Positions 1-64,000 of a stretch of 64,000 nt of DNA are shown here, one piece after another. The notes below the pieces were generated by a model. The model did not search any database and was not told the DNA's origin. It worked only from the letters and a program-made list of their open reading frames with translations. Source of the stretch: Rhizobium sp. Leaf306 (lineage in GTDB: Bacteria; Pseudomonadota; Alphaproteobacteria; Rhizobiales; Rhizobiaceae). A program made the translations under genes and the position numbers. Location: contig NZ_LMNX01000001.1 in the NCBI RefSeq assembly GCF_001423425.1, positions 1,198,970-1,262,969 of the forward strand. The letters run 5' to 3'. The number at the start of each line of letters is the position of its first letter. Position 1 is the first letter of the stretch.

Positions 1-762
1 GACGATCTTCGAATACCCGATACCGGCATAGCTTGCGGCAGACGGGCTGATGCCGAGCGTGCGCATTTCATAGCCGAGCTTGGTGCGCCAGATCAGGACC
101 CAGACGAGGAAGCACATGATGAGTGCGATCAGGAACGAGAAGTTGAGCGGTGCAGCGCCGAGCTTGCCGCCAAACATGGCGATCAGCCAATCGAGCTTGG
201 GCAACTGGCCGCCAGGCAAAAACGTGCGGCTTTCCGGCGCCATCTTGCCGGGCACGATCAGCATGTGCACCAGCACGTAGTTCATCAGCGATGAGACGAT
301 GAAATTGAACATGATCGTGGTGATGACGACGTGACTGCCGCGCTTTGCCTGGAGCCAGGCAGGGATTGCGGCGCAGGCGGCGCCGAACAGTGCTGCCCCG
401 ATCACTGCAAACGGCATCGTCACGTACCAGGGAACATAGGCATCGAGCGAGAGCGCCACCAGCGCAGCACCGAGACCACCCAGATAGGCCTGGCCTTCCG
501 AGCCGATGTTGAACAGGCCGGAATGGATGGCTACTGCGACCGACAGGCCGGTGAAGATGAAGCTCGTGGTATAAAACAGCGTGAAGCCGATGCCTTCGCC
601 GCGGCCAAGCGCACCGACCAGAAGCAGCTGCAGCGCTTCGAACGGGTTTTCGCCGATCGCCCACACCACGATGCCGGAAAAGAAGAAGGCGAGCGCGAGG
701 TTGATCAGCGGGATGACGCCGTAATTGATCCAGCCAGGCAGGGGCACGGATGCGGTGCTCAT
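1..762 (-). CDS. ABC transporter permease, BMP/nucleoside type (3' part beyond window)
   Basis: Inner-membrane permease of a nucleoside or purine-type ABC importer. The reading frame begins at an ATG at 762 preceded by a GGGAGAGGG ribosome site. It gives MSTASVPLPGWINYG and then hydrophobic segments with the family-typical motif FNIGSEGQAYLGGL. The gene runs off the left edge of the window, so its C-terminus is unseen. It lies 76 bp after the ATP-binding subunit on the same strand, in the usual order BMP protein, ATPase, permease. A second permease is normally next and would lie outside the window. The substrate is inferred from family only. Confidence 0.88.
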   Translation of the reverse strand, partial: MSTASVPLPGWINYGVIPLINLALAFFFSGIVVWAIGENPFEALQLLLVGALGRGEGIGFTLFYTTSFIFTGLSVAVAIHSGLFNIGSEGQAYLGGLGAALVALSLDAYVPWYVTMPFAVIGAALFGAACAAIPAWLQAKRGSHVVITTIMFNFIVSSLMNYVLVHMLIVPGKMAPESRTFLPGGQLPKLDWLIAMFGGKLGAAPLNFSFLIALIMCFLVWVLIWRTKLGYEMRTLGISPSAASYAGIGYSKIV

Positions 763-838
763 GCGCCCTCTCCCTTCCAGTCGTTTGCAGGGAGAAGCCC
801 AGGCATCGTAAACTCCAAAAATATCATTCCAGGCCAGA

Positions 839-2359
839 TCATGCTGCGATCCCGGCCATCATCAGGCCCAGTGTCTGCTCGCCCGCCTCGCCCGACTTTT
901 CACCGACGACCTTGCCGGCAAACATGACGAGGATACGGTCCGACAGGGAGCGGATCTCGTCGAGTTCGACGGAGACCAGAAGCACGGCCTTGCCGGCATC
1001 GCGCGTATCGATGATGCGCTTGTGGATGAACTCGATCGCGCCGATATCGACGCCGCGGGTGGGCTGTCCGATGATCAGCACGTCCGGATCGCGTTCGATC
1101 TCGCGGGCAACGACTATCTTCTGCTGGTTGCCGCCCGAGAAATTGGCGGTCTTCAACCGCGCATTCGGCGGGCGGATGTCGTATTTGACGATCTGTTCCT
1201 CGGCCTGCTTGCGGATCGCATCGAGATCCAGCATCGCCCCGCCATAGCGGCGGTCGCGATGATATCCCAAGATGGAGTTCTCATATTCCTCAAATTTGAG
1301 GACCAGGCCCATATGATGGCGGTCTTCGGGAATGTGCGCGAGGCCAAGCGCACGCAACATGGCGGGATCTGAACCGGCAATCGACTGGCCGTTGACGATA
1401 ATCTCGCCGGAGGACGGCTTGCGGATGCCTGCGATGGCCTCCAGCAGTTCCGACTGGCCGTTTCCGGCAACACCGGCAATGCCGACGATCTCGCCGGCGC
1501 GGACCTCGAACGACACGTCGTCGACCATGGTCACGCCGCGGCTGTCCTTGACGGTGAGGTTCTTGACCGACAGCAGAACCTTGCCCGGATCGGCCTCGCC
1601 CTTTTCGACACGCAGCAAAACGCGGCGACCGACCATCAGTTCGGCGAGTTCCTCGACGGTCGTGTCAGCAGTCTTGCGGGTCGCTACGATTTCACCGCGG
1701 CGCATGACGGAGACCGTATCGGTGATCGCCATGATCTCGCGCAGCTTGTGGGTGATGAGAATGATCGTCTTGCCCTGGTCGCGCAGCACGCGCAGGACCT
1801 TGAACAGGTGGTCCGCCTCGGGCGGTGTCAACACGCCGGTCGGCTCGTCGAGAATGAGGATTTCGGCGCCGCGATAGAGGGCCTTCAGGATCTCGACACG
1901 CTGCTGGCGACCGACCGGCAATTCCTCGATGACCGCATCGGGATCGACGTCGAGGCCGTAATCGGCCTCCAGACGCTTCAGCTCCTTGCGGGCGCTGGCC
2001 ACGCCCCGGCGCAGCAACTGGCCGCCTTCGGCACCCAGCATGACGTTTTCCAGAACCGTGAAATTCTCGACCAGCATGAAGTGCTGGTGCACCATGCCGA
2101 TGCCCGAGGAGATCGCAGCCTGGCTGTCGCGGATCGTCACGGGCTTGCCGGAGATGCGAATCTCGCCCTCATCGGCCTGATAGAATCCGTAGAGGATCGA
2201 CATCAGCGTCGACTTACCGGCGCCGTTTTCGCCGATAATGCCGTGGATCGAGCCTTTGGCAACCGTGAGGTTGATGTTCTTGTTCGCATGCACAGCGCCA
2301 AACTTCTTGTCGATCCCGACAAGTTCGATCGCCGGCTCTTTCGCAGGTTCGAAGCTCAA
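839..2359 (-). CDS. ABC transporter ATP-binding protein, tandem nucleotide-binding domains (BMP/nucleoside type)
   Basis: Cytoplasmic ATPase with two fused nucleotide-binding domains, 506 residues from the preferred start. The first domain has Walker A GENGAGKST near residue 43 and Walker B LILDEPTGVL. The second has the degenerate P-loop GVAGNGQSE and the signature FSGGNQQKIV, typical of the RbsA/YufO class. I chose a TTG at 2357-2359 because GGAAGGGCGG lies just upstream. A more upstream in-frame TTG at 2384-2386 sits in the T-tract of the terminator of the preceding gene and is unlikely. It lies between the substrate-binding protein and the permease and very likely energises that importer. 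Confidence 0.93.
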   Translation of the reverse strand: MSFEPAKEPAIELVGIDKKFGAVHANKNINLTVAKGSIHGIIGENGAGKSTLMSILYGFYQADEGEIRISGKPVTIRDSQAAISSGIGMVHQHFMLVENFTVLENVMLGAEGGQLLRRGVASARKELKRLEADYGLDVDPDAVIEELPVGRQQRVEILKALYRGAEILILDEPTGVLTPPEADHLFKVLRVLRDQGKTIILITHKLREIMAITDTVSVMRRGEIVATRKTADTTVEELAELMVGRRVLLRVEKGEADPGKVLLSVKNLTVKDSRGVTMVDDVSFEVRAGEIVGIAGVAGNGQSELLEAIAGIRKPSSGEIIVNGQSIAGSDPAMLRALGLAHIPEDRHHMGLVLKFEEYENSILGYHRDRRYGGAMLDLDAIRKQAEEQIVKYDIRPPNARLKTANFSGGNQQKIVVAREIERDPDVLIIGQPTRGVDIGAIEFIHKRIIDTRDAGKAVLLVSVELDEIRSLSDRILVMFAGKVVGEKSGEAGEQTLGLMMAGIAA

Positions 2360-2389
2360 TGATCCGCCCTTCCACTGGATATACAAAAA

Positions 2390-2421
2390 GGGCGCATGAC
2401 GACATCGATCGCCATGCGCCC
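2390..2421 (-). terminator. Terminator after the BMP gene
   Basis: Reading the minus strand, GGGCGCATG pairs perfectly with CATGCGCCC across a 14-nt loop and is followed by TTTTTG. It sits between the BMP gene stop (2438) and the ATPase start. It probably lowers expression of the downstream transporter genes relative to the binding protein, a common pattern in importers. Confidence 0.8.
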
Positions 2422-2437
2422 TTTGATGGTTACCTGC

Positions 2438-3433
2438 TTACATCGGGCAGGCGTTGTCCGACATGTAGTCGTGAACCTTGACGGTGCCGGCAATGATGTC
2501 AGCCTTGGCCTTGTCGACGGCTGCCTGCATTTCAGGGGTGATCAGCGACCTGTTGCTGTCGTCGATCGCGGCCGAAACGCCGTCTTCCTTGACGCCGAGC
2601 GACTGGATGCCGGCCGTGAACTTGTCGTCCTTCAGATCCTTGTAGGCATTGTAGACAGCCAGATCGACGCGCTTGACCATTGAGGTCAGGACCGAACCCG
2701 GATGCAGATGGTTCTGGTTGCTGTCGACGCCGATCGAGAACTTCTTGTTGTCGGCCGCCGTCTGAAGCACGCCAAGACCGGTCGCACCTGCTGCCGCGTA
2801 AACGACGTCGGCACCCTGATCGATCTGGTTCTTGGTGAGCTCGCCACCGCGAACCGGGTCGTTCCAGGCAGCGCCGGTCGTGCCGGTCATGTTCTGGAAC
2901 ACGTGCGCATCAGGCTTTGCTGCCTTGACGCCCTGGGCATAGCCGCAACCGAACTTGCGGATCAGCGGAATATCCATGCCGCCGATGAAGCCGACCTTGC
3001 CGGTCTTCGAGGCGAGGCCTGCGAGAACGCCGACGAGATACGAGCCTTCCTCTTCCTTGTAGAGAACGGAACGCACGTTCTTCAGGTCAACGACGGAATC
3101 GACGATGACGAACTTGGTGTCCGGGAATTCCGCGGCAACCTTCTCCATCGCCGATGTCCAGGCAAAGGAAACGGCGACGACCGGGTTATATCCGCGGCTT
3201 GCGAAGTTGCGGATAGCCTGCTCGCCCTGCGTATCGTCCTTCGGCTCGAAGTCGCGATAGTCGGTGCCGGTTTCCTTTTTGAACTGCTCGGCGCCGGCAT
3301 AGGCTGCTTCGTTGAACGATTTGTCGAACTTGCCGCCGGTGCCATAGACGAGCGCCGGCTTGACTTCGGCGGCGATCGCTGTCGACGACAGCGCGGCCAC
3401 GGCGACGAGGCTCAAAAGTGTTTTTTTCATCAT
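2438..3433 (-). CDS. BMP family substrate-binding protein of ABC transporter
   Basis: Periplasmic binding protein of the basic membrane protein (BMP/PnrA-like) family, 331 residues. It has a Sec signal peptide with charged MMKKT, a hydrophobic core and an AIA-AE cleavage region near residue 22. The mature start (KPALVYGTGGKFDKSFNEAA) is the family hallmark. Relatives bind nucleosides, purines or related compounds; the ligand here cannot be read from sequence. It is first gene of the importer operon. ATG codons at 3433 and 3430 are both possible starts. The 250 bp upstream (3434-3683) holds no gene and no promoter I can assign confidently. Confidence 0.92.
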   Translation of the reverse strand: MMKKTLLSLVAVAALSSTAIAAEVKPALVYGTGGKFDKSFNEAAYAGAEQFKKETGTDYRDFEPKDDTQGEQAIRNFASRGYNPVVAVSFAWTSAMEKVAAEFPDTKFVIVDSVVDLKNVRSVLYKEEEGSYLVGVLAGLASKTGKVGFIGGMDIPLIRKFGCGYAQGVKAAKPDAHVFQNMTGTTGAAWNDPVRGGELTKNQIDQGADVVYAAAGATGLGVLQTAADNKKFSIGVDSNQNHLHPGSVLTSMVKRVDLAVYNAYKDLKDDKFTAGIQSLGVKEDGVSAAIDDSNRSLITPEMQAAVDKAKADIIAGTVKVHDYMSDNACPM

Positions 3434-3683
3434 TCAGCCCTGTTTTTTTAAGTTAGGTCCTCCCGCAGCGCCTCACAAAGGTATCGCTCACGGTCACCTG
3501 CCCCCCTCTTCGAAGGCTTGGCTGTCGAATACTCTTGCATGGGTGTTGGAAAATTTCACGAGATTTTTTTCGTTTGGTAAAAAACCACAGGCAGGTCGCA
3601 ACCCTGCTCAAGGCTTCACCAAATTCGCGCCGGCGTCGCTCAAATCCATAGCGGCCTGGGATGATTTTAGGCAGCCAGCCCGG

Positions 3684-4334
3684 CTAGGCGACAGGACAGC
3701 TCACCCCTGTTCCGCGCAAGCCGCAATAGCCGCCGGGGTTCTTCGCCAGATACTGCTGATGGCACTCCTCGGCGTAGTAGTAATTGCCAATCGGCGCGAT
3801 CTCGGTCGTGATCGAGACGTCACGCCCCGCAGCAGTCAATGCAGCCTGAAACGCGGCAAGCGCCTTGCCGGCCGCAACCACCTGCTCTGCCGACGTGGTA
3901 TAGAGCGCGGACCGATAGGTCGTGCCGATATCATTGCCCTGCCGCATCCCTTGCGTCGGATCGTGCTCCTCGAAAAACAGCTTCAGAAGCTGACGGTAGG
4001 AGACGATCTCCGGATCGAACACGACTTTCACGATTTCCGCGTGCCCGGTCAGCCCTGTTGTTGTCTCGTGATAGGTCGGGTTCGGGGTCAAGCCGCCCGC
4101 AAAGCCGACTGAGGTGACATGAACGCCCGGGACTTGCCAGAACAGCCGCTCGGCGCCCCAGAAGCAACCCATGCCGAAATACGCCACATCCAGACCTTCC
4201 GGATAGGGTTCCTTCAGCGCGCGGCCGTTGACGAAATGATGGTCCGACGTTGCGACCGGTGTCTCTCTGCCGGGCAGGGCCTTTTCAACCGATGGCATGA
4301 CAGTTTTCTTGCTGAACATATCGATCAAGAACAT
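3684..4334 (-). CDS. msrA: Peptide-methionine (S)-S-oxide reductase MsrA
   Basis: Repairs oxidised methionine by reducing the S-epimer of methionine sulfoxide in proteins, using thioredoxin. The catalytic motif GMGCFWG is at residues 54-60 (catalytic Cys57), followed by AERLFW. The C-terminal region [13 protein letters not shown] supplies candidate resolving cysteines. Length (216) fits the longer bacterial MsrA class, with an extra N-terminal segment of about 45 residues before the catalytic domain. No signal peptide is obvious, so it is probably cytoplasmic. It is a single-gene unit. Confidence 0.95.
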
Positions 4335-4375
4335 TTCAACCTCCCGGGTGAGGCGCGCCTCGCCTGCCTCTTGCC

Positions 4376-4705
4376 CTATCTAGCAGAAAAACGCCCGAAC
4401 GGCGCGGGTTTCCTGTATCCGACCATCCAGAAAAACAGTGCCAGCCCGAGAAAGATCGCAAAGGCCGGCTGCGCCAGAACCGGGGCCACGTAGGGACGCC
4501 AGATATCCGAGCCGACATAGGAATTGGCGGAAATCTCCGCCATCGTCAGGCCTTCGGGATCGAAATTCAGCCAGGCATTGCCGAGGCTCGTCATGACGAC
4601 CGAGGAGGAGGAAACCGAATTGACCGAGTCCATCGCGCCGGCGACGACGGCTGCGATGAGCGCCGCGAGGCTCAAAGCCCGCATCAGAAACCTTACCGTC
4701 CTCAT
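4376..4705 (-). CDS. Small membrane protein of unknown function
   Basis: A 109-residue protein from ATG 4705, chosen over the upstream ATG at 4726 because AGGGGAG lies seven bases before it. It has an N-terminal hydrophobic segment ([16 protein letters not shown]) and a C-terminal one ([17 protein letters not shown]), with a polar serine-rich stretch between, suggesting two membrane passes. Similar rhizobial proteins have been annotated as PetM-like, but nothing here links it to a cytochrome complex. It is read in the same direction as msrA, 41 bp upstream of it, and could be cotranscribed. Confidence 0.72.
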
Positions 4706-4821
4706 CGCAGGCTCCCCTGATGGCACTCAATCGCTGCAGGAAGCAAAATAGTGGCAAGCCTGATCCGTGACAACGCATGACATAAGATTTGTGCAACTGG
4801 CGCAAATCGTCCAGATTCCGG

Positions 4822-4849
4822 TTGATCCTTGCAAATTCATTGGTATATA
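4822..4849 (+). promoter_or_regulatory. Probable sigma-70 promoter of tRNA-Ser
   Basis: TTGATC and TATATA are separated by 16 bp, about 44 bp before the mature tRNA 5' end. This is a good fit to a housekeeping promoter. Confidence 0.6.
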
Positions 4850-4892
4850 TCGCGCCGACCGCTGCTTCGCCCAAGGCTTGCGTCGGTTTTAA

Positions 4893-4982
4893 GGACAGGT
4901 GGCCGAGTGGTTGAAGGCGCACGCCTGGAAAGTGTGTATACGTGAGAGCGTATCGCGGGTTCGAATCCCGCTCTGTCCGCCA
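4893..4982 (+). tRNA. tRNA-Ser (anticodon GGA)
   Basis: A 90-nt class II tRNA. The acceptor stem GGACAGG pairs with CTCTGTCC, the D-arm starts TGGCCGAG, the anticodon loop reads CTGGAAA (GGA at 4927-4929), there is a long variable arm, the T-arm is CGGGTTCGAATCCCG, and CCA is encoded at 4980-4982. It decodes UCC/UCU serine codons. No integrase gene or repeated 3' end is nearby, so there is no sign of use as an attachment site. Confidence 0.97.
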
Positions 4983-5030
4983 TCACTTCCCAACCCAATC
5001 TTCAGACTTCCCCGTTGAACATTCCGAGCG

Positions 5031-6038
5031 CTAGTCGATCTGGCTGCGGTGTTCCAGATACCATTCGACGAAAGCCCCGACGCCCTCGTTGAGGCCGATC
5101 TCGGGTTTGCGGCCGGTCAGTGCGAGCAGCAGGTCGGGGCTTGCGAAGGTGCGGGGGACGTCGCCCTGCTGCATCGGCAGCATTTTCCGTTTGGCCGGTT
5201 TGCCCATGATCTTTTCGATCGTTTCGACGAAATCCATCAGACCGGCAGGCTGACCACCGCCGATATTGACGATGCGGAACGGACCCTGATGCGACAGCGT
5301 GTCGATACCGGCGACGCGGTTGTCTTCAGACGGAATGATCGACGCGAGATCCACGATCGAATCGACGAGGTCGTCGATATAGGTGAAATCGCGGCTCATC
5401 TTGCCTTCGCCGTAGATCTCGATTTCCTGATCCTCGATCATCGCCTTGACGAATTTGAACAAAGCCATGTCCGGCCGGCCCCAGGGGCCGTAGACGGTGA
5501 AGAAGCGGAAGGCCGTGGTCGGGATCTTGTAGAGATGGGCGTAGCTATGGGCCATCGCCTCCATTGCCTTCTTGCTGGCCGCATAGAAGGTGAGTGGCTC
5601 GTCGGCCTTGTCGGTTTCGCGGAAGGGAATATCCGGATTGGCACCGTAGACCGAGGAGGTCGAAGCCAGCAGAAGGTGGCCGACATTGGCTTCACGGGCC
5701 GCTTCGAGCACGTTCCACGAGCCGATCAGATTGCTATCGAGATAGGCCTTGGGGTTTTCGAGACTATAGCGGACGCCCGCCTGGGCGGCGAGATGGACGA
5801 TCACGTCAGGTTTGAATTCGCGGGTTGCCGCCTGCAGCGTTTCCCGGTCTTCCAGCATCGCCTCGACGGGGCGGAAGGATGGAAACTGCACAAGGCCGGC
5901 GACGCGCGCTTCCTTGAGCTTGAGGCTGTAATAGGGCGTCATTCCATCGAAGCCGAGAACCTCGTGACCATCCTGGAGCAGACGCCGCGCCAGATGGAAG
6001 CCGATAAATCCCGCCGTGCCAGTGATGAAATACCGCAT
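5031..6038 (-). CDS. lpsL: NAD-dependent UDP-glucuronate epimerase-like protein (LpsL type)
   Basis: Extended short-chain dehydrogenase/epimerase of 335 residues from ATG 6038, which places the family-typical [13 protein letters not shown] at the N-terminus. The NAD-binding motif GTAGFIG is at residues 7-13, and the catalytic YAASK lies near residue 150 with the upstream serines of ASTSSVYG. It resembles UDP-glucuronate 4-epimerases that make UDP-galacturonate for lipopolysaccharide or capsule (LpsL/CapI). The substrate is an inference from family. No other polysaccharide genes are adjacent. Confidence 0.82.
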
Positions 6039-6101
6039 CAATCGTCCCGCAATTGCTTTGCGTAACGTCATAACCGCTTGATGCGGCTATGGACAGACCA
6101 A

Positions 6102-6497
6102 TTAGTGGAACAGCCGCAGCCTTGCCGGCGGCGTTCCCTGACGGCCATTCTTGCGATCCACCGCAAACTGGATGAGATCCATGGAGGCCTGATCGGTCAG
6201 GGGCTTCGCCATAACGCCCACAACGCCTGAAACTCCGGATGCGACAAGACCCGGATTGCCCGTGATCATAATGACGATGATGCCGAATTCGGCAAGCGTC
6301 TTGGCGATTTCAGGACCCGTCTCCCCATCCGCCAGCCTGACATCCACGAAAGCGATGTCGGTCTCGCGGGTGTAGTTCAAGGCAACGGTCATGTCGGGTG
6401 CAATGCCCACGACATCGTGCCCGCTGCGATGGACGGCATCCTCGATGTCCATGGCGACAAGCAAGCTGTCTTCGACAATCAGAAATCGGTATTCCAC
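6102..6497 (-). CDS. Stand-alone response regulator receiver protein
   Basis: A 131-residue single-domain receiver with no output domain. The start is a GTG at 6497 with AGAGGAA six bases upstream; longer in-frame readings upstream have no receiver homology. The acidic pocket is E9/D10, the phosphoacceptor is Asp52 (FVDVRLADG), the switch threonine is Thr79 (MITGN) and the conserved lysine is Lys98 (AKPL), so it should be phosphorylatable. No histidine kinase lies nearby. Such proteins act as phosphate relays or by protein contact; the partner is unknown. Confidence 0.85.
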   Translation of the reverse strand: MEYRFLIVEDSLLVAMDIEDAVHRSGHDVVGIAPDMTVALNYTRETDIAFVDVRLADGETGPEIAKTLAEFGIIVIMITGNPGLVASGVSGVVGVMAKPLTDQASMDLIQFAVDRKNGRQGTPPARLRLFH

Positions 6498-6627
6498 ATC
6501 AAATTCCTCTGCGCGTTGAAGGAAAACATAGGCGGAAGCGCGGCAGAGGCAAGCCCTGCTCCACATCCGCCGATGCCAAGAGCGCCGCACAACGTTACAT
6601 CCGGTTACGAAAGGTGACAACCGCTCC

Positions 6628-6653
6628 GGAACGAGTTTGCAAGTTCTACCGTT
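6628..6653 (+). promoter_or_regulatory. EcfG-type general stress promoter for the glycine-zipper gene
   Basis: GGAAC at 6628-6632 and CGTT at 6650-6653 with 17 bp between. This matches the alphaproteobacterial EcfG (general stress sigma factor) consensus. Transcription would start about 28 bp before the ATG at 6689. Confidence 0.68.
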
Positions 6654-6688
6654 GTTAGGCCCGAGCGTATAGAAAAAGGAGAACCACC

Positions 6689-7090
6689 ATGAAGAAGCTG
6701 ACATTTGCTTCCTGCATCATCCTCGCGACAGCCTTTACCGGCCAAGCCTTTGCACAGCAGGGTACTGTTACAGGCGCCGCAGGCGGCGCGGTCACCGGCG
6801 CGATCGTTGGCGGCCCGGTTGGCGCTGCAGTTGGTGGCGTTATCGGCGCCGTTGCCGGGACAGCAATCGACCCGCCACCGCGCGAAGTCGTGACCTACGT
6901 CCAGGAACAGCCGCTGCCTACCACCGCCTACAGGGTCGAGCAGCCGATCGCCGTCGGCAAGCGGATCCCGCAGACCGTCGTCGTGACACCTGTGCCGAGC
7001 AATCCGAAATACGCGTACACGGTCGTCAACAACCAGCGCGTCATCGTTGATCCGGAAACCAACACCGTGGTTCAGGTGATCGAGCAGTAA
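6689..7090 (+). CDS. Exported glycine-zipper protein with DUF1236-like C-terminus
   Basis: 133 residues. It has a signal peptide (MKKLTFASCIILATAFTGQ, cleavage near AFAQQ), then a glycine-zipper segment of repeated GG(A/V)xxGA steps at about residues 28-60. The C-terminal half has YVQEQPLPTT and a VxVDPETNTVVQVI tail, as in DUF1236 proteins of rhizobia. AAGGAG precedes the ATG. Glycine zippers pack helices in membranes, so an outer-membrane or periplasmic role is likely, but the molecular function is unknown. The EcfG-like promoter suggests induction in general stress. Confidence 0.82.
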   Translation: MKKLTFASCIILATAFTGQAFAQQGTVTGAAGGAVTGAIVGGPVGAAVGGVIGAVAGTAIDPPPREVVTYVQEQPLPTTAYRVEQPIAVGKRIPQTVVVTPVPSNPKYAYTVVNNQRVIVDPETNTVVQVIEQ

Positions 7091-7116
7091 GTTCGATCTG
7101 ACATCACCAAACAGAC

Positions 7117-7149
7117 AAGGCCCGGCGAGCTTCCTCACCGGGCCTTTTT
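7117..7149 (+). terminator. Terminator between the glycine-zipper gene and pncB
   Basis: AAGGCCCGG and CCGGGCCTT (7117-7125, 7138-7146), extended inwards by CGAG/CTCA, then TTTTTG. It lies between convergent genes; the T-run is best on the plus strand. Confidence 0.85.
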
Positions 7150-7163
7150 GATTGCGGAAATGA

Positions 7164-8468
7164 CTAGACGACGACCTTTTGGTCGACGCGGTCTTCCTGA
7201 CCGAAGAATTTGAGATACCGCTCGACTTCCGACGGTTCGCCGGTTGCCTTGCGGGGATTGTCGGAAAGCTTGACGGCGGGGCGGCCATTCGCTTCGGTCA
7301 CCTTGCAGACGACCGAGATCGGCTTGAGACCGGCGATTTCCTGTGGCGCACAATCGGCAAAATCATTGGTGAGGTTTGTCCCCCAGCCGAAGCTCATGCG
7401 TGCCCGTCCCTCGAAATGGCGGTAGGTATCGACGATTGCTTCGACATCCAGACCGTCCGAAAAGATCAGAAGCTTCTCTCGCGGATCACGCCCCATCTTG
7501 TTCCACCAGGCGATGATCTTTTCGCCGCCTTCAATGGGCGGTGCGCTGTCCGGCCGGAAGCCGGTCCAGTCGGCAACCCAGTCCGGAGCGTCGCGCAGGA
7601 AGGCGGCCGTGCCGAACGCATCGGGAAGCACGATCAAGAGGTTGCCGTGATAAAGCCGGTTCCAGTCTTTTAGCACCTGATAGGGTGCCTGGCGCAGGTC
7701 CTCATCTGTCTCCGCCAAGGCTGCGGCCACCATGGGAAGTTCGTGCGCGTTGGTGCCGACGGCTTCGAGATCGGAATCCATTGCCAGGAGCACGTTGCTC
7801 GTCCCGGTAAAGGCGCCGCCGATCCCTTCCTTCAGGGCTTCGACACACCAGCGCTGCCACGTGAAGCTGTGGCGGCGCCGCGTGCCAAAATCGGAGATAC
7901 GAAGACCGGGAAGCGTGCGCAGACGCTCGACCTTTTCCCACATCTTCGCCTTGGCGCGCGCATAGAGCACATCGAGCGTAAAATAGCCGAGCGTCCGCAT
8001 GGCCGAGCGGGATCGCATCTCGTTGATGATCGCCAATGCCGGGATTTCCCACATCGTCGTCTCCATCCACTTGCCGTGGAAGGTCAGCTCGTACTGGCCG
8101 TTATGCTTGGAAAGTTCGTATTCCGGGAGTTTAAAGGTCGACAGCCAGGTCAGGAATTCCGGCTCGAAAATCTGCTTCTTGCCGTAGAAGGTGTTACCGG
8201 TGAGCCAGATCATTTCCTTCTTGGAAAGACCGACAGTGCGGGCATGGTCGAGCTGCTCGCGCAAGGCAGCCTCGTCGATTTCCTCGGCGAGTCTGACGCT
8301 CGTCGTCCGGTTGATGACCGAAAAAGTCGCGTTGACGTCCGGATAAAGTTTCCAGATCATCTGCAACATCAGCAGCTTGTAGAAATCGGTGTCGATCAGA
8401 CTGCGTATGATCGGGTCCAGCTTCCAGGTGTGGTTATAAACCCTGGTCGCAATATCAGTCTTCGTCAT
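7164..8468 (-). CDS. pncB: Nicotinate phosphoribosyltransferase
   Basis: Cytoplasmic enzyme of NAD salvage, converting nicotinate and PRPP to nicotinate mononucleotide with ATP. From ATG 8468 ([15 protein letters not shown]) it has 434 residues, the usual length. Recognisable segments are the N-terminal [17 protein letters not shown], the central [11 protein letters not shown] and a late [10 protein letters not shown]. An extra in-frame stretch upstream of 8468 is not conserved in type. Single-gene unit, convergent with the glycine-zipper gene. Confidence 0.95.
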
Positions 8469-8590
8469 GCCTGCCCCTGCCCGGCCAGACGGCCGGCTCC
8501 ACCACATCGGCGTCTCGCGAGATTTCGAAACCCTGCGCCAATCCCGGGCAAAGTCTTATCGGCAAATGACTTGGCAAGTCCAGAACGCAA

Positions 8591-8614
8591 TTCGGCCGCG
8601 AGATCGCGGCCGAA
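8591..8614. repeat. Perfect 11-bp inverted repeat in the gap before pncB
   Basis: TTCGGCCGCGA and its exact complement are separated by only two bases, in the 160-bp gap between the membrane protein gene and pncB. No T-run follows on either strand, so it is not a clear Rho-independent terminator. It could be a transcript-end hairpin or an operator. Confidence 0.5.
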
Positions 8615-8627
8615 CGAGACGGGCCAA

Positions 8628-8972
8628 TCATGGATTTCCGGAGGGACGATCATTGGTTGTCGGGGCCTGCGGCTGGGTGACCGGTGCGTTGCTGGGTGCT
8701 GCGCCGGTGGAGTTGCCAGGTGTCGTGCTACCAGCCGGCGGCGTGGCGGTTTGCTCCGTCGGAGCATCTGTCGATTCGCCCCACCACTCTGCGCCGCTCC
8801 AGGCGACGACCGCAAGAACGAGACCGCAAACCAGCACGATCAGCATCGGCTTGCCGTAGGAACCCTGCCGCGCTTCGGTCGCAGTTTCCTGAACCGGTGC
8901 GCCGTTCGGGTTGGAACTTGTGCCGCGCGAGACGTTCGGTGTGGGTTTGTCGGCATCGAAACGGGTGTTCAT
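8628..8972 (-). CDS. Small single-pass membrane protein with proline/threonine-rich tail
   Basis: 114 residues from ATG 8972, preceded by a strong GGAGGAG. An N-terminal polar part of about 40 residues is followed by one hydrophobic helix (MLIVLVCGLVLAVVAW) and a low-complexity Thr/Pro/Ala/Ser tail, suggesting a cytoplasmic N-terminus and an extracytoplasmic tail. No known domain is recognised. An EcfG-like promoter upstream suggests stress control. Confidence 0.7.
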   Translation of the reverse strand: MNTRFDADKPTPNVSRGTSSNPNGAPVQETATEARQGSYGKPMLIVLVCGLVLAVVAWSGAEWWGESTDAPTEQTATPPAGSTTPGNSTGAAPSNAPVTQPQAPTTNDRPSGNP

Positions 8973-9024
8973 GATCACTCCTCCATTGCCGGCATCATCG
9001 TCGTCACGCCGGTCCATGCCAGCT

Positions 9025-9050
9025 AAACCGCGGGTTGGTGCGAATGGTTC
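9025..9050 (-). promoter_or_regulatory. Possible EcfG-type promoter for the gene at 8972
   Basis: On the minus strand, GGAAC (9050-9046) is followed after 18 bp by GTT (9027-9025). Spacing and motif fit EcfG promoters, although the base before GTT is G instead of C. Confidence 0.5.
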
Positions 9051-9081
9051 CGTTTCGGCCCCTCGGGATCGGGAACATGGC

Positions 9082-10032
9082 CTAATAGCCGGCTGTGCGG
9101 TCCACAACGTGCTGCAGTGCCTCACCCACTTCGAAGCGCTGCATCTGCACCTCGGCATTGCGAAACAGCGCGCGGATATCCGATGCGGAGGCTGCGTGCG
9201 GCGTCACGATGACGTTGTCCATGGACCAGAAAGGGCTCTCCTTCGACAACGGCTCCTGTTCGAAGACATCCAGCGACGCTCCACCCAGCATGCCACTCTC
9301 GAGCGCCGACACGAGATCGGCCTCGACCTGGCTGCCGCCGCGGCCGGCGTTGATGAAGACCGGTTTGCCAAGAGCGCCGCCTTGACGGAGTTTCGCAAAC
9401 AGCGACGAATCGAACAGGCCGCGGGTCTCCGGCGTCAGCGGCAGGAGGCCGACGAGGATATCGGTTCGACCGAGAAATGCATTTAGACCATCGGCATCGA
9501 ACGTCTCGACGCCCTCGATCACCTTGGCACTGCGCGACCAGCCGATGACATTGAAGCCCATGATCTTCAGCTTGGCGACAGAATCGAGACCGAGCTTGCC
9601 GAGACCCATGACGCCAACCGTCAGGTCCTTTGCCTCCGGCTGGGCGAGTTCGCGCCACTCGCTGCGACGCTGCTGGGCAAGGTAGGTCGGCATCTGTCGC
9701 AGATGACTCAGCGCCTGCAAGACTACCCATTCGCTCATGCGTGTCGTCAGGCTCTGGTCGACGAAGCGGACGATCGGGCGATCCGGCAGTCCGGGTGTGG
9801 CGAGGATGGAATCGACGCCGGCGCCGCCGGAGAAGAGCACGTAGAGGTTCGGCGCGCGCTGGAAGAGATCGACATCCGGCTTCCACATGACCGCATAGCG
9901 CGCCTGGGACAGATCCGCCGCCTTGTCTGCGGCATGCAGGATGGTTCGCCCGGGGAAGGCGCCCTCGAGGGCCGCGTGCATTTCACGCTGCTCGAATTTG
10001 AGATCGATGACGACCGCGCCTTTTTCGGACAT
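9082..10032 (-). CDS. D-2-hydroxyacid dehydrogenase, glyoxylate/hydroxypyruvate reductase A-like
   Basis: Cytoplasmic NAD(P)H-dependent reductase of 316 residues. It has the Rossmann motif VGVMGLGKLGLD, the substrate-loop SGGAGVDSI, INAGRGG with the catalytic arginine, a glutamate in DVFEQEPL, and a terminal TPHAAS catalytic histidine. The overall plan matches GhrA-type reductases of glyoxylate and hydroxypyruvate. It follows yejF by 22 bp on the same strand and may be read through from the yej operon, though no functional link is evident. Confidence 0.85.
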   Translation of the reverse strand: MSEKGAVVIDLKFEQREMHAALEGAFPGRTILHAADKAADLSQARYAVMWKPDVDLFQRAPNLYVLFSGGAGVDSILATPGLPDRPIVRFVDQSLTTRMSEWVVLQALSHLRQMPTYLAQQRRSEWRELAQPEAKDLTVGVMGLGKLGLDSVAKLKIMGFNVIGWSRSAKVIEGVETFDADGLNAFLGRTDILVGLLPLTPETRGLFDSSLFAKLRQGGALGKPVFINAGRGGSQVEADLVSALESGMLGGASLDVFEQEPLSKESPFWSMDNVIVTPHAASASDIRALFRNAEVQMQRFEVGEALQHVVDRTAGY

Positions 10033-10054
10033 GTCCTATTCCCGGATTTTGAGA

Positions 10055-11683
10055 TTACTGATTGATGGCGCCGGCTTCGACGGCTTCCAGGTTGAAGGCT
10101 GCGGCCATCAGGGCACGGGTATAATCCTCGCGGGGAGCCCGGAAAATCTGATCGGCCGGGCCCTCTTCAACTACCTTGCCGAGCCGCATGACGATGACGT
10201 GGTTGGCGAGCGCCTTTACCACCTTCAGGTCATGGCTGATGAAGAGGTAGGCGAGATTGTGCTTCTTCTGCAGGTCGCGCAGGAGATCGACGACCTGCGC
10301 CTGCACGGTCATGTCGAGCGCCGATGTGGGTTCGTCGAGCATGACGAAGCGTGGCTTCAGCACCATGGCGCGGGCAATCGCAATACGCTGCCGCTGGCCG
10401 CCCGAGAATTCATGCGGATAGCGCCAGCGCGTGGCCGGATCGAGCCCGACTTCGCCAAGCGCCCAGACGACGCGGGCATCCCGCTCATCGGCCGAAAGCT
10501 GGCTCTCATGGACCTTGAGACCCTCGGCAATGATTTCGCCGACCGGCATGCGCGGGCTGAGCGAACCGAACGGATCCTGAAACACGACCTGCAGCCTGTC
10601 GCGGAACGGGCGCATCTGCTTGAAGGAATAGTTGCCGATATCGTTGCCGATGAAGACGATGCGGCCTTCGGACGAAATCAGCCTTGCGAGCGCCAAGCCC
10701 AGCGTCGTCTTGCCAGAACCGGATTCGCCGACGACGCCCAGCGTTTCACCGGCGCGCAGCGTCAGGTCGACACCATCGACCGCCTTGACGTGATCGACCA
10801 CCCTGCGCATGAAACCAGCCTTGACCGGGAACCAGACACGGATGTCCTTGCCTTCCATTACCACAGGGCTCTTGGGATCGACGACCGGCGGTTCGCCGCG
10901 CGGTTCGGACGCCAGGAGGTGCTGGGTATAAGGATGCTGCGGCTTGGTAAAGACGTCCTCGACGCTGCCTGCCTCGACGATCTTGCCCTTGGTCATGACG
11001 CAGACGCGATCGGCGAATTTCCGCACGATGCCGAGATCGTGGGTGATGAACAGCATCGACATGCCATGCTCGCCCTTCAGCGCGCGCAACAGATCGAGGA
11101 TCTGTGCCTGTACCGTGACGTCGAGCGCCGTGGTCGGTTCGTCGGCGATCAAGAGTTTCGGCCGGTTGGCAAGCGCCATGGCGATCATGACGCGCTGGCG
11201 CTGGCCGCCCGAAAGCTCATGCGGATAGGCCTGAAGGCGCTTTTCCGGCTCGCGGATGCCGACCTGGTTCAACAGTTCCAGCGTGCGATCCCGCGCCGTC
11301 TGGCCGGAGACGCCCTGATGTAGATCGAGGATCTCGCCGATCTGCTTCTCGATCGTGTGGAGCGGATTGAGCGAGGTCATCGGCTCTTGAAAGATCATCG
11401 TGATGTCGTTGCCGCGCACGCGGCGCAGGTCGGGTTCCGATGCCTTCAGGAGATCGCGGCCATCAAACAGGATCTGGCCGGAGGGATGGCTTGCCGACGG
11501 ATAGGGCAGAAGCTTGAGGACGGAATTGGCGGTTACAGACTTGCCGGACCCGGATTCGCCGACAAGCGCCAGAACCTCGCCCGGGTTTATGTCGAACGAC
11601 ACCTTGTCGACGGCAAGCGTCGTTGCGCCGCCCTGATGGAAGGCGACCGAGAGATCACGCACGGAGAGCAGCGGTTCGGTCAT
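10055..11683 (-). CDS. yejF: Peptide ABC transporter ATPase YejF (two nucleotide-binding domains)
   Basis: 542 residues from ATG 11683. It is a fusion of two oligopeptide-type nucleotide-binding domains. Each has a Walker A ([10 protein letters not shown] near residue 40; [10 protein letters not shown] in the second half), an LSGGQRQRV or FSGGQRQRI signature and a Walker B ([23 protein letters not shown]). YejABEF imports peptides such as microcin C, and in Sinorhizobium it contributes to tolerance of plant antimicrobial peptides. It starts 4 bp after the yejE stop. Confidence 0.93.
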
Positions 11684-11687
11684 GGTT

Positions 11688-12830
11688 TCACCCAAACGTC
11701 TTTCTCGGATCGAAGGCATCACGCACCGCCTCGCCGATGAAGATCAGCAGCGACATCATGATCGACATCGTGAAGAAGGCCGTGAGGCCGAGCCATGGAG
11801 CCTGGAGGTTGTTCTTGCCCTGGGCGATCATTTCACCCAGCGACGGCGATCCGGCCGGCATGCCGAGGCCCAGAAAGTCCAGCGAGGTCAGTGTCGCAAT
11901 CGAGCCCGACAGGATGAAGGGCAGGAAGGTCAGGGTCGCGACCATCGCATTCGGCAAAAGGTGCCGATACATGATCGTGGCATTGCCGACCCCCAAGGCG
12001 CGGGCAGCCCGGACATATTCGAAATTGCGGGCGCGCAGGAATTCCGCACGCACGACGCCGACAAAGCCCACCCAGGAGAACAACAGCATGATGCCGAGCA
12101 GCACGAAGAAGCCCGGCGGCAGGATGGCTGCGATGATCAGCAGGATATAGAGGACCGGCATGGACGACCAGATCTCGATGAAGCGCTGCATCAGAAGATC
12201 GACCCAGCCGCCGAAATAGCCCTGAATGGCGCCTGATGTCACGCCGATGACGGCCGAACAGATGGTGAGCGCAAGGCCAAACAGGACGGAGAGACGGAAC
12301 CCGTAGATCATCCGCGCCGTCACGTCGCGCGCCTGGTCATCCGTGCCGAGCCAGTTGAGGTTGCCAAGGCTGCAATTGGGATCCTGTGTGCCCTGCGGAT
12401 ACGCCTTGCAGCGTTCATCTGCCGACATCAACCAGAAGGGTTTCGTGGGGGCCGAGTGCGGGATCTGCGAATTGACCGTCTGATAGGAATAGCGGATCGG
12501 CGGCCAGATCATCCAGCCGTTGGCCTCGATTTCCTGCTGGATGAAGTCGGAGCGGTAATCCGTCGTGGCCAGGAAGCCGCCGAATTTCTCTTCCGGATAA
12601 TCGATCATCACAGGATAGAGGATCTCGCCCTTGTAGGACGCGATGATCGGTCGGTCGTTGGCGATGAACTCGGCGGAGAGCGCCAGAACGAACAGGACCA
12701 TGAAGATCCAGAAGGACCAGAAGCCGCGCTTGTTGGCACGGAAATTGGCGAGCCGTCGCCGATTGGTCGGCGACATCAGCGGGCGCTTGACGGGCACTGT
12801 TTCAGGCGCGGTCACGGCAGGTGTCTGCAT
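11688..12830 (-). CDS. yejE: Peptide ABC transporter permease YejE
   Basis: Inner-membrane permease of the DppC/OppC class, 380 residues from ATG 12830. A GTG three bases earlier is an alternative start. It has an N-terminal membrane helix (WSFWIFMVLFVLALSAEF), a long periplasmic segment of about 110 residues typical of YejE, and then the permease core with the EAA-type loop (EYVRAARALGVGNATIMYRH). The start overlaps the yejB stop as TGATG, implying translational coupling. Confidence 0.93.
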   Translation of the reverse strand: MQTPAVTAPETVPVKRPLMSPTNRRRLANFRANKRGFWSFWIFMVLFVLALSAEFIANDRPIIASYKGEILYPVMIDYPEEKFGGFLATTDYRSDFIQQEIEANGWMIWPPIRYSYQTVNSQIPHSAPTKPFWLMSADERCKAYPQGTQDPNCSLGNLNWLGTDDQARDVTARMIYGFRLSVLFGLALTICSAVIGVTSGAIQGYFGGWVDLLMQRFIEIWSSMPVLYILLIIAAILPPGFFVLLGIMLLFSWVGFVGVVRAEFLRARNFEYVRAARALGVGNATIMYRHLLPNAMVATLTFLPFILSGSIATLTSLDFLGLGMPAGSPSLGEMIAQGKNNLQAPWLGLTAFFTMSIMMSLLIFIGEAVRDAFDPRKTFG

Positions 12831-13915
12831 CACACGTCCCTCCGCTCGAAATCGATGCGCGGATCGATCCAGGTATAGACGAGGTCGGAGATCAGGCTGA
12901 CGACAAGGCCCATCAGCGAGAAGATGTAGAGCGTGCCGAACACGATCGGGTAATCGCGGTTGATGATGGAGAGGTAACCAAGGCGGCCGAGCCCATCCAG
13001 CGAGAAGATGTTTTCGATCAGCAGCGAGCCGGTGAAGAAGGCCGAGATGAAAGCGCTCGGGAAACCGGCGATGACGATCAGCATGGCGTTGCGGAAGACG
13101 TGCCCATAGAGCACCTGCCGCTCATTGAGACCCTTGGCGCGCGCGGTCGTGACATACTGTTTCTTGATCTCGTCGATAAAGGAATTCTTGGTCAGAAGCG
13201 TCGTCGTGGCAAAGGCCGACAGAGACAGCGCGATCAGCGGCAGCGTCAGATGCCAGAAATAGTCGATGATCTTCTGCCACCAGGTGAGCTGGTCGAAATT
13301 ATCAGAGACGAGGCCACGCAAGGGGAACCAGTCGAGGAAGGATCCGCCCGCGAACATCACGATCAGAAGGATGCCGAACAGGAAGCCCGGAACCGCATAG
13401 CCGACGATGACGATGCCCGACGTCCAGACGTCGAATGTCGAGCCGTCCTTGACCGCCTTGCGGATGCCGAGCGGGATCGAGATCAGATAGGACACGATCA
13501 GGATCCAGAAACCGAGCGAGATCGACACCGGCAGCTTGTCGATGATCAGGTCGATCACGGACGTGTTGCGGAAGAAGCTTTCGCCGAAATCAAAGCGCGC
13601 GTAGTTCCACATCATGTCGAGGAAGCGGGTGAGCGGCGGCTTGTCGAAACCGAATTGCTGCTCAAGCTTCTTGATGAATTCCGGATCGAGCCCCTGGGCG
13701 CCGCGATAACGCGATTCATCGCCACCGCCACCCTGGCCCATGAGATCGCCACCGCCGCCCGAAAGGCGGTCGCCACTATCCTGTCCCTGAACCTGCGCAA
13801 TGATCTGCTCGACAGGCCCGCCGGGCGCGAACTGCACGACAAGGAAGGAGATTGCCATGATGCCGACCAGCGTCGGGATCATCAGCAGCAGGCGACGAAG
13901 AATATAGGCGCCCAT
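12830..13915 (-). CDS. yejB: Peptide ABC transporter permease YejB
   Basis: Inner-membrane permease of the DppB class, 361 residues. It starts [19 protein letters not shown] and has a glycine-rich low-complexity insert ([16 protein letters not shown]) near residue 50, then the [17 protein letters not shown] motif and the EAA loop ([18 protein letters not shown]). It pairs with YejE to form the channel. About 200 bp separate it from yejA; this gap (13916-14113) holds no convincing gene. Confidence 0.93.
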
Positions 13916-14113
13916 CAGAGCACCCTGCTTTTCGGCTGTGGCCTGATATCGGACGAAACTCCGGACGCACGTCCGCTTCGCACGTCTGCTGGGACTGCTC
14001 TCGCATCACCGAAATCCGGCGCAGGGGTCAAACGGCAATCCTCATCGTAGGTGCGAATCAATCGGGTCATTTGGAACAGGTGGCGTCGCACGGCGCAAGC
14101 CTTCCGACGCGCA

Positions 14114-15958
14114 TCACTTGGATGCGGTTTTCGACCACCAGATATCCGGAAAGCCGATGCCGTATTCCGGCAGGTTCGCAGGCCGGTCGAACTTGTCCCA
14201 GTAAGCAATGCGCATCGCCATCATGTAATAAAGCGGCACGACATAGTGGTGCGCCAGAAGCACGCGGTCGAGAGCGTGGGTGGTCGCGATCAGCTCAGGC
14301 CTGTCCTTGGCGAAGATGATCTTGTTGATCAGGCTGTCGATGGCCGGATCGGCGATACCCGCATAGTTGCGGCTTCCTTCCATCGCGGCGGATTTCGAGC
14401 CCCAGTAGAACAGTTGCTCGTTGCCGGGATTAAGTGTTTGCGCCCAGATGCTCCAGGTCATGTCGTAATCGAAGCTGCGCGCCCGGTTGGTATATTGCGC
14501 AGGATCGACCGTGCGGACTCGGGCATCGATGCCAATGCGCTTGAGGGTCTGGGTATAGGGCAGAACGATGCGTTCCAGCTGCGGGCTGCTGAGCAGGATC
14601 TCGAACGAGAACGGCGCCCCGGTCTTGGCATTGACCAACCTGTTGCCCTTCAGTTCCCAGCCTGCGTCCTTGAGCAGTCCGACGGCCTTGCGCAGATTGT
14701 CGCGCGCCTTCTGGGCATCGCCGGCTACGGGGTTCTCATATGGAGCGGTGAAGACGTCTGCGGGGACCTTGTCCTTCATCTCGTTGAGGATTTCCAGCTC
14801 GCGGCCCTGCGGGAGGCCGGAGGAGGCGAGTTCCGTTCCGAAGAAGAAGCTGTTTAGACGGACATACTGACCGTACATCACGGTGCGGTTGATTTCCTCG
14901 AAGTCGAAGGCAAGGTTCAGCGCTTCGCGAACACGCTCGTCCTTGAACATGTCGCGGCGCATGTTGGGCACCAATGCCTGCATGATGCCGGTCGCGCGGA
15001 ACGGGTTGGGCAGCTCCTCGCGTTTGACGCGGCCTTCCTTGAAGGCTGGGAAGTCATAGCGCGTCGCCCAGCGCGTTGCCTGGTTCTCCTGCCAGAAATC
15101 GACGGTGCCACCACGGAAGGCCTCGAATTCGACATCTCGGTCGGCGAAATAGGTGTAGTTCACCGTGCGGAAATTGTTGATTCCAACATTGACCGGCAGC
15201 GCCTTGCCCCAATAATCGTCGCGCAGTTCGTACCGGATGGTTGAGCCCGCCTGGAAGGCAGCGAGCTTGTAGGGCCCGGACCCGACGACAGGCTCAAGCG
15301 TCGTCTTGGTGATATCGCGCTTTACGCCTTGAGCGTTGGCGCCTTCCCACCAATGTTTCGGTACGATCATCAGCTGACCGACGATCGACGGCAGTTCGCG
15401 GTTGTTCTTTTCGTCGAAGCGGAAGGTGACCTCGCGGTCCCCGGTCTTTTCCGCGGCAGTCACGTGGTTGTAGTAGCCCGCCTGAACCGGATTGAGTTCC
15501 TTGATCTTCTCGAACGTAAAGACGACGTCTTCGGGGGTGACCGGCTGTCCGTCCGACCATTTTGCCTCGGCCCGAAGCCGGAAGGTTGCCGATGCCACAT
15601 CCTCCGGATAGCTGACGCTTTCGGCCAGCAACCCGTAAGAGGTAGAGACCTCATCCTCGCTCGGCTTCATCAGCGTGTCGAACACCATCGGCAGGCCGGT
15701 CGCGGGCTGGCCCCGCAGACCAAGAACGGGGTTGAAACTGTCGTAGGTTCCGTCACTCGACAGATTGAGCGTGCCGGCCTTGGGTGCTTGCGGATTGACG
15801 TATGGGAAATTGGGAAAGTCCGCAGGCAATTTCGGTTCGCCCATCAGCGCTATCCCATGCCGCCATCTGGTGCCTGCATCCTGTGCCGCAACGGATGTGC
15901 TGAGGACCGCGACTGCCGCCACGGCTGCAAAACCCATCTTCCACCGAGCCAAGCCCAT
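14114..15958 (-). CDS. yejA: Peptide ABC transporter substrate-binding protein YejA
   Basis: Periplasmic solute-binding protein of the SBP family 5, 614 residues from ATG 15958, chosen because AAAGGGA precedes it and it yields a clean signal peptide (MGLARWKMGFAAVAAVAVLS, cleavage near VAAQD). The mature part begins with the HGIALMGEPKLPADFPNF region typical of YejA. It delivers peptides to YejB/YejE. It is the first gene of the operon and is divergent from mepA; the shared control region is 15959-16135. Confidence 0.92.
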   Translation of the reverse strand: MGLARWKMGFAAVAAVAVLSTSVAAQDAGTRWRHGIALMGEPKLPADFPNFPYVNPQAPKAGTLNLSSDGTYDSFNPVLGLRGQPATGLPMVFDTLMKPSEDEVSTSYGLLAESVSYPEDVASATFRLRAEAKWSDGQPVTPEDVVFTFEKIKELNPVQAGYYNHVTAAEKTGDREVTFRFDEKNNRELPSIVGQLMIVPKHWWEGANAQGVKRDITKTTLEPVVGSGPYKLAAFQAGSTIRYELRDDYWGKALPVNVGINNFRTVNYTYFADRDVEFEAFRGGTVDFWQENQATRWATRYDFPAFKEGRVKREELPNPFRATGIMQALVPNMRRDMFKDERVREALNLAFDFEEINRTVMYGQYVRLNSFFFGTELASSGLPQGRELEILNEMKDKVPADVFTAPYENPVAGDAQKARDNLRKAVGLLKDAGWELKGNRLVNAKTGAPFSFEILLSSPQLERIVLPYTQTLKRIGIDARVRTVDPAQYTNRARSFDYDMTWSIWAQTLNPGNEQLFYWGSKSAAMEGSRNYAGIADPAIDSLINKIIFAKDRPELIATTHALDRVLLAHHYVVPLYYMMAMRIAYWDKFDRPANLPEYGIGFPDIWWSKTASK

Positions 15959-16135
15959 GCAATATCCCTTTGTCATTCGTGTTGCGGCGAAGCATAGGGC
16001 AAATAACAGCAAAAGACAGGCAGCGGAGGTCACAAGCGATTTATCCGCGCAATCTCGCAGCGGATGCGATCTCCATTTCAACAAAATCGCATTTCACGGT
16101 AGAAGAAGGACTGATTTGATTTGCGGCGGATGTGC

Positions 16136-17212
16136 ATGAGACCGATTTCTAAGACCATTCTGGGCCTGGCTGCTGCCGCTTTGTTTTGCGGCGCGATTTC
16201 AGAACCGACGTTCGCCCAGGAGGAAAAGACTGCAAAACAGCTTTTCGGATCCGTGAAACTGCCCAATAGAGGCGATGCCGAACCCTTGGGCTTTTATGCC
16301 AAGGGCTGCCAGTCGGGCGCCGTGGCCCTGCCGACGGACGGGCCGACCTGGCAGGCGATGCGCCTTTCGCGCAATCGCCGCTGGGGCAATCCGGCGATGA
16401 TCTCCCTGCTGGAACAGTTCTCACGCGATGCGGCCGGTCTCGGCTGGGGTACGGGCATTCTGGTGGGTGACATCTCGATGCCGCGCGGCGGCCCGATGCC
16501 AAGCGGCCATGCCTCGCACCAGATCGGGCTCGATGCCGACATCTGGTTCACGCCGAAGCCGCAGCGGCCGCTTTCGCCGGCGCAGCGCGAAGACATTCCG
16601 TTCACCTCGATGCTCGACAAGAGCAAGTTCCTGACGGTCGACAGCCGCCGCTGGAGCCCCACCCATGCCCGTCTGGTGATGCAGGCGGCGAGCTATCCGC
16701 AGGTGCAGCGCGTTTTCGTCAATCCGGCAATCAAGAAGAAGCTGTGCGAGACCTGGACCGGCGACCGGAGCCTGCTTGGCAAGGTGCGGCCGGTCTATGG
16801 CCATGACGAACACTTCCACATCCGCATGAACTGCCCGCCGGGCGCTGCCGGCTGCGAACGCCAGGCATCGACGCCTTCCACCGACGACTGCAACAGCAAG
16901 GCGCTCGCCTGGTGGTTTACCAAGGAGCCTTGGGCGCCGCCGAAGCCTGCGGATCCGAACAAGAAGCCGGTAAAGCCGCGCCAGGTTATGCTGTCCAACC
17001 TTCCCAAGGCCTGCGCTGCGGTTCTTAGCGCCCCCTCCCGCTCCGAGCAGGACGCGACTTTCCAGGGTGGTGGCCAGGGTGGCGGCGGGATGGCCTACTC
17101 GCCATCGGTACCGCTTCCTGCCGCGGCCAGCAGTCTGGATACGATGACGGACGGCGATATGCCCGGCCCGGGCTCCGACGTTCCGCTGCCGAGCCCGCGT
17201 CCTTCGCGCTGA
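16136..17212 (+). CDS. mepA: Penicillin-insensitive murein endopeptidase MepA
   Basis: Periplasmic peptidoglycan hydrolase that cuts D-Ala-meso-DAP cross-links. It has a signal peptide ([20 protein letters not shown], cleavage near TFAQE). The LAS-type zinc site is visible as [17 protein letters not shown] (His and Asp ligands) and, later, [10 protein letters not shown]. The C-terminus carries a Gly-rich and Pro/Ser-rich tail beyond the catalytic domain. The start is uncertain: ATG 16136, ATG 16130 and a TTG at 16121 (AGAAGGA ten bases upstream) are all in frame. Confidence 0.93.
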
Positions 17213-17313
17213 CCGGGATTCCGTCGGGACCATCTTTTCTTCCCGCCGGAGGCAGGCTAGAAGGCCAGCATCAATCGCCAGCAATCCGATCGACGGCTTT
17301 GCAGAGGAATTCC

Positions 17314-17688
17314 ATGTCGACGCTTCCCTGCATCGCGCTTATTGCCCACGACCTGAAGAAGGACGAGATGGCGGAATTTGCGCGCCGGCATCAGGCGGCA
17401 CTATCCAAGTTTCGCATCGTCGCGACCGGTACGACCGGCGGCCGCGTGCTTGAAGCCGCTCCCAATCTCGATGTCACACGCCTGAAAAGCGGTCCGCTTG
17501 GCGGGGACCAACAGATCGGCGCGATGATCGCAACCGGCGAGGTGGGCATGCTGATCTTCTTTATCGATCCTTTGAGCGCGCTTCCCCATGACGTCGACGT
17601 CAAGGCGCTGACGCGGCTTGCGACCGTCTACGATATCCCGATGGCGCTCAACCGCGCCACGGCCGAAAAGCTTGTTGATTTCCAGTAG
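17314..17688 (+). CDS. mgsA: Methylglyoxal synthase
   Basis: Converts dihydroxyacetone phosphate to methylglyoxal and phosphate, a bypass that relieves phosphate limitation in glycolysis. 124 residues from ATG 17314, with AGAGGAA just upstream. Active-site residues visible are His12 (IALIAHD), Asp65 ([10 protein letters not shown]), Asp85 and His92 ([16 protein letters not shown]). It lies 16 bp before glk and is probably cotranscribed with it. Confidence 0.95.
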
Positions 17689-17704
17689 GAGGAGAGAATT
17701 CGCC

Positions 17705-18724
17705 ATGGCTGAAGTGCAACCGCACACATTCGCCTTCCCGATCCTGATCGGCGATATCGGCGGCACCAATGCCCGCTTCTCCATCCTCGTCGATGCAACG
17801 AGTGCGCCGGATCAGTTCCCGCATGTGCAGACGGCCGACTACGAGACGATCGACGATGCGATCGCCGATGTCGTCTTGAAGAACTCCGTGCACAAGCCAC
17901 GCAGCGCGATCCTTGCGGTCGCCGGCCCGATCGATGGTGACGAGATCGACCTCACCAATTGCGAATGGGTCGTGCGTCCGAAGAAGATGATCGGGGAACT
18001 CGGCTTCGATACGGTTCTGGTGCTCAACGATTTCGAGGCACAGGCACTGGCCGTCGCTTCGCTTACTGCGGCTGATCGCCAGCCGATTGGTCCGATCGCC
18101 GAAGCGACCGAGGCATCACGCGTTGTCCTGGGTCCCGGGACAGGTCTTGGCGTTGCAGGGCTTGTCCATGCCCGTAACACCTGGTTCCCGGTTCCCGGCG
18201 AAGGTGGGCATGTGGATATCGGTCCGCGTTCGAAGCGGGATTTCGAGATCTTCCCGCACCTGCGTCGCATCGACGGCCGGGTGTCCGCTGAGGAAATCAT
18301 TTCCGGACGCGGTCTTCTCAACATCTACAACGCCGTCTGCGCTGCCGATGGCATCGCCCCGAGCCTGGACGCTCCGCCCGAAGTAACCGAACAGGGACTT
18401 TCCGGCGAAAACCCGCAGGCTGCCGAAACGATCGAGCTTTTCGTCCGCTATCTTGGTCGCCTTGCCGGTGACCTCGCGCTCATCTTCATGGCACGCGGCG
18501 GCGTCTTCCTCGGTGGCGGCATCTCGCCGCGGATCCTTGATGCATTGACGAAGCCCGCGTTTCGTGAAGAGTTCGAAGACAAGGCGCCGCACAACGAGCT
18601 GATGAAGACCATTCCGACCTTTGTCGTCACGCATCCGCAGGCGGCCCTTGCCGGTCTCGCCAGCTTTGCGCGCTCGCCTGCGACCTACGGAATTGCGCTG
18701 GAAGGCCGTTGCTGGCAGCGGTAG
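17705..18724 (+). CDS. glk: Glucokinase
   Basis: ATP-dependent phosphorylation of glucose to glucose 6-phosphate in the cytoplasm. 339 residues from ATG 17705, with AGGAGGAG upstream. The bacterial glucokinase plan is clear: phosphate-binding [10 protein letters not shown] near residue 16, catalytic [17 protein letters not shown], and sugar-binding [10 protein letters not shown] with E/H residues. It follows mgsA closely. An MsbA-like gene follows after 134 bp. Confidence 0.96.
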
Positions 18725-18858
18725 TTGCGCCGGGCCGACGTGCCCGAATGCAACAGCGCGATGGAATCACCCGCGATTGGCTGGCAAAAGCCTGCCCAAG
18801 CGTTTAATAGCGCCTTCGGAAATATACTCCGGCATGACGCCGAAACGGGAACGCCCTA

Positions 18859-20646
18859 TTGAACGCCGCAAAAGACAAGAAGCGCCACGTGGATTCCGTC
18901 ACCATCGTGAGCGTGCTCAAGCGGGTGATCGCCGAGAATGGCCGGGATCACGTGCGATCCTACGCGTTTGCAATATCCTGCCTGGTGATGGTCGCCCTTT
19001 CGACAGCCTTCACGGCGTGGATCATGGAAAAGGTCGTCAACGAGGCGTTCGCCAACAAGCGGGCGGATATCGTCTGGCTGATCTGCGGATCGATCCTCGC
19101 CGCCTTCGTGCTGCGCGGCTTTGCCACCTACGGCCAGGCCGTGACGCTGTCGAAGATCGGCAACAATATCGTCGCCCGCTATCAGCGCCGGATCTACTCG
19201 CACCTGATGTCGCTGTCGGTCGGCTTCTTTGCCGAAGCCCGATCCGCCCATCTTGCAGCCCAGATCAGCCAGAACATCAACGGCGTTCGTGACGTCCTCA
19301 ACCTGACGGTCACCTCCACGGCGCGCGATCTCCTGACGCTGGTCGCGCTGATTGGGGTGATGGTGACGAAGGACTGGGTCCTGTCGCTCATCGTCTTTGC
19401 CGTCGCACCGCCGCTTCTCTATGCGCTACGCTACGTTTCCAAACGCCTTCGCGCCGCCACAAGAGAGGCTGTTGAACAGAACAGCCGCGTGCTTGGCGCC
19501 ATGCAGGAAACCATCCAGGGCATCGCCGTGGTCAAAGCTTTCACGATGGAAGGCGAACTCGACAGCAAGGTGAACCGCATCATCAAAGCGGCAGAAGGCC
19601 GCGCCAACCGTATCGCCCGTCTGTCGGAGCGCACGTCGCCGCTGACGGAAACCTTTGCCGGCTTTGCGATCTCCAGCGTGCTGGCCTATGCGGCGTTCCG
19701 CTCGATCTATGACAACGTACCTCCAGGCGCTTTCTTTGCCTTCGTCACCGCGCTGCTGATGGCCTATGACCCGGCACGACGGCTGGCCAAGCTGCAGGTG
19801 CAGCTCGACCGTGCCGTCGTCAACGCGCAGATGATTTATGCCCTTCTCGATATGCAGCCGGCACAGCGGGAAATGGCCGGTGCCAAGGACCTCGTCGTCG
19901 ACAAGGCGCGCGTCGAACTGAAGAACGTCGTGTTCTCCTACGGCAGTGGCAGCCCGATCCTGCGCGGTGTCGATCTTGTGGCCGAAGGTGGCCAGACGAC
20001 GGCGCTTGTCGGTCCATCCGGCGCCGGAAAATCGACGATCATTAGCCTCATTCCCCGTTTCTACGACCCGGCGGAAGGCGCAATCCTGATCGACGGGCAA
20101 AACATTGCCGAGGTCACCAAGTCGTCGCTGCGCCATCAGCTCGCCTATGTCTCGCAGCAGCCCTACCTGTTTGAAGGCACCATCCGCGACAACATCCGCT
20201 ACGGCCGGCCGGAAGCGACGGATGCCGAAGTGGAAGAGGCGGCAAGACTTGCCTATGCCCACGAGTTCATCCTGGCGCAGCCGCTCGGGTATGAAACGCC
20301 TGTCGGCGAAAACGGCATGAGCCTCTCCGGCGGCCAGCGGCAGCGGCTTTCGATTGCCCGCGCACTGGTGCGGAATGCGCCGATCCTGCTGCTCGACGAA
20401 GCGACGTCTGCGCTCGACAACGAGTCCGAGGCCGCCGTTCAGAAGGCGCTTGATACCGCCATGCGCGGACGCACCGTCATCGTCATCGCGCATCGTCTTT
20501 CCACCGTCGTCAAGGCTGACAAGATCATCGTGATGCACGAAGGCCGGGTGATGGAAGAAGGCACGCATGAGGTTCTTGCGCAGCGCAAGGACGGGCTCTA
20601 CGCTCGCCTGAACAACCTGCAACTGCCCGTCAAAGATTTTTCGTAA
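18859..20646 (+). CDS. ABC exporter, MsbA-like (fused membrane and ATPase domains)
   Basis: Half-transporter of 595 residues. The N-terminal membrane domain (about residues 30-330) has six likely helices. The C-terminal ATPase domain has Walker [10 protein letters not shown], signature [10 protein letters not shown], Walker [13 protein letters not shown] and the H-loop IAHRLST. It resembles MsbA-type lipid A or lipid flippases; the substrate is inferred. The start is a TTG at 18859 without a strong ribosome site; an in-frame GTG about 33 bp further on is possible. It lies between glk and dapB, an order seen in other rhizobia. Confidence 0.88.
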
Positions 20647-20669
20647 ACTCTCTAGGAAACCCGTCGCCC

Positions 20670-21488
20670 ATGGCCGCAAACGACATGAAGCTTGTAGTGG
20701 TTGGCGCGGCAGGCCGTATGGGCCAGGCCCTGATCCGGATCATCCACGAGACTGACGGCGTCACGCTGCATGCCGCGATCGAACGGGAAGGCTCAGCCTT
20801 CGTCGGAAAGGATGCCGGTGATCTTGCCGGAACCGGGCCGCTTGGCGTTACCGTTACCACCGATCCCCTGAAGGCGTTTCTCGACGCCGATGGCGTTCTG
20901 GATTTCACGGCACCTGACGCAAGCGTGACGTTTGCCGGGCTCGCCGCACAGGCGCGCATCGTGCATGTGATCGGCACGACCGGCTGCGGACCGGAGCACG
21001 AGGAAAAAATCGAGGCTGCCGCCCGGCATGCACGGATCGTGAAGTCCGGCAACATGAGCCTTGGCGTCAATCTGCTCGGCGTGCTGACGCGCGATGCGGC
21101 GAAAGCGCTTCCTGCTATTGGCTGGGATATCGAAATCGTCGAGATGCACCACAAGCACAAGGTGGATGCGCCATCCGGCACCGCGCTGCTGCTTGGCGAG
21201 GCAGCGGCTGCCGGGCGTGGCATCGATCTTGCCACGCAGTCGGTGCGGGTGCGCGATGGCCATACCGGCCCCCGCCCTGCCGGCACGATCGGCTTTGCGA
21301 CGCTTCGCGGCGGCTCCGTTGTCGGCGATCATTCGGTCATCCTTGCCGGCGAAGGTGAGCTGGTGACGCTGTCGCACAGTGCCCGCGACCGCTCGATCTT
21401 CGCGCGCGGCGCGGTAACTGCTGCCGTCTGGGCGCGCGACGAAAAGCCGGGTTTCTATTCCATGCTCGACGTTCTCGGGCTTTCTTGA
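20670..21488 (+). CDS. dapB: 4-hydroxy-tetrahydrodipicolinate reductase
   Basis: NAD(P)H-dependent step of lysine and meso-diaminopimelate synthesis. 272 residues. The nucleotide-binding motif [10 protein letters not shown] is at the N-terminus, and the catalytic segment [15 protein letters not shown] carries the catalytic His and Lys. Starts 23 bp after the MsbA-like gene. Confidence 0.97.
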
Positions 21489-21510
21489 CACTATCGGAGG
21501 AATTCAATTC

Positions 21511-22146
21511 ATGAGCGGTACACTCGTCCTCGTTCGCCACGGCCAGAGCGACTGGAACCTGAAGAACCTTTTCACCGGCTGGAAGGATCCCGAGCTTACT
21601 CCGCTCGGCATTCAGGAAGCCGAGACCGGCGGCCAGGCGCTTGCCGATACCGGCATCAAGTTCGATATCGCCTTCACCTCCGACCTCAAGCGAGCCCAGG
21701 ATACGCTGAAGATCGTGCTCGACAAGCTCGGCCAGACCGACCTTGAAACCATCCGCGACCAGGCCCTGAACGAGCGCGACTACGGCGATCTCTCCGGCCT
21801 CAACAAGGACGATGCGCGGGCGAAGTGGGGCGAAGAGCAGGTGCATATCTGGCGCCGTTCCTACGACATCCCGCCACCGGGCGGCGAGAGCCTGCGCGAC
21901 ACCGGTGCCCGGGTGTGGCCCTATTACATGACCGAGATCCTGCCGCGCGTGCTGCGCGGCGAAAAGGTGCTTGTCGCCGCCCATGGCAATTCGCTGCGCT
22001 CGCTGGTGATGGTTCTCGACCGTCTCAGCAAGGAAGAGATCCTCAAGCTCAACCTCGCGACCGGCGTGCCGATGGTCTACGTGCTGAACGCGGATTCCAC
22101 CGTCGCGTCGAAGAAGGTTCTGGGCGACATGTCCGCCGCGCATTAA
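21511..22146 (+). CDS. gpmA: 2,3-bisphosphoglycerate-dependent phosphoglycerate mutase
   Basis: Interconverts 3- and 2-phosphoglycerate in glycolysis through a phosphohistidine. 211 residues, the short form usual in alphaproteobacteria. It has the catalytic [18 protein letters not shown] with His at residue 9, the acid/base [12 protein letters not shown], and the second histidine in [14 protein letters not shown] lies before the ATG, 22 bp after dapB. A terminator follows at 22170. Confidence 0.96.
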
Positions 22147-22169
22147 CACGCGCCAAGTCTTCAAGATCG

Positions 22170-22205
22170 CGCCGGCTCGCATGGACAATGCGGGCCGGCG
22201 TTTTC
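22170..22205 (+). terminator. Terminator after gpmA
   Basis: CGCCGGC (22170-22176) pairs with GCCGGCG (22194-22200), reinforced by inner CGCAT/ATGCG, followed by TTTTC. It separates gpmA from the convergent phnF. Confidence 0.85.
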
Positions 22206-22210
22206 AATTG

Positions 22211-22936
22211 TCAGTTCTCGATCGTGAACTGCACCATGTCGGCCGGGAAGCGGCTGATTGCATATTGCACGGGCACGCCATCCGGATCTGCGTTCAACGC
22301 ACGCGTTACCAGCATGATCGCACCCGGCGACAATTCCAGATCCGCAAGGTCGCCGCTGTCTGCGTGGACCGCCGTGACTTCCGTCGAGACGCGGAGATAG
22401 TCGGTCAGGCCGATTGCCGCGAAGGCTGCGGTTATGGAGCCGCTCTCGCGATAGGCCTCTGCGATCCCTGAAAAGCGATCGGCCGGGAACCAGGCGGTTG
22501 CCCGTGATACCGGACGGCGATCCGCTTTGCGCAGGGTTTCAAGCCGGATCACGGCAGCACCGACAGCAAGCTGCAGTCGCGACGCCAGATCCGGTGTCGC
22601 CGGTTCCTCCGATGCCGCCAGCAGCAGACCTTCTTTTTCTTTGGCCTGATCGCCGATGCCCTCGCTGAACCGGGTTCGCCTGGAAATCGGGAAATTGAGC
22701 CGCTCCTTGCGCTCGATCAGCGTTCCCCGCCCCTGAACGGCCCGCACGATGCCCTCCTGCGCCAGCGCTGCCAGCGCGCTTCTCACCGTATGCCGGTTCA
22801 CGCCGAATTCCGCCGCCAGCGAAATCTCCGGCGGCACCTTGCCGGTCGCGTCGTAATCGCCGTTTGCGATCGCCGTGCGGATACGGTCGGCTATCTGCCG
22901 CCACAACGCGACGCCGCTCTGCCTCTGAACAATCAC
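22211..22936 (-). CDS. phnF: GntR/HutC-family repressor of phosphonate genes
   Basis: 241-residue regulator. The N-terminal winged helix-turn-helix (about residues 8-75, with PPEISLAAEFGVNRHTVRSA) is joined to a UTRA ligand-binding domain (about 95-235). It is divergent from phnG, and a perfect inverted repeat lies next to the phnG ribosome site, which fits PhnF acting as a local repressor. The effector ligand is not known from sequence. Confidence 0.9.
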   Translation of the reverse strand: MIVQRQSGVALWRQIADRIRTAIANGDYDATGKVPPEISLAAEFGVNRHTVRSALAALAQEGIVRAVQGRGTLIERKERLNFPISRRTRFSEGIGDQAKEKEGLLLAASEEPATPDLASRLQLAVGAAVIRLETLRKADRRPVSRATAWFPADRFSGIAEAYRESGSITAAFAAIGLTDYLRVSTEVTAVHADSGDLADLELSPGAIMLVTRALNADPDGVPVQYAISRFPADMVQFTIEN

Positions 22937-22948
22937 CAGTCGGTACCC

Positions 22949-22970
22949 CTGTCACACGCTTGTTATACGC
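22949..22970 (+). promoter_or_regulatory. Candidate Pho box upstream of phnG
   Basis: Two tandem 11-bp units, CCTGTCACACG and CTTGTTATACG, are identical at 8 of 11 positions and resemble PhoB half-sites (CTGTCAT type). They lie about 65 bp upstream of the phnG start, in the phnF-phnG gap. Confidence 0.45.
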
Positions 22971-23001
22971 CACCTTTATTGGTACATGTAATTTGTATGG
23001 T

Positions 23002-23019
23002 TGTCTATATAAATAGACA
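23002..23019. promoter_or_regulatory. Putative PhnF operator
   Basis: Perfect inverted repeat TGTCTAT-ATAA-ATAGACA. Its GTCTAT/ATAGAC arms fit HutC-subfamily GntR operators. It ends three bases before the phnG ribosome site (TAGGAGA), so bound PhnF would block transcription of phnG. Binding by PhnF is inferred from position and family. Confidence 0.65.
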
Positions 23020-23034
23020 TTTAGGAGATGACCG

Positions 23035-23508
23035 ATGGATCTTGCGGGAAATCACAAGGCGCTGGCGGAACCGGAACAGCGGCGCCGCTGCATCGAACTT
23101 CTGGCGCAGACTTCGTGCGACGAACTGAAGGCCGCGTGGAACGGGCTATCCGAAAAGCCAACCGTCAAGCCGGTGCGTGGACCGGAAACCGGTCTGGTGA
23201 TGGTTCGCGGCCGGATCGGTGGCGGCGGTTCGCCCTTCAATCTGGGTGAAGCAACAGTCACCCGCGCAACGATCCTTCTTGCCTCCGGCACGGCCGGCCA
23301 TGCCCAGGCGCTCGGCACCGACAAGGAAAAGGCGTGGCTGTCTGCGATATTCGATGCCCTGTGGCAGGAAGCAGAGACGCGCAATTTCGTCGAAACGGCG
23401 CTTCTTTCACCCACGGAAAGCCGCATCGCCGCTGAGGACAGACAGAACGCCGAAGAGACCGCGGCAACCCGCGTCGACTTCTTCACAATGGTACGGGGAG
23501 ACGATTGA
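23035..23508 (+). CDS. phnG: C-P lyase core subunit PhnG
   Basis: 157-residue subunit of the PhnGHIJ core complex. With PhnI and PhnH it builds the alpha-D-ribose 1-methylphosphonate 5-triphosphate precursor from ATP and phosphonate. Typical segments are GPETGLVMVRGRIGG, FNLGEATVTRA and the C-terminal TRVDFFTMVRGDD. ATG 23035 follows TAGGAG. It overlaps phnH by 4 nt, and opens a tightly packed operon. Confidence 0.95.
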   Translation: MDLAGNHKALAEPEQRRRCIELLAQTSCDELKAAWNGLSEKPTVKPVRGPETGLVMVRGRIGGGGSPFNLGEATVTRATILLASGTAGHAQALGTDKEKAWLSAIFDALWQEAETRNFVETALLSPTESRIAAEDRQNAEETAATRVDFFTMVRGDD

Positions 23509-24107
23509 TGGCCGTTCATGCACAAGCACTCGCCGGTGGGTTCACCGATCCGGTCTTCCAGTCCCAGACCATTTTCAAAACGCTGATGGACGGAATGGCG
23601 CGGCCCGGAACGATCAGCAGCACCGAACTTCAGGCCGGGCAGCCGGAACCGCTCGGCAATGCTGCCGGCGCGATTGCGCTCACGCTCTGCGATCACGATA
23701 CCCCGGTCTGGCTGAGCAACGGTCTTGCAAAGTCTGCGATGCCGGAATGGATCGGCTTCCATACGGGTGCACCGATCACCCGTGAAAAGGCGCAGAGCAG
23801 CTTCGCCTTCATCGAAGCCGGTACAGCGCCCTCTTCCTTCGGCCTGTTTGCCGCCGGTACCCAGGAATACCCTGACCGATCCACGACGCTCATCCTCGAA
23901 GTTGCAGCTCTTGGCGACGGTGAACAACTGAGCCTGACCGGACCGGGGATCCTCGCCACCAAAACGGTCGCAGTCGCGGGACTGCCGGATATGTTCGGGA
24001 GGCTCTGGGACGACAACAGGGCGCTCTTTCCCCGCGGAGTCGACGTCATCCTTACCGCCGGAGCGCAGTTCCTGTGCCTGCCGCGCACCACCCGGATTGC
24101 CGGCTGA
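23505..24107 (+). CDS. phnH: C-P lyase core subunit PhnH
   Basis: 200-residue PLP-transferase-fold protein of the C-P lyase core. Family features are the N-terminal GGFTDPVFQSQTIFKTLMDG, MARPG, and the C-terminal FPRGVDVILTAG with LPRTTRI. It overlaps phnG by 4 nt and is followed by phnI after 20 bp. Confidence 0.95.
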   Translation: MMAVHAQALAGGFTDPVFQSQTIFKTLMDGMARPGTISSTELQAGQPEPLGNAAGAIALTLCDHDTPVWLSNGLAKSAMPEWIGFHTGAPITREKAQSSFAFIEAGTAPSSFGLFAAGTQEYPDRSTTLILEVAALGDGEQLSLTGPGILATKTVAVAGLPDMFGRLWDDNRALFPRGVDVILTAGAQFLCLPRTTRIAG

Positions 24108-24127
24108 GCCGAAGGAGATCAGAACCC

Positions 24128-25234
24128 ATGTATGTTGCAGTCAAGGGTGGCGAGGCCGCCATTACCAACGCTCACGCATTGCTTGCCGACCGACGTCGCG
24201 GCGACCGGTCGCTTCCCGCACTCACGATCGAGCAGATCGCCGAACAGCTTGGTCTTGCCGTCGATCGGGTGATGGCGGAAGCCTCGCTCTATGATCGGTC
24301 GCTGGCCGCACTTGCGGTGCGCCAGTCGCGTGGCGACCTGATCGAGGCGATCTTTTTGCTTCGGGCCTACCGCACCACGCTGCCCCGCTTCGGTTCTTCC
24401 GTTCCGGTCGATACCGCAGCCATGAAGGTCGAGCGGCGCGTCTCGGCAACCTACAAGGATCTGCCGGGCGGCCAGCTGCTTGGCCCCACCTTCGATTACA
24501 CCCATCGGCTTCTCGATCCGTCGCTGCTGACGGATGAGGCGATCGCTGATCCTGCACGCAAAGAGGCGTCCGGGGATGAGATCATGCGCGTTTCCGACAT
24601 TCTGGCGCACGAGGGGCTGATCGAGCCGGACGGCGACCTGCCTGACGACCATGCGGCAGGAGACCTGACCCGCGAGCCGCTGGAATTTCCGATGGGTCGT
24701 GACCTCAGGCTTCAGGCCTTGGCCCGCGGCGACGAGGGCTTTCTGCTGGCGCTCGGCTACTCGACCCAGCGCGGCTATGGCCGCAACCACCCATTCGTCG
24801 GCGAGATCCGGATCGGCGAGGTGGAGGTGGAAATGGACATGCCGGAACTCGGCTTCCCGGTCTCCCTCGGTCGCATCCAACTGACCGAGTGCCAGATGAT
24901 CAACCAGTTCAAGGGCTCCTCCATAGCACCGCCGCAGTTCACCCGTGGCTACGGGCTCGTGTTCGGGCAGAGCGAACGCAAGGCGATGTCGATGTCGCTG
25001 GTGGATCGCGCGCTTCGTGCGGAAGAGCTTGGCGAGGACATTACCGCGCCGGCGCAGGACGAGGAATTCGTCATTTCGCATTCCGACAACGTGCAGGCGA
25101 CCGGCTTCGTCGAACACCTGAAACTGCCCCATTACGTCGACTTCCAGGCGGAGCTTGCCATGGTGCGCAAGATGCGGGCCGACATAGAGGCCACTCGCCA
25201 TGCCGATACCGAGATGAAGGATGCTGCCGAATGA
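24128..25234 (+). CDS. phnI: C-P lyase core subunit PhnI
   Basis: Nucleosidase-like subunit that displaces adenine from ATP with phosphonate, together with PhnG, PhnH and PhnL. 368 residues from ATG 24128 (MYVAVKGGEAAI), with AAGGAG upstream. Conserved stretches include RVSATYKDLPGGQ, LGPTFDYTHRLLD and QLTECQMINQFKG. It overlaps phnJ by 4 nt (ATGA). Confidence 0.96.
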   Translation: MYVAVKGGEAAITNAHALLADRRRGDRSLPALTIEQIAEQLGLAVDRVMAEASLYDRSLAALAVRQSRGDLIEAIFLLRAYRTTLPRFGSSVPVDTAAMKVERRVSATYKDLPGGQLLGPTFDYTHRLLDPSLLTDEAIADPARKEASGDEIMRVSDILAHEGLIEPDGDLPDDHAAGDLTREPLEFPMGRDLRLQALARGDEGFLLALGYSTQRGYGRNHPFVGEIRIGEVEVEMDMPELGFPVSLGRIQLTECQMINQFKGSSIAPPQFTRGYGLVFGQSERKAMSMSLVDRALRAEELGEDITAPAQDEEFVISHSDNVQATGFVEHLKLPHYVDFQAELAMVRKMRADIEATRHADTEMKDAAE

Positions 25235-26115
25235 GTGCCGATCTCGCCACCTACAATTTCGCCTATCTGGACGAACAGACGAAACGGATGATCCGCCGTG
25301 CGATCCTGAAAGCGATCGCCATTCCCGGCTACCAGGTGCCGTTCGCGTCGCGCGAAATGCCGATGCCCTATGGCTGGGGTACCGGCGGCGTGCAGGTGAC
25401 GGCCGCGATCATCGGTCCGGACGATGTGCTGAAGGTCATCGACCAGGGCGCGGACGACACGACCAATGCGGTCTCCATCCGCGCTTTCTTCCAGAAGGTC
25501 GCCAGTGTCGCGGTGACCACCCATACGAAGGATGCGACTATCATCCAGACGCGCCATCGCATTCCCGAACAGAAGCTGACCGAGGGGCAGGTGCTGGTCT
25601 ATCAGGTGCCGATCCCGGAACCGCTGCGTTTCCTCGAGCCGCGCGAGACCGAGACCCGGAAAATGCATGCGCTTGAAGAATACGGGCTGATGCATGTGAA
25701 GCTTTACGAGGACATTGCCCATAACGGCCGCATCTCCAAGACCTATGCCTATCCGGTCAAGGTCGACGGTCGGTATGTGATGGACCCCTCGCCGACCCCG
25801 AAATTCGACAATCCGAAAATGCACATGTCCGATGCGCTGCAGCTGTTCGGCGCGGGACGTGAAAAGCGGATCTACGCGGTTCCGCCCCATACCGAAGTGG
25901 TCAGCCTGGATTTCGAGGACCATCCGTTCGAGATCCAGACATTCGAGCAGGATTGCGCACTCTGCGGCGCGCACGGCGTCTATCTCGACGAAGTGGTGCT
26001 CGACGACCAGGGCGGGCGGATGTTCGTCTGCTCCGATACCGACCATTGCGAAGACCGACGGGACCATGGCCATGTCGGCGAGATGCTCGCCCCCAACAAG
26101 GAGGCTGCGGAATGA
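25231..26115 (+). CDS. phnJ: Carbon-phosphorus lyase PhnJ (radical SAM)
   Basis: Cleaves the C-P bond of ribose 1-methylphosphonate 5-phosphate to give methane (from methylphosphonate) and the 1,2-cyclic phosphate. 294 residues. The unusual iron-sulfur motif is intact: Cys242, Cys245, Cys267 and Cys273 (CX2CX21CX5C), in the same arrangement as the Escherichia coli protein. It has the GWGTGGVQVT segment of the family. It is coupled to both neighbours by ATGA overlaps. Confidence 0.97.
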   Translation: MSADLATYNFAYLDEQTKRMIRRAILKAIAIPGYQVPFASREMPMPYGWGTGGVQVTAAIIGPDDVLKVIDQGADDTTNAVSIRAFFQKVASVAVTTHTKDATIIQTRHRIPEQKLTEGQVLVYQVPIPEPLRFLEPRETETRKMHALEEYGLMHVKLYEDIAHNGRISKTYAYPVKVDGRYVMDPSPTPKFDNPKMHMSDALQLFGAGREKRIYAVPPHTEVVSLDFEDHPFEIQTFEQDCALCGAHGVYLDEVVLDDQGGRMFVCSDTDHCEDRRDHGHVGEMLAPNKEAAE

Positions 26116-26888
26116 GCGAGACTCCCCTTCTCAAAGTCAGCGGCGTTTCGAAATTCTATGGCAGCCGGATCGGTTGCCAGGATGTCAGTTTCGATCTCTG
26201 GCCGGGCGAAGTGCTGGCCATCGTCGGCGAATCCGGCTCCGGTAAGACGACGCTGCTCAATTGCCTGTCGACCCGGCTGATGCCGAGCGCCGGCAGTGTC
26301 GAATACCGGATGCGCGACGGCAACTTCCGCGATCTCTATCACATGAGCGAGGCCGAACGGCGGTTCCTGATGCGCACCGACTGGGGGTTTGTGCACCAGA
26401 ACCCGGCCGATGGTTTGCGTATGACGGTATCGGCGGGCGCCAATGTCGGCGAACGGCTGATGGCGGTCGGTGACCGGCATTACGGCAAGATCCGCGAAAC
26501 GGCGACCGACTGGCTGGGACGTGTGGAGATTTCCGCCGACCGCATCGACGACCAGCCGCGCGCCTTTTCCGGCGGCATGCGCCAGCGTCTGCAGATCGCC
26601 CGCAATCTCGTGACTGGCCCACGCCTCGTGTTCATGGACGAACCGACCGGCGGTCTCGACGTCTCGGTGCAGGCCCGGTTGCTCGACCTTGTGCGCGGGC
26701 TCGTCAACGATCTCGGTCTCTCGGCCATTGTCGTCACCCATGATCTCGCGGTCGCCCGGCTTCTCTCGCACCGGATGATGGTGATGAAGGACGGTCACGT
26801 GATCGAACAGGGTCTTACCGACCGTGTTCTCGACGACCCCCGCGAGCCCTACACGCAGTTGCTCGTCTCCTCGATTCTCCAGGTATAG
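26112..26888 (+). CDS. phnK: C-P lyase system ATPase PhnK
   Basis: 258-residue ABC-type ATPase that docks on the PhnGHIJ core rather than on a membrane permease. Walker A is [11 protein letters not shown], the signature FSGGMRQRLQIARN, and Walker B LVFMDEPTGGLDV. PhnK typically resembles oligopeptide transporter ATPases, as seen here. Starts with a 4-nt overlap on phnJ. Confidence 0.95.
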   Translation: MSETPLLKVSGVSKFYGSRIGCQDVSFDLWPGEVLAIVGESGSGKTTLLNCLSTRLMPSAGSVEYRMRDGNFRDLYHMSEAERRFLMRTDWGFVHQNPADGLRMTVSAGANVGERLMAVGDRHYGKIRETATDWLGRVEISADRIDDQPRAFSGGMRQRLQIARNLVTGPRLVFMDEPTGGLDVSVQARLLDLVRGLVNDLGLSAIVVTHDLAVARLLSHRMMVMKDGHVIEQGLTDRVLDDPREPYTQLLVSSILQV

Positions 26889-26897
26889 GACAGACCG

Positions 26898-27608
26898 ATG
26901 GCCACTCCACTCGTCGTCTCGGAAGTCTCCAAAAGCTTCATCATGCACCTGCGCGACGGCATCAAGCTGCCGGTCGTCAACGACGTCAGCTCTTCCGTCG
27001 CCGGCGGCGAATGCGTCGTGCTCGGCGGTCCCTCGGGGATCGGAAAGAGCTCCATCCTGAAAATGCTCTACGGCAACTATGCCGTCGATGCCGGCCAGAT
27101 CCTGGTGAACCACCGCGAGAAGATCGTCGATATCGCGGCAGCCGATCCGCGCACGATCATCGAGGTGCGCCGGCATACGATGGGTTATGTCAGCCAGTTC
27201 CTGCGCACCGTGCCGCGCGTCGCAGCAGTCGACGTGGTGGCAGAGCCGCTCGTTGCCCGCGGTATCGACGCGGCGGAAGCTAAGGACAAGGCGGTCGAAC
27301 TGCTAGCCAGGCTCAACCTGCCGCGCGAACTCTGGTCGCTTCCGCCCGCCACCTTTTCCGGCGGCGAGCAGCAGCGCGTCAACATTGCCCGCGGCTTCAT
27401 CACCAGCCACCGCATTCTGCTTCTCGACGAGCCGACCGCATCGCTCGACGCGACCAACCGGCGTGTGGTGATCGAGATGATCGCTGCCAAGAAGGCCGAA
27501 GGCGTTGCCATGCTCGGCATCTTCCATGACGAGGAAGTGCGCGAGGCCGTTGCGGACCGTATTCTCGATGTCAGCGCGTTTTCACCACGAAAGGCAGTTG
27601 CCGCATGA
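26898..27608 (+). CDS. phnL: C-P lyase system ATPase PhnL
   Basis: 236-residue ABC-type ATPase required for the PhnI-dependent step and for binding to the core complex. Walker A is GPSGIGKSS, the signature [14 protein letters not shown], and Walker [12 protein letters not shown]; LolD-like in plan. It lies 9 bp after phnK and overlaps the next gene by 4 nt. Confidence 0.95.
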
Positions 27609-28222
27609 GTGCCAAGGTCGGTATCAACCCCGTCATCCACGCGACGGCGAGCGTCAGCAGTTCGACGATCGGTCGCTATACGGAAATTTCCGAGCGCTGC
27701 CGCATCGACGAAGCCGAGATCGGCGACTACTCGTACATCATGCAGGACGGCTCCATCTGGTGCGCGACGATCGGCAAATTCGTCAACATCGCCGCTTCTG
27801 TGCGCATCAACGCAACGAACCACCCGACATGGCGGGCCACGCTGCATCACTTCACCTATCGTGCCTCCAACTACTGGGACGATGCTGAAGATGAGACCGA
27901 CTTCTTCGAGTGGCGGCGCGACAACCGGGTGACGATCGGCCACGACGTCTGGATCGGCCATGGTGCCACCGTGCTGCCGGGCGTGACGGTCGGCAACGGC
28001 GCGGTGATCGGCGCCGGAGCCGTGGTGTCGAAGGACGTTGCCCCCTATACGATCGTCGGCGGCGTGCCGGCCAAGCTGATCCGGGAGCGTTTCACGAGGG
28101 AGGTCGGCGACGGCATGGATCGCCTCGCGTGGTGGGACTGGGATCACCAGACGCTGCGCACGGCACTCGACGATTTCCGGGCGCTATCTGCCGAAGCCTT
28201 CCTCGCGAAATATGCGGCGTAG
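27605..28222 (+). CDS. Phosphonate-cluster hexapeptide-repeat acyltransferase
   Basis: 205-residue left-handed beta-helix transferase. Hexapeptide turns run from about residue 10 ([19 protein letters not shown]) to about residue 160 ([35 protein letters not shown] is split across the core), followed by a [14 protein letters not shown] motif typical of O-acetyltransferases. It belongs to the thr-family that recurs in phn operons. Its substrate is unknown; it may modify an aminophosphonate or an intermediate, like the unrelated PhnO. ATGA overlap with phnL argues for a role in the pathway. Confidence 0.85.
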
Positions 28223-28245
28223 CAGGGCGTTCAAGCCGGGTAAAC

Positions 28246-28278
28246 ATGTAACAAAACCTACATAAAACCGACATTCAG
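28246..28278 (+). promoter_or_regulatory. Triple 11-bp Pho box upstream of phnC
   Basis: Three consecutive 11-bp units: ATGTAACAAAA, CCTACATAAAA and CCGACATTCAG. They share an ACA core and A-rich 3' part at exact 11-bp spacing, as in PhoB direct repeats. They end 57 bp before phnC, so phosphate starvation control of phnCDE is likely. Confidence 0.6.
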
Positions 28279-28335
28279 GGTTCATCAACCAGGTCTAATC
28301 CGATCCTCACCAGGCAATGGGACGGATTGAAAAAC

Positions 28336-29190
28336 ATGAAGTTTGAATTGAGGAATGTCACCCGACGTTTCGGCGATCATATCGCAGTCAACGCCGTCAG
28401 CGTGGAGATACCTCAAGGTCAGATGGTCGGCGTCATCGGTCGCTCCGGCGCCGGCAAATCGACGCTTCTGCGCATGATCAACCGCCTGCAGGAGCCGAGC
28501 TCCGGTTCCATCCGGTTTGGCGATCTCGAGGTTTCCGCTCTCAAGGGCGCCGGCTTGCGCAACTGGCAGCGCGACTGCGCGATGATCTTCCAGCAGTTCA
28601 ATCTGGTGCCGCGCCTCGACGTGATGACCAATGTGATGCTCGGCCGGTTGAACCACCGATCCACGATCATGAGCCTTCTCAACATCTTCTCCGACGACGA
28701 GCGGATGGCTGCGATCGCCGCTCTTGAGCGTCTCGGTATCGAGCAGACGGCCATGCAGCGCGCCGGCACGCTTTCGGGCGGACAGCAGCAGCGCGTCGCC
28801 ATCGCCCGCGCCCTGATGCAGGCCCCAAAAATGCTTCTGGCCGATGAGCCGATCGCCTCTCTCGACCCGCTCAACGCCAAGATCGTGATGGACGCGCTGC
28901 GCGACATCAACGAGCGCGAGGGCATTACCGTCATCACCAACCTGCACACGCTCGATACGGCCCGCGCCTATTGCGAGCGGATCATCGGCATGGCCGGCGG
29001 CCGCGTCGTCTTCGACGGCACGCCGTCGCAGCTGAACGCGCAAGCCGTCAGCGAGATCTACGGATCGGACCGCGACGGTGCCGGCATCGACGAGACGATG
29101 ACCTCGACCAGCATCAACAATCCCGTGGCCCCTACGGCTGCGGGCAAGCAATCGGCCGGAATAGGCAGCCTGGCAAGCGCCAGGGCCTGA
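28336..29190 (+). CDS. phnC: Phosphonate ABC transporter ATP-binding protein PhnC
   Basis: 284-residue importer ATPase. Walker A is [11 protein letters not shown], the signature [15 protein letters not shown], and Walker [13 protein letters not shown]. The start is ATG 28336 (MKFELRN) rather than the upstream in-frame TTG. A Ser/Thr/Ala-rich tail of about 40 residues extends past the ATPase fold. It opens the second phn transcription unit. Confidence 0.95.
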
Positions 29191-29272
29191 GCCGCATCCA
29201 GATCGTCTGCCCACGTAAAGGGCGCGTTGCTTCACGACCCAACTCCGGATGATCCGGAAACAGGAGATCACC

Positions 29273-30178
29273 ATGTTCAGAAAAACTATGCTTGCTGCCG
29301 CGACGCTCAGCCTGCTCGCCGGTTCCGCCCTTGCCCAGGACGTCAAGGTTCTGCGCATCGGTCTCGACGGCTCGGAAAACGAAGCCGACCAGATCCGCAA
29401 CACCCAGTGCGTTGCCGATGGCCTGAAGGCTGCGACCGGCGTATCCGAAGTGAAGCTGTTCCCGTCGCCGAACTATAACGGCGTTATCCAGGGCCTGCTC
29501 GGCGGCACGATCGACATTGCTTCGATGGGTGCAGCTTCCTATGCAGCCATCGCGCTCAAGGACGACAAGGCTGTCGACCCGATCCTGACCTACACGGGTT
29601 CGGACGGCTCGAGCGGTTACTACTCGATCATGGTTGCCCGCAAGGACAGCGGCATCAAGACGCTGGCTGACCTGAAGGGTAAGAAGATCGGCTTCGCCGA
29701 CCCGGATTCGACCTCGGGCTATCTCGTCCCGAATGTCGCGCTGCCGAAGGAAATCGGCATGCCGGTCAAGCAGTATTTCTCCGAAACCGGCTTCGGCGGC
29801 GGCCATGAGAACCTGGTTCTCGCCGTCCTCGACAAGAAGTTCGATGCCGGCACGACGTTCGGTTCGGGCGTTGGCAAGTGGGAAGAAGGTTATAGCGGCG
29901 GCAACCTGCACCAGATGGTCGCCAAGGGTAACCTCGACATGGACGATATCGTCCAGGTCTGGAAGTCGCCACTGATCCCGAACGGTCCGCTGATGGTCTC
30001 CAACAAGGTTCCGGCCGACATGAAGGCCAAGGTCAAGGCCTTCTTCATGGAACTGCCGAAGAAGAACCTCGCCTGCTTCCAGTCCTTCACCCAGGGCAAG
30101 AACAAGGACTACATCGAAGTCAATCCGGCCTTCTACCAGACGATCGTCGACGCCCGTAAGTCCGTTATCGGCGGCTGA
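29273..30178 (+). CDS. phnD: Phosphonate-binding periplasmic protein PhnD
   Basis: 301-residue binding protein. Start ATG 29273 follows CAGGAG and gives a signal peptide (MFRKTMLAAATLSLLAG, cleavage near ALAQD). The ligand-binding segments include MGAASYAAIAL, GKKIGFADPDSTSGYLVP and a GGGHENLVLAV loop, as in PhnD. It delivers phosphonates to PhnE1/PhnE2. Confidence 0.95.
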   Translation: MFRKTMLAAATLSLLAGSALAQDVKVLRIGLDGSENEADQIRNTQCVADGLKAATGVSEVKLFPSPNYNGVIQGLLGGTIDIASMGAASYAAIALKDDKAVDPILTYTGSDGSSGYYSIMVARKDSGIKTLADLKGKKIGFADPDSTSGYLVPNVALPKEIGMPVKQYFSETGFGGGHENLVLAVLDKKFDAGTTFGSGVGKWEEGYSGGNLHQMVAKGNLDMDDIVQVWKSPLIPNGPLMVSNKVPADMKAKVKAFFMELPKKNLACFQSFTQGKNKDYIEVNPAFYQTIVDARKSVIGG

Positions 30179-30247
30179 TCATCCTTCAAAAGACCTGGCG
30201 GCGGCATCTGCAGAAGGTGCCGCCGTTCTGCAACGAGAGACACGGGC

Positions 30248-31261
30248 ATGGCGACGATCAGCAAACAGACGACCGGACATCTCGGCGGCAATCTCGACGG
30301 CGCCCCCGGCAGCCGACTGGGACCAGCGGCATCCCTGATGATGCAGCATTACCGGCAGCAGCTGCGAACCCGCCGCGTCTATACCGCTATTACGATTGGC
30401 GTGTTTTTGGTCGTGCTGTTCGCCTCGCTGAAATTCGCCAATGACGCCAATGCGGGCAAGTTCTTCGAACGCCTGCCCTATATGTTCGATTTCATTCGCA
30501 GCTTCGTGCCTGACAGCCCGATGGAAATCATCCGGGCGATGTTCGACCTTCCCTCCCCTTACGCCGACGGCTCGCTGAAATACGACTACACGGCCGATCG
30601 CCACTATATTACCGAAACGTTCTACATCCCGAATTTCTTCTACCAGCTGATCATCACCATCAATATCGCGCTGGTTTCGACGATCATCGGTTCCGCCATC
30701 GCCTTTGTGCTCTGCTTCTTCGCCTCCACCAATCTTGTCGGCGCCGGGCCTGTGCGTTTCGTCGTTCGCCGCATCATGGAAATCCTGCGTGCCTTTCCGG
30801 AGATCGTCATTGCCGGACTTCTGACGGCGATCCTCTCGATCGGGCCGATTGCGGCGATCATCGCGATTACCGTCCACACGATCGGCGCGCTCGGAAAGCT
30901 GTTCTTCGAGGTGGTCGAGAATTCCGACATGAAGCCGGATGAGGGTCTTCGCGCCGCCGGTGCATCCTGGGTCGAGCGCGTGCGTTTCGCGATCGTTCCT
31001 CAGGTGCTTCCGAATTTCGTCTCATACACGCTGCTGCGCGCCGAGGTAAACGTGCGCGCCTCGACCATTATCGGTGCGGTCGGTGGCGGCGGTATCGGCG
31101 AGGTGTTCCGGCTGGCGATCGGTCGCGATCATGCGGCCAAGACCTATGCGATCATCATCCTGCTGCTCGTCAGCGTCATTGCCATCGACCAGTTCTCGTC
31201 ATGGCTTCGCCGCCGGCTGATCGGCCAGCAGTCCTTCGAACTTGGCAGGGGAGCAGCCTGA
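30248..31261 (+). CDS. phnE: Phosphonate ABC transporter permease PhnE1
   Basis: Inner-membrane permease, 337 residues. One helix (about 45-62) precedes an 80-residue extracytoplasmic segment and then the permease core with helices from about 125. The EAA loop reads EGLRAAGASWVERVRFAIVP. Two phnE genes in tandem are usual in rhizobia, forming a heterodimeric channel. Its TGA overlaps the phnE2 ATG (TGATG). Confidence 0.93.
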   Translation: MATISKQTTGHLGGNLDGAPGSRLGPAASLMMQHYRQQLRTRRVYTAITIGVFLVVLFASLKFANDANAGKFFERLPYMFDFIRSFVPDSPMEIIRAMFDLPSPYADGSLKYDYTADRHYITETFYIPNFFYQLIITINIALVSTIIGSAIAFVLCFFASTNLVGAGPVRFVVRRIMEILRAFPEIVIAGLLTAILSIGPIAAIIAITVHTIGALGKLFFEVVENSDMKPDEGLRAAGASWVERVRFAIVPQVLPNFVSYTLLRAEVNVRASTIIGAVGGGGIGEVFRLAIGRDHAAKTYAIIILLLVSVIAIDQFSSWLRRRLIGQQSFELGRGAA

Positions 31262-32613
31262 TGCCATCGGTACCTGCCATCAATGCATCCGACAGAGAGC
31301 GCCTGCGCGAAACCTATCCGCAGGTGTTTCACCGGTCCTTCCTGCAGCGCTACGGACTGCTGATCGGCTCCGGACTGATCCTCGCCTATCTGGTTGCCTG
31401 CTTTTTCGCCTTCAATGTCGGTCCCGCCTTCAGGAACGGCCAGTGGGACCGAGCCTCGCTATATCTCCAGGACTGGTATTCCTGGCGCGCCCAGCCGCGC
31501 CTGCGTTTCCAAGACGACGGCACCGTCAAGCCGCAGTGGTCGAGCCGTGGACAGTATGCCGAAGGTTCCGACATTTCCTGGCTGAAGCCGACCGAAGGCG
31601 GCGGGTACCGCGTGACCTATGGCAGTGAGGCTGATCGTCTTGATGTGACGCCGGGCCGAGTCGATGTCTATCTGAACGGCACGGTCTATCCGGTCACGAT
31701 CGACAGCAATGCAGCGACGGCACCGGCCGACGCGCCTTCGGCACTCCGCCAGGATGGAGCCAAGGTTCTGGTCGATTACGGCTTCGAGGGCCAGGCGGAA
31801 ATCCGCCCGGCGCAGGTCTATGTGCAGCGGCGCTTCCTTGGTTGGGCAAACTTCCTGTTCGACACCAAGTCGGCATTCTGGGGCAAGAGCTGGGGCGAGC
31901 TTGCACATCTTGCAACGATCGGCGAGCGGCTGGATCCGGCACGGTCGAACATCGGCCACATGCGCGACGACTTCCTCGGCAACAATGTCTGGCAGCATGC
32001 GGACATTCTGTCGAAACTGCTGCAGACGCTGGTCATGGCCTTTGTCGGCACGCTGCTCGGGACGCTGTTTGCATTCCCGCTCGCCTTCATCGCGGCGCGC
32101 AACATTACCCGCAACCGGGCCGCCAACTGGGGCATGAAGCGGTTGTTCGACTTCCTGCGCTCGGTCGACATGCTGATCTGGGCGCTGTTCTTCACCCGCT
32201 CCTTCGGCCCCGGACCGATCCCCGGCATCGCGGCGATCTTCTTCACGGATGCCGGCGCGCTCGGCAAGGTCTATTCGGAAGCGGTCGAGAATGTCGACGA
32301 CAAGCAGCGTGAGGGTGTCAAATCGGTCGGCGCGCCCTCCGTCATCGTCAACCGCTTCGGCGTCGTGCCGCAGGTGTTGCCTGTTTTCATCTCCCAGTCG
32401 CTGTATTTCTGGGAATCCAACACCCGTTCGGCAACCGTCATCGGCGCCGTTGGTGCCGGCGGCATCGGCCTCAAACTGCTCGAAGCGATGGGTACCAACG
32501 CCGACTGGGACAAGGTTGCCTACATGGTTCTACTGATCCTGATAGTGGTCTTCCTGTTCGACAATGTGTCCAACGCGATCCGCTCGCGTCTGATCGGTGG
32601 CCCGACACATTAA
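31261..32613 (+). CDS. phnE: Phosphonate ABC transporter permease PhnE2 with large extracytoplasmic insert
   Basis: 450-residue permease, much longer than the roughly 260-290 residues of simple PhnE proteins. After a first helix (LIGSGLILAYLVACFFAF, about 35-55) comes a polar domain of about 180 residues before the membrane core restarts near residue 255 (TLVMAFVGTLLGTLFAFPLAF). The EAA loop is REGVKSVGAPSVIVNRFGVV. The insert would face the periplasm and may help receive PhnD. Second subunit of the importer channel. Confidence 0.92.
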   Translation: MPSVPAINASDRERLRETYPQVFHRSFLQRYGLLIGSGLILAYLVACFFAFNVGPAFRNGQWDRASLYLQDWYSWRAQPRLRFQDDGTVKPQWSSRGQYAEGSDISWLKPTEGGGYRVTYGSEADRLDVTPGRVDVYLNGTVYPVTIDSNAATAPADAPSALRQDGAKVLVDYGFEGQAEIRPAQVYVQRRFLGWANFLFDTKSAFWGKSWGELAHLATIGERLDPARSNIGHMRDDFLGNNVWQHADILSKLLQTLVMAFVGTLLGTLFAFPLAFIAARNITRNRAANWGMKRLFDFLRSVDMLIWALFFTRSFGPGPIPGIAAIFFTDAGALGKVYSEAVENVDDKQREGVKSVGAPSVIVNRFGVVPQVLPVFISQSLYFWESNTRSATVIGAVGAGGIGLKLLEAMGTNADWDKVAYMVLLILIVVFLFDNVSNAIRSRLIGGPTH

Positions 32614-32727
32614 AAGGTTGCCGCATCATCATTCTGTCATGGAAATCTTTTAGCCGAAGGCTGTCTCGAGGCGCCACAGATGGTTAGTCTCGGGACGTCG
32701 CTTCCTTTCTGATTCCGGAACCATGCC

Positions 32728-33441
32728 TTGCGATATGCTCTCTACTTTTCGCCCGCAGCGGATCACCCGCTGACGAAGACCGCCTCCCGTTGGCTTGGCC
32801 GCGATGCCTTCAGCGGGGAGCGCTTCGAGACAGCGGTCGTGGATGGCATTCCCGAAGAGGATGTGCACGCGCTGACGGCCGACCCACGCCGCTACGCCTT
32901 TCATGCGACGCTGAAGGCGCCGTTCGAGCTTGCCGAGGGACGCAGCGAGGCTGAACTGATCGACGCTTTCGAGGCGTTTGCAGCGGAAACACCTGCATTC
33001 GACATTCCGAATGCCATCATCGGCCAGCTCGGGCGCTTCTTCGCTCTGGTGCCGGACCGGGTCTATCCCGAACTACAGGCCTTTGCCGCAAGCGTGGTCC
33101 AAGATTTCGAGCCGTTCCGCGCGCCGCTTTCGGATGCCGATATTGCCCGGCGCAAACCGGAGAACCTTTCACCCGAACACCGCGACAACCTGATGACCTG
33201 GGGCTACCCCTACGTGATGGACGAGTTCCGCTTTCACATGACGCTGACCGGACAGGTTCCGCTCGAACAGGCGCCTTCGATGCGAACGGCGCTTGAAACC
33301 AGATTTGCAGATTTTACCAACGCACCGCTCTCCATCAACGGAATTGCGCTCTTCACTGAGCGCGAGCGTGGCGCAGATTTTACAGTTCACCGCTGGCTGC
33401 CTTTGGCGCCGGCCTCCGATATCAGAAAGACGACCCCATGA
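32728..33441 (+). CDS. 2H phosphoesterase-like phosphonate metabolism protein (DUF1045)
   Basis: 237-residue protein found in many alphaproteobacterial phn clusters. Two HxT motifs, His59-Ala-Thr61 (FHATLKAPF) and His170-Met-Thr172 (FHMTLTG), are the signature of 2H cyclic phosphodiesterases. No phnP lies in this cluster, so this enzyme may open the 5-phosphoribosyl 1,2-cyclic phosphate made by PhnJ; that is inference. The start is TTG 32728 because the family N-terminus (RYALYF) begins there and no in-frame ATG is available. Its stop overlaps phnM by 4 nt. Confidence 0.85.
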   Translation: MRYALYFSPAADHPLTKTASRWLGRDAFSGERFETAVVDGIPEEDVHALTADPRRYAFHATLKAPFELAEGRSEAELIDAFEAFAAETPAFDIPNAIIGQLGRFFALVPDRVYPELQAFAASVVQDFEPFRAPLSDADIARRKPENLSPEHRDNLMTWGYPYVMDEFRFHMTLTGQVPLEQAPSMRTALETRFADFTNAPLSINGIALFTERERGADFTVHRWLPLAPASDIRKTTP

Positions 33442-34577
33442 CCGTCGAGACCGTATTCACAAATGCCCGCATCGTGCTGGAGGACAGCATCGTGACCGGC
33501 TCCATCCAGATCCGGGACGGCAAGATTGCAGACATTTCCGAGGGGTCCGCACAGGTCGGCGAGGACTTCGAGGGCGATTATCTGATCCCCGGGCTTGTCG
33601 AGCTGCATACCGACCATCTGGAACAGCACTATTCGCCGCGTCCGGGCGTGCGGTGGAATGCGACGGCGGCGATCCAGGCGCATGACGCGCAGATCGCCTC
33701 TTCCGGCATCACCACCGTGTTCGATTGCCTCCGTATGGGATCGGACGAGGATGGCGGCTTCGAGCAGGGCGAGATGCGGGCGATGGCCGACGCCATCCAG
33801 GCCGCCGAACGCCAGGGCCGCCTGCGGTCCGAACACCTGATCCACCTTCGCTGCGAAGTTTCGGCAGACAATGTGCTCGATCACTTCGCCGATTTTGCCA
33901 ATGATCCTTATGTCCGGCTCGTTTCGCTGATGGATCACGCTCCTGGCCAGCGCCAGTTCCAGACGATGGACCAGTACATTTTCTACTACCAGAAGAAGCG
34001 CGGGCTTTCCGACGAGGCCTTCAAGATCTTCATCGAAAAGCGCGTCGAGGAGTCCGAGCGCAATTCGACGCCGCACCGCATCGCCATCGCGAAGGTCTGC
34101 GCCGATAACGGCATTACGGTGGCCAGCCATGACGATGCGACGCTTGCGCATGTGGACGAGGCGATCGGCAACGGTGTGAAGCTCGCCGAATTCCCGACCA
34201 GTCTCGATGCCGCCAAGGCCTCGCACCAGGCCGGCATGAGCGTGCTGATGGGCGCGCCCAATATCGTGCGGGGCAAGTCGCATTCCGGCAATATTGCCGC
34301 CCGCGATCTGGCTGAGAAAGACGTGCTCGACGTGCTTTCGTCCGACTACGTGCCACTCAGCCTGCTCTACGCGCCGTTCATCCTGGCAGACGAGGTCGAC
34401 AGCATCTCGCTGCCGAAGGCGATAGCCATGGTGAGTGCGACGCCTGCCCGCACCGTCGGCCTCGACGATCGCGGCCGGATCGCCACCGGCCTGCGCGCCG
34501 ATCTGGTCCGGGTTCATCGTCCGGAGGGCGTGCCGGTGGCGCGTGCCGTGTGGCGCGAAGGTCGGCGGGTCGCCTGA
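33438..34577 (+). CDS. phnM: Alpha-D-ribose 1-methylphosphonate 5-triphosphate diphosphatase
   Basis: Amidohydrolase-fold enzyme that removes pyrophosphate from the C-P lyase precursor, producing the substrate of PhnJ. 379 residues. The metal-binding motif LVELHTDHLEQH is near residue 55, and further conserved segments are HLRCEVS, LMDHAPGQRQF and ASHDDATLAHV. It overlaps both neighbours (ATGA upstream, TGATG to phnN). Confidence 0.95.
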   Translation: MTVETVFTNARIVLEDSIVTGSIQIRDGKIADISEGSAQVGEDFEGDYLIPGLVELHTDHLEQHYSPRPGVRWNATAAIQAHDAQIASSGITTVFDCLRMGSDEDGGFEQGEMRAMADAIQAAERQGRLRSEHLIHLRCEVSADNVLDHFADFANDPYVRLVSLMDHAPGQRQFQTMDQYIFYYQKKRGLSDEAFKIFIEKRVEESERNSTPHRIAIAKVCADNGITVASHDDATLAHVDEAIGNGVKLAEFPTSLDAAKASHQAGMSVLMGAPNIVRGKSHSGNIAARDLAEKDVLDVLSSDYVPLSLLYAPFILADEVDSISLPKAIAMVSATPARTVGLDDRGRIATGLRADLVRVHRPEGVPVARAVWREGRRVA

Positions 34578-35170
34578 TGGACGGCCGCCCGGCGAATAGC
34601 GACAGTGGCAAAAGCGGCGTGATCGTCGTCGTGGTCGGCCCGAGCGGTGCGGGCAAGGACACGCTGATGGCGGAGGCTGCGCGGCATTTTGCGGATCGTG
34701 ACGACGTGGTGTTTGCCCGCCGCACAATCACCCGGGACCCGGCGTCCGGCGGCGAGGACCACGACGGTGTCTCGGAGGACGAGTTCGCTGCGTTGGAAAA
34801 AGCCGGACGCTTTGCCGTGTCCTGGAATGCGCATGGGCTATCCTATGGCATTCCTAAGGATACGCTCGATGCCGTCGAAGGTGGCAGTCTGGTCATCGCC
34901 AATGGCTCCCGTTCGGCGCTTGCACACTTCCACTCAGCGTATCCGGCCATGCTGGTCATCAACGTCATTGCCTCGCGCGACGTGCTCGCCGCGCGGCTCG
35001 AAGCGCGGGGACGGGAATGCCGCGAGGACATCCTGCGGCGTCTCGAGCGCGGCTCCCTCACTGTCGATGGCGACTATTCGGTCGTAACGATCGACAACAG
35101 CGGGTCCCTGAGCGAAGCCGCCCAGACACTGATCGACACGCTGGAACGACGTCTTTTCCGGCGCGTGTGA
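34577..35170 (+). CDS. phnN: Ribose 1,5-bisphosphokinase
   Basis: 197-residue P-loop kinase that phosphorylates ribose 1,5-bisphosphate to PRPP, ending the C-P lyase pathway. Walker A is [12 protein letters not shown] near residue 22, and the guanylate-kinase-like RRTITRDP follows. The ATG overlaps the phnM TGA. Last gene of the second phn unit. Confidence 0.94.
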   Translation: MDGRPANSDSGKSGVIVVVVGPSGAGKDTLMAEAARHFADRDDVVFARRTITRDPASGGEDHDGVSEDEFAALEKAGRFAVSWNAHGLSYGIPKDTLDAVEGGSLVIANGSRSALAHFHSAYPAMLVINVIASRDVLAARLEARGRECREDILRRLERGSLTVDGDYSVVTIDNSGSLSEAAQTLIDTLERRLFRRV

Positions 35171-35190
35171 TTTTGCGACTATCTTCACGA

Positions 35191-35214
35191 CGGGCACTTT
35201 ACAGTCCCGATTTT
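35191..35214 (+). terminator. Possible terminator after phnN
   Basis: CGGG and ACT pair with AGT and CCCG around a TTAC loop with one bulged C, followed by ATTTTG. Weak stem, but placed 20 bp after phnN. Confidence 0.42.
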
Positions 35215-35250
35215 GCCTCTATGTGGACTTTCTAACATAAGGGGCGCAGC

Positions 35251-35553
35251 ATGGACCAAACGCGAAGGCTTGATGACTTAAACGACGTGGATGCTGCGGG
35301 AACGGCAAGGCTCAATTTGGAAGCCCGGATGACCGTGCTCGAGATCGTGTCCATCACCTCGCTCGCCATGGCGCTGGATACCTCCGAAAACGCGAATGTT
35401 GATCATGCCAAGGGCATTGCCAGCCTGATCCTCGACACCGTCCACCACCGCTGTCGTGAACTGGGCATGACGGATGAAGGCAGCCAGTCGGCGCACCGAT
35501 ACGCCGACGAGCTGCTATCGACAGCTCTTCTGTCCCTTTACCCCAACGGCTGA
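35251..35553 (+). CDS. Small alpha-helical protein of unknown function
   Basis: 100-residue acidic, probably soluble protein with no signal peptide or recognised domain. Predicted helical stretches include LNLEARMTVLEIVSITSLAMAL and GIASLILDTVHHRCRELGM (each shorter than a full domain). The ATG is preceded by AAGGGGCG. It is convergent with polA, ending 10 bp from the polA stop. Coding character resembles its neighbours, so I regard it as real. Confidence 0.68.
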   Translation: MDQTRRLDDLNDVDAAGTARLNLEARMTVLEIVSITSLAMALDTSENANVDHAKGIASLILDTVHHRCRELGMTDEGSQSAHRYADELLSTALLSLYPNG

Positions 35554-35563
35554 TCAAGCCAGA

Positions 35564-38554
35564 TCAGTGCGCCTCGTCCCAGTTCGCGGCGGCGCGCGCG
35601 TCCACCTTCAGCGGCACCCGCATCGAGACAGCCGGCATTGTCGCCTCTTCCATGGTCGATACGATCAGAGGGATCGCTTCTTCGATCGCCGCATCTTCGA
35701 CTTCGAAGATCAGTTCGTCATGCACTTGCAGCAGCATGCGGACCTTTTCGTCGAGACCGGCCTTCTTCAGGGCAGGCTCCATCCCGATCATCGCACGGCG
35801 GATGACATCAGCGGCCGACCCCTGGATCGGGGCGTTGATGGCAGCGCGTTCATTGAAGGCGCGCATCGATGGGTTGGACGACTTGATATCGGGATAATGG
35901 GAGCGACGGCCGAAGATCGTTTCCACATAGCCATGCTCACGGGCAAAGGCCTTCGTCTGCTCCATGTAGTCCTTGATACCGGGAAAGCGCTCGAAATACC
36001 GCTTGATGTAATCGCCTGCTTCCGAGCGATCGATAGACAGCTGGTTGGCAAGACCAAAAGCGGAAATTCCGTAGATGATGCCGAAGTTGATCGCCTTTGC
36101 GCGGCGACGGACCTCACTCGACATGCCCTCGACCGGCACGCCGAACATTTCCGATGCGGTCATCGCGTGAATATCGATGCCATCCGCGAAGGCCTGACGC
36201 AGCTGCGGAATGTCGGCGACGTGGGCGAGGACGCGCAGCTCGATCTGGCTGTAATCCGCGGAGAGAAGCTTGTGGCCGGGGGTCGCGATGAATGCGGTGC
36301 GGATCTTGCGGCCTTCGGCATTGCGGACCGGGATGTTCTGGAGATTGGGTTCCGACGAGGAAAGACGCCCGGTTGTGGTCGACGCCAGCGAATAGGACGT
36401 GTGGACGCGCTTGGTTTCCGGATGGACGTAGCCTGGAAGCGCATCGGTGTAGGTGGATTTCAGCTTTGTCAGCTGGCGCCAGTCGACGATCTTGCGCGGC
36501 AGATCGTGACCAGTCGCGGCCAGATCCTCCAGCACGCTTGCCGAAGTCGACCACTGGCCGGTCTTGGTCTTGGCACCGCCGGGCAGGCCCATCTTGCCGA
36601 ACAGGATATCGCCGAGTTGCTTGGGAGAGCCGATGGTGAATTTCTCGCCGGCGAGCGCATAGATCTCGTCTTCGAAGGCCGCCGCCTTCTGCGCAAGCTC
36701 GCCGGAAAGGCGCGACAGGATCTGCCGATCGATAGTGATGCCGCGTTCTTCCATATCGGCGAGAACAGAGACCAGCGGTCGCTCGAGCCGTTCGTAGACG
36801 CGTGTCAGGCCGGCTGCCGCGAGCTGCGGTTTCAGCACCATCCAGAGACGCAGCGTGACATCCGCGTCCTCGGCCGCATAGGCAGTCGCCTTCTCGATAT
36901 CGACGTAATCGAACGTCACCCCGCTCTTGCCGGAACCGGCAACATCCTTGAAAGCGATCGGCTTATGATTGAGCCAGCGTTCGGACAATGCGTCCATGCC
37001 GTGGTTGGCCTTTCCGGCCTCCAGCACGTAGGACATCAGCATCGTATCGTCATGGGCCTGGACGGTTATGCCGTGCCGCTTCATGACGAGGTAATCGAAC
37101 TTGAGGTTCTGCGCGACCTTGAGGACGGTCGGATCTTCCAGCAGCGGCTTCAGGCGATCCAGCGCTTCGCGGCTGGCCATCTGGTTTTCGGCCAGACCGC
37201 CGCCTAGGAGATCGCCGACACCGGTCTTGTGGGTGAGCGGGACATAGGCGGCGCGGACTTCGAGACCGGACGGGCTGTCGGTATTGTCGGCGATCGCCAG
37301 CGAGAAGCCGACCAGTTCGGCCTGCATCGGGTCGAGCGAGTTCGTCTCCGTGTCGAAGGCGACGAAACCGGTCTCGCGCGCCGCGCGGATCCAGTCATCA
37401 AGCACTTCCACATCGCGGATCGTGACGTAGTTTTCCATATCGAGCTTGGCCTGCCCGAATGCGGCGATACGAGCTTCGGCAAAGGAGGCTGGCGTCGCTT
37501 CGCCGGTTACCTTTGCGACCGTCGAAACCGCTCGCTCGACCGGCGCCGCGGCTGCGGTCTCTCCCGTGTCGGCCTTCGCCGCCTCGCCCGCATCGAGGTC
37601 TGGACCGTGGGCGGCATCGCCCCATTCGACCTCGACATCCGCCGCTTCGATTTCATCGGCGTTGCAGTCGCAGGCTGTGGCAACCCTTCGCGTCAACGTT
37701 CCAAAGTTCATGGCCTTGAGGAAGCCGATCAGCTTTGGTCCGTTCTGAGGTTCGAGAACCAGCGCATCGAGTTCGAGCTCCAGGGGAACATCGGTGCGTA
37801 GCTCCACCAGTCGCCTCGACAGGCGCGCCTGCTCGGCAAAGGCGATGATGCTTTCGCGGCGCTTGACCTGCTTGATCTCTCCGGCGCGGGAAAGAAGTGT
37901 TTCGAGATCGCCGAACTCTTCCAAAAGCTGCGCTGCCGTCTTCGGCCCGATGCCCGGAATACCCGGCACGTTGTCGACCGAATCGCCGACCAGAGCCTGG
38001 AGATCGATCATCTTTTCAGGCGCTACGCCCCACTTTTCGACGACGTCGGGCACGCTGATCTGCTTGTCCTTCATGCTGTCGTACATGTGGACCATCGGCG
38101 TCACCAGCTGCATTAGGTCCTTGTCGGAGGACACGATCGTGACGTCGGCGCCGGTCGCTTCTGCCTGTCGGGCATAGGTGGCAATGATGTCATCCGCCTC
38201 GAACCCCTCCGTCTCGATGCAGGGCAGGTTGAAGGCGCGGGTCGCCTGGCGGATCAGACCGAACTGCGGAACGAGCTCTTCCGGCGGCGCGGACCGGTTG
38301 GCCTTGTACGCATCGTAGATCTCCTTGCGGAAGGTCTTTGAGGAATAGTCGAAAATGACGGCGAAATGCGTTGGCGTGACGCCGACCGAGGTATCGCGCG
38401 CATCGGTCAGAAGCTTCCACAACATGTTGCAGAACCCCGACACGGCGCCCACCGGCAGCCCGTCTGATTTGCGGGTGAGCGGGGGCAATGCATGAAACGC
38501 CCGGAAGATGAAACCGGAGCCGTCGATGAGGAAGAGATGATCGCCTTTTTTCAT
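35564..38554 (-). CDS. polA: DNA polymerase I
   Basis: 996-residue repair and Okazaki-fragment polymerase. The N-terminal 5'-nuclease (FEN) domain covers about residues 1-300. An acidic Ala-rich linker of about 60 residues follows. The proofreading domain is intact: DTETNSLD, NLKFDYLV and YAAEDADVT carry the Exo I-III acidic residues. The polymerase has motif A DYSQIELRVLAH, motif B RRRAKAINFGIIYG and motif C QVHDELIFEV. Start ATG 38554 (MKKGDHLFLIDGSGF) suits the family; an in-frame GTG 36 bp upstream is an alternative. Divergent from the sRNA and MarR gene. Confidence 0.96.
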   Translation of the reverse strand: MKKGDHLFLIDGSGFIFRAFHALPPLTRKSDGLPVGAVSGFCNMLWKLLTDARDTSVGVTPTHFAVIFDYSSKTFRKEIYDAYKANRSAPPEELVPQFGLIRQATRAFNLPCIETEGFEADDIIATYARQAEATGADVTIVSSDKDLMQLVTPMVHMYDSMKDKQISVPDVVEKWGVAPEKMIDLQALVGDSVDNVPGIPGIGPKTAAQLLEEFGDLETLLSRAGEIKQVKRRESIIAFAEQARLSRRLVELRTDVPLELELDALVLEPQNGPKLIGFLKAMNFGTLTRRVATACDCNADEIEAADVEVEWGDAAHGPDLDAGEAAKADTGETAAAAPVERAVSTVAKVTGEATPASFAEARIAAFGQAKLDMENYVTIRDVEVLDDWIRAARETGFVAFDTETNSLDPMQAELVGFSLAIADNTDSPSGLEVRAAYVPLTHKTGVGDLLGGGLAENQMASREALDRLKPLLEDPTVLKVAQNLKFDYLVMKRHGITVQAHDDTMLMSYVLEAGKANHGMDALSERWLNHKPIAFKDVAGSGKSGVTFDYVDIEKATAYAAEDADVTLRLWMVLKPQLAAAGLTRVYERLERPLVSVLADMEERGITIDRQILSRLSGELAQKAAAFEDEIYALAGEKFTIGSPKQLGDILFGKMGLPGGAKTKTGQWSTSASVLEDLAATGHDLPRKIVDWRQLTKLKSTYTDALPGYVHPETKRVHTSYSLASTTTGRLSSSEPNLQNIPVRNAEGRKIRTAFIATPGHKLLSADYSQIELRVLAHVADIPQLRQAFADGIDIHAMTASEMFGVPVEGMSSEVRRRAKAINFGIIYGISAFGLANQLSIDRSEAGDYIKRYFERFPGIKDYMEQTKAFAREHGYVETIFGRRSHYPDIKSSNPSMRAFNERAAINAPIQGSAADVIRRAMIGMEPALKKAGLDEKVRMLLQVHDELIFEVEDAAIEEAIPLIVSTMEEATMPAVSMRVPLKVDARAAANWDEAH

Positions 38555-38691
38555 GGGGATGGAATACCCCGAGGCATCTTCGGCGTCCACGAAAAGTTCG
38601 CCGGCAGCGCCACCGAACGCTCACCGCAACGTTACCGATTTGTAATAGACCAATCCCTTGAAAAGCCGCATTCCGCCGCACATTTCAAGCT

Positions 38692-38836
38692 TACCGGCGA
38701 TTGATCACGCCGCAGTCTGGCACCCGGCTTGCCCCCTGCCGCGTCAGACCGGACAAAGGCTCAACCCCCTCTCCGGGCCTTTGTTCTTCTATCATGCCGC
38801 CACGACCGCTCCCCTCCCGGTCGTGGCGGTTTTTGT
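38692..38836 (+). ncRNA. Alpha-r7-like small RNA (candidate)
   Basis: Three consecutive hairpins: GTCTG/CAGAC (38715-38749), ACAAAGGC/GCCTTTGT (38753-38784) and a 12-bp terminator stem (38797-38808 with 38818-38829) followed by TTTTTG. No plus-strand gene lies upstream, so the terminator needs its own transcript. CTTGAA and ACATTT with 17 bp spacing at 38657-38685 could be the promoter, predicting about 145 nt. Loops are C/U-rich (CCCCTCTCC, CTCCCCTCC), able to pair with Shine-Dalgarno sequences. As I recall, Sinorhizobium Smr7C (alpha-r7) lies between polA and a MarR gene, the same context. Confidence 0.68.
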
Positions 38837-38952
38837 TTGCGGCTCACAGCATCTAGCGAAGCGTCGCAGGGTTGGCGAAAGCACGGCGTGCGATATATCC
38901 TTCCTGGCAAGGTCTGTTTGGACTTTCAACCGGGAAGCAAGATACCGAAGCC

Positions 38953-39384
38953 ATGGCATTCGATCGCTCTCATTCCGCAACCTATCTCGCCAACCAGCTT
39001 GCGAAGGGTTTTGCGCGATCCCTGCAACAGCGCTCAAGCAGCCTCGGCTTTTCCCCGGGCCAGTTTCCCGTTCTCCTGGAACTCTGGCAGCAGGATGGCC
39101 TTACCCAGAAGCAACTCCTGGACAAGCTCGAGGTGGAGCAGGCGACGGTCGCCAATACGCTCGCGCGGATGCAGCGCGACGGTCTCATCGAGCGCATCCC
39201 CCATCCTGACGACAAGCGGGCAAAGATCATTACCCTGACGGCGCTTGGCCGCAGCCTGGAGGCCCGTGCGGTGGAGGCGGCAGCGGAAGCCGACGCGGCC
39301 CTGTTTTCCGGGTTCAAGCGATTCGAGCGTGACCTGATGATCGAATACATGCGGATGATTTTGGAGAACGCCCGCAAGCTCTAG
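38953..39384 (+). CDS. MarR-family transcriptional regulator
   Basis: 143-residue winged-helix regulator. The DNA-binding core is visible as FSPGQFPVLLELWQQ, LTQKQLLDKLEVEQATVANT and the wing RIPHPDDKRAKIITLT. The start is ATG 38953 (MAFDRSHS). Ligand and targets are unknown. The gene stands alone, downstream of the sRNA candidate. Confidence 0.9.
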   Translation: MAFDRSHSATYLANQLAKGFARSLQQRSSSLGFSPGQFPVLLELWQQDGLTQKQLLDKLEVEQATVANTLARMQRDGLIERIPHPDDKRAKIITLTALGRSLEARAVEAAAEADAALFSGFKRFERDLMIEYMRMILENARKL

Positions 39385-39558
39385 GGGGCGCCAGAGACTT
39401 GTCAGTGCAAGGTTGCAGTCGACGTTACTGCCCGCTAGTTGTCCTGCACCAATCAGCCTTTTCCATTGTACGGTGACATAAAGGCTTGCTAGTTTCCGGA
39501 ACGAGCGTCGCAAGCCACGTCTACAGCGGCGCCGAGCATCCACACACAGGATATTGTT

Positions 39559-40947
39559 ATGACCGAACTTTCCCCCGTTCTTGACCGTGCCGATCAGAAC
39601 CTCAGCGCCAGCATCGATCGGATGTTCGATCTCGTGCGCATCAAGTCCATCTCGACTGATCCGGCCTTCAAGGACGATTGCCGCAAAGCTGCTGAGTGGC
39701 TTGTCCAGGAATTGACGACGCTGGGCTTCGAAGCATCCTTGCGCGACACCCCCGGTCATCCGATGGTGGTCGGTCATCACGCGGGAGCAACGCCGGATGC
39801 GCCGCACGTTCTGTTCTACGGTCACTACGACGTGCAGCCGGTTGATCCGATCGAGCTCTGGGAAGATGATCCCTTCGATCCGAAGCTGAAGGAGCTCCCG
39901 GGTGGCCGCAAGATCATGACCGGACGCGGGACATCCGACGACAAGGGCCAGTTGCTGACCTTCGTCGAAGCCTGCCGCGCCTACAAGGACGTGCATGGCG
40001 CGCTGCCGATCCGCATCACCATCCTGTTTGAGGGCGAGGAAGAATCCGGTTCGCCGTCGCTGAAGCCTTTCCTCGAAGCCAATGCCGAAGAGCTCAAGGC
40101 CGACTTCGCCCTGGTCTGCGATACGGGCATGTGGGACACCGACACACCGGCAATCGCTGCCGCCCTTCGCGGCCTGGTCGGCGAAGAGATCACTGTCACC
40201 GCTGCCGATCGCGACCTGCATTCCGGTCTTTACGGCGGTGCTGCCGCAAACCCGATCCACATTCTCACCGGTATCATCGCCGGCCTTCGCGACGACACGG
40301 GCCGCATCACCCTTGAAGGTTTCTACGACGGCGTCGAGGAAACGCCTGAAAACATCAAGGCAAGCTGGGAAACGCTTGGTCGCTCGGCCGAAAAGTTCCT
40401 CGGCGAAATCGGGCTCTCAGAGCCGGCCGGCGAAAAGGGCCGTTCGGTTCTGGAAATGACCTGGGCCCGACCGACCTGCGAGGTCAACGGGATCTGGGGC
40501 GGTTACACTGGCGACGGCTTCAAGACCGTCATTGCGGCCAAGGCTTCGGCAAAGATCTCGTTCCGCCTCGTGGGAACGCAGGACCCGGACAAGATCCGCG
40601 ACGCGTTCCGCGCCTATGTGACATCCAAGATCCCGGCGGACTGCAACGTCGAGTTCCACCCGCATGGTGGCTCGCCCGCGATCCAGCTTTCATACGACTC
40701 ACCGGCCTTGACCAAGGCGAAGAGTGCACTTTCGGACGAATGGGCAAATCCAGCCGTCATCATCGGCATGGGCGGCTCCATTCCGATCGTCGGCGATTTC
40801 CAGAAGATGCTCGGAATGGATAGTCTGCTGGTCGGCTTCGGACTCAATGACGACCGGATCCACTCGCCGAACGAGAAGTATGACCTGAAGTCCTACCACA
40901 AGGGGATCAGGTCCTGGGTCCGGATCATCACGGCCCTCGCAAAGTGA
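39559..40947 (+). CDS. M20-family metallopeptidase (dipeptidase-like)
   Basis: 462-residue cytoplasmic zinc peptidase or deacylase. Metal ligands are visible in VLFYGHYDVQPVDP, GRGTSDDKGQ and FEGEEESGSPSL (catalytic Glu and ligand Glu). The dimerisation or lid domain lies in the middle, as in carnosinase-like M20 enzymes. The substrate is probably a dipeptide but is not fixed by sequence. The 174 bp upstream contain TTGTAC and CTAGTT at 17-bp spacing, a possible promoter. Confidence 0.88.
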   Translation: MTELSPVLDRADQNLSASIDRMFDLVRIKSISTDPAFKDDCRKAAEWLVQELTTLGFEASLRDTPGHPMVVGHHAGATPDAPHVLFYGHYDVQPVDPIELWEDDPFDPKLKELPGGRKIMTGRGTSDDKGQLLTFVEACRAYKDVHGALPIRITILFEGEEESGSPSLKPFLEANAEELKADFALVCDTGMWDTDTPAIAAALRGLVGEEITVTAADRDLHSGLYGGAAANPIHILTGIIAGLRDDTGRITLEGFYDGVEETPENIKASWETLGRSAEKFLGEIGLSEPAGEKGRSVLEMTWARPTCEVNGIWGGYTGDGFKTVIAAKASAKISFRLVGTQDPDKIRDAFRAYVTSKIPADCNVEFHPHGGSPAIQLSYDSPALTKAKSALSDEWANPAVIIGMGGSIPIVGDFQKMLGMDSLLVGFGLNDDRIHSPNEKYDLKSYHKGIRSWVRIITALAK

Positions 40948-41010
40948 GGGCACCGGCGGGGCGCAGCAGACAGCTCCTTTGCCGATGCACGTCCAACTCA
41001 TACGAAACGA

Positions 41011-41037
41011 AAAAGGTCGGGCTAGCCCGACCTTTCT
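41011..41037 (-). terminator. Palindromic terminator, best on minus strand
   Basis: AAAGGTCGGGCTAGCCCGACCTTT at 41012-41035 is a perfect palindrome (given here as arms AAAGGTCGGGC and GCCCGACCTTT around TA). On the minus strand it continues TTCGTTTCG, a good U-run; on the plus strand it continues CTGATCC. It may serve the M20 gene, but it better fits a minus-strand transcript starting near 41145. Confidence 0.7.
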
Positions 41038-41140
41038 GATCCCAATCACAAGTGCCAGTACATCCGTGGTCACTCTTATGGGCATGCAATGCGAAACAGC
41101 CGCCGTCGACGACATTGGCTCTAATGTTCATCGTCTCGCT
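41038..41140 (-). ncRNA. Possible short minus-strand transcript downstream of a CtrA-type box
   Basis: Between the CtrA-like box (41147-41162) and the minus-strand terminator (41011-41037) lies about 100 nt with no annotated gene. It could be a small RNA or a short message: an ATG at 41131 opens a frame with MNIRANVVDGGCFALHAHK, then several Cys and His residues, that reads into the terminator. This 40,948-41,250 gap (303 bp) otherwise holds only the two terminators. Its existence as a transcript is inferred. Confidence 0.35.
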
Positions 41141-41146
41141 AATTGG

Positions 41147-41162
41147 TTAATATTTGGTTAAC
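41147..41162. promoter_or_regulatory. CtrA-type binding site
   Basis: TTAA-N7-TTAAC matches the full consensus of the cell-cycle regulator CtrA. It lies in a gap between two convergent genes, so its target would be an unannotated transcript. Confidence 0.5.
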
Positions 41163-41201
41163 GGCGCTCTGTGCCTTGCTCGAAAGGCATCGTCGGAACG
41201 C

Positions 41202-41227
41202 AAAAAGGCCGGTCGATGACCGGCCTT
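41202..41227 (-). terminator. Terminator of cspA
   Basis: AAGGCCGGTC and GACCGGCCTT around GAT, followed on the minus strand by TTTGCG. Located 24 bp after the cspA stop. Confidence 0.85.
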
Positions 41228-41250
41228 CATAAATAAATGAAACGGGTATC

Positions 41251-41460
41251 TTAGACGGCGCGGAGGCTGTCAGCCGATTCCTTGCCGGAACGGCGGTCGG
41301 TCGTCAGTTCGAAGCCGATCTTCTGACCGTCCTGCAGCTGGCCGAGGCCTGCGCGCTCGACCGCGGTGACGTGAACGAAAACGTCCTTGCCACCGTCGTC
41401 AGGGGTGATGAAGCCGTAGCCCTTGGTTGCGTTGAACCATTTTACAGTACCAGTCGCCAT
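41251..41460 (-). CDS. cspA: Cold-shock protein CspA
   Basis: 69-residue cold-shock domain protein that binds single-stranded RNA or DNA and acts as an RNA chaperone. RNP1 is KGYGFITP and RNP2 DVFVHV. It starts ATGGCGACTGG at 41460, with AGAAAGG upstream. The leader may be long, as in other csp genes; no promoter is assigned. Single-gene unit. Confidence 0.95.
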
Positions 41461-41772
41461 AACGATGCCTTTCTCTTGCAAATGACCGACTGCCCCGTTC
41501 GGAATTTCCCGGGGCGTTTGTGTTTCGTATTTGAAGAAAGATCGTCGCAGGCGGGGCAGTTTAGCCACGTGCTGGCTTGTCAAACAAATATCGATGCAGA
41601 GGATTTAAGGTCTGGCCGTTTTGGCGTCAAGCCTGCAGGACCGGGCGCAAATCGATCGATCCAGACGCGATCGTGGTGCCCTGCATCCGCTACATCGACG
41701 CAAGTTCTTGGAGTTGCGGGCCTTTTCGAGAGCTTCAGGCGCTTAAGATATCTCATCGCTCCAGCCCCTCAG

Positions 41773-41897
41773 AAAACAGAAAAGCCCGACGCGGGAGGAG
41801 GTGCGTCGGGCTTCTGAAACTGGCCAACAACTGGGAGGAGGAGTGTTGCCGGCCCCATCGGGGACGCTGGGAGGAGGAGTGCGTCCGTCGATGATTT
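41773..41897 (-). ncRNA. Alpha-r14-like small RNA with three anti-Shine-Dalgarno loops
   Basis: The minus strand folds into three hairpins, each presenting CCTCCTCCC in its loop: GGACGC/GCGTCC (41862-41886), CAACA/TGTTG (41825-41848) and a terminator stem AAGCCCGACGC/GCGTCGGGCTT (41782-41813) ending in TTTTCTGTTTTC. This matches the architecture known for the Sinorhizobium alpha-r14 family (NfeR1/Smr14C), about 123 nt with redundant anti-Shine-Dalgarno motifs. The 5' end near 41897 is estimated from a TATGTT box upstream. The rest of the 41461-42010 gap appears empty. Confidence 0.8.
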
Positions 41898-42010
41898 AAA
41901 CATACAGCGGAAACGCACAAAAAACAGACGTAATTTCGCACCGCAGCATTGCAAGAATTGCATGCCTCGCGAGACTTGCCCGCTGGATGCGCTTCGGTCA
42001 TGCTGCACCC

Positions 42011-42490
42011 ATGAGCCTTGAATCCGTACGCAGCTTTTTCGCGACCCACGCCCCTGACATCGAGATCATCGAGACCGAACAGAGTTCGGCGACCGTTCCG
42101 CTTGCAGCACTCGCGCATGGCGTCGATCCTGACCAGATCGCGAAGACAATCTGCCTGCGAGCGGGCGACGTCATGCTGTTGGTCGTAATGTCGGGAAACA
42201 GTCGCATCGACAATAAGAAGTTCAGGTCGGTCTTCAGCGCCAAACCGCGGATGCTGTCCGGCGATGAGGTCATGGCAGCAACTGGCCATCCGATCGGAGG
42301 GGTGTGCCCGTTTGGTCTTGCGACTGAGCTCCAGGTCTATTGCGACCTTTCGCTAAAGGATTACCCTGAGGTCGTGCCCGCAGCTGGAGCAACGAATGCT
42401 GCGATCAGGATTGACCCGGAACGACTTGCAGAACTCACCAAGGCCTTCTGGATCGACTGCGCCAGCCGAACGGATAGTTCGGCCGGCTAG
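42011..42490 (+). CDS. YbaK/ProX-type aminoacyl-tRNA deacylase-like protein
   Basis: 159 residues, single YbaK domain. Relatives hydrolyse mischarged tRNA, such as Cys-tRNA-Pro or Ala-tRNA-Pro. Typical segments are AKTICLRAGD, NKKFRSVFSAKPRMLS and the GGVCPFGL loop. The start is ATG 42011 (MSLESVRSFF). The substrate is inferred. Single gene, divergent from the sRNA. Confidence 0.87.
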   Translation: MSLESVRSFFATHAPDIEIIETEQSSATVPLAALAHGVDPDQIAKTICLRAGDVMLLVVMSGNSRIDNKKFRSVFSAKPRMLSGDEVMAATGHPIGGVCPFGLATELQVYCDLSLKDYPEVVPAAGATNAAIRIDPERLAELTKAFWIDCASRTDSSAG

Positions 42491-42505
42491 ACGGATAAGG
42501 TATTC

Positions 42506-42880
42506 TTAGAAGCGGTCGTTGATGTAACGCTGATACCAGGCCTGCTTGCTGTCGACGGACGCGTTGGCGACGAGATAGCCGATCGCAAAGCCGATACCGC
42601 CAATCAGGGTGATCAGGGTCGTGGTTGCTGCAGGATGCTCGCGGACAGTGGCGGCCACGGAATTTGCTTCTTCCGAAACGTAGCTTGCGGCATCGGACGC
42701 GCGGCTTGCAACGCGGTCATAAGCAACGCTGCCTTTTTCTGCCAACAGATCACGCAAATTGGCGATCTCGGACTTGAGGCTGGCGATCTCGGAATTAAAT
42801 GCCGAATTTTCGCTCGGCACATGATCGAAGGATGGCGACTGGGATTCGGTTGGCTTCAGGCTCTTTACGGATTCTGCCAT
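42506..42880 (-). CDS. Membrane-anchored coiled-coil protein, DUF883/ElaB-YqjD-like
   Basis: 124 residues from ATG 42880, with AGGAGG upstream. A polar N-terminus is followed by a helical heptad region (SEIASLKSEIANLRDLLAE), an Ala/Ser-rich amphipathic helix, the family-typical VREHPAATT and one membrane helix (LITLIGGIGFAIGYLV). ElaB/YqjD relatives attach to the inner membrane and can bind ribosomes in stationary phase; that role is not shown here. An EcfG promoter precedes it. Confidence 0.75.
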   Translation of the reverse strand: MAESVKSLKPTESQSPSFDHVPSENSAFNSEIASLKSEIANLRDLLAEKGSVAYDRVASRASDAASYVSEEANSVAATVREHPAATTTLITLIGGIGFAIGYLVANASVDSKQAWYQRYINDRF

Positions 42881-42917
42881 TTTGGCCTCCTGTCTGTTGT
42901 TGATCGAGAGCACGGTC

Positions 42918-42942
42918 AACTTTCGAAGACAGGATATGTTCC
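42918..42942 (-). promoter_or_regulatory. EcfG-type promoter for the DUF883-like gene
   Basis: Minus strand GGAAC (42942-42938), 17 bp, then GTT (42920-42918). The start of transcription would be about 30 bp before the ribosome site. Confidence 0.6.
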
Positions 42943-42975
42943 TTGAATGGCCCGAATGTCTGTTCGACCCGGAAT

Positions 42976-43188
42976 CTACCGCGCCTTGGCGAGAGTTTCC
43001 GCCAATGCAGCCAGTTTCTCTTTTTCGTCGGCGCCCTTTTGAAGCGAGTTGACGAGAATGAGCGCCAGTGCTTCTGCATCTGGACTGCTTTTATCGATGT
43101 GGTGCTCGGAGCAGGTCTCGTCGAAGACTTGCTGCAATAGGTTGAGCTGGCCGGAACTGACCGGCTTGCGGATAAGCTGACTTGGCAT
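42976..43188 (-). CDS. Small hypothetical protein
   Basis: 70-residue soluble protein with no signal peptide or membrane segment. It is Leu/Ala/Lys-rich and helical, with one Cys-His pair (TCSEHHIDKSS). GAGGGG precedes the ATG. Small proteins of this type occur in rhizobial genomes without known function. The 43189-43464 gap upstream shows no gene. Confidence 0.65.
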   Translation of the reverse strand: MPSQLIRKPVSSGQLNLLQQVFDETCSEHHIDKSSPDAEALALILVNSLQKGADEKEKLAALAETLAKAR

Positions 43189-43464
43189 TTGCCCCTCACG
43201 TGCGGATGGCGAGGCTCCTCCCCATACCCCTGGGAGCCGCGATCAGGCTAAAAGACTTATCCGCTTGCAGCCTCCAAACCTCAGCGAAGGAAACGAGTGG
43301 ATGCAGCCGGCAGTGTGAGATCTGACTAATTGAATAGCAATAACAAGATCGCACGGGTGCAATTTAGGGGGTTATTAACAATAGCCACACCCTTATCGCG
43401 AGCCACGCCGCCCGGCGCGCTTGTCACCGGAAGGCGTAGATCATCAATTTCTTCGGACCACGAA

Positions 43465-43662
43465 TCAGGCAGCGCCTGCCGGGTCTCCCGTCGGCATCAG
43501 AGCCGGCTCCAATGTGGGATCCTGCGGGTTTTTCGTATCCCCCGGATCCTGCGTCGGGGTCAGCGGCGGCTTTTCCTGCGTGCGGTCGGGCACTCCGCCA
43601 GTCCCCACGGGACCACGGGGAGTCTCGACGCCGGGAGTTGGCAATGGGTCACGATTCGGCAT
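43465..43662 (-). CDS. Small proline/threonine-rich hypothetical protein
   Basis: 65 residues with about one quarter proline, no hydrophobic segment, and DPG/DPT repeats, so probably disordered. A perfect AAAGGAGG ribosome site and a textbook EcfG promoter upstream support expression. No known domain. Confidence 0.68.
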   Translation of the reverse strand: MPNRDPLPTPGVETPRGPVGTGGVPDRTQEKPPLTPTQDPGDTKNPQDPTLEPALMPTGDPAGAA

Positions 43663-43697
43663 GAATGCCTCCTTTGTCTCCGGGTAGGTCTAGAGGA

Positions 43698-43722
43698 AAC
43701 GGCTATAACCAATGATTGTTCC
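43698..43722 (-). promoter_or_regulatory. EcfG-type promoter for the proline-rich gene
   Basis: Minus strand GGAAC (43722-43718), 16 bp, CGTT (43701-43698). Exact match to the EcfG consensus, about 35 bp before the ATG. Confidence 0.72.
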
Positions 43723-43766
43723 GGTCCGCTCATCGGGCAGGGCTAGCGCTGGACGCGGATCGCGGG

Positions 43767-44009
43767 TCAAAGCCAGCGTTGCCTGTCGTGGGGCCGGGAC
43801 GAAACGCCTAGCAGATAACCGAGTAGAAATGCCGCCACGCCGATGGATGCGGCAACGGATGCAGTAGCGGCCGGGTGATCCACAGCATGCGCTGCGACCA
43901 TTCCCGCTTCGTCCTTCACCTTCGCGGCTGTGGATTTTGCTTTTTCAACGACGCCCGTTTCAGGGTCGATATCACCGGTGAAGCCGACATTGAGTGGTTT
44001 TCTCGCCAT
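43767..44009 (-). CDS. Small membrane protein, DUF883-like
   Basis: 80 residues from ATG 44009, preceded by AAAAGGAGATG. The N-terminal half is charged with a short helix (VVEKAKSTAAKVKDEAG). The C-terminus has VDHPAATASVAAS and a membrane helix (IGVAAFLLGYLLG), the same plan as the gene at 42506. The two look like distant paralogues. A GGAAC box upstream lacks a proper -10 partner. Confidence 0.7.
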   Translation of the reverse strand: MARKPLNVGFTGDIDPETGVVEKAKSTAAKVKDEAGMVAAHAVDHPAATASVAASIGVAAFLLGYLLGVSSRPHDRQRWL

Positions 44010-44120
44010 GGTCATCTCCTTTTGAAGACAATCCACGGGCCGGAATGAAGTTCCGTCCGCAAGACGCGACTGGGCATGCAGCGCCGCCGTAGCGGGTTTG
44101 CGGGCAAGGCCACCGAGCTT

Positions 44121-44324
44121 CTACATGAGCTGCAACTTCGACAGCGCCTCTCGCGTCAGAAACACATCGGTCTTTCCAGCCTCATAGGCCGGATGACTGA
44201 ATTCAAACATGCCGCTGGAAAAGACACCGTTATGTGGCATCTCGAGCGCCTGCTTGACGCTAACGAGACCGACCGGAACACGCCGGTCGCCATTGATGAC
44301 CACAGCCTCAACGATCCTGTTCAT
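44121..44324 (-). CDS. Small hypothetical protein
   Basis: 67-residue soluble protein beginning MNRIVEAVVINGDRRVPV, no recognised domain. A strong AGGAGGGGAG ribosome site precedes the ATG. The 240-bp region to the PBP gene (44325-44564) shows no further gene and is AT-richer than its surroundings. Confidence 0.62.
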   Translation of the reverse strand: MNRIVEAVVINGDRRVPVGLVSVKQALEMPHNGVFSSGMFEFSHPAYEAGKTDVFLTREALSKLQLM

Positions 44325-44564
44325 GCACTCCCCTCCTCCAAGGTGGAACTCAAACCGATCCGACAGGCAAATTACCGTATATAGAAAGCAACTGTTTTAC
44401 GTAGAAATCCAGCCTTTTTTAGGCGGCACTCATATTAAATAGCGTCCGATCGGATTTTACATCTCCTTAAATCGCCGCATTTACACTGCAGCGAGATAAC
44501 TCGGGCGACAATTTGTGAGAACAGCGCATTCAGGATGCGCGTAACGGGGATATGCCGGCTCATC

Positions 44565-47126
44565 ATGGCAGCCAGAAAATCGGACAAACGCGTCGAACCG
44601 TCTTTTGGCGGATCGCAGGACAAAGATGACTTCCGTCTCGACGCGGACGACCGCATCATTGGCAATGGACGCTCCACCCGGCGTGCGCAGAAGGCCGATG
44701 ACGAGTACGACGATCTCCCGCCCCGCAAGACACGCAAGCAGTCCGACCCGTCCAACGACCGCGACAGGTCTTCGCGCAAGGCATCGTCAAATCGCGGTGG
44801 CGACAATGGCGGCTTCTTCGCGCCCCTGAAACGACTGGTTTACTGGTGCGTCGTCCTGTCGATCTGGGCAGCGATCGGCATCGGTGGACTTGTTCTCTAC
44901 TACGGCGCGCAGATGCCGTCTGCCAGCAGCTGGACCATTCCAGACCGTCCGCCAAACATGAAGATCACCTCGACCGATGGGTCGGTGATCGCCAACCGCG
45001 GCACGACTGGTGGCGAGGCGCTGGCGCTGGAAGACATGTCGCCCTACCTGCCCCAGGCCGTCATGTCGATCGAGGACCGGCGCTTCTATTCCCATTTCGG
45101 CGTCGATCCGCTGGGTCTGGCGCGCGCCTTCGTCAACAACCTGACAGGCCAGCCGATCCAGGGCGGTTCGACGATCACCCAGCAGCTTGCCAAGAACCTG
45201 TTCCTATCCCCGGACCGCACGTTCGAGCGCAAGATCCAGGAAGTGCTCTTGTCCTTCTGGCTGGAGACGAAATTCACCAAGGACCAGATCCTGGCGATGT
45301 ACCTCAACCGGGTGTACTTCGGCGCGAACGCCTATGGTGTAGAGGCCGCTTCGCGTCGCTACTTCAACAAGTCGGCACGGGACGTCAACCTCGGCGAGGC
45401 GGCAACGCTTGCGGGTCTCTTGAAGGCGCCCTCGCGGCTTTCGCCTGCCAGAGATCCGAAAGCGGCCGAAGAGCGGGCACAGGTCGTTCTCGGGACGATG
45501 CGGGAAGAAGGCTACATCACTGACAGCGACCTCAAGACCGCGATGGCGCAGCCGCCTTCCAACGCCAAGAGCTCCTGGAACGGCGCCCAGCACTACGCCG
45601 CAGACATGGTGGTCGATGAGGTCAAGCGTCTGATCGGGGAGCCGAAGGTCGATGTCGTCGTCGAGACCACCGTCGATCTGCGTCTCGAGGAAGCCGCCGA
45701 AAAGGCTTTGAAAGATGTGCTCAACAAGGAAGGCGGCAAGCTGAACGCCTCGCAGGCGGCGCTTGTTTCCGTCGATGCGACTGGCGCAATCCGCGCAATG
45801 GTGGGCGGCCGCGATTACGCCCAAAGCCAGTTCAACCGGGCCGTCAAGGCCAAGCGCCAGCCGGGCTCCGCGTTCAAGCCGTTCGTCTATGCCTCGGCTC
45901 TCGAAGCGGGCTACAATCCGGACACGATCGTCAACGACGCGCCTGTCCGCATCGGCAACTGGACGCCGGAGAATTATGAGAAGGAATACAAGGGGCCGGT
46001 TCCGCTTTCCTATGCGATGGCTCATTCGCTCAACACCGTCGCCGCTCAACTGGTGATGGCGGTGGGGCCTGAAAAGGTCGTGTCGATGGCGCATCGGCTC
46101 GGCGTCGATTCCGACATCCAGCCGAACGCCTCGATCGCGCTCGGGACATCGGAAGTCTCGCTGACGGAACTCACCTCATCCTATGCGGCCTTCATGAACG
46201 GCGGCTACAAGGCGACGCCTTACATCGTGAAGCGGATCGCGGATACGGACGGCAAGGTTCTCTATGAGGCCGACTACACCAACCCGCCGCGTGTCCTCAG
46301 CGCGCCGGTTGCCGCTGCCATGAACAGCATGATGTCGGGCGTGGTCCGTGACGGCACCGGACGGGCCGCGCGCCTCGACGGCTGGCAGGTTGCCGGCAAG
46401 TCGGGGACGACCCAGTCGTTCCGCGATGCGCTGTTCGTCGGTTATACCAGTATCATGACGACAGGGATCTGGTTCGGCAACGACGACGGCGCCTTCATGA
46501 AAAAGGTGACGGGTGGCGGCCTGCCGGCAAAAGCCTGGAAGGAATACATGACGGTGGCGATGAAGGGCTATACCCCGACGCCACTGTTCGGTTTCAACAG
46601 CGGCCTTCAGCTGCCACCGCCCGTCGAGGAAGAACAATCGCCATCGACATCGATTGGCGACATCATTTCCGGCATCATACCGGGGGCGAGCGATCAGCGT
46701 GAAGCGCCTGCGCCCGACAATTTTCCGCCAGCTCCGCGTGCGCCGGTCCAACAGGCGGCACCTCGTGGAGAAGCCTCTCTCGAACAGCCGGCACGCAGGC
46801 CTCCGCCCGCGACGCGCCAGCAAGTCCAGCCTGCCACCCCGGGCCAGCCCGATTGCGCCTATGGTGACAACGCGGTCTGCAACACCGGCACGGTTTATGA
46901 CAACAGACCGCCGCCGCGACAGTATCGCGAAGGCGGTTCTGCCAACCGGGCGCAACCCGGAGAATACAGGGATTACCGCGAATATCGTGCCCCTTACGAT
47001 AGCCAGGCACCGGTGCCGCCCGGCGATGTCGGCGGCCGTCCGATGCCGCCTTCGGACGTCGGACAAGTCTACCAGCCGCAGGAAACGCGTCGCACGACGC
47101 TGTACGATATCCTCATGGGCCAGTAG
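44565..47126 (+). CDS. Class A penicillin-binding protein (PBP1-like)
   Basis: Bifunctional peptidoglycan synthase of 853 residues. A charged N-terminal cytoplasmic tail of about 90 residues precedes one membrane helix (91-114). The glycosyltransferase domain has EDRRFYSHFGVD near 170 and GGSTITQQLAKNLFL. The transpeptidase domain has the catalytic SAFK (PGSAFKPF), SLN and KSGT motifs. The C-terminal 130 residues are Pro/Gln/Arg-rich and probably disordered. ATG 44535 in the same frame is an alternative start; neither has a strong ribosome site. Confidence 0.93.
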   Translation: MAARKSDKRVEPSFGGSQDKDDFRLDADDRIIGNGRSTRRAQKADDEYDDLPPRKTRKQSDPSNDRDRSSRKASSNRGGDNGGFFAPLKRLVYWCVVLSIWAAIGIGGLVLYYGAQMPSASSWTIPDRPPNMKITSTDGSVIANRGTTGGEALALEDMSPYLPQAVMSIEDRRFYSHFGVDPLGLARAFVNNLTGQPIQGGSTITQQLAKNLFLSPDRTFERKIQEVLLSFWLETKFTKDQILAMYLNRVYFGANAYGVEAASRRYFNKSARDVNLGEAATLAGLLKAPSRLSPARDPKAAEERAQVVLGTMREEGYITDSDLKTAMAQPPSNAKSSWNGAQHYAADMVVDEVKRLIGEPKVDVVVETTVDLRLEEAAEKALKDVLNKEGGKLNASQAALVSVDATGAIRAMVGGRDYAQSQFNRAVKAKRQPGSAFKPFVYASALEAGYNPDTIVNDAPVRIGNWTPENYEKEYKGPVPLSYAMAHSLNTVAAQLVMAVGPEKVVSMAHRLGVDSDIQPNASIALGTSEVSLTELTSSYAAFMNGGYKATPYIVKRIADTDGKVLYEADYTNPPRVLSAPVAAAMNSMMSGVVRDGTGRAARLDGWQVAGKSGTTQSFRDALFVGYTSIMTTGIWFGNDDGAFMKKVTGGGLPAKAWKEYMTVAMKGYTPTPLFGFNSGLQLPPPVEEEQSPSTSIGDIISGIIPGASDQREAPAPDNFPPAPRAPVQQAAPRGEASLEQPARRPPPATRQQVQPATPGQPDCAYGDNAVCNTGTVYDNRPPPRQYREGGSANRAQPGEYRDYREYRAPYDSQAPVPPGDVGGRPMPPSDVGQVYQPQETRRTTLYDILMGQ

Positions 47127-47186
47127 CCCGTTAGAAAGACAGAAGGAAAATTGCATTTTTTTGCGTGAATGCAGGCGAATTCCCGC

Positions 47187-47216
47187 CTTGCAGTCCGAAA
47201 AACCCGTCCTTATATA
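47187..47216 (+). promoter_or_regulatory. Heat-shock (RpoH) type promoter of dnaK
   Basis: CTTGCA and CCTTATATA with 15 bp between, about 105 bp before the dnaK ATG. Fits an alphaproteobacterial RpoH promoter. Confidence 0.6.
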
Positions 47217-47320
47217 CCCCGCATGACAGCAGCCGGTGCTGCGAAAATTCCCAGTCGAGGAACTGTCAAAGGAATGCCTTTCACGGGGTTCCGACAGTTC
47301 GCTTAAAGGAGAGAGAAGAT

Positions 47321-49222
47321 ATGGCAAAAGTAATTGGCATCGACCTTGGCACTACCAACTCCTGCGTCGCCATCATGGACGGCAAGGATTCCAAAGTCAT
47401 CGAGAATGCGGAAGGCGCGCGCACGACGCCGTCCATGGTCGCATTTTCTGACGACGGCGAACGTCTCGTCGGTCAGCCGGCCAAGCGCCAGGCTGTAACC
47501 AACCCAACCAATACGCTCTTCGCAGTGAAGCGCCTTATCGGCCGCCGCTACGAAGACCCGACCGTTGAGAAGGACAAGGGCCTCGTACCCTTTGATATCG
47601 TCAAGGGCGACAACGGCGACGCTTGGGTGAAGGCTCAGGACAAGGCCTACTCTCCGGCCCAGATCTCGGCGATGATCCTTCAGAAGATGAAGGAAACCGC
47701 AGAAGCCTATCTCGGCGAGAAGGTCACGCAGGCCGTCATCACGGTTCCCGCGTACTTCAACGATGCTCAGCGCCAGGCAACCAAGGATGCCGGCCGCATT
47801 TCGGGTCTTGAAGTTCTGCGCATCATCAACGAGCCGACGGCTGCAGCACTTGCCTACGGCCTCGACAAGAAGGAAGGCAAGACGATTGCCGTTTACGACT
47901 TGGGCGGCGGCACGTTCGATATCTCGGTTCTCGAAATCGGCGATGGCGTCTTCGAAGTGAAGTCGACCAACGGTGACACCTTCCTCGGTGGTGAAGACTT
48001 CGACATGCGTCTCGTCGAATATCTCGCAAACGAGTTCAAGAAGGAAAACGGCATCGACCTGAAGAACGACAAGCTCGCTCTGCAGCGCCTCAAGGAAGCA
48101 TCCGAGAAGGCAAAGATCGAACTGTCGTCGTCGCAGCAGACCGAAATCAACCTGCCGTTCATCACGGCCGATGCTTCCGGTCCGAAGCACCTGACCTTGA
48201 AGCTGACGCGCTCGAAGTTCGAAAGCCTGGTCGACGATCTCGTCCAGCGCACTGTCGCACCGTGCAAGGCAGCCTTGAAGGATGCCGGCGTGACTGCCGC
48301 TGAAATCGACGAAGTCGTTCTGGTCGGCGGCATGAGCCGCATGCCGAAGGTACAGGAAGTCGTCAAGCAGCTGTTCGGCAAGGAGCCGCACAAGGGCGTC
48401 AACCCGGATGAAGTGGTTGCCATGGGCGCCGCGATCCAGGGCGGCGTTCTGCAGGGCGACGTCAAGGACGTTCTCCTTCTCGACGTGACCCCGCTGTCGC
48501 TCGGCATCGAAACGCTCGGTGGCGTCTTTACCCGCCTGATCGACCGCAACACGACGATCCCGACGAAGAAGTCGCAGACCTTCTCGACCGCCGACGATAA
48601 CCAGTCGGCCGTGACGATCCGCGTTTCGCAGGGCGAGCGTGAAATGGCGCAGGACAACAAGCTGCTTGGTCAGTTCGACCTCGTCGGTCTGCCGCCGGCT
48701 CCGCGCGGCATGCCGCAGATCGAAGTCACGTTCGACATCGACGCCAACGGCATCGTCCAGGTTTCGGCCAAGGACAAGGGTACCGGCAAGGAACAGCAGA
48801 TCCGCATCCAGGCATCTGGTGGTCTGTCCGACGCCGACATCGAGAAGATGGTCAAGGACGCCGAGGCGAACGCCGAAACCGACAAGAAGCGTCGTGCCGG
48901 TGTGGAAGCCAAGAACCAGGCCGAAAGCCTCATTCACTCCAGCGAGAAGTCGCTGGCTGAATATGGCGACAAGGTAACCGAGACCGACCGTAAGGCGATC
49001 GAGGATGCCATTGCCGCGCTCAAGGCTTCGGTCGAAGCTTCCGAGCCTGATGCAGATGACATCCAGGCGAAGACCCAGACCCTCATGGAAACATCCATGA
49101 AGCTTGGTCAGGCCATCTATGAGGCCCAGCAGGCTGATGGTGGCGCTGCCGAAGCCGGCAAGGACGACGGTGTCGTCGATGCCGACTACGAGGAAATCAA
49201 GGACGACAAGAAGTCGGCCTAA
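47321..49222 (+). CDS. dnaK: Molecular chaperone DnaK (Hsp70)
   Basis: 633-residue ATP-dependent chaperone. The nucleotide-binding domain starts [17 protein letters not shown], with [10 protein letters not shown]-type phosphate loop ([13 protein letters not shown]) and [10 protein letters not shown]. The substrate-binding domain begins about residue 390 ([17 protein letters not shown]), and the acidic C-terminus ends [13 protein letters not shown] 47321 follows AAAGGAGAG. dnaJ follows in the usual alphaproteobacterial pair. Confidence 0.98.
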
Positions 49223-49267
49223 GTCTGGTTCCGTTGACGGATACCGCTAGATAGTCGACTAAGATAT

Positions 49268-49289
49268 CCGGCTGCCATCGTGCAGCCGG
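49268..49289 (+). terminator. Hairpin between dnaK and dnaJ
   Basis: CCGGCTGC and GCAGCCGG around a six-base loop, followed by AACCCTTTC. The tail is poor in U, so it probably acts as a partial terminator or RNA processing signal that lowers dnaJ relative to dnaK. Confidence 0.5.
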
Positions 49290-49316
49290 AACCCTTTCTG
49301 GAGCCGGTTACCGCTT

Positions 49317-50453
49317 ATGGCTAAAGCAGATTTTTACGAAACGCTGGGTGTCGGCAAATCCGCTGACGAGAAGGAGCTGAAAAGCGCCTTCCGTAAGCTT
49401 GCGATGAAATACCATCCCGACAAGAACCCCGGCGATGCGGAAGCTGAGAAGAAATTCAAGGAGATCGGCGAAGCTTACGAGACGCTGAAGGATCCCCAGA
49501 AGCGCGCGGCCTATGATCGCTTCGGTCATGCTGCCTTCGAACAGGGTGGCATGGGCGGCGGCGGTGGCGGCTTCTCCGGCGGCGCGGGAGCAGGTGGCTT
49601 CTCCGACATTTTCGAAGACATTTTCGGCGACATGATGGGTGGCGGCCGTGCGCGCCGGTCCTCCGGCGGTCGCGAACGTGGCGCCGATCTTCGCTACAAT
49701 ATGGAGATCACCCTCGACGAGGCCTATGCCGGGAAGACGGCGCAGATCCGGGTTCCGTCCTCGATCACCTGTGATGTCTGTTCGGGTTCGGGCGCCAAGC
49801 CCGGCACCCAGCCGAAGACCTGCGGCACCTGCCAGGGATCCGGGCGCGTCCGTGCATCCCAGGGCTTCTTCTCGGTCGAACGGACCTGCCCGACCTGTCA
49901 TGGCCGCGGACAGACCATCACCGATCCGTGCACCAAGTGCCACGGCCAGGGTCGCGTCACCGAAGAGCGTTCGCTGTCCGTAAACATTCCATCGGGCATC
50001 GAAGACGGCACGCGCATTCGCCTGCAGGGCGAAGGCGAAGCCGGTGCGCGCGGTGGCCCAACCGGGGATCTCTACATCTTCCTGTCGGTCCGACCGCACG
50101 AGTTCTTCCAGCGTGATGGCGCCGATCTCTACTGCGCCGTGCCGATCTCCATGACAACGGCAGCGCTTGGCGGCACGTTCGATGTCGGGACGCTGGATGG
50201 ATCGAAGTCACGTGTGACCGTTCCTGAGGGCACACAGGCCGGCAAGCAGTTCCGCCTCAAGGGCAAGGGAATGCCGGTGCTGCGGTCTTCACAGACGGGT
50301 GACCTCTACATCCAGATCCAGATCGAGACGCCGCAGAAGCTGACCAAGCGCCAGCGCGAGCTGCTGCAGGAGTTCGAGGACATCTCGTCCAAGGAGAACA
50401 ATCCGGAATCGACGGGCTTCTTTGCCCGGATGAAGGAATTCTTCGACACCTGA
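49317..50453 (+). CDS. dnaJ: Co-chaperone DnaJ (Hsp40)
   Basis: 378 residues. The J domain has HPD at 33-35, then a Gly/Phe-rich stretch. Four zinc-binding CxxCxGxG repeats ([32 protein letters not shown]) precede the client-binding C-terminal domain. It stimulates DnaK ATPase and hands over clients. Confidence 0.98.
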
Positions 50454-50479
50454 TGGCTGTCGCAAAGACGAAGATTGCA

Positions 50480-50506
50480 AAACGCCGGCCCTGCGCCGGC
50501 GTTTTT
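50480..50506 (+). terminator. Terminator after dnaJ
   Basis: AAACGCCGGC and GCCGGCGTTT around CCTGC, then TTCTTC. It closes the dnaK-dnaJ unit. Confidence 0.88.
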
Positions 50507-50606
50507 CTTCGTTAACCCTTATAGACACCGCAATCTGCCCAGCCATTATTATAGAGCTGAACAATCCCGCTCTGTAGTTGCGGGACTGAAACAATCGAGA
50601 CCAGAC

Positions 50607-51785
50607 ATGACGGACGGTAAACACTACTGGCTTCGCAAAGACGACAAGCAGGCGACCAAGGCCAACTTCCCGGAACTGTTCTTCGACCTGGTCTTCGTCT
50701 TCGCCTTCATCCAGTTGTCGGAAACGCTGGCCGCGGATTTCTCACTCGGGATCGCCGCCGAAGCGCTGATTTTCATCTTCGCGCTCTGGTGGGTCTGGAT
50801 CCACACGACCTGGGTCACCAATCTTCTCGATGCCGAAATAGAGCCGGTGCGGATCCTGCTGTTCGGCCTGATGTTTCTCGGCGTCATTCTGGCAATTGCC
50901 CTGCCGAGGGCGTTTCAGGACATGGGCCTGACCTTAGCGCTCGCCTATTCGGCCATGCAGATCATTCGATCGCTGTTTGCGCTCTACGCCTTCCGACACG
51001 CCGATCGGGCCTCCTATGTCACCTTCCAGCGGATTACCGTCTGGCTTTCGGTTTCGAGCGCTTTGTGGATCGCCGGCGGCCTCGGTGAACAGTCCGTCCG
51101 GGTGTATTTCTGGATTGCTGCGCTGGCGATCGAATATATCGCACCGATCCTACGTTACCGGGTGCCCGGGCTAGGTGCCGCGCCTGCGGAAACGCTTGAC
51201 ATCAACGGCGAGCATATGGCCGAACGCTGCGCGCTGTTCGTCATCATCGCGCTTGGGGAAACGATCCTCACCACGGGCAAGAATGCATCCAGTCATCTGG
51301 AAAGCAGCTTGACGCCACTGGTGCTGTTTGTAGCCTTCCTTTCGACCGTGCTGATGTGGTGGATCTACTTCCATGACGGGCAGGAAAAGGCAGCCGACAA
51401 GGCGGAAGAAAGTTCAGAGCCGCAGGCGACCGCGAATCATCTTTTCACCTACGGTCACCTGCCGATTATCGCTGGCATCATCCTTACAGCAGTCGGTGAA
51501 GACTTCGCACTGTCGCATGCGCACGAGCATGCGACGCTTGCTCAGGCTTTCGCGCTTCTAGGCGGTCCGATCCTGTTCTTAAGCGGCATGATCTGGGTAA
51601 AGACGCATTCGACAAAGCATGTGCCATGGTCGCATTGCGCCGGCATTGCCGTCCTTGTTGCCTGCTTTCTGCTTGTTGCGAGCCTGACAACCGTCCACAT
51701 CCAGATGCTTGCGACGGGTTCGCTTCTGGCCGTCGCAATCTGGGAATATGTGGCCCTGAGGCGCTTTGCCCGCGCCGCCGCGTGA
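50607..51785 (+). CDS. Low temperature requirement A (LtrA) family membrane protein
   Basis: 392-residue integral membrane protein with about ten helices. The N-terminal KANFPELFFDLVFVFAFIQLS and the WWVWIHTTW segment are typical of LtrA proteins. The family was named in Listeria for growth in cold, but its biochemical role is unknown. The ATG at 50607 gives the family N-terminus; no strong ribosome site is seen. Convergent with slyX. Confidence 0.88.
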   Translation: MTDGKHYWLRKDDKQATKANFPELFFDLVFVFAFIQLSETLAADFSLGIAAEALIFIFALWWVWIHTTWVTNLLDAEIEPVRILLFGLMFLGVILAIALPRAFQDMGLTLALAYSAMQIIRSLFALYAFRHADRASYVTFQRITVWLSVSSALWIAGGLGEQSVRVYFWIAALAIEYIAPILRYRVPGLGAAPAETLDINGEHMAERCALFVIIALGETILTTGKNASSHLESSLTPLVLFVAFLSTVLMWWIYFHDGQEKAADKAEESSEPQATANHLFTYGHLPIIAGIILTAVGEDFALSHAHEHATLAQAFALLGGPILFLSGMIWVKTHSTKHVPWSHCAGIAVLVACFLLVASLTTVHIQMLATGSLLAVAIWEYVALRRFARAAA

Positions 51786-51788
51786 CGG

Positions 51789-52010
51789 TCAGTAGTGTGG
51801 CGGCCTGGTGTTGGCCGGCGCTTCCAGCGAGGTTTCCTCGAGGGACAGAAAGCGTACGGTCAGCCGGTCGAGCTTCGAGCGGGTCTGCTCGACGACCTTC
51901 CACTGTTCGGCAAGCTGGTCGGACAGTTCCTCGATGACCTTGGCCTGATGCGCCGCCAATTCCTCCAGCTTCAAAATTCTATCGTCGTCGGTCACACTAT
52001 TCACTCGCAC
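51789..52010 (-). CDS. slyX: SlyX-like coiled-coil protein
   Basis: 73-residue cytoplasmic protein with a leucine heptad region (ILKLEELAAHQAKVIEELSDQL) and the C-terminal PPHY motif characteristic of SlyX. Function is unknown. Three in-frame GTG codons (52010, 52004, 51995) could start it, and no ATG is available. Its stop lies 3 bp from the ltrA stop. Confidence 0.82.
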   Translation of the reverse strand: MRVNSVTDDDRILKLEELAAHQAKVIEELSDQLAEQWKVVEQTRSKLDRLTVRFLSLEETSLEAPANTRPPHY

Positions 52011-52192
52011 TCGATTTCGGGCATTCGCCGGATCCCTCCGGCTGAGGCTTTCTCCGAGACTACAGCGTTTGGAGCGGGAAGAAAACGGCGGGCACGGCCT
52101 GCATTCTGCTCAGGGTGATGTGACTTGTAGACCTCCGCTTGCCTTCTTGGCGCGAAGTCCTTAGCTCCTACGTGGAAACAACGCGATACAAG

Positions 52193-53317
52193 ATGGCGCA
52201 AAAGACTTTCCTTTCCCGGCTGAAGCTGACCGACTTCCGGAATTACACCCAGGCTTCGCTCGATCTCGACGGCCGGCATGTCGTCCTGACCGGCGAGAAC
52301 GGTGCGGGCAAGACCAACCTTCTCGAAGCCGTGTCCTTCCTGTCTCCGGGCCGTGGCCTGCGCCGCGCCGTGCTGAGCGATGTCACGCGCGTCGGTGCTG
52401 CCGCTGGTTTCAGCGTCTTTGCGGATGTGGACGGGATGGAAGGCGAGGTTTCGCTCGGCACCGGCATCGAAGCGAATGACGGCGACGGTGTCAGCCGTAA
52501 GCTCCGCATCAACGGCACGCCGGCAAAATCGACGGAGGAACTTTCCGACCATCTTCGTGCCCTGTGGCTGACGCCGGCGATGGACGGCCTGTTTACCGGC
52601 CCTTCGGCCGACCGTCGCCGCTTTCTCGATCGACTGGTTCTCTCGCTCGATGCAGGCCACGGTCGGCGGGCGGGCGATTTTGAGCGCGCCATGCGCAGCC
52701 GCAACCGGTTGCTGTCCGAAGGACGGTTCGACCCTGCGTGGCTTTCCGCAATCGAGGCCCAGATGGCGGGTCTCGGCATATCCATGGCAGCGGCCCGGCA
52801 CGAGATGCTGGGACTGCTGAAGACGCTGTCTGCCAATCTCGGCGACACGCCGTTTCCAACGCCAGAGCTTTCGCTGGAAGGGTTTCTGGACGGTGCCATG
52901 GATCGGCCCGCGGCGGACCTCGAAGATGAATATCTCGCCATGCTCGCGTCAGGGCGTGGCCGCGACGCTGCAGCGGGACGAACACTGGATGGTCCGCACC
53001 GTGTCGACCTAACCGTTCGTCACCGCGAGAAGGACATCGAGGCTTCGCGCTGCTCGACCGGGGAGCAGAAAGCCCTGCTGATCGGGCTCGTGCTTGCCCA
53101 CGCCCGCCTGACGGCTGATATGACCGGCCATGCGCCAATCCTGCTTCTGGACGAGATTGCAGCACATCTGGACGAGGGACGGCGCGCGACATTGTTCGAT
53201 CTCGTGCATGGGCTGGGCGGCCAGGCCTTCATGACCGGCACCGATCGCCACATGTTTGCAGCGCTTGCCGACCGGGCGCAGTTCCTGACAGTCTCGCATG
53301 GCGGCATAAGCCGCTGA
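52193..53317 (+). CDS. recF: DNA replication and repair protein RecF
   Basis: 374-residue SMC-like ATPase that helps load RecA at gapped DNA. The Walker A GENGAGKTNLLE is at 34-45, the signature is STGEQKALLIG, and the Walker B is ILLLDEIAAHLD. The N-terminal KLTDFRNY is typical. It is not beside dnaA or dnaN here, as is usual in Rhizobiales. ATG 52193 fits the family start. Confidence 0.96.
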   Translation: MAQKTFLSRLKLTDFRNYTQASLDLDGRHVVLTGENGAGKTNLLEAVSFLSPGRGLRRAVLSDVTRVGAAAGFSVFADVDGMEGEVSLGTGIEANDGDGVSRKLRINGTPAKSTEELSDHLRALWLTPAMDGLFTGPSADRRRFLDRLVLSLDAGHGRRAGDFERAMRSRNRLLSEGRFDPAWLSAIEAQMAGLGISMAAARHEMLGLLKTLSANLGDTPFPTPELSLEGFLDGAMDRPAADLEDEYLAMLASGRGRDAAAGRTLDGPHRVDLTVRHREKDIEASRCSTGEQKALLIGLVLAHARLTADMTGHAPILLLDEIAAHLDEGRRATLFDLVHGLGGQAFMTGTDRHMFAALADRAQFLTVSHGGISR

Positions 53318-53354
53318 ACCTGCTTACACTCGATTTCTGCGGTGCTATGATCCC

Positions 53355-54143
53355 ATGATGGAAAACCAGAATTCGGACACGCTTCGCCCAGATGAAATCG
53401 AGCGCTATCGCCGCCATATCCTGCTGCCGGAGATCGGCGGTCAGGGCCAGCAGAAGCTCAAGAGCGCACGTGTGCTGGTGATCGGTGCGGGCGGTCTTGG
53501 GGCGCCCATTCTCGAATATCTCGCGGCGGCCGGCATTGGCACGATCGGCATCGTCGACGACGACCGCGTTTCGCTGTCCAACCTGCAGCGTCAGGTAATT
53601 CACGATACCGGCACGATCGGCGAAATGAAGACACGAAGTGCAAGGCAAGCGATCGCGCGGTTGAACCCGAATACGCGGGTGATGGATTTCGAGGAGCGCT
53701 TCTCCGCCGAATGGGCGCAGATGCATCTCTCCCGTTTCCGCCTGCTGATAGACGGCTCGGACAATTTCGACACGCGGTATGCGGCAGCGGACGCTGCGGA
53801 AGCGGCCCGCATTCCATTGGTCACGGGTGCGGTCGGACGTTTCGACGGGTCGGTGACGGTACTGAAACCGTACGAGGCCGGCGCGGACGGAGAGCTCAAC
53901 CCCACCTACCGCGACCTCTTCCCCGAGCAGCCGCCGGAAGGCCTTATCCCCGCCTGCGCGGAGACTGGCGTCGTCGGTGCGCTCACCGGCGTGATCGGGA
54001 CGCTGATGGCGATGGAAGCGATCAAATTGGTGACAGGGATTGGCGAACCGCTGGTTAGGCGCCTGTTGCTCTACGATGGACTTGCAACGCGGTTCGATGT
54101 GATCAAGTACAAGCGCCGTGCGAAACGGACGGCTACCGAATGA
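53355..54143 (+). CDS. moeB: MoeB/ThiF-family adenylyltransferase lacking the zinc cysteines
   Basis: 262-residue E1-like enzyme that adenylates the C-terminus of a ubiquitin-like sulfur carrier such as MoaD. The nucleotide loop is VIGAGGLGAPILEYLAAAG, followed by DDDRVSLSNLQRQV. The usual zinc CxxC pairs are absent: the region that reads CYRCLF in Escherichia coli MoeB is TYRDLF here, and no late CxxC occurs. One cysteine remains in PACAETGV. Carrier partner not present nearby. Overlaps the GNAT gene by 4 nt. Confidence 0.87.
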   Translation: MMENQNSDTLRPDEIERYRRHILLPEIGGQGQQKLKSARVLVIGAGGLGAPILEYLAAAGIGTIGIVDDDRVSLSNLQRQVIHDTGTIGEMKTRSARQAIARLNPNTRVMDFEERFSAEWAQMHLSRFRLLIDGSDNFDTRYAAADAAEAARIPLVTGAVGRFDGSVTVLKPYEAGADGELNPTYRDLFPEQPPEGLIPACAETGVVGALTGVIGTLMAMEAIKLVTGIGEPLVRRLLLYDGLATRFDVIKYKRRAKRTATE

Positions 54144-54622
54144 CTGAGATCGTTCGCATCGACGAGAGTTTCACCGGCTGGGAAGACCTGCTGACGCTGA
54201 TCATGTCATCCTTTGCCTATATGGACGGGGTGATCGATCCGCCCTCCTCTGCCCACCGGCTCACGCTTGTGTCGCTTGAGCAGAAGGCGCGCGACGAGAT
54301 TGCGTTCGTCGCGGTGGAAGAGGGACAGCTTGCAGGTTGCGTGTTTCTGAAGCCTGAACCCGGATGTCTCTATGTGGGCAAGCTGGCGATATCGCCTGCG
54401 TTCCAGAGCCGAGGCATCGGCCGGCATCTGCTTTCCGTGGCGGAGGATATCGCGCGGCAAAGAGGCCTGCCTGCGCTCAGGCTGGAGACCCGCATCGAGC
54501 TTACCGGCAATCACACGACCTTCGCGAGGTGGGGCTTCGTGAAGACGGCCGAGAATGCCCATGCGGGCTATGCCAGAACGACATCGATCGAGATGCGGAA
54601 GCGGCTTTCGCAGACAACCTAG
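54140..54622 (+). CDS. GNAT-family N-acetyltransferase
   Basis: 160-residue acetyl-CoA-dependent acyltransferase. The acetyl-CoA motif A is LAISPAFQSRGIGRHLL, preceded by the beta strand VGKLAI and followed by LRLETRIEL. The substrate is unknown. The ATGA overlap couples it to moeB, and its stop overlaps the convergent dehydrogenase gene by 4 bp. Confidence 0.88.
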   Translation: MTEIVRIDESFTGWEDLLTLIMSSFAYMDGVIDPPSSAHRLTLVSLEQKARDEIAFVAVEEGQLAGCVFLKPEPGCLYVGKLAISPAFQSRGIGRHLLSVAEDIARQRGLPALRLETRIELTGNHTTFARWGFVKTAENAHAGYARTTSIEMRKRLSQTT

Positions 54623-55623
54623 TTCCGGCCGGGCAGAACCCGGTTCGGTGGGCGATGGCCGTCGAAATACGTGCGGATATTGATGATCACCTTGTCGCCC
54701 ATGTCGATGCGACCTTCGATCGTTGCCGAGCCCATATGCGGCAGCAGCACGACACGTCCCTCGCGGGCGAGCTTGACCAGCTTCGGATTGACGGCCGGTT
54801 CGTTCTGATAGACGTCGAGCCCTGCGCCTGCAATTTTCCCATCGCGCAGCAGCTGCACCATCGCGACCTCGTCGATGATATCGCCGCGGGCGGTGTTGAC
54901 GATGATCGAACCGGGCTGCAGCAAGGCCAGCCGGCGGGCCGAGAGAAGGTGGAAGGTCGCCGGCGTCGACGGGCAGTTGATCGAGACGATATCGACGCGC
55001 GCAAGCATCTGGTCGAGGCTGTCCCAATAGGTCGCCTCCAGCTCTTCCTCGGTGGCCGGACTGACCGGCTTGCGATTGTGATAATGGATGGCGAGGCCGA
55101 AGGCCTTGGCCCGGCGCGCCACGGCACTGCCGATGCGGCCCATGCCGACGATGCCGATACGCTTGCCCCAGATCCGCCGGCCGAGCATCCAGGTCGGGCT
55201 CCAGCCTTCCCAGTCTCCGGGCTTGTCGGTGAGGATCCGCGATCCTTCCGCCAGGCGTCGGTTGACGGCAAGAATCAGCGCCAAGGTCATGTCGGCCGTG
55301 TCTTCGGTCAGGACGTTCGGCGTGTTGGTGACCGTGATTCCTTTCTTCGCGGCCGCATCCACATCGATATGATCGGTACCGTTGGAAAAACTGGCGATCA
55401 GCTTCAGCTGCGGGCCTGCTTCCGCGATCAGCCCTGCGTCGATCCTATCGGTAACCGTCGGCACCAGCACATCGGCGGTCTTCATAGCAGCGATAAGCTC
55501 TTCGCGCGAACGGGGACAATCGTCGATATTGAGCTCTGCGTCGAAAAGCTCGCGCATGCGCGTTTCAACGGCGTCCGGAAGTTTGCGAGTGATGTAAACC
55601 TGGGGTTTTTTCTTCGCTGTCAT
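54619..55623 (-). CDS. 2-hydroxyacid dehydrogenase, glyoxylate reductase-like
   Basis: 334-residue NAD(P)-dependent reductase from ATG 55623 (MTAKKKPQVYITRKLP). It has the Rossmann motif GIVGMGRIGSAVARRA, substrate loop SNGTDHID, arginine in NTARGDIID, glutamate in VYQNEP and histidine in LLPHMGSAT. It most resembles glyoxylate/hydroxypyruvate reductases (GyaR type). It is a distant paralogue of the gene at 9082. Confidence 0.87.
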   Translation of the reverse strand: MTAKKKPQVYITRKLPDAVETRMRELFDAELNIDDCPRSREELIAAMKTADVLVPTVTDRIDAGLIAEAGPQLKLIASFSNGTDHIDVDAAAKKGITVTNTPNVLTEDTADMTLALILAVNRRLAEGSRILTDKPGDWEGWSPTWMLGRRIWGKRIGIVGMGRIGSAVARRAKAFGLAIHYHNRKPVSPATEEELEATYWDSLDQMLARVDIVSINCPSTPATFHLLSARRLALLQPGSIIVNTARGDIIDEVAMVQLLRDGKIAGAGLDVYQNEPAVNPKLVKLAREGRVVLLPHMGSATIEGRIDMGDKVIINIRTYFDGHRPPNRVLPGRN

Positions 55624-55787
55624 GGTTTCAAAGCCGCATTGCAATCAGCTGCCATTAGGACGTCCTTAACCAAGGTGCGCAATAGTCTGAGGCATCCAGG
55701 GCGTTTTCTTAACAGACCCGTCGGCGAAGACAAACAAAACCTCGCATGGACAGGAACGCTTGTGGAATTTCAGCCGGAATGAGATTC

Positions 55788-56330
55788 ATGCGCAGAACAT
55801 TCTTTACATCCTTCCTTGCAGCCTCGATCGGGCTCCTCACCTGCCTTTCCGGCGCCGACGGCGCACTTGCACAGGGCGTTGCCAAGGGCGCAAGCGGCCT
55901 GCCGCTTCCCCGTTTCGTCAGCCTGAAATCGAGAAAAGTGAACATCCGCATCGGTCCGAGCACGGATTATGCGGTGTCATGGATGTACATGAAGTCGGGA
56001 ACCCCGATGGAAATCATCCAGGAATACGACAACTGGCGCCGTGTTCGCGATGCCGAGGGCACGGAGGGCTGGGTCAACCAGGCCCTGCTATCGGGCGAGC
56101 GCACGGCCGTTGCAGCGCCGTGGATGCGCGGCAAGGGCAAGGACATCTATGTCAACATGCGCAACGAACCGCAGCAATCCGCGGGCCTCACTGCAAAGCT
56201 CGAGCCCGGCGTGATGATCAAGATCAGCGAATGCAATGGCGACTGGTGCCATGCGGAAGCGAATGGTGCAGAGGGCTGGATCGCCCAGGCGGAAATCTGG
56301 GGCGCTTACCCGGGAGAGGCCTTTAAATAA
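55788..56330 (+). CDS. Exported protein with two bacterial SH3 domains
   Basis: 180 residues from ATG 55788 (an ATG at 55779 is also in frame). A signal peptide (MRRTFFTSFLAASIGLLTC, cleavage near GALAQ) is followed by two SH3b repeats, about residues 48-110 (KVNIRIGPSTDYAVSWMYM, WRRVRDAEGTEGWV) and 115-175 (VNMRNEPQQSAGL, CNGDWCHAEANGAEGWI). Such proteins bind peptidoglycan or envelope partners. Its 3' end overlaps the adenosine kinase gene by 8 bp. Confidence 0.85.
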   Translation: MRRTFFTSFLAASIGLLTCLSGADGALAQGVAKGASGLPLPRFVSLKSRKVNIRIGPSTDYAVSWMYMKSGTPMEIIQEYDNWRRVRDAEGTEGWVNQALLSGERTAVAAPWMRGKGKDIYVNMRNEPQQSAGLTAKLEPGVMIKISECNGDWCHAEANGAEGWIAQAEIWGAYPGEAFK

Positions 56331-56340
56331 GGCCTCTTTC
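56314..56340 (+). terminator. Hairpin embedding two convergent stop codons
   Basis: AGAGGCC (56315-56321) and GGCCTCT (56331-56337) enclose TTTAAATAA, which contains the stop codons of both genes, and TTC follows on the plus strand. Probably a terminator for the SH3 gene. Confidence 0.5.
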
Positions 56341-57315
56341 CTTCGCCGCCTGCGCGAGCGAGACCATCGGCCGCGGCCCGATCTGCTGAATGACGATGGC
56401 CGCGACCAGGCAGCCAAGCTTGCCGCAATCCTCAAGCGAACGATCTGCGGTATAGCCGTAGAGAAAGCCGGCGGCGAACAGATCGCCGGCACCGGTCGTA
56501 TCGACGAGTTCCTCGATGGCATAGGCCGGGATCGCGATCCGTTCCTTGCCACGCACGAGAACAGCACCTTCCTCGCTCAGCGTGATGGCCGCCAGCTTGC
56601 AATCGTGAGCGATCTTGCCGAGGGCGAGCTCGAAATCGTCCGTCTCGTAGAGCGACAGAAGTTCCTGCTTGTTGGCAAAGACGATATCCACGATGCCGGA
56701 TTTCATCAGCTCCAGGAATTCCTCGCGGTAGCGGCCGACGCAGAACGGATCCGACAGCGTCATCGAGACTTCACGACCATGCGCATGGGCGATGCGGGCT
56801 GCTTCGCGGATCGCATCCTTGGCGCGCGGCGGATCCCACAAGTAACCTTCGAAATAGGTCACCTTCGATTCGGCCACCACGTCTTCCTCGACATGTTCAG
56901 GACCGAGTTCGACGCAGGCGCCGAGATAGGTGTTCATCGAACGCTCGCCATCCGGCGTCACGAAAATCATCGAACGGGCGGTCGGTGGATGAACACCGTC
57001 AGGCTTTGTTTCGTAGTGGACACCCTGGGCACGGATATCATGCTGGAAAATGGTGCCGAGCTGATCGTTGGCGACCTTGCCGAAGTAGGCAGCCCTGCCG
57101 CCGAGACTGGCAACGCCGGCCGCTGTGTTGCCGGCGGAACCGCCTGAGGCTTCGACCGCAGGACCCATCTTCGAGTAGAGAAGTTCGGCGCGCTCGGCAT
57201 TGATCAGGTTCATCGCACCCTTGATGATCGCGTTGTCGCCGAGGAATTGATCGTCGCAGCGCGCGAGGATGTCCACGATGGCATTGCCGATGGTTAGCAC
57301 GTCGAATTTCGGCAT
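56323..57315 (-). CDS. Adenosine kinase, PfkB family
   Basis: 330-residue sugar/nucleoside kinase. The N-terminal TIGNAIVDILA, the GGSAGNTAAGVASLGG substrate loop and the C-terminal DTTGAGDLFAAGFLYG with the catalytic Asp are diagnostic. The full plan matches bacterial adenosine kinases, which salvage adenosine to AMP. Substrate inferred from family. Confidence 0.9.
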   Translation of the reverse strand: MPKFDVLTIGNAIVDILARCDDQFLGDNAIIKGAMNLINAERAELLYSKMGPAVEASGGSAGNTAAGVASLGGRAAYFGKVANDQLGTIFQHDIRAQGVHYETKPDGVHPPTARSMIFVTPDGERSMNTYLGACVELGPEHVEEDVVAESKVTYFEGYLWDPPRAKDAIREAARIAHAHGREVSMTLSDPFCVGRYREEFLELMKSGIVDIVFANKQELLSLYETDDFELALGKIAHDCKLAAITLSEEGAVLVRGKERIAIPAYAIEELVDTTGAGDLFAAGFLYGYTADRSLEDCGKLGCLVAAIVIQQIGPRPMVSLAQAAKERGLI

Positions 57316-57449
57316 CCGGCTCTGATCCTCTTTCGAATGAATGGATGAGAGAACGGGTATTCGCCTTTAGCCGTGATGGGAAGCAAAAAACGCTGTCGGC
57401 ACTAAGGCTCCAAAAATCCGCAGCTGTCATTCTCCCGTCATGGTGAGCC

Positions 57450-57570
57450 CCTAGATAACGATCATCCGATTGCTGATGTCGACCACGGATGAACTGGCGA
57501 CGAAGCGTTTGGACACCCCTGGCTGGACCGGGGAAGGAAGCGGGGATCAAGCCCCGCTTTTCTGTTTTCG
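57450..57570 (+). ncRNA. Candidate small RNA with terminator, 5' of the AEC gene
   Basis: In the 349-bp gap between adenosine kinase and the transporter, the plus strand can form CATCCG/CGGATG (57463-57491), CCCC/GGGG (57516-57533) and a terminator AAGCGGGG/CCCCGCTT (57538-57559) followed by TTCTGTTTTC. No plus-strand gene lies upstream, so the terminator implies a transcript of about 100 nt. CTAGAT at 57451 may be the -10 box; no good -35 is seen. It could instead be an attenuator for the transporter gene. I cannot assign it to a known family. Confidence 0.55.
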
Positions 57571-57664
57571 GCTTTCGCCTGCAACGGGTTTGCGCCCGAC
57601 GCATTTGTCGTTCAGCCAGATCTGCGCTAGACGCAGATAACAGTCTCCTCCGAAAGCCGCCTCC

Positions 57665-58609
57665 GTGTCGTCAGTCTTCGCCAATGTGCTGCCCGTCTTC
57701 ATCCTGATCCTGATGGGCTGGCTCGCCGCCAAAACCGGGCTTTTGAAGGCCGAAACCGGTGACGCGCTGGGGGAATACGTCTTCAAGATCGCGGTTCCGA
57801 TGCTGATCTTCCGGACGGTTGCGGACGCCCATTTTGGCGGCGTCTCTCCCTTCGGGCTGTGGAGCGCCTATTTCATTGCCGTTGCCGTCACATGGACGAC
57901 CGGGCATCTGATGGCCACGCGGTTCTTCGCACGGGATGCCAAGGTCGGCGTCATCGCGGGCATGTCGAGTGCGTTTGCCAACAACATCTTCATCGGCCTG
58001 CCGTTGATCGATCACATGGTTGGCAAGGAAGGGCTTCTTGCCGTCTCGATCCTGCTCGCCATCCATCTGCCGATCATGATGATCGCCGGCTCGATCCTGA
58101 TGGAGGGGGCAACTGCGCGGGTCGACGGCACACAGAAGCGCACGCTTTCCGTGGTTCTGCGGCAGGTCGCCAGCAACCTGGTCCGCAATCCGCTCGTGAT
58201 CGCGATCGCGATCGGGATACCGTTCAATCTTCTGGGCTTCTCGATCCCCACGTCCGTGCTGCCTGTCGTCAACCAGATCGCCGCCTCAGCCGGGCCGGTG
58301 GCGCTGATTTCAATCGGCATGGCGCTGACCCGTTATCCGATCCGTGGCGATATCAATCTCGCCACGGCCGTTGCAGTCCTGAAGCTTACCCTGATGCCGG
58401 CGATCGTGTTCGCCACAAGCCATGCGATCGGGCTGCCGCGGGACTGGGCGGCCGCTCTGGTTTTGACCTCTTCTGTTCCAACGGGCATCAATGCCTGGCT
58501 GATTGCCCAGCGGTTCAGGTCCGGACAAAGCCTTGCCGCCTCGACCATCAGCATCACGACAGCGTTCGGCCTTATCACCGTAAGCTTCTGGGGTTGGCTG
58601 CTGTCGTGA
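57665..58609 (+). CDS. AEC family transporter (auxin efflux carrier-like)
   Basis: 314-residue membrane protein with about ten helices in two groups, starting at GTG 57665 (SSVFANVLPVFILILMGW). The conserved SSAFANNIFIGLPL and the C-terminal SSVPTGINAWLIAQRF loop fit the family. Members export or import carboxylates or malonate-like compounds; substrate unknown. No strong ribosome site is visible. Confidence 0.88.
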   Translation: MSSVFANVLPVFILILMGWLAAKTGLLKAETGDALGEYVFKIAVPMLIFRTVADAHFGGVSPFGLWSAYFIAVAVTWTTGHLMATRFFARDAKVGVIAGMSSAFANNIFIGLPLIDHMVGKEGLLAVSILLAIHLPIMMIAGSILMEGATARVDGTQKRTLSVVLRQVASNLVRNPLVIAIAIGIPFNLLGFSIPTSVLPVVNQIAASAGPVALISIGMALTRYPIRGDINLATAVAVLKLTLMPAIVFATSHAIGLPRDWAAALVLTSSVPTGINAWLIAQRFRSGQSLAASTISITTAFGLITVSFWGWLLS

Positions 58610-58634
58610 TCGGAATGTCTGCCGCCGGGTGGGA

Positions 58635-59222
58635 TCAATTCGTCGGGGCGGGAGCGGGTGCAGCGCCGGGTTCAGGCAGTGGCGCAGGGCTATCAGACTG
58701 TTCGCGGATATAAGCAAGCAGGTTGCCGCGTTCCTTGTCGTTCTTCAAGCCGGCAAAGCCCATCGCTGTCCCCTTCACGTAGGCCTTGGGCGCAACGAGG
58801 AAGTGGTTGAGGTGATCGAACGTCCAGGTCTCCGCGCCGCCCTTGGAGAAATCCTTCATGGCAGCAGAGTAGGAAAAGCCCTCATGGCTGGCGATCGGAC
58901 GGTTCACAACACCCCATAGATCGGGACCCACCTTGTTGGGGCCTCCCTTTTCAATGGAGTGACAGCTCTGACACTTCTTGAATACCGTTGCGCCGGCAGC
59001 GGCATCGGCACCCGCCATCAGCTGACCAACAGGGACAACTTCCGCGGCACCGCCACCGGCAGCCGCTTCGCCGCCGGCTGGCTCTTCCAGCGCGGCGATT
59101 GCAAATCCTTCCTTCTCAGGCGACGGCGAGTGGAAAATCCCCTCCGACGCGATCGATACGGACATCATCACGAAAACCGTGGCAAGCAATGCGCCTACCG
59201 ACATGTTTACATAGGGATTCAT
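58635..59222 (-). CDS. cycM: Membrane-anchored cytochrome c (CycM type)
   Basis: 195 residues from ATG 59222, preceded by GAGGAGAA. An N-terminal uncleaved membrane anchor ([17 protein letters not shown]) is followed by an acidic Ala/Gly linker and a class I cytochrome c domain. The heme site CQSCH is at 84-88, and the distal methionine is in GTAMGFAG. A Pro/Ala tail ends the protein. It probably carries electrons from the bc1 complex to an aa3 oxidase, as CycM does in Bradyrhizobium. Confidence 0.92.
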
Positions 59223-59372
59223 CAGCAAATTCTCCTCACCGGCCCGCCGTCCCAAAGCAGGCACCTTGAATTTGTTTGGAAGCTATGTCTTTTGCAGAGG
59301 CCTTGCAACACGATACGCTCGTTCTGCTTGAGACTTTTTGCCACTGCACAGGCTGGATTGGAAGGTTTTACG

Positions 59373-60131
59373 ATGACTTACACGGCTTTCGACCGGACGC
59401 TCGTCCTCATTCCAGCACGAATGGCGTCGACGCGCCTTCCCGGCAAGCCGCTCGCAGACATCGCCGGCCTTCCCATGATCGTGCAGGTCGCAAAGCGCGC
59501 CGAGGAGGCCAATGTCGGTCGCATCGTCGTTGCCGTGGACCATCAGGACATTTTCGATGTGGTGAAAGCTGCAGGCTTCGAGGTGGTCATGACCCGCGAA
59601 GACCACCAGTCGGGTTCCGATCGGATCTTCGAAGCGCTGACCAAGGCGGACCCTGACGGCAAGGTGGAATACGTCATCAACGTGCAGGGCGACCTGCCGA
59701 CCGTGGAAGCCGACGTCGTGCGCGCCTCGCTCAAGCCGCTGCTGGACAGCCCGCAGACGGATATCGCCACGCTTACCGTCGAAATCACTGACGAGCATGA
59801 GAAGACCAATCCGAACGTGGTCAAGATCGTCGGTTCGCCTCTCTCGGACACGCGGCTGAAGGCGCTCTATTTTACCCGCGCCACAGCTCCTTACGGCAAC
59901 GGACCACTTTACCATCATATCGGGCTTTACGCCTACCGCCGCACTGCACTCGAGAAATTCGTGGCGCTCGGCCCTTCGGTGCTCGAAAAGCGCGAATCAC
60001 TCGAACAGCTGCGGGCACTTGAAGCCGGCATGCGCATCGATGCCGAAATCGTCGCGTCGGTGCCGCTGGGCGTCGACACGCCGGCCGACCTTGAAAAGGC
60101 ACGCGCCATCCTCTCCTCCCGCGGTTTGTAA
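59373..60131 (+). CDS. kdsB: 3-deoxy-manno-octulosonate cytidylyltransferase
   Basis: Activates Kdo as CMP-Kdo for lipid A core synthesis. 252 residues from ATG 59373, with GGAAGG upstream. The CTP-binding loop is [17 protein letters not shown], and [12 protein letters not shown] contains a catalytic Asp; SGSDRIFEA is typical. It is 12 bp upstream of pheA. Confidence 0.96.
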
Positions 60132-60143
60132 CGGATCAGCCTC

Positions 60144-61007
60144 ATGAATGCCTCGACCAACCGCATTTCCTTCCAGGGCGAATTCGGCGCCAATTCCGAT
60201 ATGGCGTCCAGGGACATGTTTCCGGATATGGAACCCCTGCCCTGCCCGACCTTCGAGGATGCGTTCCAGGCGCTGGAAAACGGCGATTCGGATCTCGCGA
60301 TGATCCCGATCGAAAACACCATCGCCGGCCGTGTTGCCGACATTCACTACCTGCTGCCGGAATCGCGTCTGCATATCGTCGGCGAATATTTCATGCCGAT
60401 CCGGTTCCAGCTGATGGTGCTGCCGGGTGTGGAGCGCGAGGAGATCCGCACCGTCCACAGCCATATCCACGCGCTTGGCCAGTGCCGCAAGATCATCCGC
60501 GCCAATGGCTGGAAGGCCGTTGTTGCCGGCGACACGGCGGGTGCTGCGAAACTCGTTTCCGAAAAGGGCGACCGCTCGATGGCGGCCCTTGCGCCACGGC
60601 TTGCGGCCAGTCTCTACGGGCTCGACATTCTGGCTGAGAATGTCGAGGACACGGAAAACAATGTCACACGGTTCGTGGTCCTGTCGCGCGACGAGAAGTG
60701 GGTGCAGCGCAACGAGGCCGACGACGTGATCGTCACCACCTTCGTGTTCAACGTGCGCAACATTCCGGCTGCGCTCTACAAGGCGATGGGTGGATTTGCC
60801 ACCAACGGCATCAACATGACGAAGCTCGAAAGCTATCAGCTGGGCGGCAAGTTCGTGGCGACGCAGTTCTACGCGGATATCGAGGGGCATCCGGACGATG
60901 CCCCTGTGCGCCGTGCGCTCGAAGAACTGCGGTTCTTCTCCGAGAAAGTCCGCATCCTCGGAACCTACAAGGGTCATCCGATGCGCGGCGCGCTGCAGAA
61001 AGGCTGA
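60144..61007 (+). CDS. pheA: Prephenate dehydratase
   Basis: Monofunctional enzyme of phenylalanine synthesis (prephenate to phenylpyruvate), 287 residues. The catalytic domain begins ISFQGEFGANSDMA and contains TRF at 175-177. The C-terminal ACT domain (about 200-275) has a changed phenylalanine-binding motif: ESYQ instead of the classical ESRP. Follows kdsB in the same direction. Confidence 0.96.
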   Translation: MNASTNRISFQGEFGANSDMASRDMFPDMEPLPCPTFEDAFQALENGDSDLAMIPIENTIAGRVADIHYLLPESRLHIVGEYFMPIRFQLMVLPGVEREEIRTVHSHIHALGQCRKIIRANGWKAVVAGDTAGAAKLVSEKGDRSMAALAPRLAASLYGLDILAENVEDTENNVTRFVVLSRDEKWVQRNEADDVIVTTFVFNVRNIPAALYKAMGGFATNGINMTKLESYQLGGKFVATQFYADIEGHPDDAPVRRALEELRFFSEKVRILGTYKGHPMRGALQKG

Positions 61008-61025
61008 CGGGCGGAAGCGCTCCTT

Positions 61026-61982
61026 TCAGCGCTTCCAGTCGATCCAGTCGCGCATCAGCCGATAGGCAATCGCTCCCTTGGCGGGGCCGAACGGCTTGTC
61101 ATCCGGGCCTGCCTCCAGCATCGCCTGCACCTCGGCGCGCGAAAACCAGCGAACGTCAGACATTTCGTGGGCATCGATGGTGATCTCCGTCGACGTCGCC
61201 TCGGCGAAACAGCCGATCATCAGCGAATGCGGCATCGGCCAGGGCTGCGATGCGTGATAGCGCACGCGTCCGATCTCGATCGCCGATTCCTCGACGGTTT
61301 CACGTCTGACGGCCTGTTCGATCGTTTCGCCGGGTTCGACGAAGCCAGCCAGGCAGGAATACATACCCTCCTGGAAATGATGGCTGCGTCCGAGCAGGCA
61401 GCGGTCGTTTTCCTCATCGATCGTCATCATGATGACGACGGGGTCGGTGCGCGGAAACATCATGTGCTGACACTTCGTGCAGACGCGCTTGTAGCCGCCG
61501 ATCTTCATTTCGGTGGGCGAGCCGCATTTGCCGCAGAAGATATTGGCGGCATTCCAGTTGAGCAAGGACACGGCCTGGGCGACCTCGCCCTGAAGCTCGT
61601 CATCGAGCAGGCCTTCACGGAAAAGAGCTCGCGCCTCGGTCGGCTTGTAATGGCTTGCAAGCTCTTCATCGGCGATCGTGACCGGGACGGCGACGCGCGG
61701 CTCGCCGTTCTGGTGATGGCCGAGCAGCACGGCCCGGTCGAAATCCGGCTTCAGCTCCGCCAGCTCGTAAGCCGCAAACAGCGGATCGAGGATCTGGCCG
61801 TCGTGCTTCAGAATGACCCGGCTGCCGGAGAAGGCGAGGATATGGGTGCCATCGACGGACAGCGCCTTCTCGATGCAGTCGTCTTCCCGGTTTTCCGCCT
61901 GCCGGTCGAGCTTGTTGCCGGAGAACGCCGTGAGGCTGCTGGGGTCGGGATGGGGTGTATCGGTATCGAATATGCTGCTCAT
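61026..61982 (-). CDS. nudC: NADH/NAD pyrophosphatase NudC
   Basis: 318-residue Nudix hydrolase that cleaves NADH and can remove NAD caps from RNA. The zinc ribbon is CGKCGSPTEM with VCTKCQHMMF. The Nudix box is GFVEPGETIEQAVRRETVEE, followed by SQPWPMPHSLM, the NudC-specific motif. It overlaps the HIT gene by 4 nt. Confidence 0.95.
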   Translation of the reverse strand: MSSIFDTDTPHPDPSSLTAFSGNKLDRQAENREDDCIEKALSVDGTHILAFSGSRVILKHDGQILDPLFAAYELAELKPDFDRAVLLGHHQNGEPRVAVPVTIADEELASHYKPTEARALFREGLLDDELQGEVAQAVSLLNWNAANIFCGKCGSPTEMKIGGYKRVCTKCQHMMFPRTDPVVIMMTIDEENDRCLLGRSHHFQEGMYSCLAGFVEPGETIEQAVRRETVEESAIEIGRVRYHASQPWPMPHSLMIGCFAEATSTEITIDAHEMSDVRWFSRAEVQAMLEAGPDDKPFGPAKGAIAYRLMRDWIDWKR

Positions 61983-62389
61983 CGGGAAAGCTTTTCCATC
62001 AGTCTGTTCATCAGGGCCTGCATCTTTTCGCCATCATACGGTTCTGCGGATCCGTAGCCCCAGATCGGGCCCGGCCAGTTCGCATCGCCTTCGAAGCGGG
62101 CAATCACATGAACATGGAGCTGCCGGACGATGTTGCCAAGCGCACCGACATTAATCTTGGTCGCGCCCGTTATCGCATTCAAGGCGGCCGCAACATGATT
62201 GACCTCGGCCGACAGGAGCGCCTGATCGGCCTCCGAAAGCTCGAAAATCTCGGTCATGTCGGCCCGCTGCGGCACCATGACAAGCCACGGCCAGCGGCTG
62301 TCATTCTGGATCCGCAGCTGACAGAGATCGAGGGTGGCGATGAGATCGGAGTCCCGCGCAATGCGCCCGTCCAGTTCGAACTCGCTCAA
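61979..62389 (-). CDS. HIT-family nucleotide hydrolase-like protein
   Basis: 136 residues. The histidine triad is RQLHVHVIAR: the first His of the usual HxHxH is Gln90, while His92 (catalytic position) and His94 remain. The N-terminal SRWPWLVMVPQR is typical of this alphaproteobacterial subgroup. Substrate unknown; relatives hydrolyse nucleoside phosphoramidates or dinucleotides. Coupled to nudC by an ATGA overlap. Confidence 0.88.
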   Translation of the reverse strand: MSEFELDGRIARDSDLIATLDLCQLRIQNDSRWPWLVMVPQRADMTEIFELSEADQALLSAEVNHVAAALNAITGATKINVGALGNIVRQLHVHVIARFEGDANWPGPIWGYGSAEPYDGEKMQALMNRLMEKLSR

Positions 62390-62438
62390 GCATTCCTCCT
62401 AAATTTTTTTATCTGGTCGTAGTTTTTTACAGGCTTGG

Positions 62439-62467
62439 CTTGCATTTGGAAGCGTTATTGACGATAT
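62439..62467 (+). promoter_or_regulatory. Sigma-70 promoter of the SRP RNA gene
   Basis: CTTGCA, 17 bp, CGATAT, ending 5 bp before the RNA 5' end. Good fit to the rhizobial housekeeping consensus (CTTGAC/CTATAT). Confidence 0.68.
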
Positions 62468-62471
62468 GAGC

Positions 62472-62573
62472 GGTGGGAGGTTGGTGGTGGACGAGCCACT
62501 CGCCAACCGGGTCAGGTCCGGAAGGAAGCAGCCCTAACGAGCCAGGCACGGGTCGCCGTGCCAGCCTCCCACC
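62472..62573 (+). ncRNA. ffs: Signal recognition particle RNA (small bacterial type)
   Basis: About 102 nt. GGTGGGAGG at the 5' end pairs with CCTCCCACC at the 3' end, and the conserved apical domain with GGTCAGGTCCGGAAGGAAGC forms the GGAA tetraloop and the Ffh-binding symmetric loop. It directs Ffh to nascent membrane proteins. Position just upstream of dnaX is usual in this group. Confidence 0.96.
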
Positions 62574-62648
62574 CTCTCATCTTGGTCAGCATCCGGCGCG
62601 CTCAGTCTCTGACGGCCGGAATGGCCCGTACAGGCTGGCAGGATTTTC

Positions 62649-64000
62649 ATGAGCGACGACGGGCCGACATATTCCAGCAACCCGACTGCGCCCACGCCTT
62701 CCGGCAGTGGCTACCGGGTTCTCGCCCGCAAATACCGTCCCAAGGATTTTTCCGACCTGATGGTCGGCCAGGAGCCGATGGTGAGAACACTCACCAACGC
62801 CTTCGAGACCGGCCGCATCGCCCAGGCCTATATGCTGACCGGTGTGCGCGGTGTCGGCAAAACCACGACTGCCCGCATTCTGGCGCGTGCGCTCAATTAC
62901 AAGACCGCCGAGATCGACCGCCCGACGATCGATCTGCGTATCCCCGGCGAACACTGCCAGGCGATCATGGAAGGTCGGCATGTCGATGTCATCGAGATGG
63001 ACGCAGCCTCGCACACCGGCATCGACGATATCAGAGAGATCATCGAGCAGGTGCGCTATCGGCCTGTCTCGGCGCGCTACAAAGTCTACATCATCGACGA
63101 AGTGCACATGCTCTCCACGCAGGCCTTCAACGGCCTGCTGAAGACGCTGGAAGAGCCGCCGGAGCATGTGAAGTTCATCTTCGCGACGACGGAAATCCGC
63201 AAGGTGCCGATTACCGTCCTGTCGCGCTGCCAGCGCTTTGACCTCCGCCGGATCAGTGCTGCCGATCTCGTCGGCCTGTTCACGACCATCCTCGAAAAGG
63301 AAGGTATTCCGGCCGAGACCGAGGCACTGTCGATGATCGCGCGCGCGGCTGAAGGCTCCGCTCGCGACGGACTGTCCCTTCTCGACCAGGCGATTGCCCA
63401 TGGCGCAGGCCATGTGGTGGCCGATACCGTGCGCGGCATGCTTGGCCTTGCCGACCGCGCCCGCATCGTCGATCTGTTCGAACAGATCGTGCAGGGCGAC
63501 GTGACGGCTGCCCTTTCCGAATTCACCGCACAATACGAGGCCGGCGCCAACCCTGTCGTGGTTCTGACCGACCTTGCGGACTTCACCCATCTCGTCACGC
63601 GCTTCAAATATATCCCGGAAGCGGCGGACGATCCTTCGCTGAGCGAAGTCGAGCGTGTGCGCGGTCGCGAATTTTCCGAGACGATCGCCGTCAGCACCCT
63701 GTCGCGGATCTGGCAGATGCTGCTCAAGGGCATTCCGGAAGCGGAGAACTCTTCCCGCCCCGCCGGTGCCGCCGAAATGGTGCTGATCCGCCTGACCCAT
63801 GCCGCCCACCTTCCCTCGCCGGAAGACGCTGCGCGTCGGCTTGCCGACCTTTCCGGTGGCGATGGCCAGCGCGGCGCGCCCAATGGGAATGGCGGCGGCA
63901 ATGGCGCAGGCCAGACTTCGTCATCGCAGCCGCCGGTCAATGCCCGCGGGATCGATATGCAGTCGCAGCGTATGCCGTCAGGCGGACCGACCGCGATGCT
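62649..64000 (+). CDS. dnaX: DNA polymerase III gamma/tau subunit (3' end beyond window)
   Basis: Clamp-loader ATPase; 450 residues visible, truncated by the right edge. ATG 62649 begins MSDDGPTYSS, then YRVLARKYRPKDFSDLMVGQE. The Walker A is GVRGVGKTTTAR, the Walker B IIDEVHMLS, and the SRC motif LSRCQRF. The zinc-binding cysteines of Escherichia coli DnaX are missing: only one Cys (GEHCQAIMEGRH) remains, as is common in alphaproteobacteria. Domain III follows, and a Gly/Asn-rich linker begins near residue 410. Confidence 0.96.
   Translation, partial: MSDDGPTYSSNPTAPTPSGSGYRVLARKYRPKDFSDLMVGQEPMVRTLTNAFETGRIAQAYMLTGVRGVGKTTTARILARALNYKTAEIDRPTIDLRIPGEHCQAIMEGRHVDVIEMDAASHTGIDDIREIIEQVRYRPVSARYKVYIIDEVHMLSTQAFNGLLKTLEEPPEHVKFIFATTEIRKVPITVLSRCQRFDLRRISAADLVGLFTTILEKEGIPAETEALSMIARAAEGSARDGLSLLDQAIAHGAGHVVADTVRGMLGLADRARIVDLFEQIVQGDVTAALSEFTAQYEAGANPVVVLTDLADFTHLVTRFKYIPEAADDPSLSEVERVRGREFSETIAVSTLSRIWQMLLKGIPEAENSSRPAGAAEMVLIRLTHAAHLPSPEDAARRLADLSGGDGQRGAPNGNGGGNGAGQTSSSQPPVNARGIDMQSQRMPSGGPTAM

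Follow-up and report, generated by a model that had tools for sequence, protein, structure and literature searches.

A conserved alpha-r14 (NfeR1) family small RNA with a probable LsrB/VtlR box beside a cold-shock gene in Rhizobium sp. Leaf306

The window, the whole 64,000-nucleotide (64 kb) stretch of Rhizobium sp. Leaf306 DNA that was analysed, carries a gap between a cold-shock gene and a gene for a YbaK-like protein. The original prediction had named these flanks cspA and YbaK-like, and the names are borne out by matches to a cold-shock protein (PF00313) and an editing-domain protein (PF04073). For the second neighbour the YbaK equivalog model gave 54.9 bits, below its cut-off of 153.25, so the label 'YbaK-like' holds and 'YbaK' does not follow. 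Within the gap we identified a small RNA on the minus strand. The RNA and the cold-shock gene share a strand, the gene following 316 bases downstream, and the YbaK-like gene is divergent from the RNA:

41251 to 41460, minus strand: cold-shock (CspA-type) gene, ATG at 41460 and stop at 41251 (PF00313, 4.5e-23)
41777 to 41896, minus strand: alpha-r14 family small RNA with three hairpins, about 120 nt (RF02344 match and covariation in 33 orthologues)
about 42011 to 42490, plus strand: YbaK-like aminoacyl-tRNA editing-domain gene, start maybe at 41987 (PF04073, 3.4e-24)

Three alphaproteobacterial sRNA families lie here within 3.3 kb, ar14 being accompanied by ar7 (RF02342; 38692-38835, plus strand; 92.4 bits, cut-off 60) and ar35 (RF02346; 41006-41147, minus strand; 45.4 bits, barely above the cut-off of 45). 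The window also contains a bacterial small SRP RNA (RF00169) at 62476-62572 on the plus strand (63.5 bits).

The Rfam search (release 15) matched the minus strand from 41896 to 41777 end to end to RF02344 (ar14), taking in model positions 1-123 of 123 and scoring 111.6 bits against a cut-off of 58.8 bits. This match falls within the interval 41773-41897 where an alpha-r14/NfeR1-type sRNA had been proposed on the minus strand, and it supplies the covariance search against the alpha-r14 model that had been suggested as a check; the proposal is upheld by it. Judged by the family model, the minus-strand RNA at 41896-41777 is a member of the known rhizobial alpha-r14/NfeR1 family and is very well conserved. 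The CcsR1 model (RF02791) gave 30.5 bits for the same RNA, under its cut-off of 65.3, and membership of that family was dropped.

Exactly three copies of CCTCCTCCC are present in the window, each of them on the minus strand. In dinucleotide-shuffled versions of the window the mean was 0.59 copies, and three were reached anywhere in 1 of 100 shuffles. Across the 5.0 Mb genome we counted 64 copies (35 forward and 29 reverse), and a reversed-pattern control in the same genome gave 61 (34 and 27). As the motif is about as common genome-wide as its reversed control, the notable thing is the presence of three copies within 85 bases. Each of the three lies in the unpaired loop of a predicted hairpin, with the following layout:

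41869 to 41877, minus strand: anti-Shine-Dalgarno motif CCUCCUCCC, loop 1 (motif scan)
41833 to 41841, minus strand: anti-Shine-Dalgarno motif CCUCCUCCC, loop 2 (motif scan)
41793 to 41801, minus strand: anti-Shine-Dalgarno motif CCUCCUCCC, loop 3 (motif scan)
41855 to 41894, minus strand: hairpin 1, 6-bp inner stem on a 6-bp outer helix, 13-nt loop ACUCCUCCUCCCA (MFE and centroid fold)
41822 to 41854, minus strand: hairpin 2, 10-bp stem, 13-nt loop ACUCCUCCUCCCA (predicted fold)
41780 to 41815, minus strand: hairpin 3, terminator-like, 10-nt loop ACCUCCUCCC and U-rich tail (predicted folds)

The minimum free energy of the minus-strand RNA is -55.9 kcal/mol, compared with -40.1 ± 3.7 kcal/mol in shuffles, none of 200 of which folded as well (z = -4.3 relative to the shuffles). 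Motif scan and fold thus agree with the earlier description of CCUCCUCCC in the loops of three minus-strand hairpins, the last of them terminator-like. That description had also given the first two stems as 5-6 bp, which is right for the 6-bp inner stem of hairpin 1, below which lies the 6-bp outer helix, and wrong for hairpin 2. The caveat drawn from short stems, that the exact fold might differ, loses its ground because the stem of hairpin 2 reaches 10 bp and the family model accommodates the entire stretch. The stem of hairpin 3 is 10 bp in one predicted fold and 13 bp in another. A simple terminator scan with a loop limit of 8 did not report this hairpin, whose loop has 10 bases.

A search for relatives of the YbaK-like protein found at least 77 loci besides the window. 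The listed loci are mostly from Rhizobium, Agrobacterium, Neorhizobium, Ciceribacter, Mesorhizobium and allies, and among the matches listed the nearest YbaK-like protein is that of Rhizobium populisoli (73% identical). At 32 of the 77 loci among the matches listed, the gap beside the YbaK-like gene holds at least two GGGAGGAGG motifs; in these 32 the motifs stand at a nearly constant distance, about 142-226 bases before the gene, and all 32 loci align with the window across the whole RNA. Rfam, run on 20 of the listed loci, found ar14 in all four with motifs (L035, L036, L066 and L076) and in none of the 16 scanned loci without them. Of the 20 related loci scanned, 11 have an ar7 match close to the YbaK-like gene and nine have an ar35 match. 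Among the 16 scanned loci without ar14, ar7 is near the YbaK-like gene in 11, seven of which have ar35 too, so the order of the surroundings persists where the RNA is missing.

The alignment comprised 33 orthologues, 28 of them distinct. Absence of covariation in homologous gaps had been named as an outcome that would speak against the prediction; in these 33 orthologues covariation is present. Pairing is kept in 96.4% of cells and falls to 31-42% when partners are slid by 1-3 columns, and two-sided changes occur at 16 of 34 pairs, where shuffles give 7.8 ± 1.1 and none of 500 reached 16, both controls being somewhat flattering because the structure was derived from one of the aligned sequences and the shuffles ignore relatedness. 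Further pair types, one of five covariation measures, numbered 31 compared with 29.2 in shuffles (57 of 500 as high). By hairpin, two-sided changes are found at 5 of 11 pairs in hairpin 1, at 5 of 10 in hairpin 2, where 100% of cells are paired, and at 6 of 13 in hairpin 3. The loops are nearly invariant in the orthologues, whereas the stems vary yet keep pairing. Exceptions in the loops are L060, with three bases missing from loop 1, together with L045 and L076, which differ directly next to a motif.

The consensus fold of 31 pairs has 58 G-U or U-G cells against 4 A-C cells on the minus strand, with 23 of the 58 falling at one pair and the fold program itself permitting G-U. This excess of G-U over A-C favours the minus strand as that of the RNA, an assignment supported by the G-U pairs together with the conserved upstream region. 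The plus strand, which carries GGGAGGAGGAG twice and GGGAGGAGG once, could be read instead as three GGGAGGAGG ribosome-binding sites of small genes. We give this reading practically no weight, since it is at odds with the balance of pair changes, with promoter-like conservation on the upstream side of the minus strand, and with the full-length Rfam match on that strand.

Outside the RNA, the best-conserved part of the aligned stretch is the region upstream of it. The pattern TGC-N7-GCA stands at one fixed upstream position in 33 of 33 orthologues, Agrobacterium included; in control slots this 13-base pattern occurred 26 times in 2720. The upstream elements are:

41950 to 41962, minus strand: probable LsrB/VtlR box TGC-N7-GCA, which fits T-N11-A (33/33 orthologues, and paralogues)
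41924 to 41929, minus strand: -35-like GTCTGT (by eye, 17 bases further upstream than the -10)
41901 to 41906, minus strand: probable -10 TGTATG (by eye, conserved promoter-alignment columns)

In the promoter alignment a -10-like GTAt directly precedes the RNA 5' end. An E. coli-type promoter scan found no promoter upstream of the RNA. The box of the window reads TGCA-N6-GCAA and spans -66 to -54 from the 5' end placed by Rfam; the strict form TGCA-N6-GCAT does not occur there and is found in 3 of the 33 orthologues. An excerpt of PMC10746234 reports gel shifts and point mutations for the LsrB site of S. meliloti NfeR1, TGCA-N6-GCAT at -72 to -60, and compared with this site the window box is shifted by about six bases towards the RNA 5' end. 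The same excerpt places an NtrC motif, TGC-N11-GCA, near -101 to -116 of S. meliloti NfeR1 and gives it as not evident in Agrobacterium or Brucella (PMC10746234). We found no such motif in the 300 bases upstream of the window RNA, and at -125 to -90 it is present in 2 of the 33 orthologues.

A LysR gene adjoins tandem ar15 (AbcR-type) RNAs in this genome, and the gene after it looks like trxB, which we presume it to be. None of the 25 NCBIfam models listed for the LysR gene passes its cut-off. A 2021 paper, going by its title, reportedly concerns the control of numerous A. tumefaciens sRNAs by a LysR-type regulator. A partial text of PMC8844928 describes lsrB beside AbcR1/2 in S. meliloti, and the LysR gene next to the tandem ar15 RNAs fits LsrB/VtlR, a name that rests on gene order. 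VtlR directly controls three sRNAs in A. tumefaciens, according to an excerpt of PMC7486931.

A longer element, TGC-N7-GCA-NN-GCTGC, occurs at 18 places genome-wide against six for the reversed pattern, and three of the 18 precede alpha-r14 copies: contig C1 at 1240912 (the window) and 1278400, and contig C8 at 61952. We also considered the LsrB-type box as a mark of the whole family and rejected this, as within the 150 bases upstream it lies at -74 to -60 in only 11 of 34 loci, at -112 to -94 in four, and elsewhere or nowhere in 19. These 34 loci are a chosen sample, made up of the five copies of this genome and 29 top-scoring loci (L006-L034) from 29 of 120 other genomes. Many of L006-L034 begin differently (e.g. 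GAATTCG) and have no LsrB-type box at the usual place; perhaps they represent a second promoter class of the alpha-r14 family. Several genomes of this set carry copies a few hundred bases apart.

Five alpha-r14 members score over the cut-off in this genome, and the window copy scores best. Both copies on contig C1 have three hairpins. In L002 and L004 (C3) and L005 (C8) the ar14 match is preceded by one more CCTCCTCCC hairpin, the fourth; two of these copies have the LsrB-like box shifted upstream to match, and in L004 it was not found. Degenerate loops, such as CTCCTCCC, are seen in one C3 copy and in the C8 copy. In the taxonomic family of the window an ar14 match is present in 116 of 121 genomes, over the cut-off in 108 of the 121, and it is present in none of 14 control genomes. 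In S. meliloti 1021, a replicon of 1.68 Mb that we take to be pSymB has a relative with 79.7% identity across 53% of the query. Forms with three and with four hairpins, as well as multiple copies, had been reported by 2011 (excerpt of PMC3927594), so the copy pattern here is not new.

With five copies in the genome, the window could hold an intact alpha-r14 gene that is unexpressed while another copy does the work. There is a precedent of this kind in S. meliloti, where one of six NfeR1 loci was detected by northern blot, as stated in an excerpt of PMC7143759. We consider a silent gene quite improbable at this locus, which is the genome's best-scoring copy, and whose orthologues keep both the RNA structure and, in 33 of 33, the upstream box at one position.

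The cold-shock gene raises a separate question. A cspA-type gene, detected in these counts by a short protein pattern alone, lies near 35 of the 40 loci that have the RNA motifs and near none of the 67 that lack them (the window, L112, counted once). Among the matches listed, the 1.5 kb upstream contain a cold-shock gene at 30 of 32 loci that have the RNA, compared with 0 of 45 that do not; a second set of 30 loci, the window included, gives 5 of 8 and 0 of 22. The two sets may share species and the loci are related by descent, so that, with a pattern this short, the linkage may amount to one or a few gains or losses. Strict linkage is contradicted by the five of 40 loci with RNA motifs where no cspA was seen.

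Placed 316 bases before cspA and on its strand, the hairpins might be a cis-acting leader or attenuator that controls read-through into this gene, and the linkage counts would suit such a role. It is very improbable nonetheless, as a terminator-like hairpin stands between the RNA and cspA, the roughly 30-45 aligned bases beyond this hairpin show no conservation, the five loci just mentioned have the motifs and no visible cspA, and no cspA lies within 1.5 kb of the other four alpha-r14 copies in the genome. A functional pair is also conceivable, in which the RNA would act without Hfq and the CspA-type protein encoded next to it would be its RNA chaperone. We regard this as a long shot; if true, it would account for cspA being found in the gap only alongside the RNA.

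Our preferred reading is a trans-acting alpha-r14 (NfeR1) sRNA on the minus strand, with its own promoter and an end at the third hairpin, which would silence multiple mRNAs and is probably activated by LsrB/VtlR. We put the probability of this reading at about 93%. Family membership, the covariation structure, the strand, the conserved upstream element, copy number and synteny were computed here, and for LsrB control, silencing, loop redundancy, Hfq independence and stress induction we infer from published S. meliloti work. The sRNA would be transcribed from its own minus-strand promoter, with the LysR-type regulator LsrB/VtlR probably activating transcription at the conserved box about 66 bases upstream, and the third hairpin would end transcription. 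Each of the three stem-loops is predicted to present CCUCCUCCC, which is complementary to a strong ribosome-binding site, so that one RNA could pair with the translation starts of many mRNAs; such pairing would stop their translation, and the three loops would be redundant. In S. meliloti NfeR1 is Hfq-independent, has three redundant anti-Shine-Dalgarno loops, and silences two transporter mRNAs and ntrBC (excerpts of PMC10746234 and PMC7143759). An S. meliloti family member affects salt tolerance, nitrogen metabolism and nodulation (excerpt of PMC10746234).

A target search across ntrB and 43 window ORFs gave no clear winner. The ntrB gene of this genome pairs modestly with the loop (-8.9 kcal/mol), and the 43 ORFs, each taken at the best of several starts, have a median of -6.6 kcal/mol, with thirteen outscoring ntrB. 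The strongest pairing in this crude longest-ORF set is that of ORF 17618-18724 on the plus strand (-14.9 kcal/mol), a possible target of the sRNA. In this ORF, AGGAGGAG is found shortly before a possible start codon. The neighbouring genes pair little with the loop, cspA at -4.3 kcal/mol over a stretch that stops three bases before its ATG, and the YbaK-like gene at -1.7 or -3.9 kcal/mol depending on the start. Given the crude choice of ORFs, the use of the best of several starts and the short cspA stretch, the pairing comparison supports no conclusion. With the NtrC motif absent upstream and the ntrB pairing modest, a nitrogen loop is not to be assumed here.

The founding member of the alpha-r14 family is NfeR1/Smr14C2/SmelC397 of Sinorhizobium meliloti. 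Like it, the window RNA has about 120 nt, three hairpins with CCUCCUCCC in each loop, variable stems and a terminator-like third hairpin, occurs in a genome with several copies, and is preceded by an LsrB-type box at a nearly equal distance. Unlike NfeR1, the window copy has no NtrC motif upstream, and its LsrB box is one base off TGCA-N6-GCAT. The window copy sits between cspA and the YbaK-like gene. RFMSmelA075 and RFMSmelA099 are the three- and four-hairpin forms in an excerpt of PMC3927594; on the criteria of hairpin number and loop motif, the window copy has the three-hairpin form and the three paralogues with a fourth hairpin are SmelA099-like. CcsR1 (RF02791), a two-hairpin CCUCCUCCC RNA, has the loop motif and hairpin design in common with the window RNA. 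AbcR1/AbcR2 (ar15), with three copies elsewhere in this genome, have anti-Shine-Dalgarno motifs too but form a separate family; in S. meliloti they have the target SMc03121 in common with NfeR1 (excerpt of PMC8844928), and LsrB binds the AbcR1 promoter (excerpt of PMC10746234). As the mechanism is already known, the value added here is mainly annotation and one hypothesis on cspA: the copy of another species joins a family with known S. meliloti roles, and 33 orthologous promoters are seen to have an LsrB-type box at a constant place.
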